Shown here: piece by piece, positions 1-64,000 of the stretch
How the letters are laid out: each line of letters starts with the position of its first letter
Position numbering within the stretch: position 1 is the stretch's first letter
Assembly: GCA_902575815.1 (NCBI GenBank)
Contig: CACGTA010000003.1
Location: 31,898 to 95,897 of the forward strand
Reading direction: 5' to 3'
From: an uncultured Alphaproteobacteria bacterium
GTDB lineage: Bacteria; Pseudomonadota; Alphaproteobacteria; HIMB59; GCA-002718135
DNA: 64,000 nt
The notes under the pieces: model-generated
The model's input: the letters and a program-made list of their open reading frames with translations, nothing else
Database searches by the model: none
What the model was told of the DNA's origin: nothing
Position numbers and translations under genes: made by a program

Positions 1-1
1 T

Positions 2-88
2 TTTAAAGTTTTTGGTATCTTGCCAATTACGTTTATTTTTACGATGACACAATTCCCTTTAATTAAAAAATATCAAATTGAAGATTAA
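2..88 (+). CDS. C-terminal fragment of a septation protein A / YciB-like membrane protein (truncated by window start)
   Basis: Open frame from nt 2 reads FKVFGILPITFIFTMTQFPLIKKYQIED*; the tail resembles the YciB/IspA C-terminus. Short, so tentative. Confidence 0.5.
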   Translation, partial: FKVFGILPITFIFTMTQFPLIKKYQIED

Positions 89-89
89 G

Positions 90-1286
90 TTAAAAATTGT
101 TTTCTCTTAATGCTAAAAATCCTGGTGATTTATTTCCCTCAAGCCACTCTAGAAATGCACCTCCAGCTGTAGATAAATATTTAAATGCATCATGGGCTTT
201 AGCTTTTTTTATTGCTGCAAGTGTATCTCCTCCTCCTGCTAGAGCATCTAATTGAGATTTACTTGAATAATTTTGTATAATATTTGCGACTGAAATTGTA
301 CTTTTATCAAATGGGCTATACTCAAATGCGCCTAAAGGCCCATTCCATAAAATTGATTTAGATTTTAATATTTCATCTGAAATTAGTTTTGTTGTTTGTT
401 CACCAACATCTAATATCATTTGGTCATTTGGAATATTTTTGATTGAATAAGCCTTAACATTTACTCTATCTTCTATTGTTTTTGAGCAAACAGCATCAAT
501 TGGTAAAAGTATTTTGCAATTTTTTGATTCTGCTTTTTTTTGTATCTTTTTTGATAGTTCAATAAAATCATTTTCTACCAGAGAAGAACCAACGTTATAA
601 TTATTTGATAGCAAAAAGGTATTAGCCATTGCACCACCAATCACTAAAGAGTCAAAAATTTCAACTATATTTTCTAAAACTTTTATTTTTGTTGAAACCT
701 TTGAACCACCTATAATTGCTAAATTTGGTTTATTTGAATTTTCTAAAAATTTATCTAAATTTTCAATTTCTTTTGAGAAACTTAATCCAGCGTATGAAGG
801 TAAGTATTTAGTAATACCTACTATAGATGCATGATTACGATGAGATGCAGAGAACGCGTCATTAATATATATGTCAAAACTAGAAGCTAATACTTTTGAA
901 AAATTAAGATCATTTTTTTCTTCTTCAGCATTAAAACGAATATTTTCTAATAGACAAATTTCCCCCATTTCCATTTCAGCAATTTTTGTCTCAATTATTT
1001 TTTTTTCACAGTTAGCTAAAAAATGAATTGTGTTTAAATTTAAAAATGTTTTTAATTCTGAACATAAAAACTCAATGGAATATGTTTTATTAACTTGACC
1101 TTTAGGTCGGCCAAAATGAGCAATTAAGAATATCTTATTTTTATTTATAATTAGTTTTTCTAGTGTTGGTAAAATAGCATGAATTCTTGAATGATCTGTA
1201 ATTGTCCCTTCCAAAACTGGTACGTTTAAATCAACTCGAACAATTATTTTTTTATTTTTACAGTCTAGATCTCTTAATTCTTTCAT
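90..1286 (-). CDS. pgk: Phosphoglycerate kinase
   Basis: 398 aa; RVDLNVP, HFGRPKG and GGGDTLAA motifs. Confidence 0.97.
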   Translation of the reverse strand: MKELRDLDCKNKKIIVRVDLNVPVLEGTITDHSRIHAILPTLEKLIINKNKIFLIAHFGRPKGQVNKTYSIEFLCSELKTFLNLNTIHFLANCEKKIIETKIAEMEMGEICLLENIRFNAEEEKNDLNFSKVLASSFDIYINDAFSASHRNHASIVGITKYLPSYAGLSFSKEIENLDKFLENSNKPNLAIIGGSKVSTKIKVLENIVEIFDSLVIGGAMANTFLLSNNYNVGSSLVENDFIELSKKIQKKAESKNCKILLPIDAVCSKTIEDRVNVKAYSIKNIPNDQMILDVGEQTTKLISDEILKSKSILWNGPLGAFEYSPFDKSTISVANIIQNYSSKSQLDALAGGGDTLAAIKKAKAHDAFKYLSTAGGAFLEWLEGNKSPGFLALRENNF

Positions 1287-1424
1287 TTCTATTCACATGT
1301 ATATAAAAAAAATGCTGGAAATCATTGATTTTTTTTAAAAATTTGCAGTTTTATCTTTTTTAATACATATATTTAGTATATTAAACCTTTTTTAAGCTAC
1401 TAAATGTAGTGATGGAGTTTGATT

Positions 1425-1895
1425 ATGCCTTGGGATGATAATAATGTAGCAAAACTTAGAGATTTATGGGACCAAGGTCTACCAACAGCTCAAATTGGAA
1501 AATTATTAGGATTCACCAAAAACGCAGTGGTTGGAAAAGCTCATAGAATCGGACTCGAGAGAAGACCATCTCCTATAAGAAGAACAGCTGTTAAACCTGA
1601 TCGAAAAAAAGCTAGATCACCGGTAATGCCAAAATTAAATTTTGAAAGCACTAAAGAACCAGAGAGTGTTTCTACAGAGCCCACTGTTTTCCAACCAGTG
1701 GTGAAAAATTTATTCAATGCAACTCCAAAGAGAGGTTGTGAATGGCCTGAAGGTCATCCTGATGAAGCTGACTTTCGTTTTTGTGGTAAAGATAGATTTG
1801 AAGATAAGCCTTATTGTTTAGATCATTGTGCTGTTGCATATGTAGTTCCTGAAAAAGAAGAAAACGAAAAGACAGAAGTAAATATCACGATTTAA
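1425..1895 (+). CDS. gcrA: GcrA family cell cycle regulator
   Basis: MPWDDNNVAKLRDLWDQGLPTAQIGKLLGFTKNAVVGKAHRIGL is the GcrA N-terminus. The ORF track starts at a TTG (1419); the ATG at 1425, preceded by GGAG, fits better. Confidence 0.93.
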   Translation: MPWDDNNVAKLRDLWDQGLPTAQIGKLLGFTKNAVVGKAHRIGLERRPSPIRRTAVKPDRKKARSPVMPKLNFESTKEPESVSTEPTVFQPVVKNLFNATPKRGCEWPEGHPDEADFRFCGKDRFEDKPYCLDHCAVAYVVPEKEENEKTEVNITI

Positions 1896-1942
1896 TAATA
1901 AAAATTCTAGAAATAAAAATTCTTCCTGTTATCTGTTAAGAT

Positions 1943-3196
1943 ATGAAAGATAAGAGAATTAATTCTGTATTTACTCCTATTCTGATTGGTGGAAGCTTAA
2001 TTCTTTTAATTAGTTTTGCAATCCGTTCAACATTTGGTCTATTTCAAATCCCTATTGCTTCAGATTTTTTATGGAACCGATCGGAATTCTCTCTTGCCAT
2101 CGCTATTCAAAATTTAGCCTGGGGCATAGGTACTCCTTTATTTAGTGCTTTTGCTGAAAAATATGGTGATAGAAAAGCAATAGCGCTAGGCTTAATTCTT
2201 TATGCAATTGGAATTTTTATTAGTAGTACTGCTATAACTCCAGAAGCGCATCAAACTTTAAACTTAATAATTGGTTTTGGAATAGCTGGTAGTGGGTTTG
2301 GTCCCATTTTGGCGGTAGTTGGAAGAGCTACATCTCCAGAGAAAAGATCTTTGGCACTAGGTATTACAACTGCTGCAGGATCAGCTGGACAAGTGGTTGG
2401 TCCACCACTTGCTTCTATTTTATTATCTTTTTTACCATGGTCATCGGTGTTTGAAATCTTTTCAATTATATTATTAATAACACTAATTCTTGTTCCAATT
2501 TTAAAAACAGAATTTTCAAATACAGATATTAATAATGAGAATGAAAAAATTACTGATGCTGTATTTGTTGCAATAAAAGACCCAACGTATTCAATGCTGT
2601 TCTTTGGTTTTTTTTCTTGTGGCTTTCAGTTAGCATTTATTACTGCACACTTTCCAGCATTTATTGTTGAATCTAGTAGTCCGATTATAGAAGGAAGCTT
2701 AATTAGTTTAGTCTGTAATTCAGTAGAAGGTTTAGGAGCATTATCTATAGCTCTTATAGGATTATTTAATATAATTGGTTGTTTGATTGCTGGAGCCTTA
2801 GGAAGAGGACACTACAAGAAATATCTTTTATCTTTAATTTATACTGGAAGAACTTTTGCAGCAATTTTATTTATTTTACTTCCTATTACACCAACTTCAA
2901 TTGCTATATTTTCAATAGTTATGGGTGCTTTATGGTTAGCAACAGTTCCTTTAACATCAGGAATTATAGGTCATATTTATGGATTAAAATTTATGGGAAC
3001 ATTATATGGAATTGTATTTTTTTCACACCAACTAGGATCGTTTGTAGGTGTTTGGTTAGGTGGTCTGTTTTATGATATATATGGAAGTTATGATATTGTA
3101 TGGTGGGTTGGGATAGGAGTTGGAGCATTTTCTGCAATAATTCATTTACCAATTAGAGAAAAACCATTATCTAATAAAAAAATACAAACAGCGTAA
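1943..3196 (+). CDS. MFS transporter
   Basis: 417 aa with about 12 hydrophobic segments and an MFS-like loop EKYGDRKAIALG. Confidence 0.9.
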   Translation: MKDKRINSVFTPILIGGSLILLISFAIRSTFGLFQIPIASDFLWNRSEFSLAIAIQNLAWGIGTPLFSAFAEKYGDRKAIALGLILYAIGIFISSTAITPEAHQTLNLIIGFGIAGSGFGPILAVVGRATSPEKRSLALGITTAAGSAGQVVGPPLASILLSFLPWSSVFEIFSIILLITLILVPILKTEFSNTDINNENEKITDAVFVAIKDPTYSMLFFGFFSCGFQLAFITAHFPAFIVESSSPIIEGSLISLVCNSVEGLGALSIALIGLFNIIGCLIAGALGRGHYKKYLLSLIYTGRTFAAILFILLPITPTSIAIFSIVMGALWLATVPLTSGIIGHIYGLKFMGTLYGIVFFSHQLGSFVGVWLGGLFYDIYGSYDIVWWVGIGVGAFSAIIHLPIREKPLSNKKIQTA

Positions 3197-3200
3197 TTTT

Positions 3201-3323
3201 ATGGATGAAAAAAAAATTATACGAAACTTAATTATAGTGATTTTTTTCCTAGTTATTATTTATTCATTAGCAAGAGTTGGTGTAGGTTTAGATCTTAGCT
3301 TTGGGCCTTATTTAAAAGAGTAG
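3201..3323 (+). CDS. Small single-pass membrane protein, unknown function
   Basis: ATG at 3201 to TAG at 3323: MDEKKIIRNLIIVIFFLVIIYSLARVGVGLDLSFGPYLKE (40 aa). Directly follows the MFS gene; not in the ORF track. Confidence 0.5.
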   Translation: MDEKKIIRNLIIVIFFLVIIYSLARVGVGLDLSFGPYLKE

Positions 3324-3328
3324 TAGAA

Positions 3329-4567
3329 TTAATTACACCATTCTCCATGTTTAAAAATAGGCGTTACAACACCATCCTTATCAATGCCGTCGACATCAAT
3401 CTTGCCTGAACCGATCATCCAATCAATATGTATCATACTTGAATTACCACCTCTTTGAGTGATTTCATCTTTCGATAAGTCTTTTTTCGATTTAAAGCAT
3501 TTTGAGTAACACTGCCCAAGAGCTATATGAGAAGCAGCATTTTCATCAAATAGTGTATTATAAAAAGTTATTCCTAATTGCGATATCGGTGAACTATTAG
3601 GAACTAGTGCTACTTCTCCAAGTCTTCTAGAGCCTTCATCTGAATCAAGAACTTTTAATAAAACATCTTGTCCTTTAGAAGACTTTGCATCAACAATTTT
3701 ACCTTCTTCAAATCGAACATTAATATCTTCAATTAGTGTTCCTTGATAAGATAGAGGTTTGGTTGAACAGACTTCTCCACTTACTCGACTCGCATGAGGA
3801 GTTGTGAATACTTCTTCAGATGGAATATTTGGATTACAAACAACACCATTCTGTGCTTCTGACGCTCCTCCCATCCACTCATGATCCTCAGCAAGACCTA
3901 CAGTTAAAGATGTTCCAGGACCAGAGTATTTTAAAGAATGAAAATTTTTAGCATTTAACCAATCTGTTTTATCTCTTAAATTTTTATTATGTTGGTCCCA
4001 TTCAGCTACAGGGTCATCATTACTAACTCTTGAAGCATGAAATATTGCATCTCCTAATTTTTTAATTGCTTCACTATCATCAAGATCTGGGAAGACTCTT
4101 TTTGCCCATGCTTTTCCTGGCCACGAAATTATATTCCAGTTAATTTTAAATTCAGTAATTCTTTCTCTAGCTGGTTTGTATGCAACGGCATTAGCTTTAT
4201 TTGCACGCGAAACTTTATTAGGATCAATTTCAGATAGTAGCATGGGATCATCACCAGCAATAGCCATTCTAGCTGTATTGTTATCAAAAGCTTCACCCAT
4301 CCCATTATAAAGCCAATTTGCTGCAACATTGAAAGATTCATCATTGCCAAACTTAAATCGAGATAATGTAATATCAGAATCATTGAATAGTGGGGTCACA
4401 AGTCCAGCTCCTTCTTTGTAAGCATATTCTGCTATTTTTCTAACTAAAGGTAAAGATTCTAACGGGGCTGTTATTAAAAGGTTTTGACCTTTTTGTAGTG
4501 CAACTCCTCTTTTAATTGATAGATGAGCAAGTTTATCGATCTTTTTTGTATCTACATCATAAAACAT
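3329..4567 (-). CDS. Aminopeptidase, M29 family
   Basis: 412 aa; full-length similarity to the thermophilic M29 aminopeptidase type (HIDWMIGSGKIDVDG, EWMGGASEAQNG). Confidence 0.88.
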   Translation of the reverse strand: MFYDVDTKKIDKLAHLSIKRGVALQKGQNLLITAPLESLPLVRKIAEYAYKEGAGLVTPLFNDSDITLSRFKFGNDESFNVAANWLYNGMGEAFDNNTARMAIAGDDPMLLSEIDPNKVSRANKANAVAYKPARERITEFKINWNIISWPGKAWAKRVFPDLDDSEAIKKLGDAIFHASRVSNDDPVAEWDQHNKNLRDKTDWLNAKNFHSLKYSGPGTSLTVGLAEDHEWMGGASEAQNGVVCNPNIPSEEVFTTPHASRVSGEVCSTKPLSYQGTLIEDINVRFEEGKIVDAKSSKGQDVLLKVLDSDEGSRRLGEVALVPNSSPISQLGITFYNTLFDENAASHIALGQCYSKCFKSKKDLSKDEITQRGGNSSMIHIDWMIGSGKIDVDGIDKDGVVTPIFKHGEWCN

Positions 4568-4706
4568 TAATATTATAATTAGTTTTTAAATTCTAAAAAG
4601 TCTAGAAATTTTAACTTTAAAATTTATCTCTAAAATCTTTCCACAAACAGTTGTTTTTTTCCAGATATAAAAATGTCAAATCTAGGCAAAAATAGTAAAA
4701 TAAATT

Positions 4707-6623
4707 ATGGATTATGATCTTTTAGATAAAATTAATTTTCCATCAGACTTAAGAGAATTTAAAAAGAAAGATTTAAAGCAAATCTCAGAGGAATTAAGAG
4801 CTAAAACAATCGAGACTGTTTCAAAAACTGGCGGTCATCTTGGTGCAGGACTTGGTGTTGTTGAATTAACTGTTGCAATTCATTATGTGTTTAATACCCC
4901 TCATGATAAATTAATTTGGGATGTTGGACACCAAGCGTATCCTCACAAAATTATAACAGGTAGAAAAAAAGATATCGAGACACTGAGAAAAAAAGACGGT
5001 GTGTATGGTTTTGTTAGAAGATCAGAAAGTGAGTATGATCCATTTGGTACAGCCCATAGTTCAACAGCAGTTTCAGCGGGATTAGGAATTAAAGCTGCAA
5101 AAGATATAAATAAAGATAACTCAAAAGTTATATGTGTTGTTGGAGATGGTGCATTAAGTGCAGGTTTAGCTTTTGAAGGATTAAACAATGCGGGTGCACA
5201 AAAAAAAGGTTTAATTGTCATTTTAAACGATAACAAAATGTCAATAGACAAACCAGTTGGTGCTATGAGTACTTATCTAACTAGGTTACTATCATCTAAA
5301 TCTTACTCGAGTTTAAGAAATATTATTAAAAAACTATCTAAAACCTTACCATCAAATCTTTCAAAGACTCTTTATAGAACAGAAGAATATTCTAAAGGAC
5401 TTATCACTGGTGGAACTCTATTTGAGGAATTGGGTTTTTATTATCTTGGTCCTATAGATGGGCATAATATAGATGATATGGTTTCAGTTCTAGAAAATAT
5501 AAGAGATAACAAATTTGATAAACCAGTTTTTTTACATTGTATAACCAAAAAAGGTAAAGGGTATAGTCCTGCAGAAAAATCAGAAGATAAATTTCATGGA
5601 GTTGAAAAGTTTGATATTAACACTGGGAACTCAGTTAAAAAAACAAATTTAAAATCCTATTCAAATGTTTTTGGAGAAACATTATCAAAACTTGCCGAAA
5701 ATGATGAAAAAATTGTAGCAATAACAGCGGCTATGATGTCTGGAACAGGATTAAAATTATTTCAAAAAAATTTTGAAAAAAGATTTTTTGATGTTGGTAT
5801 TGCTGAACAACATGCTGTTACAATGGCAGCTGGATTGGCGACAGAGGGTTTCAAACCTTTTGTTGCAATTTATTCAACTTTTTTACAAAGAGCTTACGAT
5901 CAAATCGTACATGACGTGGCTATTCAAAAATTACCTGTTAGATTTGCAATTGATAGAGCAGGTTTAGTAGGATCAGATGGTCCTACCCATGCTGGTTCAT
6001 TTGATATTACTTATTTAGCAACTTTACCAAATTTTATAGTTATGGCACCTAGCAACCAAAGAGAGTTATCTAGTATGATAGAGTTATCTTGTGAGATTAA
6101 TGACACACCATCTGCTTTTAGATTTCCAAGAGGAACAGGATCGGAAGAACTGTTTAATAATCAACCTACAGATATCAGCATAGGTAAGGGATATATTCTT
6201 AGTGAAGGTAATGATGTTGCAATCTTAAATTTAGGAACAAGACTTGAAAAATGTATTGAAGCTATTAAATTTCTTAATCAAAATAATATTTATCCTACTA
6301 TTGCAGATGCAAGATTTGCAAAACCATTAGACACACAATTAATAGATGACTTATTAAATAATCATAAGTATATTTTAACTATAGAAGAAGGATCTATAGG
6401 TGGATTTTCATCTCACGTTTTACATTATGTCCACAATATAAGATCAAAAAAGGATAATGTTGTGATAAAAAATTTAATTTTTCCAGATCGTTTTGTTGAA
6501 CATATGACACCGGATGAGCAATATCAAGATATTAAAATGGATACGGAATCAATAATCAGAAAAATTAATAATTTTTATGAAAATAAAATTGTTGATATAA
6601 AGAATTTTAAATCAAAAGTTTAA
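4707..6623 (+). CDS. dxs: 1-deoxy-D-xylulose-5-phosphate synthase
   Basis: 638 aa; WDVGHQAYPHKIITGR, GDGALSAGLAFEGLNNAG and FDVGIAEQHAVTMAAG. Confidence 0.97.
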   Translation: MDYDLLDKINFPSDLREFKKKDLKQISEELRAKTIETVSKTGGHLGAGLGVVELTVAIHYVFNTPHDKLIWDVGHQAYPHKIITGRKKDIETLRKKDGVYGFVRRSESEYDPFGTAHSSTAVSAGLGIKAAKDINKDNSKVICVVGDGALSAGLAFEGLNNAGAQKKGLIVILNDNKMSIDKPVGAMSTYLTRLLSSKSYSSLRNIIKKLSKTLPSNLSKTLYRTEEYSKGLITGGTLFEELGFYYLGPIDGHNIDDMVSVLENIRDNKFDKPVFLHCITKKGKGYSPAEKSEDKFHGVEKFDINTGNSVKKTNLKSYSNVFGETLSKLAENDEKIVAITAAMMSGTGLKLFQKNFEKRFFDVGIAEQHAVTMAAGLATEGFKPFVAIYSTFLQRAYDQIVHDVAIQKLPVRFAIDRAGLVGSDGPTHAGSFDITYLATLPNFIVMAPSNQRELSSMIELSCEINDTPSAFRFPRGTGSEELFNNQPTDISIGKGYILSEGNDVAILNLGTRLEKCIEAIKFLNQNNIYPTIADARFAKPLDTQLIDDLLNNHKYILTIEEGSIGGFSSHVLHYVHNIRSKKDNVVIKNLIFPDRFVEHMTPDEQYQDIKMDTESIIRKINNFYENKIVDIKNFKSKV

Positions 6624-6653
6624 TTCTTAATAAAAGTTAATTTAAATTTAGAA

Positions 6654-7439
6654 ATGAAGAAAATTAAAATTTTACACAAAAGTTTTGCTAAACCGATAAG
6701 CTGTTTGACTGCATACTCTCCATCAATTGCAAATATTTTAGATGGAAAGATTGATTTAATACTAGTTGGAGACTCTATAGGTTCAACACTCTATGGAATG
6801 GATAATACTCAGGGAGTTACTATGGATATGATGAAAAATCATGGAGCAGCTGTAAATAAAACAATTAAGAAAAGTTTAAAAGTATTAGATATGCCATATA
6901 AAACATATGATAATAAAATTGATGCATATAAAAATGCTAAAATACTTTTAAATCACTGTAAGCCTGATTTATTAAAGATAGAAATTAATAAAAAAAAATT
7001 AGTTGTTTTAAAGCACTTAGTAGATAAAAAAGTAAATGTTATTTCTCATATAGGAGTAACACCACAAAGTTTTAAGAATTTTAATAATATTAAAGTTTTA
7101 GGAAAAACTAATAAAGAAAAACAAAATTTATTAGAGTTAGCGAAAGAATCTGAAAAACTTGGAGCTAAAGCAGTATTGTTAGAATGTGTTACAACCGATA
7201 CAGCTAAACTAATTACAGAAAATATTTCAATACCTACAATAGGCATAGGTGCTTCAAAATATTGTGATGGTCAGGTTTTAGTATTTGATGATTTAATTAA
7301 TCTAACTACAGATGATAAAAAACCAAAATTTGTAAAAAATTATTTTAATTTTAATAAAGTTGCTAGCAATGTAGTAAAAAAATATAATCGAGAAGTTAAA
7401 CTTAAAAAATTTCCTAGTACTAAATTTACTTACAATTAA
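6654..7439 (+). CDS. panB: 3-methyl-2-oxobutanoate hydroxymethyltransferase
   Basis: 261 aa; LVGDSIG, HIGVTPQS, LLECV, IPTIGIGAS.. and DGQVLV.. PanB motifs. Confidence 0.93.
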   Translation: MKKIKILHKSFAKPISCLTAYSPSIANILDGKIDLILVGDSIGSTLYGMDNTQGVTMDMMKNHGAAVNKTIKKSLKVLDMPYKTYDNKIDAYKNAKILLNHCKPDLLKIEINKKKLVVLKHLVDKKVNVISHIGVTPQSFKNFNNIKVLGKTNKEKQNLLELAKESEKLGAKAVLLECVTTDTAKLITENISIPTIGIGASKYCDGQVLVFDDLINLTTDDKKPKFVKNYFNFNKVASNVVKKYNREVKLKKFPSTKFTYN

Positions 7440-8068
7440 TCTAAGTCTATAAAGTTATTATTATTATCTAAAAACTTGATTAAACCGGAATTAATTTGAT
7501 ACCACAAACCAACTACATTCAATTTATTTTCATTAATTGACTTATCTATAAAATCATATTCACGTAAATTTTTAATTGATTGTTTTATATTTTCCTGCTC
7601 AAAAAAAGTTATTTTTTCAGATTCTGGAAGATCATTAGGGATATTGTTGTAAGAATTTTGTAAACAACTTGTCCATTGATTTATGTATTCAAAATCATTC
7701 ATATTTTTTTTATCTAATAAAGTTTTGTAAGAATATTCAACTCCGCCACAATTCGAGTGTCCTAAAATAATTAAGTTAGGAATTTGCAGTACTTTTAATG
7801 CGTATTCTATGGCAGATAATGTATGTATATTTTTATCCTTATCATTTTTAGAAGGCACAATATTAGCAATATTTCTATGAATAAAATAATCTCCTATATT
7901 TCCTCCAAACATTGTATTCTCAAGAATCCTAGAATCACAACAAGTAATAATCATTGCAATTGGTTTTTGTGGAGTTTTAGAAGCTTGTTCGTATATATGT
8001 TTGTAATCTTCAAAGGTATTCTTTTTCCAGAATTGATATCTTTCAATTAAAAATTTTGGTATTTGCAT
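7436..8068 (-). CDS. Beta-class carbonic anhydrase
   Basis: 210 aa; CCDSR and LGHSNCGGV zinc-site motifs. Confidence 0.93.
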   Translation of the reverse strand: MQIPKFLIERYQFWKKNTFEDYKHIYEQASKTPQKPIAMIITCCDSRILENTMFGGNIGDYFIHRNIANIVPSKNDKDKNIHTLSAIEYALKVLQIPNLIILGHSNCGGVEYSYKTLLDKKNMNDFEYINQWTSCLQNSYNNIPNDLPESEKITFFEQENIKQSIKNLREYDFIDKSINENKLNVVGLWYQINSGLIKFLDNNNNFIDLD

Positions 8069-8108
8069 AATATTATTTTTTTCAAAATTATTTATATAGC
8101 AAAATTAG

Positions 8109-9083
8109 ATGAAAAGGGAAATTAGTAGAAAATTCTGTGTAGCTCCAATGATGGGATATACAACTCCATATGCAAGAAAACTTTATAGAATTTTGTCAAA
8201 TAATAGTTTTTTATTTAGTGAAATGATAGCAACAAAATCACTGATTTACTCAAAGAGTAGAGAAAATATTATTGATAATGATTTTAACAACCCTGTTGCT
8301 CTTCAAGTAGGTGGTTCTGAAATTGATGAATTAATAAAAGCTTCTCAAATAGCAATAGATTACAACTACGACGAAATAAACTTAAATGTTGGCTGTCCAA
8401 GTAAAGCTGTTCAAAAGGGTAGTTTTGGTGCATGTCTGATGAAAGATAAAATTCTTGTAAAAAATTGTATAGAAGCTTTACAAAATGATGAGATTGAAGC
8501 TACATTAAAATGTAGATTGGGATTAGGCAGAGAATTAAATTACGAATTCTTTGAAGAGTTTATTGATGAGATATCAAAGACTGGAATCAAATTTATTTAT
8601 GTGCATGCAAGAAATGCAATTCTTAGTGGTATTAGTCCGCAGGCCAACAGATCAATACCACCACTTAGTTATGATTTTGTAAAAAAAATTAAAAATAAAT
8701 ATCCCAATATAACATTTATCCTTAATGGAGGTATAAACAATCTTGATAAAGCTGAAAGTCTATTAAAAGAGTTTGATGGTGTAATGGTTGGAAGATTAAT
8801 TAAAAATAATCCATTCATATTAAAAGAAGTTGATAACAAGATTTTTAATGAAAAAAATAAATTAATTGATGAATCAATAATTTATAATTATTTTGAATAT
8901 ATAAAACCAAAATTAGGTTTTGAATCAATATTTAGATTACTAAGTCCTCTGCTTAGTATTTTTTTTTCAGTTCCACATAGTAAAATTTATAAATCTAAGA
9001 TTAATGATTATATGAAAGATCAAAAAATAAATTTAATTGAAGATTTATTGATAAAATTTGTTAGTGAGAAAAATCTTAGTTAA
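8109..9083 (+). CDS. dusA: tRNA-dihydrouridine synthase (DusA type)
   Basis: 324 aa; APMMGYT, LNVGCPSKAVQKGSFGACLM, KCRLGL and HARNAILSG. Confidence 0.93.
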   Translation: MKREISRKFCVAPMMGYTTPYARKLYRILSNNSFLFSEMIATKSLIYSKSRENIIDNDFNNPVALQVGGSEIDELIKASQIAIDYNYDEINLNVGCPSKAVQKGSFGACLMKDKILVKNCIEALQNDEIEATLKCRLGLGRELNYEFFEEFIDEISKTGIKFIYVHARNAILSGISPQANRSIPPLSYDFVKKIKNKYPNITFILNGGINNLDKAESLLKEFDGVMVGRLIKNNPFILKEVDNKIFNEKNKLIDESIIYNYFEYIKPKLGFESIFRLLSPLLSIFFSVPHSKIYKSKINDYMKDQKINLIEDLLIKFVSEKNLS

Positions 9084-9088
9084 ACAGT

Positions 9089-9619
9089 TTAGTATGGTAT
9101 TTGGTAAGAAAAACTTAATATTTCAACACCAGGATTTTTTTCACCTAAATTTGCGTTTGAAATATGACTAAGTGAAAGAGCAATTCTATTTTTATTTTTT
9201 AATTCATAACTTACTTCAAGAGAAGTTCTAAATTGCAGATCATTTCCTAATTTTTTTCCAGAACCATCATCATATATTCCAGCTCCAAAACTTGGTGTAA
9301 AAAAAAATTTACTTTTTTCACCCTCAAATAGTTCACCTAAATTGTCTTCAAAGTAAATCCCAGTCAAAACATAGAAAGCAGAATCATTGGTAAATTCAGT
9401 GCCAAAGAAAGATTTCAAGAAAAAAAAATTATCTTCTTCAGGCCCAATATCAAGTAATGTCTCATCACTCCTATACTCATATCTAAAGTCAGCAGCTTGA
9501 TTTTTTTCAGAACCATCAAATTTTATATCATATACACCTAATCCAAAAACATTTAACCCTTTGCTAATTACAGGGTTTGATAATAAAATAATAGCTGTGA
9601 TAGTAATGATTTTAAACAC
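9089..9619 (-). CDS. Acyloxyacyl hydrolase / PagL-like lipid A deacylase
   Basis: 176 aa with signal peptide; C-terminal ALSLSHISNANLGEKNPGVE matches the PagL active-site region. Confidence 0.82.
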   Translation of the reverse strand: MFKIITITAIILLSNPVISKGLNVFGLGVYDIKFDGSEKNQAADFRYEYRSDETLLDIGPEEDNFFFLKSFFGTEFTNDSAFYVLTGIYFEDNLGELFEGEKSKFFFTPSFGAGIYDDGSGKKLGNDLQFRTSLEVSYELKNKNRIALSLSHISNANLGEKNPGVEILSFSYQIPY

Positions 9620-9650
9620 TTTAATATATTATAATTATTTAATAAGGCTA

Positions 9651-10517
9651 TCAAATGAAAAATTCTTTATTTTGATTAGATATTTCTAAGATAGATTTTT
9701 TTAACTTTTCTAATGCTTTAGTTTCTATTTGTCTTACTCTTTCTTTACTAATTTTTAGCTTTTGACCTAATTCATCTAAGGTAATGCTTTTTTCTCTAAA
9801 TTTTCTAAGACGAATAATTGTTTTTTCTCTTTCATTTAAAGTATCTATAGCTTTGTTAATAAAATCTTTTTGTATTTTTTTATCATTAAAATCTTCGTAG
9901 GTTTCTTCAGGATTTTGACGATCATCAGGTAATAAACTCATTAGATCATTTTCGCTTTCATTGTCAACTTTTTGATTTAAATGTAAATCTCCACCAGCTA
10001 GTCTAGATTCCATATTTTGAACTTCTATTGATTTTACTTTGAGCATGTTTGAAACTTCATTAAGTTCTTCTTGACCCATAAATTCTCTAGAAACATCATT
10101 TATTTGCTGTTTGATTTTTTTTAGATTAAAGAATAAAGCTTTTTGAGATGCTGTCGAACCAGTTCTTACCACGGACCAATTTTTTAGGATATAATCTTGT
10201 ATTGATGCTCTTATCCACCACGAAGCGTAAGTTGAAAGTCTAAAATCTCTAGAAGTGTCAAACTTTTCTAAAGCGTGCATTATTCCCAAAACACCCTCGT
10301 GGATCAAATCATCTAAAGGTAATCCATAACTTGAATATTTCCTGGCATATGAAACGGCAAGTCGCAGATACGAGTTAAGGATTTTTTGAAGTGATCTTGG
10401 GGTTTTATTCTCTCTCCAGTCGTTAATTAATTCAAATTCTTCATCTTTTTCAAGTATTGCAGCTTTTTTTGATAGTTCTATTAAATTGCTCGAAAAAAAA
10501 GAGTTTTTGAAGACCAT
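9651..10517 (-). CDS. rpoH: RNA polymerase sigma-32 factor
   Basis: 288 aa; DLIHEGVLGIMHALEKFD, RLSTYASWWIRASIQDYIL.NWS and a region 4 helix-turn-helix. Confidence 0.95.
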   Translation of the reverse strand: MVFKNSFFSSNLIELSKKAAILEKDEEFELINDWRENKTPRSLQKILNSYLRLAVSYARKYSSYGLPLDDLIHEGVLGIMHALEKFDTSRDFRLSTYASWWIRASIQDYILKNWSVVRTGSTASQKALFFNLKKIKQQINDVSREFMGQEELNEVSNMLKVKSIEVQNMESRLAGGDLHLNQKVDNESENDLMSLLPDDRQNPEETYEDFNDKKIQKDFINKAIDTLNEREKTIIRLRKFREKSITLDELGQKLKISKERVRQIETKALEKLKKSILEISNQNKEFFI

Positions 10518-10547
10518 AATTATTATACGTTAAATATTTAATTTGGA

Positions 10548-11360
10548 TCATTTATTTTCAAATAAATCTAAAATCTCACCATTTTCACTGAAAATTCCAC
10601 ACAAAATTCTATTATTAGATAAGGGCTGTTTAAATAAGGTACAAACAATATTATTTTTAGAAATTTCTAACTGATTTATATGTTTAGATTCATATCCTCT
10701 TACAATCCTCAAAAATGTTTTGTAAGGCTGTTGCATTGTCGAAAAATTTTGATAGCCCCACCAAAAACAATCATTTTGTGCAGATAGAGGTCTAGAAACA
10801 TCTACTCCTCTATTTACAAACAATATTTTTTTTGTGTGTGAATATGCAGCATGTTTTAGATTCAAAAAATATTGAACGTGACCCGGGTTATCATTAATAG
10901 CTTTATTTAAGTTTGAGGTCCATTTTGATATATTGATTGTTCCAGAGGATGCTACTTTTTTAACTTCATTTTCTGAAAAACCATATGATTTAATTGTTTC
11001 GTTTACTCCATGATCAAACATCCATTCTAAGATTTCAGTAGGATTAGGTGCTAGTTGTAATTGCAATAATTTACTAAACATTTCCTCTTGGGCACCTCTT
11101 AAAAATATAATTGAATCAGGTTTCAATTTAAACTTTGACATTAAATTAAATCTTAAATCAATGACACTACTTAAGGTATCTTTTGAGTTATGCCCTAACC
11201 CAATAATATTACCCAAGAAAATCAATTTGTCGTTTGACTCAAAATTATTCAGAATAAATTCTTTAATAGATATAAATGATTTTAAATTTGAATGTATAGA
11301 ACCTATAGCCCATAATTTATTTGATTTTTTTAATTCTACAAAATTACTAATATTTTCCAA
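10548..11360 (-). CDS. Metallophosphoesterase (PPP-family)-like protein with degenerate catalytic motifs
   Basis: 270 aa; fold landmarks recognisable (WAIGSIHSNLKS, KLIFLGNIIGLGHNS, SIIFLRGAQEEM), but canonical GDxHG / GDxxDRG / GNHE residues are replaced. Confidence 0.65.
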   Translation of the reverse strand: MENISNFVELKKSNKLWAIGSIHSNLKSFISIKEFILNNFESNDKLIFLGNIIGLGHNSKDTLSSVIDLRFNLMSKFKLKPDSIIFLRGAQEEMFSKLLQLQLAPNPTEILEWMFDHGVNETIKSYGFSENEVKKVASSGTINISKWTSNLNKAINDNPGHVQYFLNLKHAAYSHTKKILFVNRGVDVSRPLSAQNDCFWWGYQNFSTMQQPYKTFLRIVRGYESKHINQLEISKNNIVCTLFKQPLSNNRILCGIFSENGEILDLFENK

Positions 11361-11364
11361 GATT

Positions 11365-11868
11365 TTATTTTTTACTCAAAATTTGTTCTATTTTTTCTGT
11401 TGATTGAAAATAATCTGTTTTTTCAACTGCAGCTACTTCTCTTGCTAAGCGTTCAATAGCAACTTGAAACATTTGTCTTTCACTGTAAGATTGTTCAGCT
11501 TGACTACTTTTTCTAAACAAGTCTCTTACTACTTCAGAAATTTTAATAGGATCACCAGAAAAGATTTTTGTTTCATATTCCTGGGCCCTCCTACTCCACA
11601 TAATTCTTCGTATTTTAGGTTTTAGTTTTAAAGTAGAGTAAACTTCATCAATAGTTTTTTTTGAAGAAATCTTTCTTAAACCAACCTCGTCTTTTTTTTC
11701 AAGTGGGACTCTAATTATTAGTTTTGATTGTTCCATTTTGACAACATAAAAACTTGTTTTAATATTTGATATCTCCATATTTTCTATTTTTGTAATCTCT
11801 CCAACTCCATGTTTAGGATAAACAACTATTTCTCCTATTTTGAATTCAGAATTTTTTTTTACTTTCAT
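11365..11868 (-). CDS. CarD family transcriptional regulator
   Basis: 167 aa; FKIGEIVVYPKHGVGEI ... VPLEKKDEVGLRKI. Confidence 0.95.
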   Translation of the reverse strand: MKVKKNSEFKIGEIVVYPKHGVGEITKIENMEISNIKTSFYVVKMEQSKLIIRVPLEKKDEVGLRKISSKKTIDEVYSTLKLKPKIRRIMWSRRAQEYETKIFSGDPIKISEVVRDLFRKSSQAEQSYSERQMFQVAIERLAREVAAVEKTDYFQSTEKIEQILSKK

Positions 11869-12201
11869 CTATTTTCCGGGTTTTTCACTAAAGTGATTGT
11901 TATATTTATCTTCAACATTCTGCCATTTTTCTGCATCTTCAGGTGCTTCTTTTTTTTCACTAATATTAGGCCATATTTCAGAATATTTTCTATTGATTTC
12001 TGCCCATTTTTCTATTCCATCCTCTGTATCTGATAAAATTGCATCTACTGGACACTCTGGTTCGCAGACTCCACAATCAATACACTCATCTGGATGTATA
12101 ACAAGCATATTCTCACCTTCATAAAAGCAATCAACAGGACAAACTTCTACACAATCCATGTGTTTACATTTTATACATTTTTCATCTACTACGTATGTCA
12201 T
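11869..12201 (-). CDS. fdxA: Ferredoxin (7Fe/8Fe FdxA type)
   Basis: 110 aa; [47 protein letters not shown]. Confidence 0.96.
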
Positions 12202-12207
12202 ATAGCT

Positions 12208-12651
12208 TTAAATTTTATCTAGAGCTCTCTTTCGTGCATTTCCAGACTTTATATCAGAAATATATAGTAGTCCTGCCAACCTTCTAATCAGATTTGACTC
12301 ATAATCATGGATCTCGCCATCAGATAATACAATTTCCCAAAGTGCTTCTATAAGAAGAACTTTTTTATCATCAGAAAAATTTTTATTTATATATGATGTA
12401 TAATAATAAAGAGATTTTGCATTGTCTTTGTTATTTATTGCCTCATCTAGTGCTAATTCAACATTATTTTGATCTTCTTCAAAAATATTTACTAAACTTA
12501 ATTTAATTTTACCTAATTCATGATCACTAATTTGACCATCAGTATAAGCTGCCTCAATCATCAGTCCACATAATAAACTTAGATTTGTATTATCATCTCT
12601 TTCTTCTGTAGAATCTTGATTACTTAAAATATTTTTTAATAAATTTATCAA
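12208..12651 (-). CDS. TerB-like family protein
   Basis: 147 aa; two acidic repeats (AAYTDGQISDHELGKI; IVLSDGEIHDYESNLI) typical of TerB-like folds. Confidence 0.85.
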   Translation of the reverse strand: MINLLKNILSNQDSTEERDDNTNLSLLCGLMIEAAYTDGQISDHELGKIKLSLVNIFEEDQNNVELALDEAINNKDNAKSLYYYTSYINKNFSDDKKVLLIEALWEIVLSDGEIHDYESNLIRRLAGLLYISDIKSGNARKRALDKI

Positions 12652-12671
12652 TTTTTACCTTTAACCTACTA

Positions 12672-15221
12672 TTAAAGAAGTTTCTCTAAAACTGCAAAGG
12701 GAGAATTAGGATCTTTTTGAATTTTACTTATTTTAGTTTTTTTGTTTATTGTTTTTTCTTTAATTTTATTTATGTTTTTTTTTGTTTCTCTATTATTTTT
12801 GTTTATAAAATATAATTTTTTATTATCTGAAATAGTTAAATAATCATATCCACAAAAAACCATTATGTCTTTTAGTTGATCACTATTACAACCAATTGGA
12901 TTCATCAAATCAGAATTTTCTAAAAAAGGACCTTTCTTTATTTTTTGCCTTGCTATAAAAAATATTTTTTCAAAAACATCTATTCTAAATACAAATTTGT
13001 TAATATTTATATATCCAATAGACTGCCAATAGTTCTCTGGCATTTTGACATCTGATATAAAAGATACTCTTCCATTAGTTGGCAATGGGAGAAGATCATC
13101 TATGTCAATTTTATAGAATGTTTTCCATAAAATTGCACATAGCTCCAAGGGTTTTTTCTTCAATAAACTTGGTATAAAAAAATATTTAGCTCCTATTCTA
13201 ATACCAAGTTTGGAAAGCTGCACTTTACTATCTTGTGAAATTTCCTTTAAAGAGATTTTGAATTTATCTATTGGATAGTTTCCAAAACTTTCAAGACAAT
13301 TAAAAGCCATTGCTCTAATTTCTGAATTTAAATCATCATCTAAATTTTTAGTTAAAGGATATATTGTATCTTTAATTTCATTGTCTAACCATTTTTGGAG
13401 TTTTGCAGATATTAGTAGTTTATTTTCTGAAGTTAGAAATTCAGAATTTAAAGCCTCTACAAATGGTTTATAAATTGATTTACCTTTTTTTAGTTTACCA
13501 ATAGGTTCATCTCCCCAAAAAACAAAGGTTTCATCTTTAATTTTAATTTTATTAATTTCACCAAAACTAATTGACTCAAATGGTGCATTCAAGAAATTTT
13601 CTATTTTTTCATCAATCATTTTTCTTACTGATTTTTTTATATTACTAATCGAAAAAAGAGACTGTGAAAATATTTTTTTATCTTCAATCAGGTCAAAACC
13701 TTTAATAATTCCATATCTAGTAGTATCAAGAAATATTTCATTATTATTTTTTTCAAGAATATCTTCAATATTTTGAATATTTGGATTTCTAATAAAAAAT
13801 TTAGATGAATAGTCTATGAATTTTTTTGTAAGACTATCGTGTAATTGATCGGATAGTGCATTTTCTATCTTTTGTGTTTTTTCTGTCCAATAATAAGCTT
13901 TTTTTAGCCATTCATAGTTGTTTGAGATATAGGTCCAAGTTCTTATTTGAGAAATCTTTATTGATAACTCAGGGATGCCGCCCCCAAAATTGTCTAATTT
14001 ACTAACTTTCTTATTTATCCAATCTTCAGGTATGAAGTAATTATTATCAATTAAAATAAGAAAAATTTCTTTTAGAAATAATAAATAATTATCATTAAAT
14101 AATTTTTCAAAATCTGGAATTTGGCAAATATCCCAAAGTAATTTTAAATTTCTTTTTGTTCCTAAATTTTTTTTTATATTATTATCATTTATTAGGTTGC
14201 GAAAATTTAGCTCGTCTAAAGCATTTTTTTTATGGATGAAATAATTTTGTATAGGATATTTTTTTAATGAAGATAAAAATGAATCAATAGATTTAAAATC
14301 TAAATCACTATTTCTCCAATAAATTTTTTGAATACTATCAAAATTATGATTTTCTATTTGCTGAATAATACGTTGATCTAAATTACCTGCGTCTTTAGTA
14401 TAACTAAAAGTTCCATCCTGTTTATATCTTCCAGCTCTACCTGCTATTTGTCCTAATTCATTTGGTGTAAGATTACGATTATATCTACCATCAAATTTTT
14501 CTAATGATGAAAAACTTACATGATTAATATTAAGATTTAAACCCATTCCAATTGCGTCTGTAGCAACAAGATAGTCAACATTTTTATTTTCATATACCTC
14601 AACTTGTGCATTCCTAGTTCTTGGGCTTAAGGATCCCAAAACAACTGCTGTACCACCTTTGTGAGTTCTTATATTTTCTGCAATTTCATAAACTTTATTT
14701 ATATTAAATGCAATTATTGCAGAACGTGGTTCAAGTTTAGAAAAATTTTGTTTTCTTATAAATGAGAGTTGAGAAAATCTATTTTTTTTTTCAACTACAA
14801 TTTTTGGATAAATTTTTTTTAATATATTTTCTATAATTAATGATCCTAAAAAAATAGTTTGAAAATTTCCCCTTAAATTTAAAATTTTGTCTGTAAAAAT
14901 ATGTCCTCTTTCATAATCGGCAGCTAGTTGTACTTCATCGATAATTACACAATCGACTGATATTTTCTTAGGCATTGACTCAACAGTACAAAAAAAATAT
15001 TTTGCTTCCTTAGGATAAATTTTTTCTTCACCAGTTATTAATGCAACTTTGTTAAGTCCAATTCTTTTTACTGCTTTATCATAATTCTCTCTTGCAAGTA
15101 ATCTTAAGGGAAATCCAAAAATTCCAGAAGAATAGGAAAATAATTTTTCAAATGCTGTGTAAGTTTTACCAGTATTAGTAGGCCCAAGTATGGCTAGCAA
15201 ATTTTCGTCTTCATTGTACAT
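12672..15221 (-). CDS. SUV3-like ATP-dependent helicase
   Basis: 849 aa; AILGPTNTGKTYTAFEKL, IIDEVQLAAD, VATDAIGMGLNL and GQIAGRAGR. Confidence 0.93.
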   Translation of the reverse strand: MYNEDENLLAILGPTNTGKTYTAFEKLFSYSSGIFGFPLRLLARENYDKAVKRIGLNKVALITGEEKIYPKEAKYFFCTVESMPKKISVDCVIIDEVQLAADYERGHIFTDKILNLRGNFQTIFLGSLIIENILKKIYPKIVVEKKNRFSQLSFIRKQNFSKLEPRSAIIAFNINKVYEIAENIRTHKGGTAVVLGSLSPRTRNAQVEVYENKNVDYLVATDAIGMGLNLNINHVSFSSLEKFDGRYNRNLTPNELGQIAGRAGRYKQDGTFSYTKDAGNLDQRIIQQIENHNFDSIQKIYWRNSDLDFKSIDSFLSSLKKYPIQNYFIHKKNALDELNFRNLINDNNIKKNLGTKRNLKLLWDICQIPDFEKLFNDNYLLFLKEIFLILIDNNYFIPEDWINKKVSKLDNFGGGIPELSIKISQIRTWTYISNNYEWLKKAYYWTEKTQKIENALSDQLHDSLTKKFIDYSSKFFIRNPNIQNIEDILEKNNNEIFLDTTRYGIIKGFDLIEDKKIFSQSLFSISNIKKSVRKMIDEKIENFLNAPFESISFGEINKIKIKDETFVFWGDEPIGKLKKGKSIYKPFVEALNSEFLTSENKLLISAKLQKWLDNEIKDTIYPLTKNLDDDLNSEIRAMAFNCLESFGNYPIDKFKISLKEISQDSKVQLSKLGIRIGAKYFFIPSLLKKKPLELCAILWKTFYKIDIDDLLPLPTNGRVSFISDVKMPENYWQSIGYININKFVFRIDVFEKIFFIARQKIKKGPFLENSDLMNPIGCNSDQLKDIMVFCGYDYLTISDNKKLYFINKNNRETKKNINKIKEKTINKKTKISKIQKDPNSPFAVLEKLL

Positions 15222-15225
15222 TAAA

Positions 15226-17868
15226 CTATGCAGCTTCTGATATTATCTCATTTAAAACGTAGTTTAAAATTCCTCCAGCTTTATAATATTCAAGTTCCTT
15301 ATTGGTATCTATTCTACACTTTAAGTTAATACTTTTACATTCTGCAGAATTAATTTCACAATCAAGTATTATTCCGGGTTTCAAATTAGACAAACCAAAT
15401 ATAGATACAGTTTCTTCACCATTAATATTAAGATTTATTTTGTTTTTATTGTCTGTAAATTCAAGAGGTAAAACACCCATTCCAATTAGATTTGAACGGT
15501 GAATTCTCTCAAAACTCTCTGCAATTACTGCTCTAACACCTAAAAGTCTTGTTCCCTTAGCCGCCCAATCTCTTGAGGAACCAGTGCCGTATTCTTTTCC
15601 CGCTATTATAACTGTATCAATATTATTCTTTATGTACTCTTGAGCTGCATCATAAATTGACATTTGTTTATTTGAAAGAAAAGATTTAGTATAACCCCCT
15701 TCAACATTTTCTAAAATTTGGTTCTTGATTCTTATATTTGCAAAAGTACCTCTCATCATAATTTCATGATTACCCCTTCTTGATCCATAAGAATTGAAAT
15801 TTCTAGTATTGATTTGTCTATCAGTTAAATAATGGCCAGCTGGACTATCTTCTTTGATATTACCCGCAGGAGAAATATGATCAGTTGTTACGCTATCACC
15901 AAGTATTGCTAATATTCTTGCATCTTTTATATCTTTTAATTCAAAATTATTTTTTGTATCAAAGAAAGGTGGGTGTTTAATGTAAGTGCTAGTATCGTTC
16001 CAATCATATGTTGTGTTTTTAGAATAGTTAATTGATTTCCAATTATCATCACCCTTGTAAATTTCTTTGTATCTTTCTTTAAACATTTCCGGAGTTAGAG
16101 ATAAGCTAAGTGTTTGATTGATTTCTGTATTGGATGGCCATAAATCTTTTAAAAATATTTTTTTTCCAGATTTAGATATGCCAATATAGTCAGTTGTAAG
16201 ATTTGTATTTATATTGCCAGCAATTGCATATGCAACAACAAGGGGAGGGGAAGCAAGAAAATTTGCTTTAACTTCTTGATGAACTCTTCCTTCAAAGTTT
16301 CTATTGCCAGATAAAACCGAACAAACGGTTAAATTATTTTTTTTAATTTCATCAGAAATCCATTCATCCAAAGGGCCAGAATTACCAATGCAAGTTGTAC
16401 ATCCATAGCCAACTGTATTAAAACCAAGGGTATCAAGATATTCTGTTAATCCAGCTTTATTAAGATAGTCACTAACAACTTTGCTTCCTGGTGCTAAACT
16501 AGTCTTAACCCAGGGCTTAACCTGCAAACCTAATTCAACTGCCTTTTTTGCAACTAGACCAGCTGCAATCATTACATTAGGATTGGATGTGTTTGTGCAA
16601 CTAGTAATTGCTGCTATTACGATATCACCTGAATTTATTTTATTATTTTTAATATTTTGATTTATATCTATCTTTCTAAATTCAGTTGGAACTTCCTTTA
16701 AAAGTATTTTATCCTGAGGTCTTTTTGGTCCAGCTAGAGAAGGCTCAACTGTGTCTATGTCCAGGAATATTCTGTCAGAGTAGTCAGGGGAGTAGTTTTC
16801 ATCCACCCAAAGTGTTTGTTTTTTTGCATATTTTTTAACAATATTTATATGCTCACTTTCTTTACCTGTTAATTTAAGATAACTTAAAGTCTCTTCGTCT
16901 GTTGGAAAAAATCCACAAGTAGCTCCATACTCTGGTGCCATATTAGAAATTGTTGCTCTATCTGCTAATGATAAATTCTTTAAACCATTTCCATAAAATT
17001 CTACAAACTTTCCAACAACACCTTTATCTCTCAGTATTTTAGTAATAGATAAAACTAGATCAGTTGCAGTAATTCCTTCCTTTAGTGTTCCTTTAAGTTC
17101 AAAACCAATTACATCTGGAATATTCAAAGAAATTGCTTGACCTAGCATGGCTGCTTCAGCCTCTATCCCTCCAACTCCCCATCCTAAGACGGACAGTGAA
17201 TTAACCATTGTGGTATGACTATCTGTGCCTACAACTGAATCTGGGAACAAATATTTTTGGTTATCAATTTCCTTTAACCATATAGTCTTCGCTATATTTT
17301 CTAAGTTTACTTGATGACAGATTCCAGCTCCTGGAGGAACGAGATAGAAGTTATCAAATGAGCTTTGTCCCCATTTTAGAAATTCATATCTTTCCTTATT
17401 TCTATCAAATTCTTTTTTAACATTTTCTTTTAAAGCATTATTAGTCTTATAAGTATCTACTGTAACGGAATGATCTATAACGAGATCTACCCTGGATAGT
17501 GGGTTTATTTTTTTTGGCTCAATTCCTCTTGATTTTAATGCATTTCGCATTGCAGCTAGATCAGCAACAGCAGGTACGCCGGTGAAGTCTTGCATTAGAA
17601 CTCGTGTTGGAAAAAAAGCTATTTCAATTTTCTCATCTTTTTTATTAATTTGTTTTAATGAATAGAAAACTTTGGAAATCATATCTTTGGTAACATTTTC
17701 CCCATCCTCATTTCTAAGTAAGTTTTCAATTATTATTTTTATTGAAATTGGGATTTTGCTTAGATTAATTTCAAAGTATTCCGCTGCTTTATTTAAATCA
17801 AAATATTTAAACCTTTCATTATTTATTTCAATTATATCTTCTGATTTAAAAGAATTTAAATTTTTCAT
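15226..17868 (-). CDS. acnA: Aconitate hydratase
   Basis: 880 aa; VVGTDSHTTMVN, ITSCTNTSNP, GYGCTTCIGNSGPL and GSSRDWAAKGT. Confidence 0.98.
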   Translation of the reverse strand: MKNLNSFKSEDIIEINNERFKYFDLNKAAEYFEINLSKIPISIKIIIENLLRNEDGENVTKDMISKVFYSLKQINKKDEKIEIAFFPTRVLMQDFTGVPAVADLAAMRNALKSRGIEPKKINPLSRVDLVIDHSVTVDTYKTNNALKENVKKEFDRNKERYEFLKWGQSSFDNFYLVPPGAGICHQVNLENIAKTIWLKEIDNQKYLFPDSVVGTDSHTTMVNSLSVLGWGVGGIEAEAAMLGQAISLNIPDVIGFELKGTLKEGITATDLVLSITKILRDKGVVGKFVEFYGNGLKNLSLADRATISNMAPEYGATCGFFPTDEETLSYLKLTGKESEHINIVKKYAKKQTLWVDENYSPDYSDRIFLDIDTVEPSLAGPKRPQDKILLKEVPTEFRKIDINQNIKNNKINSGDIVIAAITSCTNTSNPNVMIAAGLVAKKAVELGLQVKPWVKTSLAPGSKVVSDYLNKAGLTEYLDTLGFNTVGYGCTTCIGNSGPLDEWISDEIKKNNLTVCSVLSGNRNFEGRVHQEVKANFLASPPLVVAYAIAGNINTNLTTDYIGISKSGKKIFLKDLWPSNTEINQTLSLSLTPEMFKERYKEIYKGDDNWKSINYSKNTTYDWNDTSTYIKHPPFFDTKNNFELKDIKDARILAILGDSVTTDHISPAGNIKEDSPAGHYLTDRQINTRNFNSYGSRRGNHEIMMRGTFANIRIKNQILENVEGGYTKSFLSNKQMSIYDAAQEYIKNNIDTVIIAGKEYGTGSSRDWAAKGTRLLGVRAVIAESFERIHRSNLIGMGVLPLEFTDNKNKINLNINGEETVSIFGLSNLKPGIILDCEINSAECKSINLKCRIDTNKELEYYKAGGILNYVLNEIISEAA

Positions 17869-18103
17869 GCTAAAAATGATTAATAAATTATAATATTTAA
17901 ATAGTATGAAGATAAATTTTTGTATAGCAAAATGTTTATTTATTATAAGTTTTCAGCCAAAAAATATAAATCTACGTTATTAGTTTTTTAATATTAAGTT
18001 TTTTAAAATTATTAATTAAATCTAATTTCTGTTTAGATTTAAAATATTGCTATATTGTTGACTTTAAGCGTAAGTTTTGGGAATAAATAACCAGCCTTTT
18101 ATA

Positions 18104-18139
18104 ATTATCACTAAAATGATAATGGAGGGAGGTTCCTCC
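18104..18139 (+). promoter_or_regulatory. Possible structured 5' leader of the Lys-rich protein gene (two hairpins)
   Basis: ATTATCA-CTAAAA-TGATAAT (18104-18123) and GGAGG-GAGGTT-CCTCC (18124-18139), upstream of AAGGAG (18155-18160) and ATG 18167. Confidence 0.4.
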
Positions 18140-18166
18140 GGGGTAACAAAATACAAGGAGTATTTT

Positions 18167-18343
18167 ATGGCTAAGAAGAAAAAGAAAGCTGCTCCAAAGA
18201 AGAAGAAAAAAGCAGCTCCTAAGAAAAAGAAAAAAGCAGCTCCTAAAAAGAAAAAGAAAAAAGCTGCTCCTAAGAAAAAGAAAAAAGCAGCTCCTAAAAA
18301 GAAAAAGAAAAAAGCTGCTAAAAAGAAGAAAAAGAGAAGATAG
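18167..18343 (+). CDS. Lysine/alanine/proline-repeat, histone H1-like basic protein (58 aa)
   Basis: From the ATG with AAGGAG SD: MAKKKKKAAPKKKKKAAP...KKRR. The ORF-track start (18077) lies in the leader. Confidence 0.8.
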   Translation: MAKKKKKAAPKKKKKAAPKKKKKAAPKKKKKKAAPKKKKKAAPKKKKKKAAKKKKKRR

Positions 18344-18360
18344 TAACACTTCAATTTTTC

Positions 18361-18387
18361 AAGAAAACTTTAAAATAAAGTTTTCTT
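18361..18387 (+). terminator. Hairpin downstream of the Lys-rich gene, followed by T-rich sequence
   Basis: AAGAAAACTTTA-AAA-TAAAGTTTTCTT then TTT. Confidence 0.55.
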
Positions 18388-18410
18388 TTTCTTATCTTTT
18401 TCAAAAAGAT

Positions 18411-18436
18411 AAAACGGGGTTCTGCCCCGTTTTTTT
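18411..18436 (+). terminator. Rho-independent terminator
   Basis: AAAACGGGG-TTCTG-CCCCGTTTT followed by TTT. Confidence 0.85.
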
Positions 18437-18471
18437 ATTGTTTTAAATCAAAAAGTAATTAGATCTTAATT

Positions 18472-19077
18472 ATGATAATTGTTAAAGATTTAACAGTTGA
18501 AAGATTAGATAAAAAAATATTTGAAAATATCAATCTATCTCTTGCATCTGGAAACATAACTATTTTAAAAGGTAAAAATGGTTCTGGTAAAACTACATTT
18601 TTAAAAACAATATTAAATTTAATAGTGCCATCATTTGGATCAATATATTGGAAAGGAAAATTATTAAGAACAAATTTATACGACTTTTATAATAACGTTA
18701 CATATATTGCTGATAAAACAACAAGCTTAACGAAATTAAATGTCAAAGATAATATTAATATTTGGAAAAAAATTTTTTTATCGAATATTAATGATTCTCA
18801 AATTGAAGTTGCTTTAAAAACTTTAAAATTAGAAAACTATTTGAACCAAAAAGTTACAACATTATCTTTAGGAGAAACTAAAAAATTAGAATTATTAAGA
18901 TTAATAATAGAAAACAAAAAAATTTGGGTTCTTGATGAACCTTTATCAGGTTTAGACGATGATTCAATTGAATTAATTAAACAAACTTTTGAAGATCATT
19001 GTGCTAAAGAAGGGTCAATAATTTTTAGCTCACATCAGAATCCTGGGATCTATGTAACAGAAGAAATTCACCTATAA
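18472..19077 (+). CDS. ccmA: Heme exporter ATP-binding protein CcmA
   Basis: 201 aa; Walker A GKNGSGKTT, LSLGETKKLELLRL, WVLDEP; first gene of ccm cluster. Confidence 0.93.
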   Translation: MIIVKDLTVERLDKKIFENINLSLASGNITILKGKNGSGKTTFLKTILNLIVPSFGSIYWKGKLLRTNLYDFYNNVTYIADKTTSLTKLNVKDNINIWKKIFLSNINDSQIEVALKTLKLENYLNQKVTTLSLGETKKLELLRLIIENKKIWVLDEPLSGLDDDSIELIKQTFEDHCAKEGSIIFSSHQNPGIYVTEEIHL

Positions 19078-19080
19078 AAA

Positions 19081-19752
19081 ATGAAATTTTTAAAAAAAAT
19101 AATTTTTTTCTATTATAGAGAATACAAATTAAATCTTAGTGGTATTCAAGATATTTTAACTAATATTATTTTCTTTTTTGTATCGATTTTCATATTCATT
19201 TTTTCTATTGGTCCAGATAAGGAAACAATTTCTTTCATAGGAGTGGGTATCATATGGACATTATTATTACTAAGCTCAACATTATCTTTAAGGAAATTTT
19301 ATCAGGATGACTTTGAAAATGGAAATTTATTAATTATGCATTTAAATGGATTTAGCTTTGGTTTTATTGCTATTTTGAAAACATTATCACATTTTTTATT
19401 TGTGCAGGTACCTTTTCTATTATCAATACCGATTGCATGCATCTTACTAAATATTGCTAATGATAAACTCTTCTTCTTATTTGCTAGTTTTAGCATAGGA
19501 TCACTTATTCTGTCCTGTTTAGGTTCAATTTCATCTTCAATGAACCTAATGAATCAACGAAACTTTCTGTTGGGTAGTGTCGTTGTTATGATATTTAGTG
19601 TTCCAGTAATTATTTTTTCAGTAGGTATAATTAATATGGAAGAAAGCTTTAATTCTCTTTTAAATATATTATTTGGAATACTGTTAATTGTTTTTGCTAT
19701 AAATCCCTGGGCAAGCGGATTGTGTCTTAAACTTTCATTAGAAAATAATTAA
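19081..19752 (+). CDS. ccmB: Heme exporter permease CcmB
   Basis: 223 aa polytopic protein between ccmA and ccmC. Confidence 0.9.
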   Translation: MKFLKKIIFFYYREYKLNLSGIQDILTNIIFFFVSIFIFIFSIGPDKETISFIGVGIIWTLLLLSSTLSLRKFYQDDFENGNLLIMHLNGFSFGFIAILKTLSHFLFVQVPFLLSIPIACILLNIANDKLFFLFASFSIGSLILSCLGSISSSMNLMNQRNFLLGSVVVMIFSVPVIIFSVGIINMEESFNSLLNILFGILLIVFAINPWASGLCLKLSLENN

Positions 19753-19753
19753 T

Positions 19754-20452
19754 ATGAAGTTCTTAGTTAATCCTAGTAAATTTAATGAGATGTCTGATTA
19801 TTTGTTTAGACCAATACTGATCTTATCTATCATATTGTTTGCAATAGGTTTATTGTTTTCTTTTTATTTATCACCAGATGATTATCAGCAAGGATCAACA
19901 GTAAGAATAATGTATGTACATGTTCCAAGTGCATGGTTAGCTTTACTAACTTATGCAATAATGACACTTTATAGTATTTTGGCACTTGCTTTTAGAATAC
20001 CTTTTGGTTTTATTTTTAATACTGCAGTAGCTCCGATAGGAGCGGTTTTTACTTTAATATGTATAATAAGTGGATCTTTGTGGGGAAAACCAATGTGGGG
20101 TACTTGGTGGGTATGGGATGCGCGTTTAACATCTGTTGCTATACTTTTTATTATTTATCTAATTATTATTTTCATGAATTTATCTTTTGAAAATAGGATT
20201 GTTAGAGAAAAGGTTGTTGCTATATTTATTCTTGTTGGATCAGTAAACCTGCCGATAGTTAAATTTTCTGTGGATTGGTGGAATACCTTACATCAACCTG
20301 CAACAATAAGTAAACTATCTAAACCCAGCATTGATCCTTCAATGATGACGCCTTTAATTATTATGACATTTGCATTTATATTGATTGGAATAGCAATAGC
20401 CATTTTAAGAATAAAAACAGAGATAATTTCAAGAAAATCTTATTTAAGTTAA
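19754..20452 (+). CDS. ccmC: Heme transporter CcmC
   Basis: 232 aa; MYVHVPSAWLALLTY, GSLWGKPMWGTWWVWDARLTS. Confidence 0.96.
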   Translation: MKFLVNPSKFNEMSDYLFRPILILSIILFAIGLLFSFYLSPDDYQQGSTVRIMYVHVPSAWLALLTYAIMTLYSILALAFRIPFGFIFNTAVAPIGAVFTLICIISGSLWGKPMWGTWWVWDARLTSVAILFIIYLIIIFMNLSFENRIVREKVVAIFILVGSVNLPIVKFSVDWWNTLHQPATISKLSKPSIDPSMMTPLIIMTFAFILIGIAIAILRIKTEIISRKSYLS

Positions 20453-20513
20453 TTTGTGACTTTTGGTCCATTGGATTAAGTATCATTCCTAAGTATTTTT
20501 GTTATTAGAAACT

Positions 20514-20618
20514 ATGTATTTTTGGTATATTTTAGGATCTTATATAGCAGCCTTTCTTTTAATTTTTTTGTTATTATTTTTTAGTTACTTAAAACTTAGA
20601 AAAATAAAAAATAAATGA
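20514..20618 (+). CDS. ccmD: Heme exporter CcmD-like small membrane protein
   Basis: MYFWYILGSYIAAFLLIFLLLFFSYLKLRKIKNK (34 aa), ATGA overlap with ccmE; absent from ORF track because of size. Confidence 0.82.
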   Translation: MYFWYILGSYIAAFLLIFLLLFFSYLKLRKIKNK

Positions 20619-21055
20619 GCTTACGCTTTCAAAGATTACTACTTATATTGCTTACTTTGGTAATAATACTAAGTGCAATCCTACTTATTTTATATAATAC
20701 AAGAGAAAATGTGTCGTATTTCTATACACCGTCTGAAATTGATAAATCAGATATCATAATAAATAAAATAATAAGAATAGGCGGTTTTGTTGAAAATAAT
20801 AGTTTTAATAAAATTTCTTCAAGTTCTTTTAAATTTAAAATTACTGATGAAAAAGCATCTATACTTGTTACTTTCAAAGGCATTCTTCCTGATTTATTTA
20901 GAGAAGGGCAAGGTGCAGTGATAGAGGGTGCTTTTATTGATAAAAATATTTTTAATGCAACTAATGTTTTTGCAAAACATGATGAAAATTATATGCCAGC
21001 ATCAATAAAAGAAGATCTGAAAGATACAGGTTATTGGAATAAAAAATATAAATGA
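20615..21055 (+). CDS. ccmE: Cytochrome c maturation protein CcmE
   Basis: 146 aa; IRIGGFVENNS, ILVTFKGILPDLFREGQGAVIEG, FAKHDENYMP (heme-binding His). Confidence 0.95.
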   Translation: MSLRFQRLLLILLTLVIILSAILLILYNTRENVSYFYTPSEIDKSDIIINKIIRIGGFVENNSFNKISSSSFKFKITDEKASILVTFKGILPDLFREGQGAVIEGAFIDKNIFNATNVFAKHDENYMPASIKEDLKDTGYWNKKYK

Positions 21056-22914
21056 GTTCATTAGTTGGTTTTTTAAGCTTAGTTTTTGCGATAGGTATTA
21101 ATTTTTACTTATTTTTATCTAGATACATATTTAAATTTCAAAAACAGAAATTTAATTTATTCATCCGCTTTTCATCCTTATTAACTTTGTTATCTTTTTT
21201 TTCATTAATGTATGCCTACGTGGTATCTGATTTCTCAAATTATAATGTCTTTCAAAACTCTCACTCAAATAAACCGCTAATATATAAAATTTCAGGTACT
21301 TGGGGAAATCATGAAGGTTCGATGCTTCTGTGGCTTTGTATATTATCTATCTTTAGCTTCTTTTTTTCTTTTACTAAAAATATAGAAGATAACTTTCAAA
21401 AATTAACTTTGATTATTCAAGCTTTTCTTCATATTTTGTTTGGTCTATTTATAGTTTTTACCTCTAATCCTTTTCTCGTTAATTCAATATTAGTAAACGA
21501 GGGTTTAGGTTTAAATCCTATTTTACAAGATCCTGGGTTGGCTGTTCATCCTCCAATTTTATATGCTGGTTATGTTGGTTATTCTATAGTTTTCAGTATT
21601 GCAATAGCTGGGTTATTTCAAAATACAGATGATGAATGGATATATGTTGCTAAAAAATGGTCATTAATTAGTTGGACTTTTTTAACTGGTGGAATAGCTC
21701 TTGGTTCATATTGGGCATATTATGAATTAGGATGGGGTGGTTGGTGGTTTTGGGATCCAGTTGAAAATATTTCACTGATGCCTTGGATTGCTGGACTTGC
21801 ATTAGTTCATTCACTAATGATGGTAAGAGGTGAGCAAGCTATTAAAAAATGGATAGTTTTTTTATCAATTCTTTGCTTTTCATTAAGTGTTTTTGGAACA
21901 TTTTTGGTAAGATCTGGAATCTTAACAAGCGTACATTCATTTGCAGCAGACGCATCCAGAGGCATATTTATATTACTAATTTTTTTTATTGTAACTGGAT
22001 TTGGTTTTTTAGTTTTTTTGTTAAAAGAACCAAAAAAATCAAATGCTTTAAACTTGTTATTTATCAATAAGGTTTCAGCGCTTGTAATAAATAATATTTT
22101 AATGATTATAGCTACCTTAACTATTCTTTTAGGAACTATATACCCAATTATAATTGAAGTTTTGTATAATAAAAGAATATCGGTTGGAGGCCCTTATTTT
22201 AATTCAACAGTAATTCCTATAATGATCCCTGGTTTTTTATTAATGAGTATTGCACCAATTTTATCCTGGCAAACAAATAAGATAAATAATTCAAAAAAAT
22301 ATGTTCTAGCTTTTATAATCTTAAGTGTTCTAGTTATACTTCAATCATATTTTTTGGATTTTAATACATGGGGTTTTGTTGGGTTACTTTTAGGTTTTTG
22401 GATAATATTGGCTTCAATTATTGCTATATTTTCTTCGTATAAAATTAAAATTAACATTAAGTTTTTCAAAATAATTAATCCTCATGTAGCTCATATTGGT
22501 GTTGGTATCGCTATAATTGGTATCACTTGTTCTAGTGTTTTTCAAAATGAGTTAGATTTCAACCTTAATGAGGGAGATAAGTTTAATGTAAATGGAAAAA
22601 CAGTTTTGTTTGAAAAAATAGAAACAACTAATGAGATTAATTTTCAATCTTTAAGAGGAAAATTTTTGTTTGATATTGAAAAAAATCAATCAAAAAAAAT
22701 AGAGGCTGGAAAAAATTATTATCCAGTGTCAAAGATGATTACATCTGAAGCTGGTATTTTACATAAGTGGAATAAGGATATATATTTTATCCTTGGTGAT
22801 CAAAAAAATAATGAGTGGTTTGTAAAAGTTTTAATTAATCCATTTGTTAGCTTTATATGGCTTGGAGTGATAATAATGATGTATTCAGGTTTAATAGCAA
22901 TTTCTAGAAGATGA
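21052..22914 (+). CDS. ccmF: Heme lyase CcmF
   Basis: 620 aa; WGNHEGSMLLW, HPPILYAGYVGYS, GWGGWWFWDPVENISLMPW. Confidence 0.96.
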   Translation: MSSLVGFLSLVFAIGINFYLFLSRYIFKFQKQKFNLFIRFSSLLTLLSFFSLMYAYVVSDFSNYNVFQNSHSNKPLIYKISGTWGNHEGSMLLWLCILSIFSFFFSFTKNIEDNFQKLTLIIQAFLHILFGLFIVFTSNPFLVNSILVNEGLGLNPILQDPGLAVHPPILYAGYVGYSIVFSIAIAGLFQNTDDEWIYVAKKWSLISWTFLTGGIALGSYWAYYELGWGGWWFWDPVENISLMPWIAGLALVHSLMMVRGEQAIKKWIVFLSILCFSLSVFGTFLVRSGILTSVHSFAADASRGIFILLIFFIVTGFGFLVFLLKEPKKSNALNLLFINKVSALVINNILMIIATLTILLGTIYPIIIEVLYNKRISVGGPYFNSTVIPIMIPGFLLMSIAPILSWQTNKINNSKKYVLAFIILSVLVILQSYFLDFNTWGFVGLLLGFWIILASIIAIFSSYKIKINIKFFKIINPHVAHIGVGIAIIGITCSSVFQNELDFNLNEGDKFNVNGKTVLFEKIETTNEINFQSLRGKFLFDIEKNQSKKIEAGKNYYPVSKMITSEAGILHKWNKDIYFILGDQKNNEWFVKVLINPFVSFIWLGVIIMMYSGLIAISRR

Positions 22915-23435
22915 ACAGGATATTTATTTTAACACCATTAATAGTGCTTTTAATCATATGTATTTTTTCACTAGTTTATTTATTAAGTGGTAAAGACCCT
23001 AATAAACCACCGAGTGCACTCTTAAATAAAGATGTTCCTATTTTTGAAAGTAGTTCTTTGTATAATGCAAAGGATATAATCAAAACAAAAGATATAAAAA
23101 ATAAGAAGACCTTAATTAATTTTTTTGCTTCTTGGTGTAGTCCTTGTAAAATAGAGCATCCACTTTTTTTTGAAATACGTAAAAAATATCCTGAACTATA
23201 TTTGTTAGGATTTAACCACAAAGATCCAACTTCTGATGCAAAAAAATATTTAAAGGATGATGGAAACCCATACGATTTTGTTGGTGTAGACTCTGAAGGT
23301 TTAATTGCATTAGAATTTGGTGTTTTTGGTTTACCAGAAACATATTTAATTAATGAGGATGGTAAGATTATCTATAAATTTATGGGTCCAATAACAATGG
23401 ATATTTTAAAAAATGAAATTGAACCGCTTCTATAA
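22911..23435 (+). CDS. ccmG: Thiol:disulfide interchange protein CcmG/DsbE
   Basis: 174 aa; NFFASWCSPCKIEHP thioredoxin motif. Confidence 0.93.
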   Translation: MNRIFILTPLIVLLIICIFSLVYLLSGKDPNKPPSALLNKDVPIFESSSLYNAKDIIKTKDIKNKKTLINFFASWCSPCKIEHPLFFEIRKKYPELYLLGFNHKDPTSDAKKYLKDDGNPYDFVGVDSEGLIALEFGVFGLPETYLINEDGKIIYKFMGPITMDILKNEIEPLL

Positions 23436-23799
23436 ATTTTTATATATAATAATTTTAAGTTTTGTGTTTTTTACTTTAAAAATATTTGCAGTTGAAAATA
23501 TTGATGAGAGAGTAAAAAAATTAACTTTAGAGTTGCGATGCATGACGTGTCAAAATCAAAGCATTTATGACTCAGATGCAGAATTCTCAAATGATATTAA
23601 AAAAATAGTTAAAAATAAGTTGAAAGCTGGAGAAAGTGAAAGAGATATTAAGAAATTTTTAGTTGAAAGATATGGTGAATACATTCTTTTTAGACCATTA
23701 ATGAATTATAATAATATCTTTCTTTGGGGTTTTCCTTTTATATTACTAATAATTGGCTTGTTTTTTGTATTAATTAAGAGCAAAGGAAACAAGGTCTGA
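23413..23799 (+). CDS. ccmH: Cytochrome c maturation protein CcmH
   Basis: 128 aa; LRCMTCQNQSIYDSDAEF, FLVERYGEYILFRP. Confidence 0.95.
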   Translation: MKLNRFYKFLYIIILSFVFFTLKIFAVENIDERVKKLTLELRCMTCQNQSIYDSDAEFSNDIKKIVKNKLKAGESERDIKKFLVERYGEYILFRPLMNYNNIFLWGFPFILLIIGLFFVLIKSKGNKV

Positions 23800-23876
23800 A
23801 ACAATTTATTTTGTTTTTTTTTATTTAGCTTATATGGTTCCCCTATAATTTAGAAATACTTCTTCAAGGAGGAAAT

Positions 23877-24710
23877 GTGAAAGAAATTTTAATATACATA
23901 TTATCAATTGGTATTTTTGGAGTTGCTTCAATTGCAAATTCACAAACAATAAGAATTGGTACAGAAGGTGCTTACCCACCATGGAATAATCTTAATTCAG
24001 CTGGTGAACTTGAGGGTGCTGAAATAGATTTTGGTAACGAAGCTTGTAAGCGAATGGGAGTTACTTGTGAATGGGTAACTCAAGATTGGGATGGTATAAT
24101 ACCTGCTCTTCTTCAAGGTAAATACGACATTATTATTGCTGGAATGTCTATAACTGAAGAAAGAAAAGAAAAAGTTAATTTTACTACTGGATACATGACT
24201 GATGGTGCTAGATTTGCTGTTTTAAAAAATAGTGGTTTAGCAAATTTAAATATTGCAGGTATGGCTAAAGTTAATCTTAATAATGCAGGCGGAAAAGAAC
24301 AAGCTGCAATAGGTCAGTTAATTGCTGCAATGGATGGTAAAACTGTCTGTGTTCAATCTTCAACAATTCACCAAAACTTTTTAGAAAAACACATGTCTGG
24401 TGCAGTCGAAGTTAAACTATATCAAGCGGTTGATGATCATAATTTGGATTTAGCTGCAGGGAGATGTGATGCTGTTCTAGCTGACGTCGGATCAATTATT
24501 GATTTTATGGAATCTGATGGTGGTGTTGATGTTGCATTTACTGGTCCAACTTTTTCTGGTGGAGTCTTTGGTGATGGTGTTGGTGGAGCAGTTAGAAAAG
24601 AAGATACAGATATCTTAGAGATGTGGAATGCTGCTATTGCAGAAATGTCTAAAGATGGAACTACTGCTGAAATAACTAAAGAGTGGTTTGGTAGAGATAT
24701 CTCAATGTAA
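23877..24710 (+). CDS. Amino-acid ABC transporter substrate-binding protein
   Basis: 277 aa with signal peptide; IRIGTEGAYPPWN, GLNSAGELEGAEIDFGNE-type region, YDIIIAGMSITEERKEKVNFT. Confidence 0.93.
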   Translation: MKEILIYILSIGIFGVASIANSQTIRIGTEGAYPPWNNLNSAGELEGAEIDFGNEACKRMGVTCEWVTQDWDGIIPALLQGKYDIIIAGMSITEERKEKVNFTTGYMTDGARFAVLKNSGLANLNIAGMAKVNLNNAGGKEQAAIGQLIAAMDGKTVCVQSSTIHQNFLEKHMSGAVEVKLYQAVDDHNLDLAAGRCDAVLADVGSIIDFMESDGGVDVAFTGPTFSGGVFGDGVGGAVRKEDTDILEMWNAAIAEMSKDGTTAEITKEWFGRDISM

Positions 24711-24730
24711 ATCAAATTTTGTTTCAGTAA

Positions 24731-24758
24731 AAGCGGTCTTAAAGACCGCTTTTTTTTT
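24731..24758 (+). terminator. Rho-independent terminator after the substrate-binding protein gene
   Basis: AAGCGGTCTT-A-AAGACCGCTT followed by a T-tract. Confidence 0.88.
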
Positions 24759-24807
24759 GATTAAATTATAGCCATAATGCATAGTAGATATTAAATAAAA
24801 ATTTATA

Positions 24808-25089
24808 ATGATTTCTCTTTTATATTTAGTTGTCCAGATAATAAACCTATTTCAATTTGCTCTTATAATTTACATAATTTTAACTTGGTTGGTAAATTTT
24901 AATATAATTAATACAGGTAATCGTTTTATTTATAGTATCCTTGATGCTTTATACCGATTATGTGAGCCGAGTTTAAATTATGTAAGAAGATACTTGCCTA
25001 ATTTTGGTGCAATAGATTTATCTCCAATAGTTGTTTATCTGGGTTTATGGTTTGTAAAAAGTTTATTAATTGAGTATTGGCCTAGATAA
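24808..25089 (+). CDS. YggT family membrane protein
   Basis: 93 aa; hydrophobic, ILDALYRLCEPSLNYVRRYLPNFGAIDLSPIV. Confidence 0.9.
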   Translation: MISLLYLVVQIINLFQFALIIYIILTWLVNFNIINTGNRFIYSILDALYRLCEPSLNYVRRYLPNFGAIDLSPIVVYLGLWFVKSLLIEYWPR

Positions 25090-25091
25090 TT

Positions 25092-25970
25092 ATGCCACGT
25101 ATATTAGATGGAAAAAAAGTAGCACAAAAATTAAAAGATCAATTAAAAGTTGAAATTGAAAATATAAAATTAAAATTTAATCGAACTCCTGGACTTGCTG
25201 TTATACAAGTAGGAAATGTTGCAGCAAGTAGTGTTTATGTAAAAGCTAAAACAAAAGCTGCAAAGGAAGTTGGGATTAATGTTATTGATCATCACCTGGA
25301 AGAATCTACTAATCAAAATGATTTAATTAATTTAATAAATGAATTAAATAATAATGACGATGTTAATGGTATTCTTGTCCAACTACCTTTACCCAATCAT
25401 ATAAATGAAGAAATGGTCTTAAATAGTATAGCGCCTGATAAAGATGCTGATGGATTTCATCCACTAAATGTCGGCAAACTATCAATAAGCCAAAAGAATG
25501 ATGAAAGCCTAATGATACCATGTACTCCATATGGTTGTCTGCTACTTCTAAGGGAACTTAATGTTGATTTAGTTGGTAAAAATGCTGTTGTAATTGGAAG
25601 ATCAAATATAGTTGGAAAACCTATGGCACAATTATTATTAAAAGAATCTTGTACTGTTACGACAGTTCATTCAAAAACTAAAAATATTGAGAGTATTTGC
25701 AAAAATGCTGATATTTTAATAGCTGCAATTGGTAAACCTGAGTTTGTAAATAAGGATTGGGTTAAGGAGGGTGCTATTATTATCGATGTAGGTATCAATC
25801 GAATCAAAATAAATGAAGAGAAATCAAAATTAGTAGGTGATGTTTTATTTAGTGAGGTGGAAAATAAGGTAAGTGCAATTTCTCCAGTACCTGGGGGAGT
25901 AGGACCAATGACAATTGCATGTCTGCTAAGAAATACAACAGCAGCTTTTAAATTAAAGAACTATAATTAA
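25092..25970 (+). CDS. folD: Bifunctional methylenetetrahydrofolate dehydrogenase/cyclohydrolase
   Basis: 292 aa; GILVQLPLP, KDADGFHPLNVG, VVIGRSNIVGKP, PVPGGVGPMT. Confidence 0.97.
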   Translation: MPRILDGKKVAQKLKDQLKVEIENIKLKFNRTPGLAVIQVGNVAASSVYVKAKTKAAKEVGINVIDHHLEESTNQNDLINLINELNNNDDVNGILVQLPLPNHINEEMVLNSIAPDKDADGFHPLNVGKLSISQKNDESLMIPCTPYGCLLLLRELNVDLVGKNAVVIGRSNIVGKPMAQLLLKESCTVTTVHSKTKNIESICKNADILIAAIGKPEFVNKDWVKEGAIIIDVGINRIKINEEKSKLVGDVLFSEVENKVSAISPVPGGVGPMTIACLLRNTTAAFKLKNYN

Positions 25971-26818
25971 GAAGAACTTATTTTATAAATGTGCTTTAGA
26001 AATAGATCTACAGAGATCTTCTCTCTTGCTTTTGAACAGTGTTCACACAGTTTTAATTTTACTCCACATGGTGATTGTTTATCTTCATAATAAAGATTTT
26101 CATGAAAATCATAACCTATTACATCTGGTGAAATCCATCCTCCAAAATATAAAACAGCTTTCTTATTTAATGCTGCTGCCACATGTCCAAAACCTCCTTC
26201 AGGACCAACATAAAAATCAACCTCATTTAATAATGCACAAGCAATCCTAAAGTCTGTTTTTTGAGGTATAAAAATTCCATCAATATTTTTAGTTTCATTA
26301 TGTGATGATTGGATTATCAAATAATCATTTTTTAATTTGTTTATTAGATTGGTCCAATTCTGAATACCCCAATCTTTATTTTTATGTTTAATACTAAACT
26401 GTGTATCATTTATTTTAGTTGATGATGTTTCGATAAAAATTATACTTAAAAATTCTCTATTATGATTTTCTACCCAAAATGTTTTTGCTTCAGAGATTAT
26501 TTTATTAGCTTCTTTTTTTTCTTGGTCTGAAAAATATATTTCACCTGGAATAGGTCTAAAATTTCTCCAGACATAATTGTTTGGGGTACTTCTTTTATAA
26601 TCTATATAAGGCCTATTTGCTTCATGGTAATCTAATAGATGAATGGGTTTTTTGTTATTTAAATTTCTACAGTCTGCTATATTTGGATTATTTTCATAAA
26701 TTGGAGAATGCGATGCATAATTTTTTTTTTTATTTCCAATTATAATTTGCCTATCTGGGTACTTTTTTTTAATTTTAGCAGCTAAAGATGTTATTAGTAA
26801 ATCATCGCCATATCCCAT
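25967..26818 (-). CDS. Glycosyltransferase family 9-like protein
   Basis: 283 aa; MGYGDDLLITSLAAKIKKKYP and YVGPEGGFGHVAAALNKKAVLYFGG, GT9/heptosyltransferase-like. Confidence 0.7.
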   Translation of the reverse strand: MGYGDDLLITSLAAKIKKKYPDRQIIIGNKKKNYASHSPIYENNPNIADCRNLNNKKPIHLLDYHEANRPYIDYKRSTPNNYVWRNFRPIPGEIYFSDQEKKEANKIISEAKTFWVENHNREFLSIIFIETSSTKINDTQFSIKHKNKDWGIQNWTNLINKLKNDYLIIQSSHNETKNIDGIFIPQKTDFRIACALLNEVDFYVGPEGGFGHVAAALNKKAVLYFGGWISPDVIGYDFHENLYYEDKQSPCGVKLKLCEHCSKAREKISVDLFLKHIYKISSS

Positions 26819-26822
26819 ATTA

Positions 26823-28010
26823 TTAGATATTTTTACGAAGTCTAATTGAGTTTATTTTAATAAATCCCTCTGCATCTTTTTGATTATATTCCCCAACTTC
26901 ATCAAAAGAAACTAATGAATTATCATAAAGAGAATTATTAGATCTTCTCCCCAATATTATGACATTTCCTTTATATATTTTTATTTTGACATCACCATTA
27001 ACTTTATATGATATTGAATCAATTAATTTTTGCATTGATATTCTTTCAGAAGAAAACCAAAACCCGTTATAAATTATCTCAGCATACTTTGGCATCAATT
27101 CATCTTTAAGATGTGCTTCTCCTTTATCTAAGGTAATACTTTCTATTGCTCTTCTAGCATCTAATAATATTGTTCCACCTGGAGTTTCATATACTCCTCT
27201 AGATTTAATTCCGACAAATCTATTCTCCACAATATCTATTCTCCCTACTCCATGACTACCAGCTATAGAATTTAATCTTGTAAGAATTTCGTGAGGTTTT
27301 AGCCTGTCTTCATTTAAAGAAACTGGGTCGCCGTTTTCAAATCCAATTGTTATAATCTCTGCTTTATTTGGAGTATCTTCAATAGATTTTGTTCTAGAAA
27401 AGATATACTCAGGTGGTTCAAGCCATGGATCTTCTAGCAGCTTACCTTCAGAAGAAGTATGTAGAAGATTTGCATCTGTACTAAATGGTGGTTCACCCAT
27501 TTTATCCTTAGGTACTGTTATTTGATTTTTTTCTGCATAATCTAATAAATCATTTCTTGATTCAAATTCCCAATCTCGCCAAGGTGCTATAACTTCGATT
27601 TTTGGATTGTTTGCATAGTATCCAAGTTCAAATCTAACTTGATCATTACCTTTACCTGTAGCTCCATGAGCTACAGCATCTGCTCCTACAATTTTAGCAA
27701 TTTCAATCTGTCTCTTTGCAATTAAGGGTCTTGCTATGGCTGTGCCTAACAAGTAAGTTCCTTCGTAGAGAGCATTAGCTCTAAACATTGGAAAAACATA
27801 ATCTCTAACAAAATCTTCTTGTAAATTTTCAATAAATATTTCTTCAACACCTAGACTTTTTGCTTTTGTTTTAACAGGTGAAAGTTCTTCTCCTTGACCA
27901 ATATCTGCTGTGAAAGTAACAACAGGACATTCATATTTATTTTGAAGCCATTTGAGAATTACACTGGTGTCTAATCCACCTGAATAAGCTAAAACAATTT
28001 TCTTAGGCAT
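26823..28010 (-). CDS. argG: Argininosuccinate synthase
   Basis: 395 aa; [30 protein letters not shown]. Confidence 0.98.
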
Positions 28011-28484
28011 TTAACAATCGTTTATTAACTGATTATAGGCTGCAGTAAATCCATTGAGGGTATAGATGTCATTGGTAATTGTGCCTCTTGAAGATTCACC
28101 TGTAATCTTAAGCTCAAGTCCTTTTTTCATAGCAAAAATTACTTTAGCATCTTCTTCTGTCCAAGCAGCAGTTGGCAAATCTTCAGTTGTATAAAATTTG
28201 TATTCTCCTTTATCTATACTTACAATAATATCGGAGGGAACCTTGTAGCTATAACCAGCCTCTATTTGAACTACAGTGTCTGGATCGCCTATATTTTTAT
28301 AGACTAGAACATAGAAGTCTCCTCTTTTCTTATTATTTGGTAAATCTGTTTCTGTTGCTAAGCTGCCAATATAACAATACTCATCAGCCTTCTCAAAAGA
28401 CCATTTACCTACTTCTAAAGCATTTAAGGTGCTTGAATGTGCTACATATAGCACAAGTAAAAACTTAAGAATAATTTTCATCAA
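28011..28484 (-). CDS. Invasion-associated locus B (IalB)-like protein
   Basis: 157 aa, signal peptide; WSFEKADEYCYIGS... domain pattern. Confidence 0.6.
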   Translation of the reverse strand: MMKIILKFLLVLYVAHSSTLNALEVGKWSFEKADEYCYIGSLATETDLPNNKKRGDFYVLVYKNIGDPDTVVQIEAGYSYKVPSDIIVSIDKGEYKFYTTEDLPTAAWTEEDAKVIFAMKKGLELKITGESSRGTITNDIYTLNGFTAAYNQLINDC

Positions 28485-28553
28485 TTGCTTCTTTTAGTAT
28501 ATCTTATGCAATTAGTTAAGAGCGTTTAATCAATGTTAGGGTCTTTTTGAATT

Positions 28554-29090
28554 ATGGAAAAATCAAACTTAAGTAACTTGATGAAAAGGATTCAAAAAGA
28601 CCGCGACGAAATGGCTTTTTCAGAAGTTTTTGATTTTTTTGCACCAAAAGTTAATGCCTACTTTATCCAAAATGGCATTAGATTTGAAAGCTCTGAAGAA
28701 CTAACACAAGAGGTTTTAAGTACTGTTTGGGCAAAATCAAACCTTTATGACTCAAATAAATCAGCTCTCTCAACATGGATTTTTACTATAGCAAGAAACA
28801 AAAAAATAGACTTTTTCAGGAAAAATTCAAAAATAGATTTTATAGAAGAGGACATAAGAGAGTTTTTATACCAAGATAGAGAATTTAACCTAATTGAAGA
28901 AAACGAAGCAAAAAAACAAATAGAGAGAATAAATAATGAGCTCGATGAACAGCAAAAAATAATGATAAAAATGAATTTTTTTGAAAATAAAAGTCATAAA
29001 AAAATTGCAGATGAACTTGAAATTCCTTTGGGGACAGTTAAATCAAGAATAAGGCATATTTTAACAAAAATGCAGGGATTTTTAAGATGA
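28554..29090 (+). CDS. ECF-type RNA polymerase sigma factor (ChrR-associated, RpoE-like)
   Basis: 178 aa; sigma region 2 and region 4 (GTVKSRIRH); overlaps a ChrR-like gene. Confidence 0.93.
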   Translation: MEKSNLSNLMKRIQKDRDEMAFSEVFDFFAPKVNAYFIQNGIRFESSEELTQEVLSTVWAKSNLYDSNKSALSTWIFTIARNKKIDFFRKNSKIDFIEEDIREFLYQDREFNLIEENEAKKQIERINNELDEQQKIMIKMNFFENKSHKKIADELEIPLGTVKSRIRHILTKMQGFLR

Positions 29091-29716
29091 ACGGAACAGT
29101 AGTAAAAAATCAGCTTATATTTGATTTTGCATCAGGGATACTAGGTCCAGCAAAGTCTCTATTTGCTTCAACATATTTACAATTAAATTCAAATGCTTCT
29201 AAAATTGGTAGTACATTTGAAAAGATTTTGGGTGAAAATTTAATGGATAACGAAAACATTAATCCTAAAAACTTGAAGTATTCAGACTGCATTAACAGTG
29301 CAAATATTAAATCTACCTCAAATATTAAAGATCCAGTAACTAGCTTCTTTGGTAACCTTAATAATTTAAAGTGGAAACAAGTTTATAAAGGTTTCAAAGA
29401 GTATACAGCACAGATTGACGATATAGATGAATTAAAATTAATTAAAATGGATCCTGGAGTTTCTGTACCACTCCACTCCCATGGTGGAAAAGAGTATATA
29501 TTAGTTTTAGAGGGAAGCTTCTGCGATGAATATGGTGTATACTCTAAAGGGGATATTCAGATAAATGACCAAAAAATAAAACATACCCCAATCGCATCAA
29601 GAGATACTGGTTGTGTATGTTTAAGTATTACTGAAAAAGATGTGATTTTCTTTGGTAAATACGGATCTTTCTTAAATTTATTTACATTTATTAAATCTTT
29701 TTTTAAGTCAAAATAA
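29087..29716 (+). CDS. ChrR-like cupin anti-sigma factor
   Basis: 209 aa; cupin core VPLHSHGGKEYILVLEGSFCDEYGVYSKGDIQIND; 4-nt overlap with the sigma gene. Confidence 0.88.
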   Translation: MNGTVVKNQLIFDFASGILGPAKSLFASTYLQLNSNASKIGSTFEKILGENLMDNENINPKNLKYSDCINSANIKSTSNIKDPVTSFFGNLNNLKWKQVYKGFKEYTAQIDDIDELKLIKMDPGVSVPLHSHGGKEYILVLEGSFCDEYGVYSKGDIQINDQKIKHTPIASRDTGCVCLSITEKDVIFFGKYGSFLNLFTFIKSFFKSK

Positions 29717-29740
29717 ATACATTATTGTATAACTCTCAGC

Positions 29741-30736
29741 GTGACCAAAATTCACGTGCATTTTATAAGAGGTAAAGATATTGAAAGTACCCATCAAGTT
29801 AAAGCATTGGTAACAAATTTTGATGGTAGAATTTTGTTGTCTACAAATAATGATAATGATTTTTTTTTCCCTCGATCTTCAATTAAAATATTTCAAGCTA
29901 TTCCTTTTGCAATGTCAGGTGCAGCTAAAAATTATAAATTAAATGGTAAACACTTAGCTTTAGCCTGTGCTTCTCACAAAGGAGAGAGTTTTCACATAAG
30001 TGAACTAAAAAAATGGATTTCAAAAATAAAATTAAAAACAAAAAATTTACAATGTGGTATTCATGGACCATTAGATAAAACAGCTTCAGAAAAAATAATA
30101 TATTCTAGAAAAAGATTTAACGAGTTACATAACAATTGTGCTGGCAAACACTTAGCTATGTTAACAAGCTGTCTGTATAATAATCATAACATTACAAATT
30201 ATTTAGATTTCAATCATCCATATCAAAAAAATATAAGAAAAGTTTTCAATAAATTTACAGAGACAAAATTATCAAAAAAAAATTTCTCTTTAGATGGTTG
30301 TAGCGCTCCACAATATTCATTTCGAATAAAATCAATATCTAAAGCCTTAAATAATTTAATTAGATGTTATAATAGTAATATTGAATATTCAATGGCAGCA
30401 AGAATACTGATTGATTCAATTTTAAAGTATCCAAATTATATTGGAGGAAAAAATAGCTTTGATACAAAAGTAATTGATTCTTCACAAAGTAAAATATTTT
30501 GTAAACATGGTGCTGAAGGTGTTTTTTTGTTTGCTCATTTGACAAAGGGAATAAGCGGAGTGGTTAAAGTAACAGATGGAAATGAAAGAGCAATACCGAC
30601 GACTATAATGAATATTTTTAAAAAATTGAAAATAATGAATAAAAGTGAATTAAGAAACTTACAAAGAAAAGAAGAGTTTTATCTTAAGAATCATGCAGAA
30701 AAGAAGATTGGGTATATTAACTGTAAAATAATATAA
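29741..30736 (+). CDS. L-asparaginase II family (AnsA/rhizobial type)
   Basis: 331 aa, GTG start; PRSSIKIFQAIPFAMSGAA, HNNCAGKHLAMLT, DGCSAPQYS. Confidence 0.9.
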   Translation: MTKIHVHFIRGKDIESTHQVKALVTNFDGRILLSTNNDNDFFFPRSSIKIFQAIPFAMSGAAKNYKLNGKHLALACASHKGESFHISELKKWISKIKLKTKNLQCGIHGPLDKTASEKIIYSRKRFNELHNNCAGKHLAMLTSCLYNNHNITNYLDFNHPYQKNIRKVFNKFTETKLSKKNFSLDGCSAPQYSFRIKSISKALNNLIRCYNSNIEYSMAARILIDSILKYPNYIGGKNSFDTKVIDSSQSKIFCKHGAEGVFLFAHLTKGISGVVKVTDGNERAIPTTIMNIFKKLKIMNKSELRNLQRKEEFYLKNHAEKKIGYINCKII

Positions 30737-31154
30737 GTAACAAAAATATAGAAATGAGTATTGTTAATGGCAATCTTAGAAAATAGAAAGCGCTTTTATT
30801 TAATTCGTTAGAAAATATTATGATGTAGTCAAAAAATAATTGTGTTAACAACAACAGAATTATTAAAATAAATATTATTAAAATATTAATATTATAGAGA
30901 TTTAATATTATAATAATAACTGAGAATAGGCTTGGTAAAAAACCATATACTACAATATGTATTGGTGGATTATTTTTTAAATTCCAGTTAATTGATCCGA
31001 TAAAAACAATAATTATTAAACTATAATAAGTAATAAAATTGAATAAAATCTGTTCTTTAATTTTAAAAAAATAAAATTTATCTAAAAATACTATAGCATA
31101 TGGTATTAACCCAAAATATGAAATTAGGAATTGTATATTAATTTTTTTTAACAT
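30717..31154 (-). CDS. DUF3429-like membrane protein
   Basis: 145 aa; about five hydrophobic helices, FGLIPYAIVF, FIGSINWNL. Confidence 0.7.
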   Translation of the reverse strand: MLKKINIQFLISYFGLIPYAIVFLDKFYFFKIKEQILFNFITYYSLIIIVFIGSINWNLKNNPPIHIVVYGFLPSLFSVIIIILNLYNINILIIFILIILLLLTQLFFDYIIIFSNELNKSAFYFLRLPLTILISIFLLLILFYS

Positions 31155-31159
31155 TTTAT

Positions 31160-32035
31160 ATGATTGAAAATAATATCATTTTAGAAATAGAAAAACTTTT
31201 AGATAATAAAAAAATTTTAGATTACAACATTTTATCTGACTCTTTTGGAATAAATTGTTTGAAAATTGATACAGAAGATAAAGAGCGATATATTGTAAAG
31301 TATTATTACAAAAAAGAGGGTAGGTTCAATGCAATAAAGTCTGAAGCTGATAATATTCTTTTTTTAAATAGTCATAACTTCAATTTTTTTCCAAAAATCA
31401 TTAATAATAATAATAAATTCCTTATAATGTCGTTCATAGATAACAATAATAATCTACCAATTAAGACTAATGATGATTTATTAGGTGCTATACTTTCACT
31501 TCATTCTAAAAGGAGTAATAGTTATGGATTTAATTTTGATACTCAAATTGGTGGATTAATGCAGTCAAATTCTAACTCAAAAAATTGGGTAGAATTCTAT
31601 GGTGATAAAAGATTGCATTACATATTTGATTTAATAAATAAAAATCGACCAATGGATAAAGCTATAAACACTAAAATTGAACTATTATTAAAAAAAATAG
31701 ATAATTTCATTCCCAAAAAACCAAAACCATCACTGCTACATGGTGATTTATGGGAAGGGAATATACTTTTCAAAAATAAAAAGTTTTCAGGTTTTATTGA
31801 TCCAGGATCTTTTTATGGTCATAATGAATTAGAAGTATCTTATTTGAGATGGTTTAATCCTAAATTTATTGATAGGAATTTTTTAGATAAATATAATGAT
31901 CACATCAGTATTGATAAGTACTACATAAATTATGAACCAGTTTATCAATTGTATTATTCATTATTAAATGTCTATTTATGGGATAGAGGCTATATTGAAA
32001 ACGTTCGAGGATTATTAGATAAAATTAAAATATAG
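31160..32035 (+). CDS. Fructosamine kinase-like protein
   Basis: 291 aa; LLHGDLWEGNILF, GFIDPGSFYGHNELEVSYLRWF. Confidence 0.88.
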   Translation: MIENNIILEIEKLLDNKKILDYNILSDSFGINCLKIDTEDKERYIVKYYYKKEGRFNAIKSEADNILFLNSHNFNFFPKIINNNNKFLIMSFIDNNNNLPIKTNDDLLGAILSLHSKRSNSYGFNFDTQIGGLMQSNSNSKNWVEFYGDKRLHYIFDLINKNRPMDKAINTKIELLLKKIDNFIPKKPKPSLLHGDLWEGNILFKNKKFSGFIDPGSFYGHNELEVSYLRWFNPKFIDRNFLDKYNDHISIDKYYINYEPVYQLYYSLLNVYLWDRGYIENVRGLLDKIKI

Positions 32036-32039
32036 AAGA

Positions 32040-33092
32040 TTAAACACAGGGGTTGGGATCAGATAAGTGAATGTCTTCAATTTCTTTTAATAGTTCTTTT
32101 GATAGTGAAATATCGATGCTGTCTATATTCTCTTTAAGTTGATCCATTGTTGTAGCTCCAATTATATTACTAGTAACAAATGGTCGATCATTAACAAAAG
32201 CATTAGCGAAAGTGGATGGGGCGATATTGTGTTTCTGAGCAAGTTTAAAATATTTTTCAATTGCTCTTTCTCCTCTCTCAGTATGATGTCTAGAAAATCG
32301 ACGTGGCCACAGGGTATATCTTGCTTTATGAGGATTTTTTCCACCAATATATTTACCACTTAATCTGCCACCTGCTAAAGGTGAGTAAGCAAGCAAGCCA
32401 CATTTTTCTCTAATAGAAACTTCAGAATTATGGATATCAAAAACACGGTTCACCAAACTATAAACATTCTGTATTGACATCATACGGGGAAGATTTTTTT
32501 CTTTAGAAATTTGGAGATATTTCATAACACCCCAAGGTGTTTCATTTGATAACCCAGCGTATCTAATCTTACCTGCCTTAACAAGTTGATCTAAATTATA
32601 TAAAACCTCTTCTACTGTTGTCCAATCATTATCACTTGCATCATATTCAAAGTCTAAAATTCCAAACTTTGGTACTTTTCTCTCAGGCCAGTGAAGTTGA
32701 TATAAATCAATATAATCAGTTTTTAATCTTTTAAGACTTTCGTCTATTGCAGCATTCATATTTTTTTTATCAAAACCAAGATTCTTTGATCCTCCTCTTA
32801 TCCACTCAAGACCATCTGATTTTGATGCTATTTTTGATGCTAAAATTATCTTATCTCTATTTTTTCTTGCTTGGAACCAATTACCAACTATTTCCTCAGT
32901 TTTTCCGTAAGTTTCTTTTCTTGGCATTACTGCATAAAGCTCTGCTGTATCAAAAAAATTTACACCTCTTTCAACAGCATAATCCATTTGATCAAAACCA
33001 TCCTGTTGGTTATTCTGTTCACCAAAAGTCATGGTGCCTAAACAAATTACACTTACATCAATATCTGTATTTCCTAGTTTTCTATATTTCAT
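32040..33092 (-). CDS. Aldo/keto reductase (Tas-like)
   Basis: 350 aa; CLGTMTFGEQN, FFDTAELYAV, YAGLSNETPWGV. Confidence 0.95.
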   Translation of the reverse strand: MKYRKLGNTDIDVSVICLGTMTFGEQNNQQDGFDQMDYAVERGVNFFDTAELYAVMPRKETYGKTEEIVGNWFQARKNRDKIILASKIASKSDGLEWIRGGSKNLGFDKKNMNAAIDESLKRLKTDYIDLYQLHWPERKVPKFGILDFEYDASDNDWTTVEEVLYNLDQLVKAGKIRYAGLSNETPWGVMKYLQISKEKNLPRMMSIQNVYSLVNRVFDIHNSEVSIREKCGLLAYSPLAGGRLSGKYIGGKNPHKARYTLWPRRFSRHHTERGERAIEKYFKLAQKHNIAPSTFANAFVNDRPFVTSNIIGATTMDQLKENIDSIDISLSKELLKEIEDIHLSDPNPCV

Positions 33093-33162
33093 ACTATTTT
33101 TACAAAATGCCTTGAAATTGTCGGATTTATAGCGATATTAGTAATAATATAAAGGAGAAATT

Positions 33163-33915
33163 ATGGCTTTAGACTTTAATCAACGATCTTACAGTAAATC
33201 AGTAGATCAGACAGCAATTGATGAAGGCTTGAGAGCTTACATGCTTAAAGTCTACAATTATATGACAATTGGCTTATTACTTACTGGTTTTATTGCTTAC
33301 TTTTTTGGAAAAGCATCAATAGTTACAAATGATATAGGGCAAATTGTTGGGGTAACACAGGTAGGTGCATTACTTTTTGGCTCTCCTCTAAAATGGGTTG
33401 TTATGCTAGCGCCTTTAGGTTTTGTATTTTATTTAAGTGCGAGAATTAATAGAATGTCGGTATCAGCTGCTCAAATAACATTCTGGCTATTTGCAAGTAT
33501 TATGGGTTTATCACTTGCATCAGTATTTATCGAATTTACTCAAACTTCTATAGCAAGAGTATTTTTTATTACAGCAAGTACTTTTGGAGCAATGAGTTTG
33601 TATGGTTATACAACAAAAAGAGATTTAACAAAACTTGGCGGTTTTCTATTTATGGGATTGATTGGAATTATTATTGCTAGTGTAGTAAATATTTTCGTCG
33701 GATCTACAGCCTTACAATTTGCAATTTCAGTTATTGGAGTTTTAGTTTTTGTCGGCTTAACAGCTTATGATACTCAAAATATCAAAAATATGTATTATGG
33801 TGGTGATAGTGAGGAAATTGGCTCTAAGAAGGCTTTAATGGGTGCCTTAAAATTGTACCTGGATTTCATTAATCTATTTATTTTATTACTACAATTATTT
33901 GGTCAAAGAAGATAA
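33163..33915 (+). CDS. Bax inhibitor-1/YccA family membrane protein
   Basis: 250 aa; YNYMTIGLLLTG, YGYTTKRDLTKLGGF, LTAYDTQNIKNMY. Confidence 0.95.
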   Translation: MALDFNQRSYSKSVDQTAIDEGLRAYMLKVYNYMTIGLLLTGFIAYFFGKASIVTNDIGQIVGVTQVGALLFGSPLKWVVMLAPLGFVFYLSARINRMSVSAAQITFWLFASIMGLSLASVFIEFTQTSIARVFFITASTFGAMSLYGYTTKRDLTKLGGFLFMGLIGIIIASVVNIFVGSTALQFAISVIGVLVFVGLTAYDTQNIKNMYYGGDSEEIGSKKALMGALKLYLDFINLFILLLQLFGQRR

Positions 33916-33946
33916 CTCTTTTAAATCCAAAATATCTTTTTATTAT

Positions 33947-33975
33947 ACCCAGTCTTTTAAAGACTGGGTTTTTTT
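33947..33975 (+). terminator. Rho-independent terminator after the Bax inhibitor-1 family gene
   Basis: ACCCAGTCTT-TTA-AAGACTGGGT followed by T6. Confidence 0.88.
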
Positions 33976-35784
33976 ATGTCTAACTTAGAAAATAAACTTA
34001 AGAAAATAATTAACACATTTAATAATATAAATAAGGAAGATGGTTATAGAGATATAAAAAAATTATCTGAGAAATATAAAAAGAATATAAAAGTTCTAAA
34101 TGTATTATCACAAATATCCCAAAAGATGGGCGATATAGATATGACAATAAATTCTTTAAAAAAAATTTTATTAATCGAAAATAATAATATCGATCTTCTC
34201 ACTAAAATTTATAAATTATTTTTAACCAAATCATCATTAGATGAAGCTTTAGAAAATATTAATTTAATTCTTAAGATAGAAAAAAATAATTATGAAGCGA
34301 CACGTGATAAAGCCTATATTCATTTTTTAAAAAAAGAATTTTCTGAAGCAACAAAATGTATAGAAAATATTTCAAAGTTAAAAGATGACGACTACTTTGG
34401 ATATAATATCAAAGGTTTAATATCTCTCAAAAATAATAAATTAGATATAGCTAAAAATTACTTTGAGAATGCTATCAAAATAAATAAACAATATGTTGAT
34501 AGTTATAACAATTTGGGTGTCTGTTTGCTTGAACTAGAAAAATTAAATGAAGCATATGAGGTATTTTTAGATGGATATAATATTGACACTAAAAATATTA
34601 AAACTCTAATAAACCTTGGTAATGTTTTAAGTCTTCAAGATAAGATATTAGAAGCAATAAAAATTTATAATCAAGCGTTAAATTTAGACTCAAATAATCA
34701 AGAAATTTTATCAAATATAGCAATATGTTATTGCAGAGAGGGTAGATTAGAAGAGGCAAAAATTTACTATGAAAGGGCTATAGAAATAAATCCTCATGAT
34801 TATAAATTACAATATGCATATTGCACTCTTCAATTGAAATTAAATAAATTTTCCAACTCATGGAATTTGTTTGATTCAAGATTATTAGTTGAAAAAAATA
34901 AAATTAAATTAACTAGTTTTGAATTGGTTAAAAATAAGCTTTTTGATAATTTAAAAATAGGATCGAAAGAGAACTTATTGATTTTAAGAGAACAAGGAAT
35001 TGGCGAAGAAATACTTTTTAGTTCAGTTTATCAAGATATTATTGAAAGATTTGAAAATATTAAAATTGAAGCTGATAAAAGACTGGTTTCAGTATTTAAT
35101 CGTTCTTTTGAAAAAGATATTTTTGTAGAAGATGGATACTATTCAAAGAGTTCTAAAATTTCAGAGTTTGAAAGTGTGGTTTATGCTGGGAGTATGGTCA
35201 AGTTCTTTAGAAAAAGAAAAGCTGACTTTAAAAATAAAAAATTTATATTAGCCAGAAAAGATCTAATAGATAAGTATAAAAAAATATTATCTAGTTATAA
35301 TGAAAAGCTTAAAGTAGGTATTTCATGGAAAAGCATTGTAAATATCTATGGAAGTTTAAAATCACTATCTATAAGAGATTTTGAGCCTTTATTTACTGAT
35401 GATAGGGTGATTATAAACTTACAATATGGAAATATTGAAGAAGATAAACAATATATTTCAACTCAAAAAAAATATCTAAAAACATTTGATGATTTAGATT
35501 TATTCAATGATATTGAATCTTGTATGGGTTTGTTAAAAAACTTAGATTTATTTATAACTGTAAGTAATTCAACAGCACATTTTGCAGGGGCTCTAGGAAT
35601 ACCTACTATACTCATATGTCCCAAAAAATCATCTACATATTATTATTGGAATACTGATGATGGATCTTCAATATGGTATAAAAATATTAAAGTTTTAGGA
35701 ATAGAAATTTCAGTAAGTAAAACTATTGAGCGTATTAACAAAATTGTAAAGGGAAATAATAAATTTGACTTTTCAAATAATTAA
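33976..35784 (+). CDS. TPR-repeat protein with C-terminal glycosyltransferase-like domain
   Basis: 602 aa; multiple TPRs then FITVSNSTAHFAGALGIPTILICP. Start codon abuts a terminator T-tract, so start is uncertain. Confidence 0.85.
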   Translation: MSNLENKLKKIINTFNNINKEDGYRDIKKLSEKYKKNIKVLNVLSQISQKMGDIDMTINSLKKILLIENNNIDLLTKIYKLFLTKSSLDEALENINLILKIEKNNYEATRDKAYIHFLKKEFSEATKCIENISKLKDDDYFGYNIKGLISLKNNKLDIAKNYFENAIKINKQYVDSYNNLGVCLLELEKLNEAYEVFLDGYNIDTKNIKTLINLGNVLSLQDKILEAIKIYNQALNLDSNNQEILSNIAICYCREGRLEEAKIYYERAIEINPHDYKLQYAYCTLQLKLNKFSNSWNLFDSRLLVEKNKIKLTSFELVKNKLFDNLKIGSKENLLILREQGIGEEILFSSVYQDIIERFENIKIEADKRLVSVFNRSFEKDIFVEDGYYSKSSKISEFESVVYAGSMVKFFRKRKADFKNKKFILARKDLIDKYKKILSSYNEKLKVGISWKSIVNIYGSLKSLSIRDFEPLFTDDRVIINLQYGNIEEDKQYISTQKKYLKTFDDLDLFNDIESCMGLLKNLDLFITVSNSTAHFAGALGIPTILICPKKSSTYYYWNTDDGSSIWYKNIKVLGIEISVSKTIERINKIVKGNNKFDFSNN

Positions 35785-35790
35785 AATTTC

Positions 35791-36501
35791 TTAATTTTTC
35801 TTGATCTCTTTATTAAATTTTTTTGATAGATATTCATCTCTTTCTTCAAGCCACTCTTTTGCGTATTCTACATCTTGCCATTCAGAAAACCATGGACCAC
35901 CTCGAGTATAATGAACAGCAAAAGGCTTTTGGTTATTATGACCTGAAGTCCAGCCCTCTAACCAATTCCATCTTTCATCTAGTGATCCAATTTCATCGTC
36001 TTGACACCATTTAAATTGATGGAGATATGCGCCAGTTTCATTATTTACTTTTTCAACTGTAAGGCTTTTAGTACTAGGATGAGCACAATTGAATACTATA
36101 AAACTGGACCAATTTTTTCTTGGATATATCGTTTGTTTTTGGCCATCCATCTTGTGTCTTTCTTTGGGAGTATAATCATGTTGAACGCAGTAAACTGCTT
36201 TAGATTCATCTAAATTATTAAACAAATTTGAAACATCATCTAAAAAAATAAAATCACAATCACAAAAAACTGCCCAGCCTTGAAAATTCATAAGTCTAGG
36301 GACTAAAAATCTTGAATAAGTAAATTGTGTAGAAGCCAATGGATCGACATCTCTAGTATAAAGATTTTTTGCAATAAGTTCATCTAATTTTAGAGAAGTA
36401 ATATTTATGTCAATACTAGAGTGTTTTAGTAATGAATGTTTACATACTCTATAAGCTATGTCCTCTTTGGAATCATAGCCTATAAAGAAATGAAGTTTCA
36501 T
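35791..36501 (-). CDS. Glycosyltransferase-like protein
   Basis: 236 aa; FFIGYDSKEDIAYRVCKHSLLKHS and WAVFCDCDFIFLDDV (DxD-like) pattern. Confidence 0.65.
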   Translation of the reverse strand: MKLHFFIGYDSKEDIAYRVCKHSLLKHSSIDINITSLKLDELIAKNLYTRDVDPLASTQFTYSRFLVPRLMNFQGWAVFCDCDFIFLDDVSNLFNNLDESKAVYCVQHDYTPKERHKMDGQKQTIYPRKNWSSFIVFNCAHPSTKSLTVEKVNNETGAYLHQFKWCQDDEIGSLDERWNWLEGWTSGHNNQKPFAVHYTRGGPWFSEWQDVEYAKEWLEERDEYLSKKFNKEIKKN

Positions 36502-36502
36502 A

Positions 36503-37804
36503 TTAAATATTATTTTGTCTTAACATTTTATGAGATGTCCAAACAAGAGAATTATAATTTCCAGAATTAGATAAACTGCTCCACTCATCTTGGGTTTGAT
36601 TTGTAATTTTACAAATCCATGTATTTTCTATACTGGCATTTTCAGCCCTCATAATCCAGGCATCACTTTTCTGTTTATCACTATTTTCTCCTAGTTCTAT
36701 ATCTGACATAAAATAACAGATTTCTTTTGATGGATTAGCACCGATCATGCCTGAAATATTTTTTCTAGCTAAGTCCCAATTTGAATTTTTTATAGCAAAA
36801 TATACTAAAATTTTTTTTGATTCTTCTGCATTTAAATTATTTTTAACTAAATCATTTATAAATTTCATTTCACTTAAATCATTCTCAATTAATATTTTTG
36901 TTATAATAGATCTAAGTAAAGAACTTTGGTTTAAATTCCAGTACTTCTTGATTTGTTTACTTAAATTTCTTTTATCATTTAAGTTAGAAAGAATTTCTAA
37001 ATGTAATTTAATATATGGAGGAAAGTTTTTCTTCAATTCAATTGCTTTAAGAATATTTTTTAAAGCATCTTTTATATCACTGTCAGATTTTATTTTTGCT
37101 ATCTCGTAATACCCAATTGATTTATTTTCACTAAAATAATATTTGTTTATAATTTTATTTGAGAATGCTTTTTCTGATAATGTAATTAGTTGATTCCAAT
37201 TCTTTGTTTTGGCAGAAATAAATATTAATGTTTCATAAAGCTTTTCAATATTAGGGTTTAAAGAAAATAATTTTTCTCCATATAAAGAAGCATGATGATA
37301 ATCATGATTTTTTAAATTTTGTTCCATTAACCCCCTGTAACCTAGTGCTTCTGTTTTTTTTGATTTAATCATATCTTCATAAACATTATTTAATTCTGGA
37401 AATTTTTTCTCTATCTTTAAAACCTCAGATTTTAATAAAAGAGATAAAGAGGGGTCATTCTTTAAATAAGTCGTCATTTTTTTATGAGATTTAATTGCAG
37501 ATTTATTATCTTTATTAGCTACAGCAATCATTGCATCGACAAAGTGTAGGTAGCCTTTTTCAATTTTATTGTATTTATTTTTTAGAAAATATTTACGGAG
37601 TGAAAGTCTTGATTGGAAATATAAATAAATCACAAAATATAATAGAAAAATAAAAGATAAAAAAACAACGGCAAATAAATTTGAAGAAAAAGAATATTTT
37701 AAATTTCCTATATCTAACGATACAATAAATGGATTGGTAAAAATAAAAGTGAGCACTATGATTAATAATAAAAGCTGCAATAAAAAAATTGAAAATCTAT
37801 ACAT
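36503..37804 (-). CDS. HemY-like TPR membrane protein
   Basis: 433 aa; two N-terminal TM helices, TPR-like region, next to mitofilin-like gene. Confidence 0.8.
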   Translation of the reverse strand: MYRFSIFLLQLLLLIIVLTFIFTNPFIVSLDIGNLKYSFSSNLFAVVFLSFIFLLYFVIYLYFQSRLSLRKYFLKNKYNKIEKGYLHFVDAMIAVANKDNKSAIKSHKKMTTYLKNDPSLSLLLKSEVLKIEKKFPELNNVYEDMIKSKKTEALGYRGLMEQNLKNHDYHHASLYGEKLFSLNPNIEKLYETLIFISAKTKNWNQLITLSEKAFSNKIINKYYFSENKSIGYYEIAKIKSDSDIKDALKNILKAIELKKNFPPYIKLHLEILSNLNDKRNLSKQIKKYWNLNQSSLLRSIITKILIENDLSEMKFINDLVKNNLNAEESKKILVYFAIKNSNWDLARKNISGMIGANPSKEICYFMSDIELGENSDKQKSDAWIMRAENASIENTWICKITNQTQDEWSSLSNSGNYNSLVWTSHKMLRQNNI

Positions 37805-38681
37805 TATTTAATTTTGATATTTCTGTTATAAAATTATTAAAGTTATTCATTTCATTTAAAGATACTTTGAAAAAAACTTTATAATTATCTATCCTGCTTA
37901 TACTGTCGTAAGCTTTTGTTATATTTCTATTTTTAATAAAAAATTTAGTTTCCTCTAATATTAATATTTTTTCATCAGAAATAATATTTACTGAAGATGG
38001 AGAAAGGTTTATGTATGGTAAAAAGATTTTGTTAAGTAAACTATTTTTTTCATTCACAATATTCTTCAAGTATAAATTAACTTCATTATTAAATTGATTT
38101 TCTAAAAATAAATGACCTTTGTATTTTTTTCTTTTTAGAATTGATAATTTTTCTAAAATAGGGTTTTTGTTATTTTCTAAAATTGTTTCTAGATATTTGA
38201 GTTCTCTATCAAAATCCATGTTATTTTCGTATTTGATTTGTATTAACTCAACTACTTCTTTGATAGATTGATTTACTAAATCAGGATTATTATTTGGCTG
38301 ATCTTCAATATTTTTATTTTTTATAGAAGAAATCTCATAACTTAGAGAATTGAAATTCTTATTTAACTTTTTTATACTTTCATTGATTGATTTCAAATCA
38401 ACTTTAGTTTCTTTATTTGAATTATCTTTAATAAGTTTTTCGATATTTGTTAAAGCTGTTTTTGTTTCTAATATTTCTTTAGATACATTTTTTATAAATT
38501 CAGAATTTTCGTTAATATTTTCCCTAAGTTCATTTTCTAATTCAATTTGAAGTTTGGATACCTCATCTTCATTTTGATAATTTGTATAAAGAAGATAAAT
38601 TAAGAAAAAAACACATAATAAAAGAATAAAACTTAATGAAAATTTAGAAAAAACATAAAAAATATCAAAAACTTTTTTCAT
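37797..38681 (-). CDS. Mitofilin-like membrane coiled-coil protein
   Basis: 294 aa; one N-terminal TM, long coiled coil, C-terminal helical domain; next to HemY-like gene. Confidence 0.6.
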   Translation of the reverse strand: MKKVFDIFYVFSKFSLSFILLLCVFFLIYLLYTNYQNEDEVSKLQIELENELRENINENSEFIKNVSKEILETKTALTNIEKLIKDNSNKETKVDLKSINESIKKLNKNFNSLSYEISSIKNKNIEDQPNNNPDLVNQSIKEVVELIQIKYENNMDFDRELKYLETILENNKNPILEKLSILKRKKYKGHLFLENQFNNEVNLYLKNIVNEKNSLLNKIFLPYINLSPSSVNIISDEKILILEETKFFIKNRNITKAYDSISRIDNYKVFFKVSLNEMNNFNNFITEISKLNNV

Positions 38682-38744
38682 GCTCTTTTTTTAACATTAT
38701 TAGTTTGTTGTTTAACAGTGTAAAATGCTGTACCAAAAAAAAAT

Positions 38745-39755
38745 ATGCTTGTATTTGCAGCAGAAACTTCGTGCGACGAAACATCAATATGTCTAATGGA
38801 AAACAGATCTATTGTAGAACATATTACTTTTTCTCAGGAAATTCACAGAATACACGGTGGAGTTGTTCCTGAGTTGGCTTCAAGATCGCATTTGGAAAAA
38901 ATACAAATTATAACAAATGATTTATTTAATAATAAAAAAATAGAACCAAAAGGAATAGATGTTTTTACTGCTACTTGCGGACCTGGACTTATAGGTAGTT
39001 TATTGGTTGGCTCAACTTTTACCAAATCTTTAGCAATTTCTTTTAACAAACCATTCATTCCAACTAATCATCTTGAAGGACACATATTGTCTACAAGTTT
39101 TAATAACAATATTAAATTTCCAAATCTTGTCTTGCTTTTAACTGGAGGTCATACTCAGGTTTATTTGATGAAAAGTGAGAATGAAATAGAGCTATTGGGT
39201 CAAAGTGTTGATGATGCAATAGGAGAAGCTTTTGACAAAACAGCAAAATTAATCGGTCTATCGTATCCTGGTGGTAGTGAAATTGAACAACAAGCACTTA
39301 AAGGGAATGAGGACAAATTTGTTTTGCCAAAACCATTAGTAAAAGAAAAAAATTTTAATTTTTCTTTTTCTGGAATTAAAACAAATATAAATCTCTTAAC
39401 AAAAAGAAATAAAATTAATAAAAATTTTGTAGAAGATTTGTCAGCATCTTTTCAAAAAAATATTACTGAAATTCTTATTGAAAAGTTAGAAAGGGGTTTA
39501 AAAAGATTAAGTTCTGAAAATAAAAATATAAGATCAATTTCAGTAGTAGGAGGAGTATCAAATAACAAATATATTCGAAGTAAAATAGAAAATTTTTTTG
39601 TCAAAAAAAATATTGAAATTTATTATCCTATAAAAGAAATGATGGGAGACAATGCTGCGATGATTGCATGGGCATGTATGAAATTTTATAAAAAAGACAG
39701 AAATGATTTATTTTTTAAACCAATGCCTAGATTAGGAGTAAGAAGTGTATTATAA
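38745..39755 (+). CDS. tsaD: tRNA threonylcarbamoyladenosine biosynthesis protein TsaD
   Basis: 336 aa; AAETSCDETSI, GGVVPELASRSHLE, NHLEGHI, GGVSNNKYIR. Confidence 0.97.
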   Translation: MLVFAAETSCDETSICLMENRSIVEHITFSQEIHRIHGGVVPELASRSHLEKIQIITNDLFNNKKIEPKGIDVFTATCGPGLIGSLLVGSTFTKSLAISFNKPFIPTNHLEGHILSTSFNNNIKFPNLVLLLTGGHTQVYLMKSENEIELLGQSVDDAIGEAFDKTAKLIGLSYPGGSEIEQQALKGNEDKFVLPKPLVKEKNFNFSFSGIKTNINLLTKRNKINKNFVEDLSASFQKNITEILIEKLERGLKRLSSENKNIRSISVVGGVSNNKYIRSKIENFFVKKNIEIYYPIKEMMGDNAAMIAWACMKFYKKDRNDLFFKPMPRLGVRSVL

Positions 39756-39794
39756 AATAAATCTTGTAATAAATTTGAACATAAGAATATTAAA

Positions 39795-40214
39795 ATGAAA
39801 TATTGGTTGTTGAAATCTGAACCTATTGCTTGGTCTTGGGATAATCAAGTTACAGAGGGTCCGTCCATGTGGGATGGTGTGCGAAATTATCAGGCAAGGA
39901 ATAATTTAAAGGAAATGAAAAAAAATGATTTATGTTTTTTTTATCATTCAGTTACTGAAAAAAGTGTTGTTGGAATTGTAAAAGTAGTGAAAGAGCACTA
40001 CCCAGATCCCACTGATAAAACAGGGCGTTTCGTAGTAGTAGATGTTAAAGCAATAAATAAACTGAAAAACCCTGTATCCCTAAATCGAATAAAAGAAAGT
40101 AAAAAACTCAAAAATATTGCTCTTATTAAACAAAGTAGGCTTTCGGTTATGCCCATAAAAAAAATTGAGTGGGAAGAGATAATAAAATTGTCATCAATGC
40201 CATATAATCAATAA
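39795..40214 (+). CDS. EVE domain-containing protein
   Basis: 139 aa; YWLLKSEP..WSWD, WDGVRNYQARNNLKEM, DLCFFYHS. Confidence 0.95.
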   Translation: MKYWLLKSEPIAWSWDNQVTEGPSMWDGVRNYQARNNLKEMKKNDLCFFYHSVTEKSVVGIVKVVKEHYPDPTDKTGRFVVVDVKAINKLKNPVSLNRIKESKKLKNIALIKQSRLSVMPIKKIEWEEIIKLSSMPYNQ

Positions 40215-40216
40215 GT

Positions 40217-41101
40217 ATGACTAAACATATTTTTTGGCTAGCATCCTATCCTAAAAGTGGAAATACTCTTCTGCGAGCAATACTATCCTCTCTTTTTTTT
40301 ACTGAAAATGGAGTTTTTAATTTTAAACTTCTTGAAAGTATTACCAATTTTGAAGATACATATTTTATTTCTAAATTGAAAAAGTTAATTGGAAATGACT
40401 TATATAAGTTAAAAAGTACAACAATCTTTTATAAGTATTTGCTTAAAATACAGGAAAAAGAAAATCTAGGCTTTAAAGAGGATTTTAAATTTTTTAAAAC
40501 TCATTCTGGTAACTTTAGTATTAATAATAATTTTTTTACTTCAGAAGAAAATACAAGGGGCATAATTTATGTTATCAGAGATCCAAGAGATGTGTGCATT
40601 TCTTGGGCTAATCATATTAGTAAAACATATGATGAAAGTATTGAATTCATGACTAATGATTTAGCATCACTATTATGGATTGAGGGAGAAAATAAAATTT
40701 TTGATATTAAAAATAGACCCTTATCCTTTCTTTCAAGATGGGATAAACATGTTATCTCATGGACGTCAAATAATTGGGATTGTCCTCTTTTAATCCTAAA
40801 GTTTGAGGACCTTGTTTATAAAAAGGAAGAAACAATCAAAATTATAGCAAATTTTTTTATAGATAGATTTGGTTTTAAATTTGATAATTTAGATGAAAAA
40901 ATTGTAAATATTTTGGAAACAACAAACTTTCAAAAATTAAAGAAGACAGAATTAAAAGATGGTTTTGTGGAGGCACAGGCTGGAAGGCAGTTTTTTAAAT
41001 CAGGAACAAAAAATCAATGGAAGAACAAATTGAATAAAGAACAAATTATTAAGATAGAAGATAAATTTGAGAAAATTATGAATAAATTTAATTATAAATA
41101 A
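40217..41101 (+). CDS. Sulfotransferase domain protein
   Basis: 294 aa; WLASYPKSGNTLLRA (5'-PSB) and YVIRDPRDVCISWANH (3'-PB). Confidence 0.88.
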   Translation: MTKHIFWLASYPKSGNTLLRAILSSLFFTENGVFNFKLLESITNFEDTYFISKLKKLIGNDLYKLKSTTIFYKYLLKIQEKENLGFKEDFKFFKTHSGNFSINNNFFTSEENTRGIIYVIRDPRDVCISWANHISKTYDESIEFMTNDLASLLWIEGENKIFDIKNRPLSFLSRWDKHVISWTSNNWDCPLLILKFEDLVYKKEETIKIIANFFIDRFGFKFDNLDEKIVNILETTNFQKLKKTELKDGFVEAQAGRQFFKSGTKNQWKNKLNKEQIIKIEDKFEKIMNKFNYK

Positions 41102-41140
41102 GTTGAATTTTTATATTTTTACAAATATTCTTATTAGGTA

Positions 41141-43063
41141 ATGAAAATTAAAAAAGAATGGGTCAATGAAAGTAAAATTAATTCAGAAGATTATATTTCA
41201 CTATATAAAGAATCCATTGAAGATGGTGAGCAATTCTGGAGTAAGCAAGGAAACAGAATAGATTGGTATGAAAAATATACAAAAATAAAAAATACAAAAT
41301 ATTCGAATAAAGATGTAAGTATAAAATGGTATGAAGATGGAAAACTTAATGTATCATATAATTGTGTAGATAGACACGCAAAAGAAAATCCTAATAAAAT
41401 CGCAATAATTTGGGAAGGAGATGAACCTGGTGATTCTAAAATAATAACTTATAAAGAACTTTTACTAAACGTTTCTAAAGCCGCAAATGTATTAAAAAAA
41501 ATTGGAATTAAAAAGGGTGACAGAGTTACAATATATTTAACAATGATACCTGAATTGGCTTACATCATGTTAGCATGTGCCAGAATTGGCGCAATCCATT
41601 CTATAATCTTTGGTGGTTTTTCAGCAGAGTCAATAGCAGGAAGAATACAAGATTGTGGATCTAATTATATTATAACAGCTGATGAAGGTGTAAGAGGTGG
41701 AAAAAAAATTCCATTAAAATTAACTGTTGATCAAGCATTAGAATCATGTCCTGAAGTTAAAAAATGTTTAATAGTCAAAAGGACAAATAAAGAGATAGAA
41801 ATAAATTTAAATAGAGATGTTTTTTATCAAGATCTAATTAATGAGGTTGAAGAAATTTGCGAACCTGAGTTTTTAAATGCAGAAGATCCATTATTTATTC
41901 TATACACGTCAGGCTCTACAGGCAAACCTAAAGGAGTAATGCATACAAGTGGTGGGTATTTAGTTTATGCATCAATGACCCATGAGTACATATTTAATTA
42001 TAAGCCTGATGATATTTATTGGTGTACAGCTGATATTGGTTGGATAACAGGTCATAGCTACATTATCTATGGACCGCTTGCTAATGGCGCTACAACATTA
42101 ATGTTTGAGGGTGTTCCAAACTATCCTGATTTTTCTAGATTTTGGCAAATAGTAGATAAGCACAGGGTTAACATATTTTATACTGCTCCTACTGCAATCA
42201 GAGCTCTTATGAGAGAAGGAGATGAATATGTTAAAAAAACTAATAGATCATCATTGAAACTTTTAGGCAGTGTAGGTGAGCCAATTAATCCAGAAGCGTG
42301 GAAGTGGTATTTTGAAGTTCCTGGAAATTCTAAATGCCCTATAGTAGATACTTGGTGGCAAACTGAAACAGGTGGTATTCTAATATCACCACAAACAGGA
42401 GCTATGGAGCTAAAACCAGGGTCAGCATCAAGACCTTTTTTCGGAATTGAGCCTTGTATTGTAAATAAAGAAGGAAAGGAATTAGAAGGTGAATGTGAAG
42501 GAATGCTTTGTATGAAAAGATCATGGCCTGGTCAAATGAGAACTGTTTATGGTGATCATAAAAGATTCATTGATACATATTTTTCTCAGTTTGATGGAAA
42601 GTACTTCACTGGTGATGGGTGTAGAAGAGATAAAGATGGCTACTATTGGATTACTGGAAGAGTTGATGATGTAATAATTGTATCAGGACATAATTTAGGA
42701 ACTGCTGAAATAGAAAGTGCATTTGTGTCTCATAAAGATGTGTCTGAAGCTGCAGTTGTTGGCTATCCTCATGAAGTAAAAGGTAATGGTCTATATTGTT
42801 ATGTTTCTCTAAAAGTTGGTGTCGATACATCAGATGATTTGGTGAATGATTTAAAAACAACAATAAGAGAAAAGATTGGACCAATTGCAACACCTGATTT
42901 CATTCATATCACATCAGGTTTACCTAAAACGCGTTCAGGAAAAATAATGAGAAGGATTCTGAGAAAAATTGCATGTAATGAGTTTGAGAATTTAGGAGAC
43001 ACATCAACTCTAGCTGATCCATCTGTTGTAAATGATTTAGTAGAAAATAGGAAAAATCGTTAG
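41141..43063 (+). CDS. acs: Acetyl-coenzyme A synthetase
   Basis: 640 aa; [44 protein letters not shown]. Confidence 0.97.
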
Positions 43064-43615
43064 TTATCTAGGTTCCCAATGTTTTAAACACCTTGGCTCA
43101 TATATATTGGCCGCACCAACTTGCGTTCTTTGACCTCCTTCTGTTTTTCTGAAAGTTTTAGTAGCTTCCAAGCCACACACATTACAAAATCCATAAATTT
43201 TTAGAATCTTGTCAGACAAACCAAGAAGCATTGAAGAAGTTTCCCATGGTTTTCCTCTAGAATCTTGATCAAGACCAGCACAGACAACATCAATCCCCTT
43301 ATTTAAAATAATCTCTACGTTACTAAGTGTATCATTTGTATCCATGAATTGTATTTCATCTAAAAAAACCATATCAACTTGTGTTTTTTCAAAAACAAAT
43401 TCTTTCAAAGTTGTTGCCCAGTCATTCATTGCATAACATTCATGACTTAAATCGTTATGTGTAATTATTTTTTCATTTGAATATCTATTATCAATGCTTG
43501 GTTTAATTACTATGATTTTTTTATTTTGATGTTTTGCCCAAAGAATTCTTTTTAATAATTCACTTGTTTTACCAGCAAACATTGCACCAACAATTGTCTC
43601 AAGATTTCCTCGCAT
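43064..43615 (-). CDS. tdk: Thymidine kinase
   Basis: 183 aa; GAMFAGKTSELLKRI, VFLDEIQFM, FRKTEGGQRTQVGA. Confidence 0.93.
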   Translation of the reverse strand: MRGNLETIVGAMFAGKTSELLKRILWAKHQNKKIIVIKPSIDNRYSNEKIITHNDLSHECYAMNDWATTLKEFVFEKTQVDMVFLDEIQFMDTNDTLSNVEIILNKGIDVVCAGLDQDSRGKPWETSSMLLGLSDKILKIYGFCNVCGLEATKTFRKTEGGQRTQVGAANIYEPRCLKHWEPR

Positions 43616-43657
43616 AACTCAATATATTTTATTTTTGCTATTTATTATATATTTATT

Positions 43658-44959
43658 TTGAATAAATATAAATTATTAGTACTAATGGTAGAAGGTTTAA
43701 AAATTAGATTTGAAATTCATAATATATTATTTTCAATATATAAATTTAATAAAACTTTAAATAATCATTCAATTAAAATAAAAATTAATAAGCAAACAAA
43801 AGAGGATATTTCTTTTTTGCACAATGTAACATTAAATTCAATGAGATTTAATTTACATTGTTTAAAAATAATAAACAAATATATTAAAAAAAAATTAAGA
43901 GATCATGAAAAAATTTTATTAATAAGCGCAATAACACAAATTGTATTTTTAGACTTTAAAGAGTATGCAGTTATTAATTGCTCAGTTGAAATTGCAAAAA
44001 AATTAAAACTCTACCCAGGCCTTATTAATGCAAGTTTAAAAAAAATAGCTAAAAACAAAAATAATTTGAAAGAAGTTAAAATTAGCTTTTACGATTTTCC
44101 ACTTTGGTTTCAAAAGAAAACTTTTAATTTAACAAAATTTGAAAAAAACCAATTTATTAATTATTTTTATAGGGAGCCAGACATTCATATTGTTTTTAAA
44201 AATGAAAAAAAATTAGATAAATTTGAAGATAAATTGATCAAGACATCAAAAATCTCAGGTTTTATATTAAATAAAAAAGATTTTCAAAATAAACAATCTT
44301 TTATTAATGGAGATTGGTGGGTGCAAGATTTAAGCTCCTTTCTTCCTCTTTATAATTTTCAAGAATATAATAACAACAAAGGTAAGAAATTTTTAGACGT
44401 CTGTGCAGCTCCTGGTGGCAAATCTTTTCAAATTCTTTCAAATAAACATAATATCATTTTAAATGATATAAATAATACTAGGATTAAAACTCTTAAAGAT
44501 AATTTAAAACGACTAAAATTGAATGCAAAAATAATAAATAAAGATTTTACTAAATTTAATAATAAAGAGAAATACGATATAATTATAATTGACGCCCCAT
44601 GTTCAGCAGTAGGGACGATTAGAAAGAATCCTGAAATTTTTTTCAAAAGAAGTGCCCCAAATTTTAATGAACTAATTTTGTTACAAGAAAATATGTTAAA
44701 TAAAGCTTCAAGTATATTAAATGAAAATGGATATATAATTTATATGACCTGCTCTTTTTTAAAGATTGAAACAATTGATCAAATCGATAATTTTATCAAT
44801 AAAAACTCTAATTTTTTGATAGCTGATTTTGAACTTATTAAAAATGAGAATAGCTACTCAAAATTAGTTAAGAAAAATCATATGATAACCATACCTAATA
44901 TGATCTTAAATTTTAATATAGATGGATATTTTGCAGCCTTTTTAAAAAAAATAAAATGA
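43658..44959 (+). CDS. rsmB: RsmB-like 16S rRNA (cytosine-5) methyltransferase
   Basis: 433 aa; NusB-like N-terminus, FLDVCAAPGGKSFQ, IIDAPCSAVGTIRKNPEI, MTCSFLKIE. Start may be TTG 43658 or ATG 43685. Confidence 0.88.
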   Translation: MNKYKLLVLMVEGLKIRFEIHNILFSIYKFNKTLNNHSIKIKINKQTKEDISFLHNVTLNSMRFNLHCLKIINKYIKKKLRDHEKILLISAITQIVFLDFKEYAVINCSVEIAKKLKLYPGLINASLKKIAKNKNNLKEVKISFYDFPLWFQKKTFNLTKFEKNQFINYFYREPDIHIVFKNEKKLDKFEDKLIKTSKISGFILNKKDFQNKQSFINGDWWVQDLSSFLPLYNFQEYNNNKGKKFLDVCAAPGGKSFQILSNKHNIILNDINNTRIKTLKDNLKRLKLNAKIINKDFTKFNNKEKYDIIIIDAPCSAVGTIRKNPEIFFKRSAPNFNELILLQENMLNKASSILNENGYIIYMTCSFLKIETIDQIDNFINKNSNFLIADFELIKNENSYSKLVKKNHMITIPNMILNFNIDGYFAAFLKKIK

Positions 44960-46482
44960 TTTTAGCTTTAAAAAAAATAATATTTAATAACATAACATCA
45001 AAATTTAATTCTAGAAAAGACTTGTCTTATTTAGATCTTAATTTTAGAAAAATAGATTTTACAAATCATAACAAGATAAAGTCATTTATTTTTAAAAAAG
45101 ATTTTTATAAAAATAAAAATATTCATAATTTTGATTTTTTAAATTTTTCAAATAGGCTTGGAGGTAAAATAGGAATAAATTTATCTAAAGAAGCAATTTT
45201 TGGATGGTACAAACTAAACAAAAATAAAATAGGCTTTCCTTGGTTAGAAGATTTACCATCTAAAAGGCTGATAAATCTTTTATATAACTATGAGTATATA
45301 AACTCCTCATCAAAAATAGATAACAAAAAAAAATTAGATTTTATAATTTATTTTCATATTCAAAGAATTTTATTTGATTTCAATTCGAAGAAAATAACAG
45401 AATTAACATCATTTGATCTTGTGGCATATTTATTATCTTGTTCAATTCTTGAAAAAATGAATGAAAAAAAAATAAATTATATTAAATTTATAGTTGATAA
45501 CCAAGTTGACAAATTAGGAATGCATAAAAGTTATAATTTATTAGAACATTCTAAATTTATTAATAATCTTAACGAGATAAAAAATATTTTACTTTTTTTT
45601 GAATTAGAAAAATCAAATATATTTGACAAGATAATTCTCAAAATGACATCTATATTAAATGAATATTTTCATTATGATGGAACATTACCACTGTTTAATG
45701 GTACAAATAATATTTATACAAAAAATATCTACAATTCCCTGAATAAAGAAAACTATTTAAAAAAAAGAGAGTTTTCTAATATAGACAATGGAATTGCATT
45801 TTACTCAGATAAATATAAAAAAATTTTTTTTGATGTAGTACAGCCAACTTCAGATATGATAAGTTCTAATCTCAGTGCAGGAACTCTATCTATTGAAATA
45901 AGTGGCTTTAACGAAAAAATAATTACTAACTGTGGAGCTTCAGAGAGTTTTGGTAAAAATCCTGAATATCTAAGATATAGTGCTGCTCATTCAACTGTTG
46001 TTTTGCAAAATACTAACATAAGTGAGATAAAAGAAGACAATCCACACATAAAATTTCCTCAATCTGTTGTCTTTAGAAAAGATACTGATCAACAGAAAGA
46101 AATATTTGAGGGATCACATAATGGATATTTAAAAAAGTTTAATAAAATAATTAAAAGAAAAATAATTATTTACAAAAATAAAAGTAAATTAGAAGGAGAG
46201 GATAGTTTAATTTCTTATAAACATAAAAATATAAGACTAATTTATCATATTAGGTTTCATCTGGCAGATGAAATGGTTTTAAATTTTACAAATAATAAAA
46301 AAAATGTAATTATAAAAACAAAACTAAACAACATTTGGCTTTTTAAAAGTAATACTGAGCTGATTATAGAGGATAGTATATCAGTCGATAATAATATTAC
46401 TAAACCAACTAAACAAATTGTGATTAAAGGTGTATTATCAGATAAAAAGATTGTAGAAAAATGGTCCATAGAAAAAATCTAA
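44956..46482 (+). CDS. Heparinase II/III family protein
   Basis: 508 aa; NLSAGTLSIEISGFNEKIITNCGA and ...YSAAHSTVVLQN. Confidence 0.85.
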   Translation: MILALKKIIFNNITSKFNSRKDLSYLDLNFRKIDFTNHNKIKSFIFKKDFYKNKNIHNFDFLNFSNRLGGKIGINLSKEAIFGWYKLNKNKIGFPWLEDLPSKRLINLLYNYEYINSSSKIDNKKKLDFIIYFHIQRILFDFNSKKITELTSFDLVAYLLSCSILEKMNEKKINYIKFIVDNQVDKLGMHKSYNLLEHSKFINNLNEIKNILLFFELEKSNIFDKIILKMTSILNEYFHYDGTLPLFNGTNNIYTKNIYNSLNKENYLKKREFSNIDNGIAFYSDKYKKIFFDVVQPTSDMISSNLSAGTLSIEISGFNEKIITNCGASESFGKNPEYLRYSAAHSTVVLQNTNISEIKEDNPHIKFPQSVVFRKDTDQQKEIFEGSHNGYLKKFNKIIKRKIIIYKNKSKLEGEDSLISYKHKNIRLIYHIRFHLADEMVLNFTNNKKNVIIKTKLNNIWLFKSNTELIIEDSISVDNNITKPTKQIVIKGVLSDKKIVEKWSIEKI

Positions 46483-47060
46483 AAAAAAAATTTGCCTTAA
46501 TTTCTGTATTTGAAAAAAAAAATTTAAAATATCTTTGTGATAATTTAGATAAATATAACTATAGGTTTATATCAAGTGGTTCTACAGGAAATAAAATAAG
46601 AAGTTTAGGCTTCAAATGCCAGGATATTTCAAAACTAACTAAATTTAAAGAAATGTTTGAGGGTAGAGTTAAAACATTAAATCCATTGATCTATAGCTCT
46701 TTGCTCTACAAAAGAAATGATAAGAATCACCAAAAACAGTTTCAGTCTTTAGACTTCCCCAAAATAGATATTGTTGTAGTAAATCTTTATCCATTTAAGA
46801 AATATTTAAGAAAAAATAATAGTGATCAAATTATAGAAATGATAGATATAGGAGGTCCGAGTTTATTAAGGGCAGCAGGAAAAAATTTTGAACATATTAC
46901 TCCAATAATAGACATAATGGATTATAAAAAATTAATTACTAATTTGGAAAAAAATAAAGGAACAACTGATATTTTTTTTAGAAAAAAAATGGCATTAAAA
47001 GTTTTTAAAAAAACATCTCAATATGATGAAATAATCGCTAATTGGTTAAATGAAAAATAA
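46461..47060 (+). CDS. purH: PurH N-terminal part: IMP cyclohydrolase domain (separate ORF)
   Basis: 199 aa; ALISVFEKKNL, ISSGSTGNKIR, MFEGRVKTLNPLI, VVNLYPF, IDIGGPSLLRAAGKN. Confidence 0.9.
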   Translation: MVHRKNLKKKFALISVFEKKNLKYLCDNLDKYNYRFISSGSTGNKIRSLGFKCQDISKLTKFKEMFEGRVKTLNPLIYSSLLYKRNDKNHQKQFQSLDFPKIDIVVVNLYPFKKYLRKNNSDQIIEMIDIGGPSLLRAAGKNFEHITPIIDIMDYKKLITNLEKNKGTTDIFFRKKMALKVFKKTSQYDEIIANWLNEK

Positions 47061-47967
47061 AAGCAGAAAAACTAAATTAAGGTATGGTGAAAACCCAAAT
47101 CAAGATAGTTATTTAATTAGTCGTTCAAAGTCCTCTGTTTTTGAAAATCAAATTAGTGGAAAGAAATTAAGTTATAACAATCTGATTGATCTTGATAGTG
47201 GATTAAAATGTTTAATGGAATTTGTTGAGCCTACATCAATAATTCTCAAACATACAAATCCTTGCGGTGTTGCCTCAGCAAAAAAAATTGAGGTTGCTTT
47301 TAATAAATCTTATGAAAGTGATCCAAAAAGTGCTTTTGGAGGAATAATATTTTTAAATAGGAAGGTATCTTATAAGCTTGCTAAAATTATATTTAAAAAT
47401 TTTTATGAAATGATAGTTGCTGCTGATTATGATCAAGCTGCTATCAAAATATTAGAGAAAAAGAAGAATTTAATTTTGTTAAAAATTCCCAATATTAAAA
47501 AAAAATCAGTTGAATATAGGTCAACTCTCTTTGGAGATCTTTATCAGACTACAGATTTAGATCCAATCAATAAAAAATTTCTTAGATTGGTCTCAAAAAA
47601 AAAGGGGTCAAAGAAATCAATTGATGACTTAATATTCTCATTGAAAATTGTAAAATATTTAAAATCAAATGCTGTTATATTATCTAGAAATAAGCAAACC
47701 TTAGGATTAGGTCATGGGCAAACAAACAGGGTAGATGCTCTAAATTTATCAATTAAAAATATGAATAAATATTTTAAAAAGGGTAACTTTGTTTGTGCTT
47801 CAGATGGATTTTTTCCTTTTAAAGACAGTATCAACCTACTTAATAATAATGGATGTAATGTTGTAGCTCAACCTAGTGGTTCTATAAATGATAAGATAAT
47901 AATATCCTATTCTATAAGAAATAAAATTTCATTATATTTTACAAAAAATAGATTGTTTAAACATTGA
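47050..47967 (+). CDS. purH: PurH C-terminal part: AICAR transformylase domain (separate ORF)
   Basis: 305 aa; LRYGENPNQ, LKHTNPCGVASA, SDPKSAFGGI, GLGHGQTNRVDAL, CASDGFFPF, AQPSGSINDK. Confidence 0.92.
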   Translation: MKNKSRKTKLRYGENPNQDSYLISRSKSSVFENQISGKKLSYNNLIDLDSGLKCLMEFVEPTSIILKHTNPCGVASAKKIEVAFNKSYESDPKSAFGGIIFLNRKVSYKLAKIIFKNFYEMIVAADYDQAAIKILEKKKNLILLKIPNIKKKSVEYRSTLFGDLYQTTDLDPINKKFLRLVSKKKGSKKSIDDLIFSLKIVKYLKSNAVILSRNKQTLGLGHGQTNRVDALNLSIKNMNKYFKKGNFVCASDGFFPFKDSINLLNNNGCNVVAQPSGSINDKIIISYSIRNKISLYFTKNRLFKH

Positions 47968-48116
47968 CAAAAAATATAAAATTCCCAAGATATCTGAAAA
48001 AATTAATTAAGTATCATCCAAAAATCACTTCAGGTAGAAAAAATTTTCAGAACCATAACTATAGAATTAATAAAACTATAGAAATAATTAAGAAATATTT
48101 TAATTTGAAAGACTAG
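47964..48116 (+). CDS. Small basic hypothetical protein (TTG start)
   Basis: TTGA overlap with the purH stop; 50 aa, Lys/Asn-rich. No recognised family. Confidence 0.3.
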   Translation: MTKNIKFPRYLKKLIKYHPKITSGRKNFQNHNYRINKTIEIIKKYFNLKD

Positions 48117-48188
48117 CTTAGAATTAAAAAAATTGGGTTTTTTTTAGTTTTGTTTACTGATCCTATATTTTGATATAAACATAAATTT

Positions 48189-48794
48189 ATGAACAAACCA
48201 AATCTTATCTTCCCTACTCCTGTTTGGACAATACAACTTGAAAATTTTGAAAACATAAACAGTGAAATGTATAATTTTATTAAGGAGACTCAGATAAAAG
48301 ATAAAGAAGGTATAAAAAAAAGTAATAATAAAGGATGGCATTCAAAAGATTTTGATTTGCAAGAAACTGAACCCAAAAACTTCATAAAAAATATTTCACC
48401 ATCTATTGAAAAGGTAATTGCTGATATGAATTGGGAAAAGGAAAAACAATCAGTAAAAATTAGCAATATGTGGGCTATTATAAATACTGGTGGTTCAACA
48501 AATTCAAGACATCAACATGGTAATAGCACAATAAGCGGCGCTTACTACATACGCGCACCAAAAAACTGTGGTGATATTGTTTTTTATGATCCAAGACCTG
48601 CACCAGTTTTTTATTATCCAGAAGCTGTGAGTTCTAATTTACTTAATGCTCATATTAATAGCATCACCCCTAAAGAAGGAGCTTTAATCTTATTTCCTAG
48701 CTATTTAGATCATTCAGTTAATGAAAATCTGTCAGATGATGAAAGAATTGTAATAAGTTTTAATATAACAATTCAGGCACATTCAAAGTCATGA
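48189..48794 (+). CDS. Putative 2OG-Fe(II) oxygenase (TIGR02466-like)
   Basis: 201 aa; NSRHQHGNSTISGAYYIRAPKNCGDIVFYDPR ... LDHSVNENLSDDERIVISFN. Confidence 0.85.
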   Translation: MNKPNLIFPTPVWTIQLENFENINSEMYNFIKETQIKDKEGIKKSNNKGWHSKDFDLQETEPKNFIKNISPSIEKVIADMNWEKEKQSVKISNMWAIINTGGSTNSRHQHGNSTISGAYYIRAPKNCGDIVFYDPRPAPVFYYPEAVSSNLLNAHINSITPKEGALILFPSYLDHSVNENLSDDERIVISFNITIQAHSKS

Positions 48795-49549
48795 TAATTT
48801 TTTGAAATGTTTTCCCATGCTTCTCCAGTTTCTATCTCTTTAAGCGTCCATTGGCCATATGCTAAATTATTAAAAATTTTATAATCTATATTTGGGTTTT
48901 CAATATTCTCAATTTTTCCAATATAGTTTAGAGAACTTTCTGTAAAATATGAAGGAACTCCATTTGACATTGCAGTAAAACCAGCTGTAGATTGTAAACT
49001 CACAAATGCCCAAGCATCTTTAAATAATAAATTTAGTGGTTTTTCTGAAAATTTGTTATGGACCACAACTTTTCTATCTGTATATTTTCTTACTAACTTT
49101 AGTGTATCTTCTGTCCAATTAGGTACATTATATAACTTTTTCATAGCTTCTGATGGCTCTGATAGTATTATGTAATTTCCAGACTTTTTTGGTTCAATAA
49201 TTTTAAGATTTAGTTTTTTTAGCCTGTCATTAGGGTAGTTACCTTTACCATTGTGTATAAAATTATTGTAAACTATTCTAAAATAGCCATCTAGATTAAT
49301 TACATTTGTACGATTATTTTCAAATAATCTTTTAGACTGATTAAAATATCCATGATCCATATAATAATAATTTTTAACTTTATTAATTATTTCAAGGGTT
49401 CCTCTTAATACACCATAAGTTGCTATTGTTCTGTTGTAATCTTTGAAATTACTTACGCTGCACATAAGTGAGTCTGATCCTTTTGCAAAGTTATAACATA
49501 AGGTTTTATTAATTATATGATCTGTGTAAACAACTACGGGTTTTTCCAT
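48773..49549 (-). CDS. Hypothetical protein, possible polysaccharide/glycosyltransferase-related
   Basis: 258 aa; C-terminal VSLQSTAGFTAMSNGVPSYF resembles capsule/GT-B donor-site regions. Confidence 0.5.
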   Translation of the reverse strand: MEKPVVVYTDHIINKTLCYNFAKGSDSLMCSVSNFKDYNRTIATYGVLRGTLEIINKVKNYYYMDHGYFNQSKRLFENNRTNVINLDGYFRIVYNNFIHNGKGNYPNDRLKKLNLKIIEPKKSGNYIILSEPSEAMKKLYNVPNWTEDTLKLVRKYTDRKVVVHNKFSEKPLNLLFKDAWAFVSLQSTAGFTAMSNGVPSYFTESSLNYIGKIENIENPNIDYKIFNNLAYGQWTLKEIETGEAWENISKNYHDFECA

Positions 49550-49627
49550 GAAATTATATTATAAACTAATTAGTTACTTTATAAATATATACATTTCTGT
49601 TATCTGTCTTAAGATTTTATTAATTTT

Positions 49628-50389
49628 ATGTTCAGTGTTTTACAAAATAAACAAAGAATTAAATTTAGATTTGATAAATTTCCGTATTTAATTATTGATG
49701 ACGCTCTTCCCGCAGATCTTTATGAAAAATTAAATTCCACTTTTCCTAAATATAAAAAAATAATTGGTCAAAATGAGTATAAAGAAAATTTTGCTTATAG
49801 ATATAATGCATTTAACGCACTTAGAGATGATGAAATAAGTAGTGATTGGAAAGAATTTATTAAATATCATACAAGTTATGAATTTTTAGAGGAGTTTTAT
49901 GACATTTTTGGGGAGTCTATAAAAAAAATTTATAAAGTAGAAAAAGAAAGATTATTTAATAAAAATAATATTGGTGTTAGGTTTGAAGGTAAAAATCATT
50001 TTAATCTAGATTGTCAATTTGTTGTTAATACCCCAACAAGTGGTGATACTAAAGTTATTGAGCCACATTTAGATAACCCAGTAGAGTTTTATGCTGCACT
50101 TTTGTATATGAAAGAAGAAAATGATAATTCTGAGGGTGGAAATTTAATCACATATGATTTTAAAGATAAACCTAGTTTTTATGGCAAATCTAGAGTTAGG
50201 GAAGAAAAAGTAAATTTAATTGAGGAAATAGAGTACAAACAGAATAGGTTGGTAATGTTCTTAAATTCTCCATATTCAATTCATGGTGTAAGTAGAAGAA
50301 GCAAGACTGAATTCTACAGAAAATATATTAACATAATTGGAGAATTTAATTTTGAATTATTTAATTATCGAAATTTTCTAGAAAAATAA
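49628..50389 (+). CDS. Putative 2OG-Fe(II) oxygenase
   Basis: 253 aa; EPHLDNPVEFYAALLYM (HxD), SPYSIHGVSRRSKTEFYRKYI (distal His/Arg). Confidence 0.72.
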   Translation: MFSVLQNKQRIKFRFDKFPYLIIDDALPADLYEKLNSTFPKYKKIIGQNEYKENFAYRYNAFNALRDDEISSDWKEFIKYHTSYEFLEEFYDIFGESIKKIYKVEKERLFNKNNIGVRFEGKNHFNLDCQFVVNTPTSGDTKVIEPHLDNPVEFYAALLYMKEENDNSEGGNLITYDFKDKPSFYGKSRVREEKVNLIEEIEYKQNRLVMFLNSPYSIHGVSRRSKTEFYRKYINIIGEFNFELFNYRNFLEK

Positions 50390-50394
50390 ATTTT

Positions 50395-51240
50395 TTATTT
50401 TCTTTTTTTATCATCAGGAATTTGATTTTCTGCGTTTGCACTACCTTTATCTTGATATTTATAATCTGTTTCAAATTTTAAAATATCACTTAGATATTTA
50501 CCTTGAAGTGGTATTTTGAAACTATCATTAGAAAGTTTGTTTAAAGCAACTACAAGAAGAATATTTTTACCAATTTTTTCTTTTGCTATTTCAATCATTT
50601 TATTAAATTTAGAGTTATTTCTATGAGGCTTAATTTGCTCAAACATTATAGAATAATCACTACTATCTAATTTTAACTCAGCCCCATCTCTATTTGCTAG
50701 TGAAATTTTTAAAATTTTATAATTATTAGATGCCGCTAAATCAGCAAAAAAAATTGGATTAAAATTATAAAAACCATGATTAATCCAATCAATAAAAGGA
50801 AGTATATTTAACATTACACCATTAATTTTCGTTAAATTATGAAAATTTAAAAATAAAGCATATTGATTAAATACATGTTCACCTGTTCCATTATTTATAA
50901 CAAGATCATATTTTTTATTAAAATTATATGTTTCAGAAATATTTTTGTTTAAATCAAATTGGAAACTTTCATATGCTCCATTTATATCAATTGATTTATA
51001 ATCGTTAAAACCTATTGAATTAAAATAATCTTTAGTGCTAAAGTTTTTTTTATTTTTTAGACTTTCTAAGTTTGTCTTTTGAAAATCATTTATATTGGAA
51101 TTTTGGTTTATTATATTTGATATAAAGTTATTATCTATGGAAGAAGTTTGTGAGCCAAGATCAATTGCTTCTGGATTTTTATTTACTATAATATTTTTGC
51201 ATTCAAGAACATTTTGGGCAGCTAATGGGTTAAATGTCAT
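50395..51240 (-). CDS. Methyltransferase-like protein
   Basis: 281 aa; EAIDLGSQT, KYDLVINNGTGEHVFNQYALFLNFHNLTKINGVMLNILP. Confidence 0.55.
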   Translation of the reverse strand: MTFNPLAAQNVLECKNIIVNKNPEAIDLGSQTSSIDNNFISNIINQNSNINDFQKTNLESLKNKKNFSTKDYFNSIGFNDYKSIDINGAYESFQFDLNKNISETYNFNKKYDLVINNGTGEHVFNQYALFLNFHNLTKINGVMLNILPFIDWINHGFYNFNPIFFADLAASNNYKILKISLANRDGAELKLDSSDYSIMFEQIKPHRNNSKFNKMIEIAKEKIGKNILLVVALNKLSNDSFKIPLQGKYLSDILKFETDYKYQDKGSANAENQIPDDKKRK

Positions 51241-51313
51241 AATAATAATATTCAGTATTTTTTTTAATTAAATTTATAATTATACTTAAATTGATGTATT
51301 AAAGTAAATAGAA

Positions 51314-51889
51314 ATGGATAACTATTCTGATTATTACTATAAGATAATTGAAAAATATAAATTTTTTCATGAAAATGGTATCAAAGACTTGCCAGGAAAT
51401 AGCACCTTTCTTGGATATTCTTTAACTAAATGGATAGTTAAAATTAAAGAAATAATAAAAAAAACTAATTCTGGTTCGTTAATAGATTTCGGTTGTGGAA
51501 AGGGATTTTTATATAATAATAAATTTAAAATCGGAGAAGAAGAATTCATTAATTTGTCTGATTTTTGGAATGTCGAAAACATTTACTTATATGATCCAGG
51601 AGTAGAAAAATATTCTACCTACCCAAATAAAAAATATGATGGTGTAATTTGTACAGATGTTATTGAGCATATTCCTGAAGATGATGTGATTCAATTTATT
51701 GATAAATTATTTAATCTTTCAAATAAATTTATCTTTTTTGTAATAGCAACGATCCCAGCTTCTAAATATTTTGACGATGGAAAAAATATACATTTATGTT
51801 TGAAAACTCAGGAAGATTGGAATGAAATTTTTCTGAATTTTAAGAAAAAGTATCCTAATATTAATCAATACGTTTATTTTAATGATTGA
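51314..51889 (+). CDS. Class I SAM-dependent methyltransferase
   Basis: 191 aa; SLIDFGCGKGFL, YDGVICTDVIEHIPEDD. Confidence 0.8.
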   Translation: MDNYSDYYYKIIEKYKFFHENGIKDLPGNSTFLGYSLTKWIVKIKEIIKKTNSGSLIDFGCGKGFLYNNKFKIGEEEFINLSDFWNVENIYLYDPGVEKYSTYPNKKYDGVICTDVIEHIPEDDVIQFIDKLFNLSNKFIFFVIATIPASKYFDDGKNIHLCLKTQEDWNEIFLNFKKKYPNINQYVYFND

Positions 51890-51958
51890 AAATAATTTAT
51901 TCTAAATTTTTAACTTAAATCTTTGAACTTATAAAATGATTTCTGATATATATACATA

Positions 51959-52870
51959 ATGTTTCGTGTAGGATTAACTGAATTTGTACAAACTCCATGG
52001 AGTATAAGAATAAGAGATGCGATGTTTAACGCATTAAATATGAACAAAAATATTAATTGTGAAATAATAGAAAATTATCCTGAACAAAAATATGACATTC
52101 TAATTCTTGTTGGAATTAGAAGTTTATCTAAAAGAAAATTAGATATTAATCGTTTAAGACAAAATGTAAAAATTATTATTGAAATTGGAGATAGTGGTTT
52201 AGATCCTCGTCGAACTAATGAAGATTATTATTTTTATTTCATCCCTACTGATAAACCTCTGTTTAATCACTATATTTATTTACCAAAGTTTATTGATAAC
52301 CATTATTTATATCCTGAGCAATCTGAAAAGATTTCTGTTTTTGTAGATCATTATGGATGTGGTAGTCAAACTGAGCAAGAGAAACAAATTTCAATTAGAG
52401 CTATTTTATATATTTTTAATAATTTAAAAAAATATAGAAATGAAATTGATATTTATTTTCATTCTCCCAAGGGCATCGAGTTAAACCCTGAAACTATTAC
52501 TATCCCTGCTGATAAAAAAAATTACTATAAAAATATAGAATTTGAAGAGATAACAAAGATTTATAGAAAGTGTCACTTTTTTTTTCCAACACATAGGGAA
52601 AGCCAAGGTATGCTTGCGCAAGAAATAGGCGCATGTGGAGGTTTAACAATAATGCAAAAATGGATGTATCCCATTGAAACGCATCACCAATTTGAACACT
52701 TGTTGTATGACTTTGAAAATTTTGTAGATTTTAGAAGACTTTTAGATATCTGCCAAAAAAAAGGTTTTATTCAAAAAAATAGAGATAAAGTAATAAAAAA
52801 TTGTTCAATTTCTCAATTTAATAATGTTTTAAATGATAAAATAGAAATGATTATATCTAAACATTTTTAG
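51959..52870 (+). CDS. Glycosyltransferase-like protein
   Basis: 303 aa; FFPTHRESQGMLAQEIGACGGLTIMQKW resembles GT-B C-terminal region. Confidence 0.5.
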   Translation: MFRVGLTEFVQTPWSIRIRDAMFNALNMNKNINCEIIENYPEQKYDILILVGIRSLSKRKLDINRLRQNVKIIIEIGDSGLDPRRTNEDYYFYFIPTDKPLFNHYIYLPKFIDNHYLYPEQSEKISVFVDHYGCGSQTEQEKQISIRAILYIFNNLKKYRNEIDIYFHSPKGIELNPETITIPADKKNYYKNIEFEEITKIYRKCHFFFPTHRESQGMLAQEIGACGGLTIMQKWMYPIETHHQFEHLLYDFENFVDFRRLLDICQKKGFIQKNRDKVIKNCSISQFNNVLNDKIEMIISKHF

Positions 52871-52899
52871 TTATTTATTTATTTTTGATATTTAGATTA

Positions 52900-52943
52900 G
52901 CGAAAGGTTTCAAATACTCGACTTCTGCCTTGGCAAGGTTGCC
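52900..52943 (-). pseudogene. Degenerate tRNA-Gly(GCC) fragment
   Basis: GCGAAAGGTTTCAAATACTCGACTTCTGCCTTGGCAAGGTTGC aligns without gaps to 53900-53942 of the intact tRNA-Gly; 34 of the first 41 positions match by hand count. The cloverleaf is broken. Confidence 0.8.
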
Positions 52944-53030
52944 GAGTACGAACTTGATCACCACAATCCTAAGTAATCTATAACATATTATACCATCAAC
53001 CGATAAGAATTAAAAAAAATTAATCATAAA

Positions 53031-53792
53031 TTAATCCCGAGGAACCAAAGGGTACATATCAAAATTTTGTTCGTCAAAAAACTTTAAACGATTAGGTATT
53101 GTGTTTAAAACTAATTCGTTATTTTCTTTTAATATTCTATCTGAACGATAGCGCACAGCTATCCATGTCAAAATACTCTCAGCCACATCTTCACTTTCAG
53201 GAAATTTTTTAGCATAATCAGAAATATGTTCTTTGTCTTTACTTTTTGCTTTTTCCCATTTAGCTTTACTTAGTAGTCCACCGAAATCCCAATCTAAAGA
53301 TGTATGACCTGCTTCATGGATAAAAACTTCTTCTAGAATTTCTTTAGAAATATATTCTTTACTTCTATCGGTGTGAATTAATAAATTTTCATTACCACCA
53401 CCATAGCTTTTATTTCCTTTGTGGATCCAGACAGTTTTTACATTGGTAAGTAAAAAATTTGGCAATCTTCCAATCACTTCAGAGTAATAAAACGCTTCCT
53501 TAAATGCGTTATCAACATTTTTAAATTCAGGATTTACTTGTATTTCAATAATTCTTTCCTCGTATACTGCATTAAATAAAAATACCTCTTTGTTTAACCA
53601 TCGACCACCTTTTCTACGATCAAACATTTCACGATAATCTTTCCCAGTATAAATTAGCTCCTTAAATGTTGTTGGATCATTAGAGCTAATTACATCTGGA
53701 AAATACCAAATGGTTCCATCGTATGGTGGCTTAGCTTGGAGATTCATAGAAGAACAAAAAACTAGAATAAGTAAAATTGAGATAAATTTCAT
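53031..53792 (-). CDS. Secreted HExxH-type putative metalloprotease, unknown family
   Basis: 253 aa; signal peptide; EVFIHEAGHTSLDWDFGGLL (HExxH). Confidence 0.6.
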   Translation of the reverse strand: MKFISILLILVFCSSMNLQAKPPYDGTIWYFPDVISSNDPTTFKELIYTGKDYREMFDRRKGGRWLNKEVFLFNAVYEERIIEIQVNPEFKNVDNAFKEAFYYSEVIGRLPNFLLTNVKTVWIHKGNKSYGGGNENLLIHTDRSKEYISKEILEEVFIHEAGHTSLDWDFGGLLSKAKWEKAKSKDKEHISDYAKKFPESEDVAESILTWIAVRYRSDRILKENNELVLNTIPNRLKFFDEQNFDMYPLVPRD

Positions 53793-53891
53793 ATTAATAT
53801 TTTGAAACTCTATTAATTTTTTTAATTCATCAAGAGTATAATATTTAAAATGCCGATATAAGGCCGATTAAGAGTAATTTATCTAGAATTT

Positions 53892-53966
53892 TGGAGCGGG
53901 CGAAGGGATTCGAACCCTCGACTTCAACCTTGGCAAGGTTGCGCTCTACCCCTGAGCTACGCCCGC
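53892..53966 (-). tRNA. tRNA-Gly (anticodon GCC), CCA encoded
   Basis: Minus strand GCGGGCGTAGCTCAGGGGTAGAGCGCAACCTTGCCAAGGTTGAAGTCGAGGGTTCGAATCCCTTCGCCCGCTCCA folds as a cloverleaf. Confidence 0.97.
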
Positions 53967-54020
53967 TTAAATATCACAATTACCACTTTAAGTTTATAAG
54001 TCAATATTTGAGAAAATGAT

Positions 54021-54839
54021 TTATTTAAATCTTCTTCTATAGATAACATCAACCAGTAACATATGAGGAAGAGTTAATGCCGCAAGACCGATGAAAATTA
54101 CTTTTAATATTGACTCATATAACGAAAGATTTTGAACCAAATAGTAAATAATTCCTAAACCACCAACCCAAGAAATGATTGTAAAAACTAATGTTGAGTA
54201 AATAACAAATTTTTTATTTGTTAAATTTAAATAAATATTTTTAATCAAATGTTTTAGATGTTTATAGGTATGGAAAAAACAAAAATATATTGCAAAACTT
54301 AGAAGTGGATCAAGGAAATAAAAAATTATTAAAAGAAATAAAATTTCAATAACTCCTTTTCTTAATTTCTTTTCAAAGATAGATAGGTAAATAAAATATA
54401 TTATTGAGAGTATAGTTAAAAAATAAGGAATAAATAAATATTTTTGAATTAAATAAATTTTATCATTAGTAAGATATTCAAATATCAAGAAAGATTGTTT
54501 TTCATTAAAGAATATAATACCAAATATAATTGTCATTCCATATGTAAAGCTCACAGAATACTTGTATTTATTAATTTTAAAGTTTGTCCAATCACATAAA
54601 CCAAAATGAATAATAGTCATTATTATAAATATAGTCAGTGCAATAATAGAAAAGTTTAACCAAAATAAAATTACAAAGAAAAATAGAATGATGTAATAAA
54701 ATAGAAATTGTACAAATTGAATTGTCTTATTAAATCCTACCAATGCAGCAACTGCACCATCAAATGAGCCATGAGGTAGCCCAATAAAAAAGATCAATAA
54801 AAAGGAAATTATATTTAAAATTGAAAGATCGGCCATCAC
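54021..54839 (-). CDS. blh: Brp/Blh family beta-carotene 15,15'-dioxygenase
   Basis: 272 aa; FFIGLPHGSFDGAVA, FHTYKHLKHL, LPHMLLVDVIYRRR; next to crtYBI. Confidence 0.93.
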   Translation of the reverse strand: MMADLSILNIISFLLIFFIGLPHGSFDGAVAALVGFNKTIQFVQFLFYYIILFFFVILFWLNFSIIALTIFIIMTIIHFGLCDWTNFKINKYKYSVSFTYGMTIIFGIIFFNEKQSFLIFEYLTNDKIYLIQKYLFIPYFLTILSIIYFIYLSIFEKKLRKGVIEILFLLIIFYFLDPLLSFAIYFCFFHTYKHLKHLIKNIYLNLTNKKFVIYSTLVFTIISWVGGLGIIYYLVQNLSLYESILKVIFIGLAALTLPHMLLVDVIYRRRFK

Positions 54840-54840
54840 C

Positions 54841-55923
54841 TTACTTAAATAGTTCTTTTATAAATGGTAGCTTGGGCATACTTTTAATGATCTTGAATTT
54901 AGTTAATAAATTAGAATCACCCATCATAAAACTTTGAAACTCGTTTCCATTAAGATTAGAGGCAAGCTTAATAAAAGACTGCCCATCTTCATTATTATTT
55001 TTCAAAAAGTTAATAAAGATTTTATCCATTTTTCTGTCTAAAAATTTATGAATATTTACAGAATTTTTCTTAGAATTTTTTAATAATTGAATTTGTTTTA
55101 TTAGAAATGAAAAAGCATATCCAGTTGAAGGTTTACAAGCACCTCCTCTAATTCCAATATTGAAAATATTAGGATTAACTGAATTTTTTTCCTCTGAAAA
55201 AAACATTGGTATTAAACCTTTTTCAAAGCTTTTTTCTTTAAATATATTTATATTTTTTAACTCCAAATATTCATTTATTTTCTCTCTATACCATGAATCT
55301 TTGAAAACCTTAGTTGAAAATACTGTAGATTCAATAAGTGCAGTATTGTGACTAAAAGGTAAAATATACATAAAATGCAAAAGGTTTTTTTCTTTAGTAA
55401 AATGCATTAAGGTTAATTTATTTTTGTTGAAAGTATTATCTGCTGCAATAATGTTAATTCCATAAAAATGTTGCAACAACTCACCTTTTTTTTTCTTTGT
55501 TGACCTTGAATCATATATTTTTTCTGCGTAATATTCATTGTTGTCTGATGTAATTATTTTAAAGTAATTTTTTTCAGAGAAATATTGAAGGACTTTATTA
55601 TTTTTTATTTCTAATTTGTTTTTTGTTTCTAAACAGTAATTCCTCCATTTTTTAAAACTAATTACACAATATGGTTTATCTCTACTAGTATGTATAATTT
55701 TAGTGTTCTTGTTACCAATGGTCCAATTAAACCATTTTTTTTCAATAATATGTTCAAATGGTTTCATCCAGTCAGTTAACCAGAAACCAAAAAAATTATC
55801 TCTGTTTTGTATATCCTCATTTTCAAATGCGATTATTTCTTCAACACTATCTCCGTAAAGAATTTTATTAACAGCTAAACCACTAGGACCTAAACCAATT
55901 ATAGCGGCTTTATAAATTTTCAT
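54841..55923 (-). CDS. crtY: Lycopene beta-cyclase
   Basis: 360 aa; AAIIGLGPSGLA, FFGFWLTDW, LLQHFYG, RGGACKPSTGYAF. Confidence 0.93.
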   Translation of the reverse strand: MKIYKAAIIGLGPSGLAVNKILYGDSVEEIIAFENEDIQNRDNFFGFWLTDWMKPFEHIIEKKWFNWTIGNKNTKIIHTSRDKPYCVISFKKWRNYCLETKNKLEIKNNKVLQYFSEKNYFKIITSDNNEYYAEKIYDSRSTKKKKGELLQHFYGINIIAADNTFNKNKLTLMHFTKEKNLLHFMYILPFSHNTALIESTVFSTKVFKDSWYREKINEYLELKNINIFKEKSFEKGLIPMFFSEEKNSVNPNIFNIGIRGGACKPSTGYAFSFLIKQIQLLKNSKKNSVNIHKFLDRKMDKIFINFLKNNNEDGQSFIKLASNLNGNEFQSFMMGDSNLLTKFKIIKSMPKLPFIKELFK

Positions 55924-56791
55924 TTGGTAAACTGTCTCTTATTTTTTGATATTGATGATTCATAAACGGAATAAATATAAAAATAAAAACTGACTTAAGT
56001 GTAATAAGAGTTTTTTCAAATGAATTTAAATATACTCTTTTTCTAATATATTTTTTTTTATTAGATTTTATCTTAATACCAATACCTCTATAAACATTAG
56101 CTGCAATAAATATTCCTAATCTGGTAGAGAGAGGGATATATTTCAAACCTGCAAAACCATTTTTATAAAACTTTTCTGATAAGCTTATTACTTTATGAAT
56201 TGCGTCTGAAATTATTTCATCTTTTTCTAGACTTAATTCATGAAGATTGTTTAAATTCTTAAGAGATATATTAGGTATCCAATTTGCAGGCAAATATACT
56301 CTTTCCATTTTTGAATCTTCATAAACATCACGTGCTATATTTGTTAATTGCATACCGATACCTAAATCGATCGCAGATGGCTCAGCCTTGATATTTTTTA
56401 CTCCAATAATTTTTGACATCATTAATCCAACAGTGCCAGCAACATGGTACGAGTATTTAATAAGTTCTTTCTCATTTTTAATTCTAGGTTTTTTCTGATC
56501 CAAAATTAATCCCTCAATTAAATCTATAAAAATTACATTATTAATTTTATTTTTTTGTAAAAAAATATTTACTTTATTTTTTTTATTATTCTTAATTTCT
56601 TCAATTGAGTTTTTAAGGTAGATAGTTTGATCTTTATTATATTTATCAGCAATATCATCAAAATATCTACAAATTGAATAAAGAATGCCTGCATTTGTTT
56701 TGTACCTTTTTGGTAAAAAAAAACTTGCCCAATAAAAACTTTTGCCTTCTCTTTTAAGATCGATAGATGAATTAAGCTCCAAATCAATCAT
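55910..56791 (-). CDS. crtB: Phytoene synthase
   Basis: 293 aa; YSICRYFDDIAD, GIGMQLTNIARDVYED, RVYLP. Confidence 0.94.
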   Translation of the reverse strand: MIDLELNSSIDLKREGKSFYWASFFLPKRYKTNAGILYSICRYFDDIADKYNKDQTIYLKNSIEEIKNNKKNKVNIFLQKNKINNVIFIDLIEGLILDQKKPRIKNEKELIKYSYHVAGTVGLMMSKIIGVKNIKAEPSAIDLGIGMQLTNIARDVYEDSKMERVYLPANWIPNISLKNLNNLHELSLEKDEIISDAIHKVISLSEKFYKNGFAGLKYIPLSTRLGIFIAANVYRGIGIKIKSNKKKYIRKRVYLNSFEKTLITLKSVFIFIFIPFMNHQYQKIRDSLPNENL

Positions 56792-56793
56792 TG

Positions 56794-58269
56794 TTATTTT
56801 AATTCAGATCTAATTATATTTTCAACAACTTTAGCTGAAGAAAGAACTCCTGGTATACCTGCTCCTGGATGGGATCCTGCAGCAGAAAAATATAGATTTT
56901 TAATTTTTTTATCTTTGTTATGATATCTAAACCAAGCTGATTGTGTAAAGATGGGCGCTATAGAAAAACCTGCTCCATGCATAGAATTGTAATCATTTTT
57001 AAAATCTTTGGGATTCATCCAAAAAACATCAGTGATATTTTTTTCTAAATCTGGCATGATTGTTTGTGAAAGTTCTTTAACTATTTTATTTTTAAGTTTC
57101 TCTGATTCAATATCCCAATCTAGATTACCTTGTAAATTTGGCACTGGGCACAAAACATAAAAGCTATCACAGCCTTCTGGAGCAAATGACTTATCTGTTG
57201 CTGTAGGTCTATGAATATACAAAGAAAAATCTTCAGATAAAATTTTATTTTTAAATATATCATGAAGTAAAGACTTAAATCTTTCTGTCATCCAAATAGT
57301 ATGGTGTGCAACTTCATGATATTGTTTTGTCGTTCCAAAAAAAAGCACAAAAAGACCCATAGAATACAGTAAGTTTTTTTCTCCCAACACAGGTCTGTTT
57401 AAATTTTCATTTTTTAAAAGTTTGGAATAAACCATTGGTGGGTCAGCATTACAAACAACCAAATCTATATCAGTAATTTCTTCTTTGGTTGTTATTATTT
57501 TAGTTATCTTATTATTTTCAACAATAAATTTTTTTGCCTCTGTATTTGTTTTAATTTTAATACCACACTCAATCATTAATTTTTTTAATTCATAGACAAT
57601 TTTACCTGTTCCACCCATGCAAAAAAACACTCCCCATTTTCTCTCTAAATAATGAATTAAAGCATAAATCGATGTTGTTGTATGTGGATCACCGCCAACT
57701 AAAAGAGGATGAATTGAAAATGCTTTTCTAAGATAGGGGTTTTTTAGATAGTTGTTTACAAGTTGAGATACTGTGAAATAACTTTTTAAAACAATTAGAT
57801 TAGGAATAACACCTAACATTTTAAAAAAAGAAGTGAAGGGTTTGTCAGCTAGTTTTGTAAAACCCACATCAAATATTTTTTTTGATTGATTTAAAAGTTT
57901 ATAATATCCTTTTATGTCCCTCTTATCAAATTTACTTATCTCACTGTTTGTTTTTTCAACAGTAGAACAATAATCAAAAGTCTTACCATCGTGAAAATAA
58001 TATCTATACCAGGGTTCAAGAGGAACAAAATTTAAATAATGTTCTCTTTTTTTCCCAAATAAACTAAATAATTCATCAAAAAGAAATGGCGCTGTTATCA
58101 CCGTTGGTCCTGCATCATGTTTAAAACCATTCACTTCAAAAACTCTTGCTCTTCCTCCAAGCTCGTCTAGTTTTTCAATGATTGTTGTGTCGTACCCAAG
58201 TTTTTTTAATCTTAGGCTGATAGCCAATCCTCCAAAACCGCTTCCTATAACTACTGCTTTTTTTCCCAT
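56794..58269 (-). CDS. crtI: Phytoene desaturase
   Basis: 491 aa; AVVIGSGFGGLAISLRL, DAGPTVITAPFLFDELF, SAAGSHPGAGIPGVLSSAK. Confidence 0.96.
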   Translation of the reverse strand: MGKKAVVIGSGFGGLAISLRLKKLGYDTTIIEKLDELGGRARVFEVNGFKHDAGPTVITAPFLFDELFSLFGKKREHYLNFVPLEPWYRYYFHDGKTFDYCSTVEKTNSEISKFDKRDIKGYYKLLNQSKKIFDVGFTKLADKPFTSFFKMLGVIPNLIVLKSYFTVSQLVNNYLKNPYLRKAFSIHPLLVGGDPHTTTSIYALIHYLERKWGVFFCMGGTGKIVYELKKLMIECGIKIKTNTEAKKFIVENNKITKIITTKEEITDIDLVVCNADPPMVYSKLLKNENLNRPVLGEKNLLYSMGLFVLFFGTTKQYHEVAHHTIWMTERFKSLLHDIFKNKILSEDFSLYIHRPTATDKSFAPEGCDSFYVLCPVPNLQGNLDWDIESEKLKNKIVKELSQTIMPDLEKNITDVFWMNPKDFKNDYNSMHGAGFSIAPIFTQSAWFRYHNKDKKIKNLYFSAAGSHPGAGIPGVLSSAKVVENIIRSELK

Positions 58270-58326
58270 TGTTAATTTTGTAATTGTATTTAAATACCTT
58301 ATTTCTTAATAAATATAATATTATTT

Positions 58327-58839
58327 ATGCTTACAAAGACAGATTTATTTGAATTACTTAGTGTAAAAAATAAAGATTTTCAAATACATGATCATGATCC
58401 TTTATTTACAGTTGAAGATTCTGAAAATCTAAGAGGTGAAATTAGAGGGGCACATACAAAAAATTTATTTTTAAAAAATAAAAAAAACAATTTTTTTCTT
58501 TTTAGTTGTGATGAAAATGCAAAGGTTGATTTAAAACAATTTTCTAAATCCATCGATGCTAAGAATTTATCATTTGCTAACGCTGAATATTTAGAGAAAT
58601 TTTTGGGTATAAAGCCAGGGTCAGTATCGCCATTTGCTCTTCTTAACGACAAAGATAATGTTGTTAAATTTTACTTAGATGAGAAACTTTTTAACAGTGA
58701 ATTAATTAACTTCCACCCCCTAATTAATACAACAACTATAAGTATAAAGACTTCAGAGTTTATAAACTTCCTTCTTGAAAATAATAAAAAAATTCATATT
58801 TTTTCTCTAAATAGTTATAGTATAGTCAAATCTTTATGA
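58327..58839 (+). CDS. YbaK/ProX-type prolyl-tRNA editing domain protein
   Basis: 170 aa; GAHTKNLFLKNKKNNFFLFS, LGIKPGSVSPFAL. Confidence 0.92.
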   Translation: MLTKTDLFELLSVKNKDFQIHDHDPLFTVEDSENLRGEIRGAHTKNLFLKNKKNNFFLFSCDENAKVDLKQFSKSIDAKNLSFANAEYLEKFLGIKPGSVSPFALLNDKDNVVKFYLDEKLFNSELINFHPLINTTTISIKTSEFINFLLENNKKIHIFSLNSYSIVKSL

Positions 58840-59702
58840 GTGAAAATTCAAATATAATCGATGTTACTGAAGCAGAGTTTAATGATCAGGTTATTGAGGC
58901 AAGTGAAAATAAATTAATTGTTGTTGATTTTTGGGCTCCTTGGTGCGGTCCTTGTAAACAATTAACACCAATTTTAGAAAAAATAATATCAAAATCAGGA
59001 GATAAAATCACCTTAGTAAAAATTAATATTGATGAAAATCAACAAATTGCTGCGCAATTAAGAATTCAATCAATTCCAACAGTCTACGCTTTCAAAGATA
59101 AGCAAATTATTAATGCATTTCAGGGCGTTATTCCTGAGAGTCAGATTATTGAATTTATTGAAAAATGCTTAGGATCTAAAATTAATGAAGACTTCACTGA
59201 ATTTTATAATGAAATAGAAAGCGCCATGGCTCAAAATAAGTTTGAAGAAACTAAGGACACTCTTTTAGAATTTATTTCTAAAAACTCAGATGAAATTAAA
59301 GGTATTTGTTTTTATTTAGAATGTTTGATCGAGCTTAAACAATTTGAAGAAGTTGAGACATTCATTAGCTCATTAGAAAAAGATATGCAAGAAAAGGAAG
59401 AGATTAAACAGGTTTTAAAAAAAATGGAAATTGTAAAAAATAATTCATTCGGACCAAATATTAATGATTTACTTAGTAAGCTTGAGAATGAACCAAACAA
59501 TATCGATTTAATTTTAGAAATATCAGATAAATATTTTTCAATTAAAGAATATGAAAATGGAATGGATTTACTTCTAAAAAATTATCCAAAAAATAAGGAT
59601 ATTATAAAAAATAAGATGGTAGAATTTTTTGCTGTACTTGGAAATACTGATCAGGTTACCATACAATATAGGAAAAAACTTTCACAATTAATGTTTTCAT
59701 AA
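58836..59702 (+). CDS. Thioredoxin with TPR extension (YbbN/CnoX-like)
   Basis: 288 aa; VVDFWAPWCGPCKQLTP plus C-terminal helical repeat region. Confidence 0.92.
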   Translation: MSENSNIIDVTEAEFNDQVIEASENKLIVVDFWAPWCGPCKQLTPILEKIISKSGDKITLVKINIDENQQIAAQLRIQSIPTVYAFKDKQIINAFQGVIPESQIIEFIEKCLGSKINEDFTEFYNEIESAMAQNKFEETKDTLLEFISKNSDEIKGICFYLECLIELKQFEEVETFISSLEKDMQEKEEIKQVLKKMEIVKNNSFGPNINDLLSKLENEPNNIDLILEISDKYFSIKEYENGMDLLLKNYPKNKDIIKNKMVEFFAVLGNTDQVTIQYRKKLSQLMFS

Positions 59703-59703
59703 A

Positions 59704-60297
59704 ATGGAAATCCCTATTTTTCCTTTAAATGGAGCCGTCCTTTTTCCAGGAACAAGCTTGCCTCTGAATATATTTGAAAAAAGATATATTGATATGGTTG
59801 ACTATGCTCTTTCAAAAGAAAGATGTATAGGTATGATACAATCTGATGAAAATGATAAGCTCTATAATATTGGTTGTATTGGGAAAATTCATAATTTTAG
59901 TGAAACAATAGACGGACGATATTTAATTAGTCTACAAGGTACTAATTGTTTTAAAGTTAAGAGAGAGTTAGAAAAAAAATATAAGTTTAGGTTGGTTGAA
60001 GCTGAAATGTTGGTTTTTGAGGAAGATAAAAACATTATAAATGAAAAACAAAAAAATAATCTTTTAGATAAGTATAGCCAATATATTAAAGTCAAAAAAA
60101 TAAACTTAAACTTAGAAGAAATTCAAAATATAGATTTTAATCAAATTATAAAGTTTATAGCAATGATATCTCCTTTTAGTGACATTGAAAAACAAGTTCT
60201 TTTGGAAACAAAAAGTTTAAGTGATTTTTATAAAAAACTTCACTCAATTTTAGAGCTTGAGATCGTTGAAGATAATAATAATAAAACTATTAATTAA
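59704..60297 (+). CDS. LON N-terminal substrate-binding domain protein
   Basis: 197 aa; IPIFPLNGAVLFPGTSLPLNIFEKRYIDMVD. Confidence 0.92.
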   Translation: MEIPIFPLNGAVLFPGTSLPLNIFEKRYIDMVDYALSKERCIGMIQSDENDKLYNIGCIGKIHNFSETIDGRYLISLQGTNCFKVKRELEKKYKFRLVEAEMLVFEEDKNIINEKQKNNLLDKYSQYIKVKKINLNLEEIQNIDFNQIIKFIAMISPFSDIEKQVLLETKSLSDFYKKLHSILELEIVEDNNNKTIN

Positions 60298-61471
60298 TAC
60301 CCATAGCAAAATCACTTATCTGATTTTTTAATTTTTTACTTTTCTCTATTAAATTTATAGCTGAAAATCTTGCATGATTAAAAACTGTATTGTCTAATTT
60401 AAATACACTATCAACTTTATCAGTGATTTGATACAGCCTGTAAGCTTTGTAGAAATTATCTTTCTCAAATTCTTTACAAAATATTTTATCTCCCAATTCC
60501 AAGCCCATAGAGTTATATTTTTTTACAAGATTATATACACTTTCTACATCTTGCATGCCTAGATTCCATCCTTGTCCTGCAATTGGATGAAATGAGTGGG
60601 CTGAATCACCTAAATAAACAATTCTATTCTCAAAAAATTTAGAGTTTAAATGAGCTTTTAAAGGAAAGGTTTGTTTGGTGATTATTTTTTTTATCTGACC
60701 CACACTTCCCTGTGTCTTTTCGTTAAGAATAGAAATAATTTTATTATCATCTAAGGAAAGTAAAGAGTTTATAAATTTATTAGTGTTTGTCCAAACTATG
60801 GAGCTTTGAAACTGATTTTTATTTTTTTGCATTGGTAAGATTGCAAGTGGTCCATTTTTAAAGAAAAACTCGTAAGCAGTGTTATTATGATTTTTTGAGT
60901 GATAAAAATTTATTACAATTGCTTTTTTTTTATAATCTTTTCTATAAATTGGTGTTTTAAAAATTTTTCTTATAGAGCTGTTTTTCCCATCACATGCAAA
61001 TAGAATATTTGTATTAACATAGAAATTATTTTGCCTAGTTATAATCCTGTCGCTTTGATAAAAAATATCTTTAACAGAAACATTGTTGAAAATTTCTACA
61101 TTTTTTTGTTTTTGTAATTTTCTATATAAGCAACCAAGTATAAATTCGTTTTTAACAATGTATCCCAAGTTTGACTTTCTCCTTTGGTTGTCAAAATAAA
61201 TTTTGTTTGACTGACTTCTATCTATTATTTGAATTTTTTTTATTGGTTCAGCATAATTATGAATTTCATTCCAAATATTAATTTCTTCTAGGAATCTTTT
61301 TGTTCCCTCAGATATTGCAGTGGTTCTTTTATCTAAAATTTTCCTGTGATCAAACTTAGCTTTACTCTCCAAAACAACCACATTGTTACCAAGCTTAGAA
61401 AGCGCATAGGCTGTTGCCACCCCTATTAAACCACCTCCTATAATATTAATATTTGATTGAATTTCTTTCAT
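60290..61471 (-). CDS. UbiH-family FAD-dependent hydroxylase
   Basis: 393 aa; NIIGGGLIGVATAYAL, KRTTAIS, YLGDSAHSFHPIAGQGWNLGMQD. Confidence 0.92.
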   Translation of the reverse strand: MKEIQSNINIIGGGLIGVATAYALSKLGNNVVVLESKAKFDHRKILDKRTTAISEGTKRFLEEINIWNEIHNYAEPIKKIQIIDRSQSNKIYFDNQRRKSNLGYIVKNEFILGCLYRKLQKQKNVEIFNNVSVKDIFYQSDRIITRQNNFYVNTNILFACDGKNSSIRKIFKTPIYRKDYKKKAIVINFYHSKNHNNTAYEFFFKNGPLAILPMQKNKNQFQSSIVWTNTNKFINSLLSLDDNKIISILNEKTQGSVGQIKKIITKQTFPLKAHLNSKFFENRIVYLGDSAHSFHPIAGQGWNLGMQDVESVYNLVKKYNSMGLELGDKIFCKEFEKDNFYKAYRLYQITDKVDSVFKLDNTVFNHARFSAINLIEKSKKLKNQISDFAMGIN

Positions 61472-61518
61472 AATTTTCTTCGAATTACCATAATCTAAAT
61501 GTATTACAATCTAACTAT

Positions 61519-63753
61519 ATGTTCAAGTATGGTTCTTTTCGAAATTTTGTTATTAAATTTTTTGTAGGGTTAATTTTATTTGGATTTGGCTTAGCTTATC
61601 TTAGCAGTCTTTATTCATACTCTTCAAATGATCCTGGCTTTAATCAATTTAGCTACAATATTAATGATAATGAAATTAAAAATATCTTAGGTTTTTTTGG
61701 TGCATATTTATCAAGTTACTCTTTAATATTTATTGGTACACTAAGTTATATGTTTGCTTTTATTCTAACAATAGAAGGCAGCAAACTTTTTTTAGGCATT
61801 ACCAGTCGTTCTATAATTATTAAGTTTTTATCAAACTTATTAGGGATAATTTTAATTAATATTTCACTAAGATCAATTGAAGAGGTTTATTTAGAAAGAG
61901 GTTTAATATCTCAATTCATAATTGATTTATTTTCAAATATTAATCTAAATTTTTTAGAAAATATTATTATTTATTTTATTATAAATTTAATAATTTTTTT
62001 GATTGGTATTTATCTAATACTTTTATCGTTTAAAATAAATATATCATGGATAAGTAGAATTGTTTCTTTTTTAAAATTATTTAAGTATCTCAGAGTTATA
62101 TTTTCTATATTTGGTTTATTTAAATATATAAAATTCGATAAAAAAACTTCAAAGAAAAATATAAGAAGTGAACCAACAATCAAGAAAAAAAACTATGTTA
62201 GTTTAGGTAATAAAACTATCTTAAAATCTAGGAATGAAAGACAGCCTGATTTAGATAATTTTAGTTTTAGTCTTCCTTCAAAAGATCTTCTCTCAAAATC
62301 TAATTTTAAAAATAACAAAACAAAAGAACTTGATAAAATAAATAGTGATGCAGCAATAAAATTAGAAAAAACACTTTCTGAGTATGGTGTGGAAGGAAAA
62401 ATAATTGGTTTTAGTAGCGGTCCAATTGTTACACTTTTTGAATTTGTTCCTAATGCAGGAATCAAATCAAGTAAAGTCATTGGTTTGTCAGATGATATTG
62501 CGAGAGCCATGTCTTCTATTTCTGCTAGAATTTCTACGCAGCCTGGTAAAACAAGTTTAGGTATAGAAATCCCAAATGGTAAAAGGGAAAGTGTTTTATT
62601 TGCTGATTTAATTGAAGAGGAAGATTTTGAAATAAAGAATGACTCACTAACTCTTGCATTAGGAAAAGACATATCTGGAAAAAGTATTTTTGCTAATTTA
62701 GAGCGAATGCCGCACCTCTTAATAGCAGGAACAACTGGCTCTGGTAAATCAGTAGGTATTAATACAATGATTTTAAGTATACTTTATAAATTTAAACCTA
62801 ATGAGTGCAAACTAATATTAATTGATCCTAAAATGTTAGAACTTAGTATTTATGAAGACATACCCCATTTACTTACACCTGTTGTAACTGATCCAAAAAA
62901 AGCAGTGTTTGCTCTAAAATGGGTCGTTAGAGAAATGGAAAATAGATATAAATTAATGAGTTCTTTAAATGTAAAAAATATAGACTCTTACAATGATAAG
63001 GTTCTTAGAACTATTTCATCTGGAAGAAAACTATACAGAGAGGTGCAAACTGGAGTTGATGATGATTCAAGAATGCCAATAATTGAAAAACAAGAAATTC
63101 TTCTAGAAAAAATGCCATACATAGTTGTTGTAATTGATGAAATGGCTGACTTAATGATGGTGGCGGGAAAAGAAGTTGAGTCACTCGTACAAAGATTAGC
63201 ACAAATGGCAAGAGCATCAGGTATACATCTCATTACAGCTACCCAAAGACCCAGTGTTGATGTAATTACTGGAACAATAAAAGCCAATTTTCCAAGTCGT
63301 ATAAGCTATAAAGTATCAAGTAAGTTTGATAGTAGAACAATATTAAATGAGATGGGCGCAGAACAATTGCTTGGAAGCGGTGATATGTTATTTTTAGAAA
63401 ATGGAGGTATTATAAAAAGATTACACGGCGGTTATGTTTCAGAAAATGAAGTTGATAAAGTTGTAACTCATATAAAAAAACAGGCTTTATTTGATCACAA
63501 GAATGAAATATCTTTATCAGACAATGAATTGAGTTCTTCAATTAAAGAGGATCTTATTTCAAGTAATAATGACGAACTTTATAGTAAAGCAGTTGAAATA
63601 GTCATTAAACAACAAAAGGTTTCAACTAGCTATATTCAGAGATATCTTCAGATTGGTTACAATAGAGCTGCTAGAATTATAGAAAAAATGGAAGAAGATG
63701 GCATCATAAGTGAAGCAAATAATGCGGGTAAGAGACATGTTCTCAAAAAATAA
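61519..63753 (+). CDS. ftsK: DNA translocase FtsK
   Basis: 744 aa; TM N-terminus, LIAGTTGSGKSVGINTMI, VVIDEMADLMM, gamma winged-helix VSTSYIQRYLQIGYNRAARIIE. Confidence 0.97.
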   Translation: MFKYGSFRNFVIKFFVGLILFGFGLAYLSSLYSYSSNDPGFNQFSYNINDNEIKNILGFFGAYLSSYSLIFIGTLSYMFAFILTIEGSKLFLGITSRSIIIKFLSNLLGIILINISLRSIEEVYLERGLISQFIIDLFSNINLNFLENIIIYFIINLIIFLIGIYLILLSFKINISWISRIVSFLKLFKYLRVIFSIFGLFKYIKFDKKTSKKNIRSEPTIKKKNYVSLGNKTILKSRNERQPDLDNFSFSLPSKDLLSKSNFKNNKTKELDKINSDAAIKLEKTLSEYGVEGKIIGFSSGPIVTLFEFVPNAGIKSSKVIGLSDDIARAMSSISARISTQPGKTSLGIEIPNGKRESVLFADLIEEEDFEIKNDSLTLALGKDISGKSIFANLERMPHLLIAGTTGSGKSVGINTMILSILYKFKPNECKLILIDPKMLELSIYEDIPHLLTPVVTDPKKAVFALKWVVREMENRYKLMSSLNVKNIDSYNDKVLRTISSGRKLYREVQTGVDDDSRMPIIEKQEILLEKMPYIVVVIDEMADLMMVAGKEVESLVQRLAQMARASGIHLITATQRPSVDVITGTIKANFPSRISYKVSSKFDSRTILNEMGAEQLLGSGDMLFLENGGIIKRLHGGYVSENEVDKVVTHIKKQALFDHKNEISLSDNELSSSIKEDLISSNNDELYSKAVEIVIKQQKVSTSYIQRYLQIGYNRAARIIEKMEEDGIISEANNAGKRHVLKK

Positions 63754-64000
63754 GAATTATCTAAATTTTTTTTGTATTATTTTTTTTTTAACTATATCTT
63801 ATAAAGTAGACTCCAACGCGAATATCAAAACTAAGATCTTAGATCATTTAAACTCACTTGAAAATTTCTCTGCATCATTTATCCAAAATGATAGTGAAGA
63901 TTTAAGTGAAGGAAAAGTTTATATTGGAAAGAAACGAGTAAGAGCTGAATACTTAAATCCTTCAAAAATTTTAATAGTTTTGGATGAAGATAAGGCAATG
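63737..64000 (+). CDS. lolA: Outer membrane lipoprotein carrier LolA (5' part, truncated by window end)
   Basis: MFSKNKNYLNFFCIIFFLTISYKVDSNANIKTKILDHLNSLENFSASFIQ...GKVYIGKKRVRAEYLNPSKILIV; directly after ftsK. Confidence 0.85.
   Translation, partial: MFSKNKNYLNFFCIIFFLTISYKVDSNANIKTKILDHLNSLENFSASFIQNDSEDLSEGKVYIGKKRVRAEYLNPSKILIVLDEDKAM

Follow-up and report, generated by a model that had tools for sequence, protein, structure and literature searches.

The segment beside the tRNA-Gly(GCC) gene in the window (the whole stretch of 64,000 nucleotides analysed here, G000 in genome comparisons) is very likely an integrase-less mobile gene cassette, an old insertion at the 3′ half of this tRNA gene that was probably mobilized in trans by a tyrosine recombinase. 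The preliminary description had read the segment as an att-like scar of an island around a single HExxH gene, and relatives support and extend this reading with alternative cargo, integrases and the recurrence of the HExxH gene with the same boundary. ARAGORN and Rfam found a single intact tRNA-Gly(GCC) in the window, at 53892–53966 on the minus strand (Rfam RF00005, 70.9 bits), which is the integration target. Its positions 25–75, from the anticodon arm to CCA, make up the tRNA-proximal attachment segment (53892–53942, minus strand), as delimited by the breakpoint at positions 25–27 that recurs among displaced copies in relatives. A displaced, decayed copy of the same positions lies at 52892–52942 (minus strand), beyond the 3′ end of the tRNA and in the same orientation, as described earlier from a shorter alignment. 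The earlier count of 34 of 41 matches between 52900–52940 and 53900–53940 is exact on recount; BLASTN aligned 36 of 43 bases over tRNA positions 25–67, and 37 of 51 match over positions 25–75, whereas no other 51-mer of the window, on whichever strand, matches at more than 25 of 51 bases. In the 1.07-Mb assembly the sole other significant match besides the remnant was the tRNA itself (E 5e-7), and when, as a control, the homologous loci (868,755 bases) were scanned on their opposite strand at an equal threshold, there were 0 hits. The remnant alone matched no Rfam family, and membership of another RNA family was rejected on this ground. The segment thus has the layout expected of a tRNA-targeted island of the tyrosine-recombinase type, with an intact tRNA at one border and a displaced 3′ fragment, directly repeated, at the other. 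The spacing of exactly 1,000 bp noted previously is true of the window but coincidental, as the same cassette spans 1,028 bp in genome G069.

The whole integrated unit (52892–53942, minus strand) consists of the attachment segment, a 949-bp one-gene cassette and the displaced attachment segment. The left end of the cassette (53793–53891, minus strand) begins directly at the tRNA CCA, and this boundary and the end sequence are common to the window, G069, G079 and G078; it holds a repeated ATCGGC motif that may represent integrase arm sites. The right end (TATGTTATAGATTACTTAGGATTGTGGTGATCAAGTTCGTACTCG; 52943–52987, minus strand) belongs to an end family also present in G069, G117, G115, G014 and G023, and resembles that of the integrase element in G072 (TAGGA...GATC...GTAC). 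Neither an integrase in the unit nor a PF00589 match in the 58% complete assembly was found, and among the elements compared no helper integrase matched the left end of the window cassette. With 14 of the 51 attachment bases changed, the window copy is probably an old insertion that has become fixed.

The only open reading frame between the tRNA and the remnant (53031–53792, minus strand) encodes a 253-aa HExxH metallopeptidase-like protein with a signal-peptide-like N terminus. Across 14 homologues, H159, E160 and H163 are kept together with the later acidic residues E201, D202 and E205; the short homologues also start with a signal-peptide-like segment, and one distant subgroup has MORN-like repeats in front. 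The protein has no Pfam match. Its AlphaFold2 model is of moderate confidence (pLDDT 76), and a fold search with it returned no PDB match at E ≤ 0.001, only weak matches to HExxH aminopeptidases. As the search gave no confident solved relative, we claim only a metallopeptidase-like protein, most likely a zinc metallopeptidase that is secreted. The cargo is under purifying selection (dN/dS 0.12–0.15), indicating that the protein is used. A defence role was rejected, as PADLOC gave no match to the window gene. A viral origin was likewise rejected: a pattern scan of IMG/VR returned no HExxH relatives, and in L147, the sole viral contig containing the att sequence, a complete tRNA-Gly lies in unrelated surroundings.

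Homologous loci were sampled by searching with the adjacent beta-carotene dioxygenase gene (blh), which gave matches in 69 of 102 same-genus genomes; 60 relatives' loci were oriented at the tRNA and, with the window, formed a set of 61 in which the tRNA lies downstream of the crt cluster. The tRNA-Gly sequence was identical, and in the same place as in the window, in 60 of 60 relatives. One to five direct copies of its 3′ part were found in 46 of the 61 loci (87 copies overall), which is the repeated insertion at one site expected of an additive flexible island; the remaining 15 loci had no displaced copy, and their downstream region was itself variable. Neither a clear empty site nor a cassette excised as a circle was seen. 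Most displaced copies start sharply at tRNA position 25–27, in the anticodon arm, and end at CCA, and in many relatives the segment is preserved at 51 of 51 bases. Another class starts at about position 45–53, in the T arm. These two breakpoints correspond to two of the classical sites within tRNA genes at which tyrosine integrases act. The copies bound 87 intervals of 506 bp to 13.7 kb, 59 of them no longer than 1.6 kb and often holding one gene, and their gene content differs between relatives, so that alternative cargo at this tRNA-Gly was indeed found. Cargo of the small units includes a 275-aa sulfotransferase, an 86/97-aa protein of unknown function, an MFS transporter, an HNH protein, a TPR-sulfotransferase, a flavodoxin/alternative-oxidase trio and others without a family; the larger intervals carry type I/III-like or IIG restriction-modification genes, DndB, a carbamoyltransferase or an 868-aa DUF5906 protein. 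Conjugation genes were not recognized in any element sampled. Strict age polarity of the arrays was rejected, the relation between order and decay being a weak trend (Spearman −0.32; first-versus-last sign test, p 0.12).

Two further observations concern the tRNA genes around these arrays. A second complete or near-complete tRNA-Gly copy lies within the arrays of L067, L075, L161 and L163 (G122, G031, G056 and G096), so that some array units appear to carry nearly the whole tRNA. In five genomes (L046, L052, L057, L061 and L087) a tRNA-Ser(TGA) lies on the opposite strand about 1.7–3.5 kb from tRNA-Gly, and several of these also hold a 1,269-bp sulfotransferase cassette.

The HExxH gene recurs at this tRNA-Gly in four same-genus genomes at differing array positions: in the second unit of G069, 2.4 kb downstream in G119, behind a 5-kb integrase element in G079 and in the first unit of G078. 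The window and G069 also have the right end and the displaced att in common, the latter better kept in G069 (47 of 51 bases), and their one-gene cassettes measure 949 and 977 bp with the gene at offset 100–861 in both. In 10 of 10 genome pairs the HExxH gene was more similar than blh. Between the window and G069 its identity was 89% versus 71% for blh, 58% for the C part of purH and 64% for a further core gene; overall, identity of the HExxH cargo reached 79–91% where core genes stood at 58–64%.

Sharing of single units was evaluated in 69 near-full-length cassette pairs between genomes with at least 85% DNA identity. In 56 pairs both neighbours were unrelated or more than 6 points more diverged than the cassette, and 13 pairs were not discriminating. 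A 1,235-bp sulfotransferase cassette, 99.6% identical between genomes whose core proteins are 74–77% identical, is the last of four units in G068 and the first in G109; a 507-bp cassette is 98.0% identical between G118 and G098, where core proteins share 58–62%. The relative order of the 275-aa and 97-aa units varies. Part of this sharing could be due to homologous recombination between arrays. Sharing unit by unit argues for independent movement as opposed to movement in cis with an adjacent integrating element.

Tyrosine integrases (PF00589) do lie inside elements at this tRNA-Gly in relatives, in 9 of the 87 intervals. Six belong to one family of 314–324 aa and adjoin the displaced site; three form a related group of 333–343 aa and adjoin the tRNA. 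When 45 bp at each interval end were clustered into end families, integrase-less units grouped with integrase elements: the 2.65-kb integrase-less unit of G090 matches the G018/G110/G095 integrase family at both ends, the integrase-less units of G066 and G086 match the G072 integrase element at the left end, and the right end of that element is common to many integrase-less units. The T-arm class and the G003 integrase element have a right end in common. G100 and G030 retain truncated integrases (101 and 84 aa) that are 77–85% identical to that of G072. The presence of full, truncated and absent integrases within shared end families leads us to propose movement in trans. The genome sequences compared here do show the sharing of single cassettes between species and the presence at the site of integrase elements with matching ends. 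A close phage source of the integrases was rejected, as the best phage matches reached only about 30% identity. In G081 a 5.8-kb element at tRNA-Gly encodes the 868-aa DUF5906 protein (L068, 11665–14268) side by side with a tyrosine integrase, and this element is a candidate autonomous, satellite-like helper.

The same cargo family is found at other tRNA genes. In G096, downstream of the intact tRNA-Ser(GGA), the HExxH gene is flanked by two displaced copies of the 3′ part of this tRNA (positions 19–90). An HExxH tRNA-Ser(GGA) unit with the 1,037-bp spacing seen in G096 occurs in G130, from another genus of the same family; the two units are 94.2% identical in DNA, and their flanks match over only 58 bp on the left and not at all on the right. 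In G132, of a third genus, the HExxH gene follows a displaced tRNA-Gly copy, and distant homologues adjoin tRNA-Leu(CAA) in several genomes. One of these, in G028, has a second copy of tRNA-Leu(CAA) positions 1–50 (96%) on its far side, a 5′-half version of the arrangement. Full or partial extra tRNA-Gly copies are also present in the second family of the order. The sequences likewise show the flanks, the unit boundaries and the recurrence across array positions and tRNA genes. Duplications of 5′ halves upstream of an intact tRNA were seen for tRNA-Leu(CAA) in L130 (G028; 8996–9080 and 11147–11196) and for tRNA-Gly in L162 (G037; 4226–4300 and 8472–8509), which suggests elements that carry a tRNA 5′ half together with its promoter.

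We propose the following route for the cassettes. The window cassette is built from its left end, the HExxH gene, its right end and an attachment site of 51 bp whose sequence originally equalled that of the tRNA between anticodon arm and CCA. A different element would provide the tyrosine recombinase, which would exchange strands in the anticodon stem-loop (CAACC TTGCCAA GGTTG; 53925–53941, minus strand), the presumed crossover site, within which the exact base is a conjecture, so that the incoming attachment site would rebuild the 3′ half of the tRNA and the resident half would be pushed downstream as the displaced copy. Repeated insertion would then stack cassettes beside the tRNA. Cassettes would thus probably be mobilized in trans by tyrosine integrases at tRNA hotspots, presumably as circular intermediates and with some vehicle carrying them between cells.

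Decay in place offers a different account, in which a larger autonomous integrase island at tRNA-Gly lost all but one cargo gene (a CIME formed by decay). Integrase-bearing elements of 5–14 kb at the same tRNA, the truncated integrases of G100 and G030 as deletion intermediates and the decayed attachment site of the window would all fit it. We nevertheless consider it unlikely, because the one-gene form in G069 is of the same length class, with the same ends and layout, as that in the window, implying that this form was already minimal before it spread, and because minimal cassettes other than that of the window are 98–99.9% identical between species as stand-alone units. The earlier suggestion that all other mobility genes had been lost is for these reasons probably wrong for the window copy: since an integrase-less one-gene form recurs in G069 and such forms are shared between species, the unit probably arrived without an integrase.

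Homologous recombination, with the conserved tRNA and the repeats as homology, could also have moved the segments in place of site-specific integration. The 51-bp repeats could serve as short homology and the identity of blh between genomes often exceeds that of purH, but this mechanism seems improbable: breakpoints fall at the tRNA attachment segment with both neighbours unrelated in most pairs, the anticodon-arm and T-arm breakpoints pair with different end families, and the HExxH gene sits in att-bounded units at both tRNA-Gly and tRNA-Ser. A decayed tandem duplication of tRNA-Gly that trapped an ordinary gene, raised previously as the alternative, is refuted as a general explanation and has almost no probability left. 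The few loci with a second complete or near-complete tRNA-Gly (G031, G122 and G056) would suit it, but the large majority of copies start abruptly at 25–27 or 45–53 and run to position 75, with cargo-specific ends before them, and the genes between copies differ from genome to genome. An integrase-less cassette moved in trans by a tyrosine recombinase is thus the reading that we prefer.

It is already established that elements, integrase-less ones included, insert in tandem at tRNA or tmRNA genes and repeat the 3′ end. The additive islands fGI-2 at tRNA-Lys of Ca. Methylopumilus measure 330 bp–42 kb and hold 1–63 CDS, mostly unknown genes (PMC10872708); they resemble the present arrays in their recurrent tRNA 3′-end repeats, very variable size and genome-streamlined aquatic host. 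The repeat described here is longer, a 51-bp anticodon-to-CCA segment besides the T-arm type, and, unlike in fGI-2, individual one-gene units recur across species and genera, with ends like those of integrase-bearing elements. CIMEs are described as decay products moved in cis with a neighbour and accreted in tandem (PMC5704250), and the ssrA islands of Dehalococcoides include ones without an integration module (PMC3146451). As in both, att-bounded units without integration or transfer genes are stacked with integrase elements at one tRNA or tmRNA; the window unit keeps its att sites and lacks such genes, and its relatives form tandem arrays. In contrast to CIMEs, single-gene units of 0.5–1.3 kb stand alone beside the tRNA in many of the species, a pattern suggestive of movement in trans. 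The tycheposons of Prochlorococcus, in the parts of PMC10872708 that treat them, are elements of 4–200 kb with a recombinase. Going by those parts, the arrays share with them tRNA targeting, tyrosine recombinases and cargo carriage in ocean bacteria, and the G081 element, with its integrase and DUF5906 protein, looks autonomous and of the general tycheposon type; the window unit falls outside that type, set by an own tyrosine recombinase and a size of at least about 4 kb, as it is 949 bp with one gene and no recombinase. Integron arrays are similar in being tandem, mostly single-gene, recombinase-less cassettes at one site served by tyrosine recombinases encoded elsewhere. Here, unlike in integrons, the attachment site is a tRNA gene half and not attI/attC, as judged from boundaries at tRNA-Gly positions 25–75 or 45–75, and the target is common to several integrase families.

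The unusual features are the small size of the units, most of them with a single gene, the stand-alone sharing between species and genera, the integrase-matched ends and the presence of one cargo family at three tRNA genes; a literature search of limited coverage found no paper describing such a miniature tRNA cassette system. With somewhat more doubt than belief, we extend this reading to an order-wide, integron-like tRNA system, in which mainly single-gene, integrase-less cassettes with integrase-family-specific ends at tRNA-Gly, tRNA-Ser and tRNA-Leu halves would be moved in trans between species and genera by the integrases of co-resident satellite-like elements, and cargo families would switch tRNA target by acquiring new ends. 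Streamlined ocean bacteria have few recognized mobile elements yet very large pangenomes, and one-gene tRNA cassettes would let them gain or swap single genes, such as sulfotransferases, flavodoxin with alternative oxidase or restriction-modification genes, without a recombinase of their own. With matched ends, the pairing of integrases with the cassettes that they move can be tested directly. The interest lies in the array system of the relatives, the window copy taken alone being an old scar that is probably immobile.

Some observations concern the neighbouring genes. The 48–53 kb region, described earlier as variable, consists in part of a conserved block (2OG-GT-2OG-MT-MT), present in about a dozen genomes. 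The blh gene beside the hotspot (window 54021–54839) is 85–99% identical between genomes in many pairs versus 58–76% for purH, a difference that may reflect exchange of the carotenoid cluster by recombination or simply its stronger conservation. At 46461–47967 of the window, purH consists of two open reading frames of 199 aa and 305 aa that differ in frame and overlap at ATGA; it is split in 35 of 44 same-genus loci, and both parts are in one frame in the other 9, a lineage-specific fission that apparently lies near the domain boundary.
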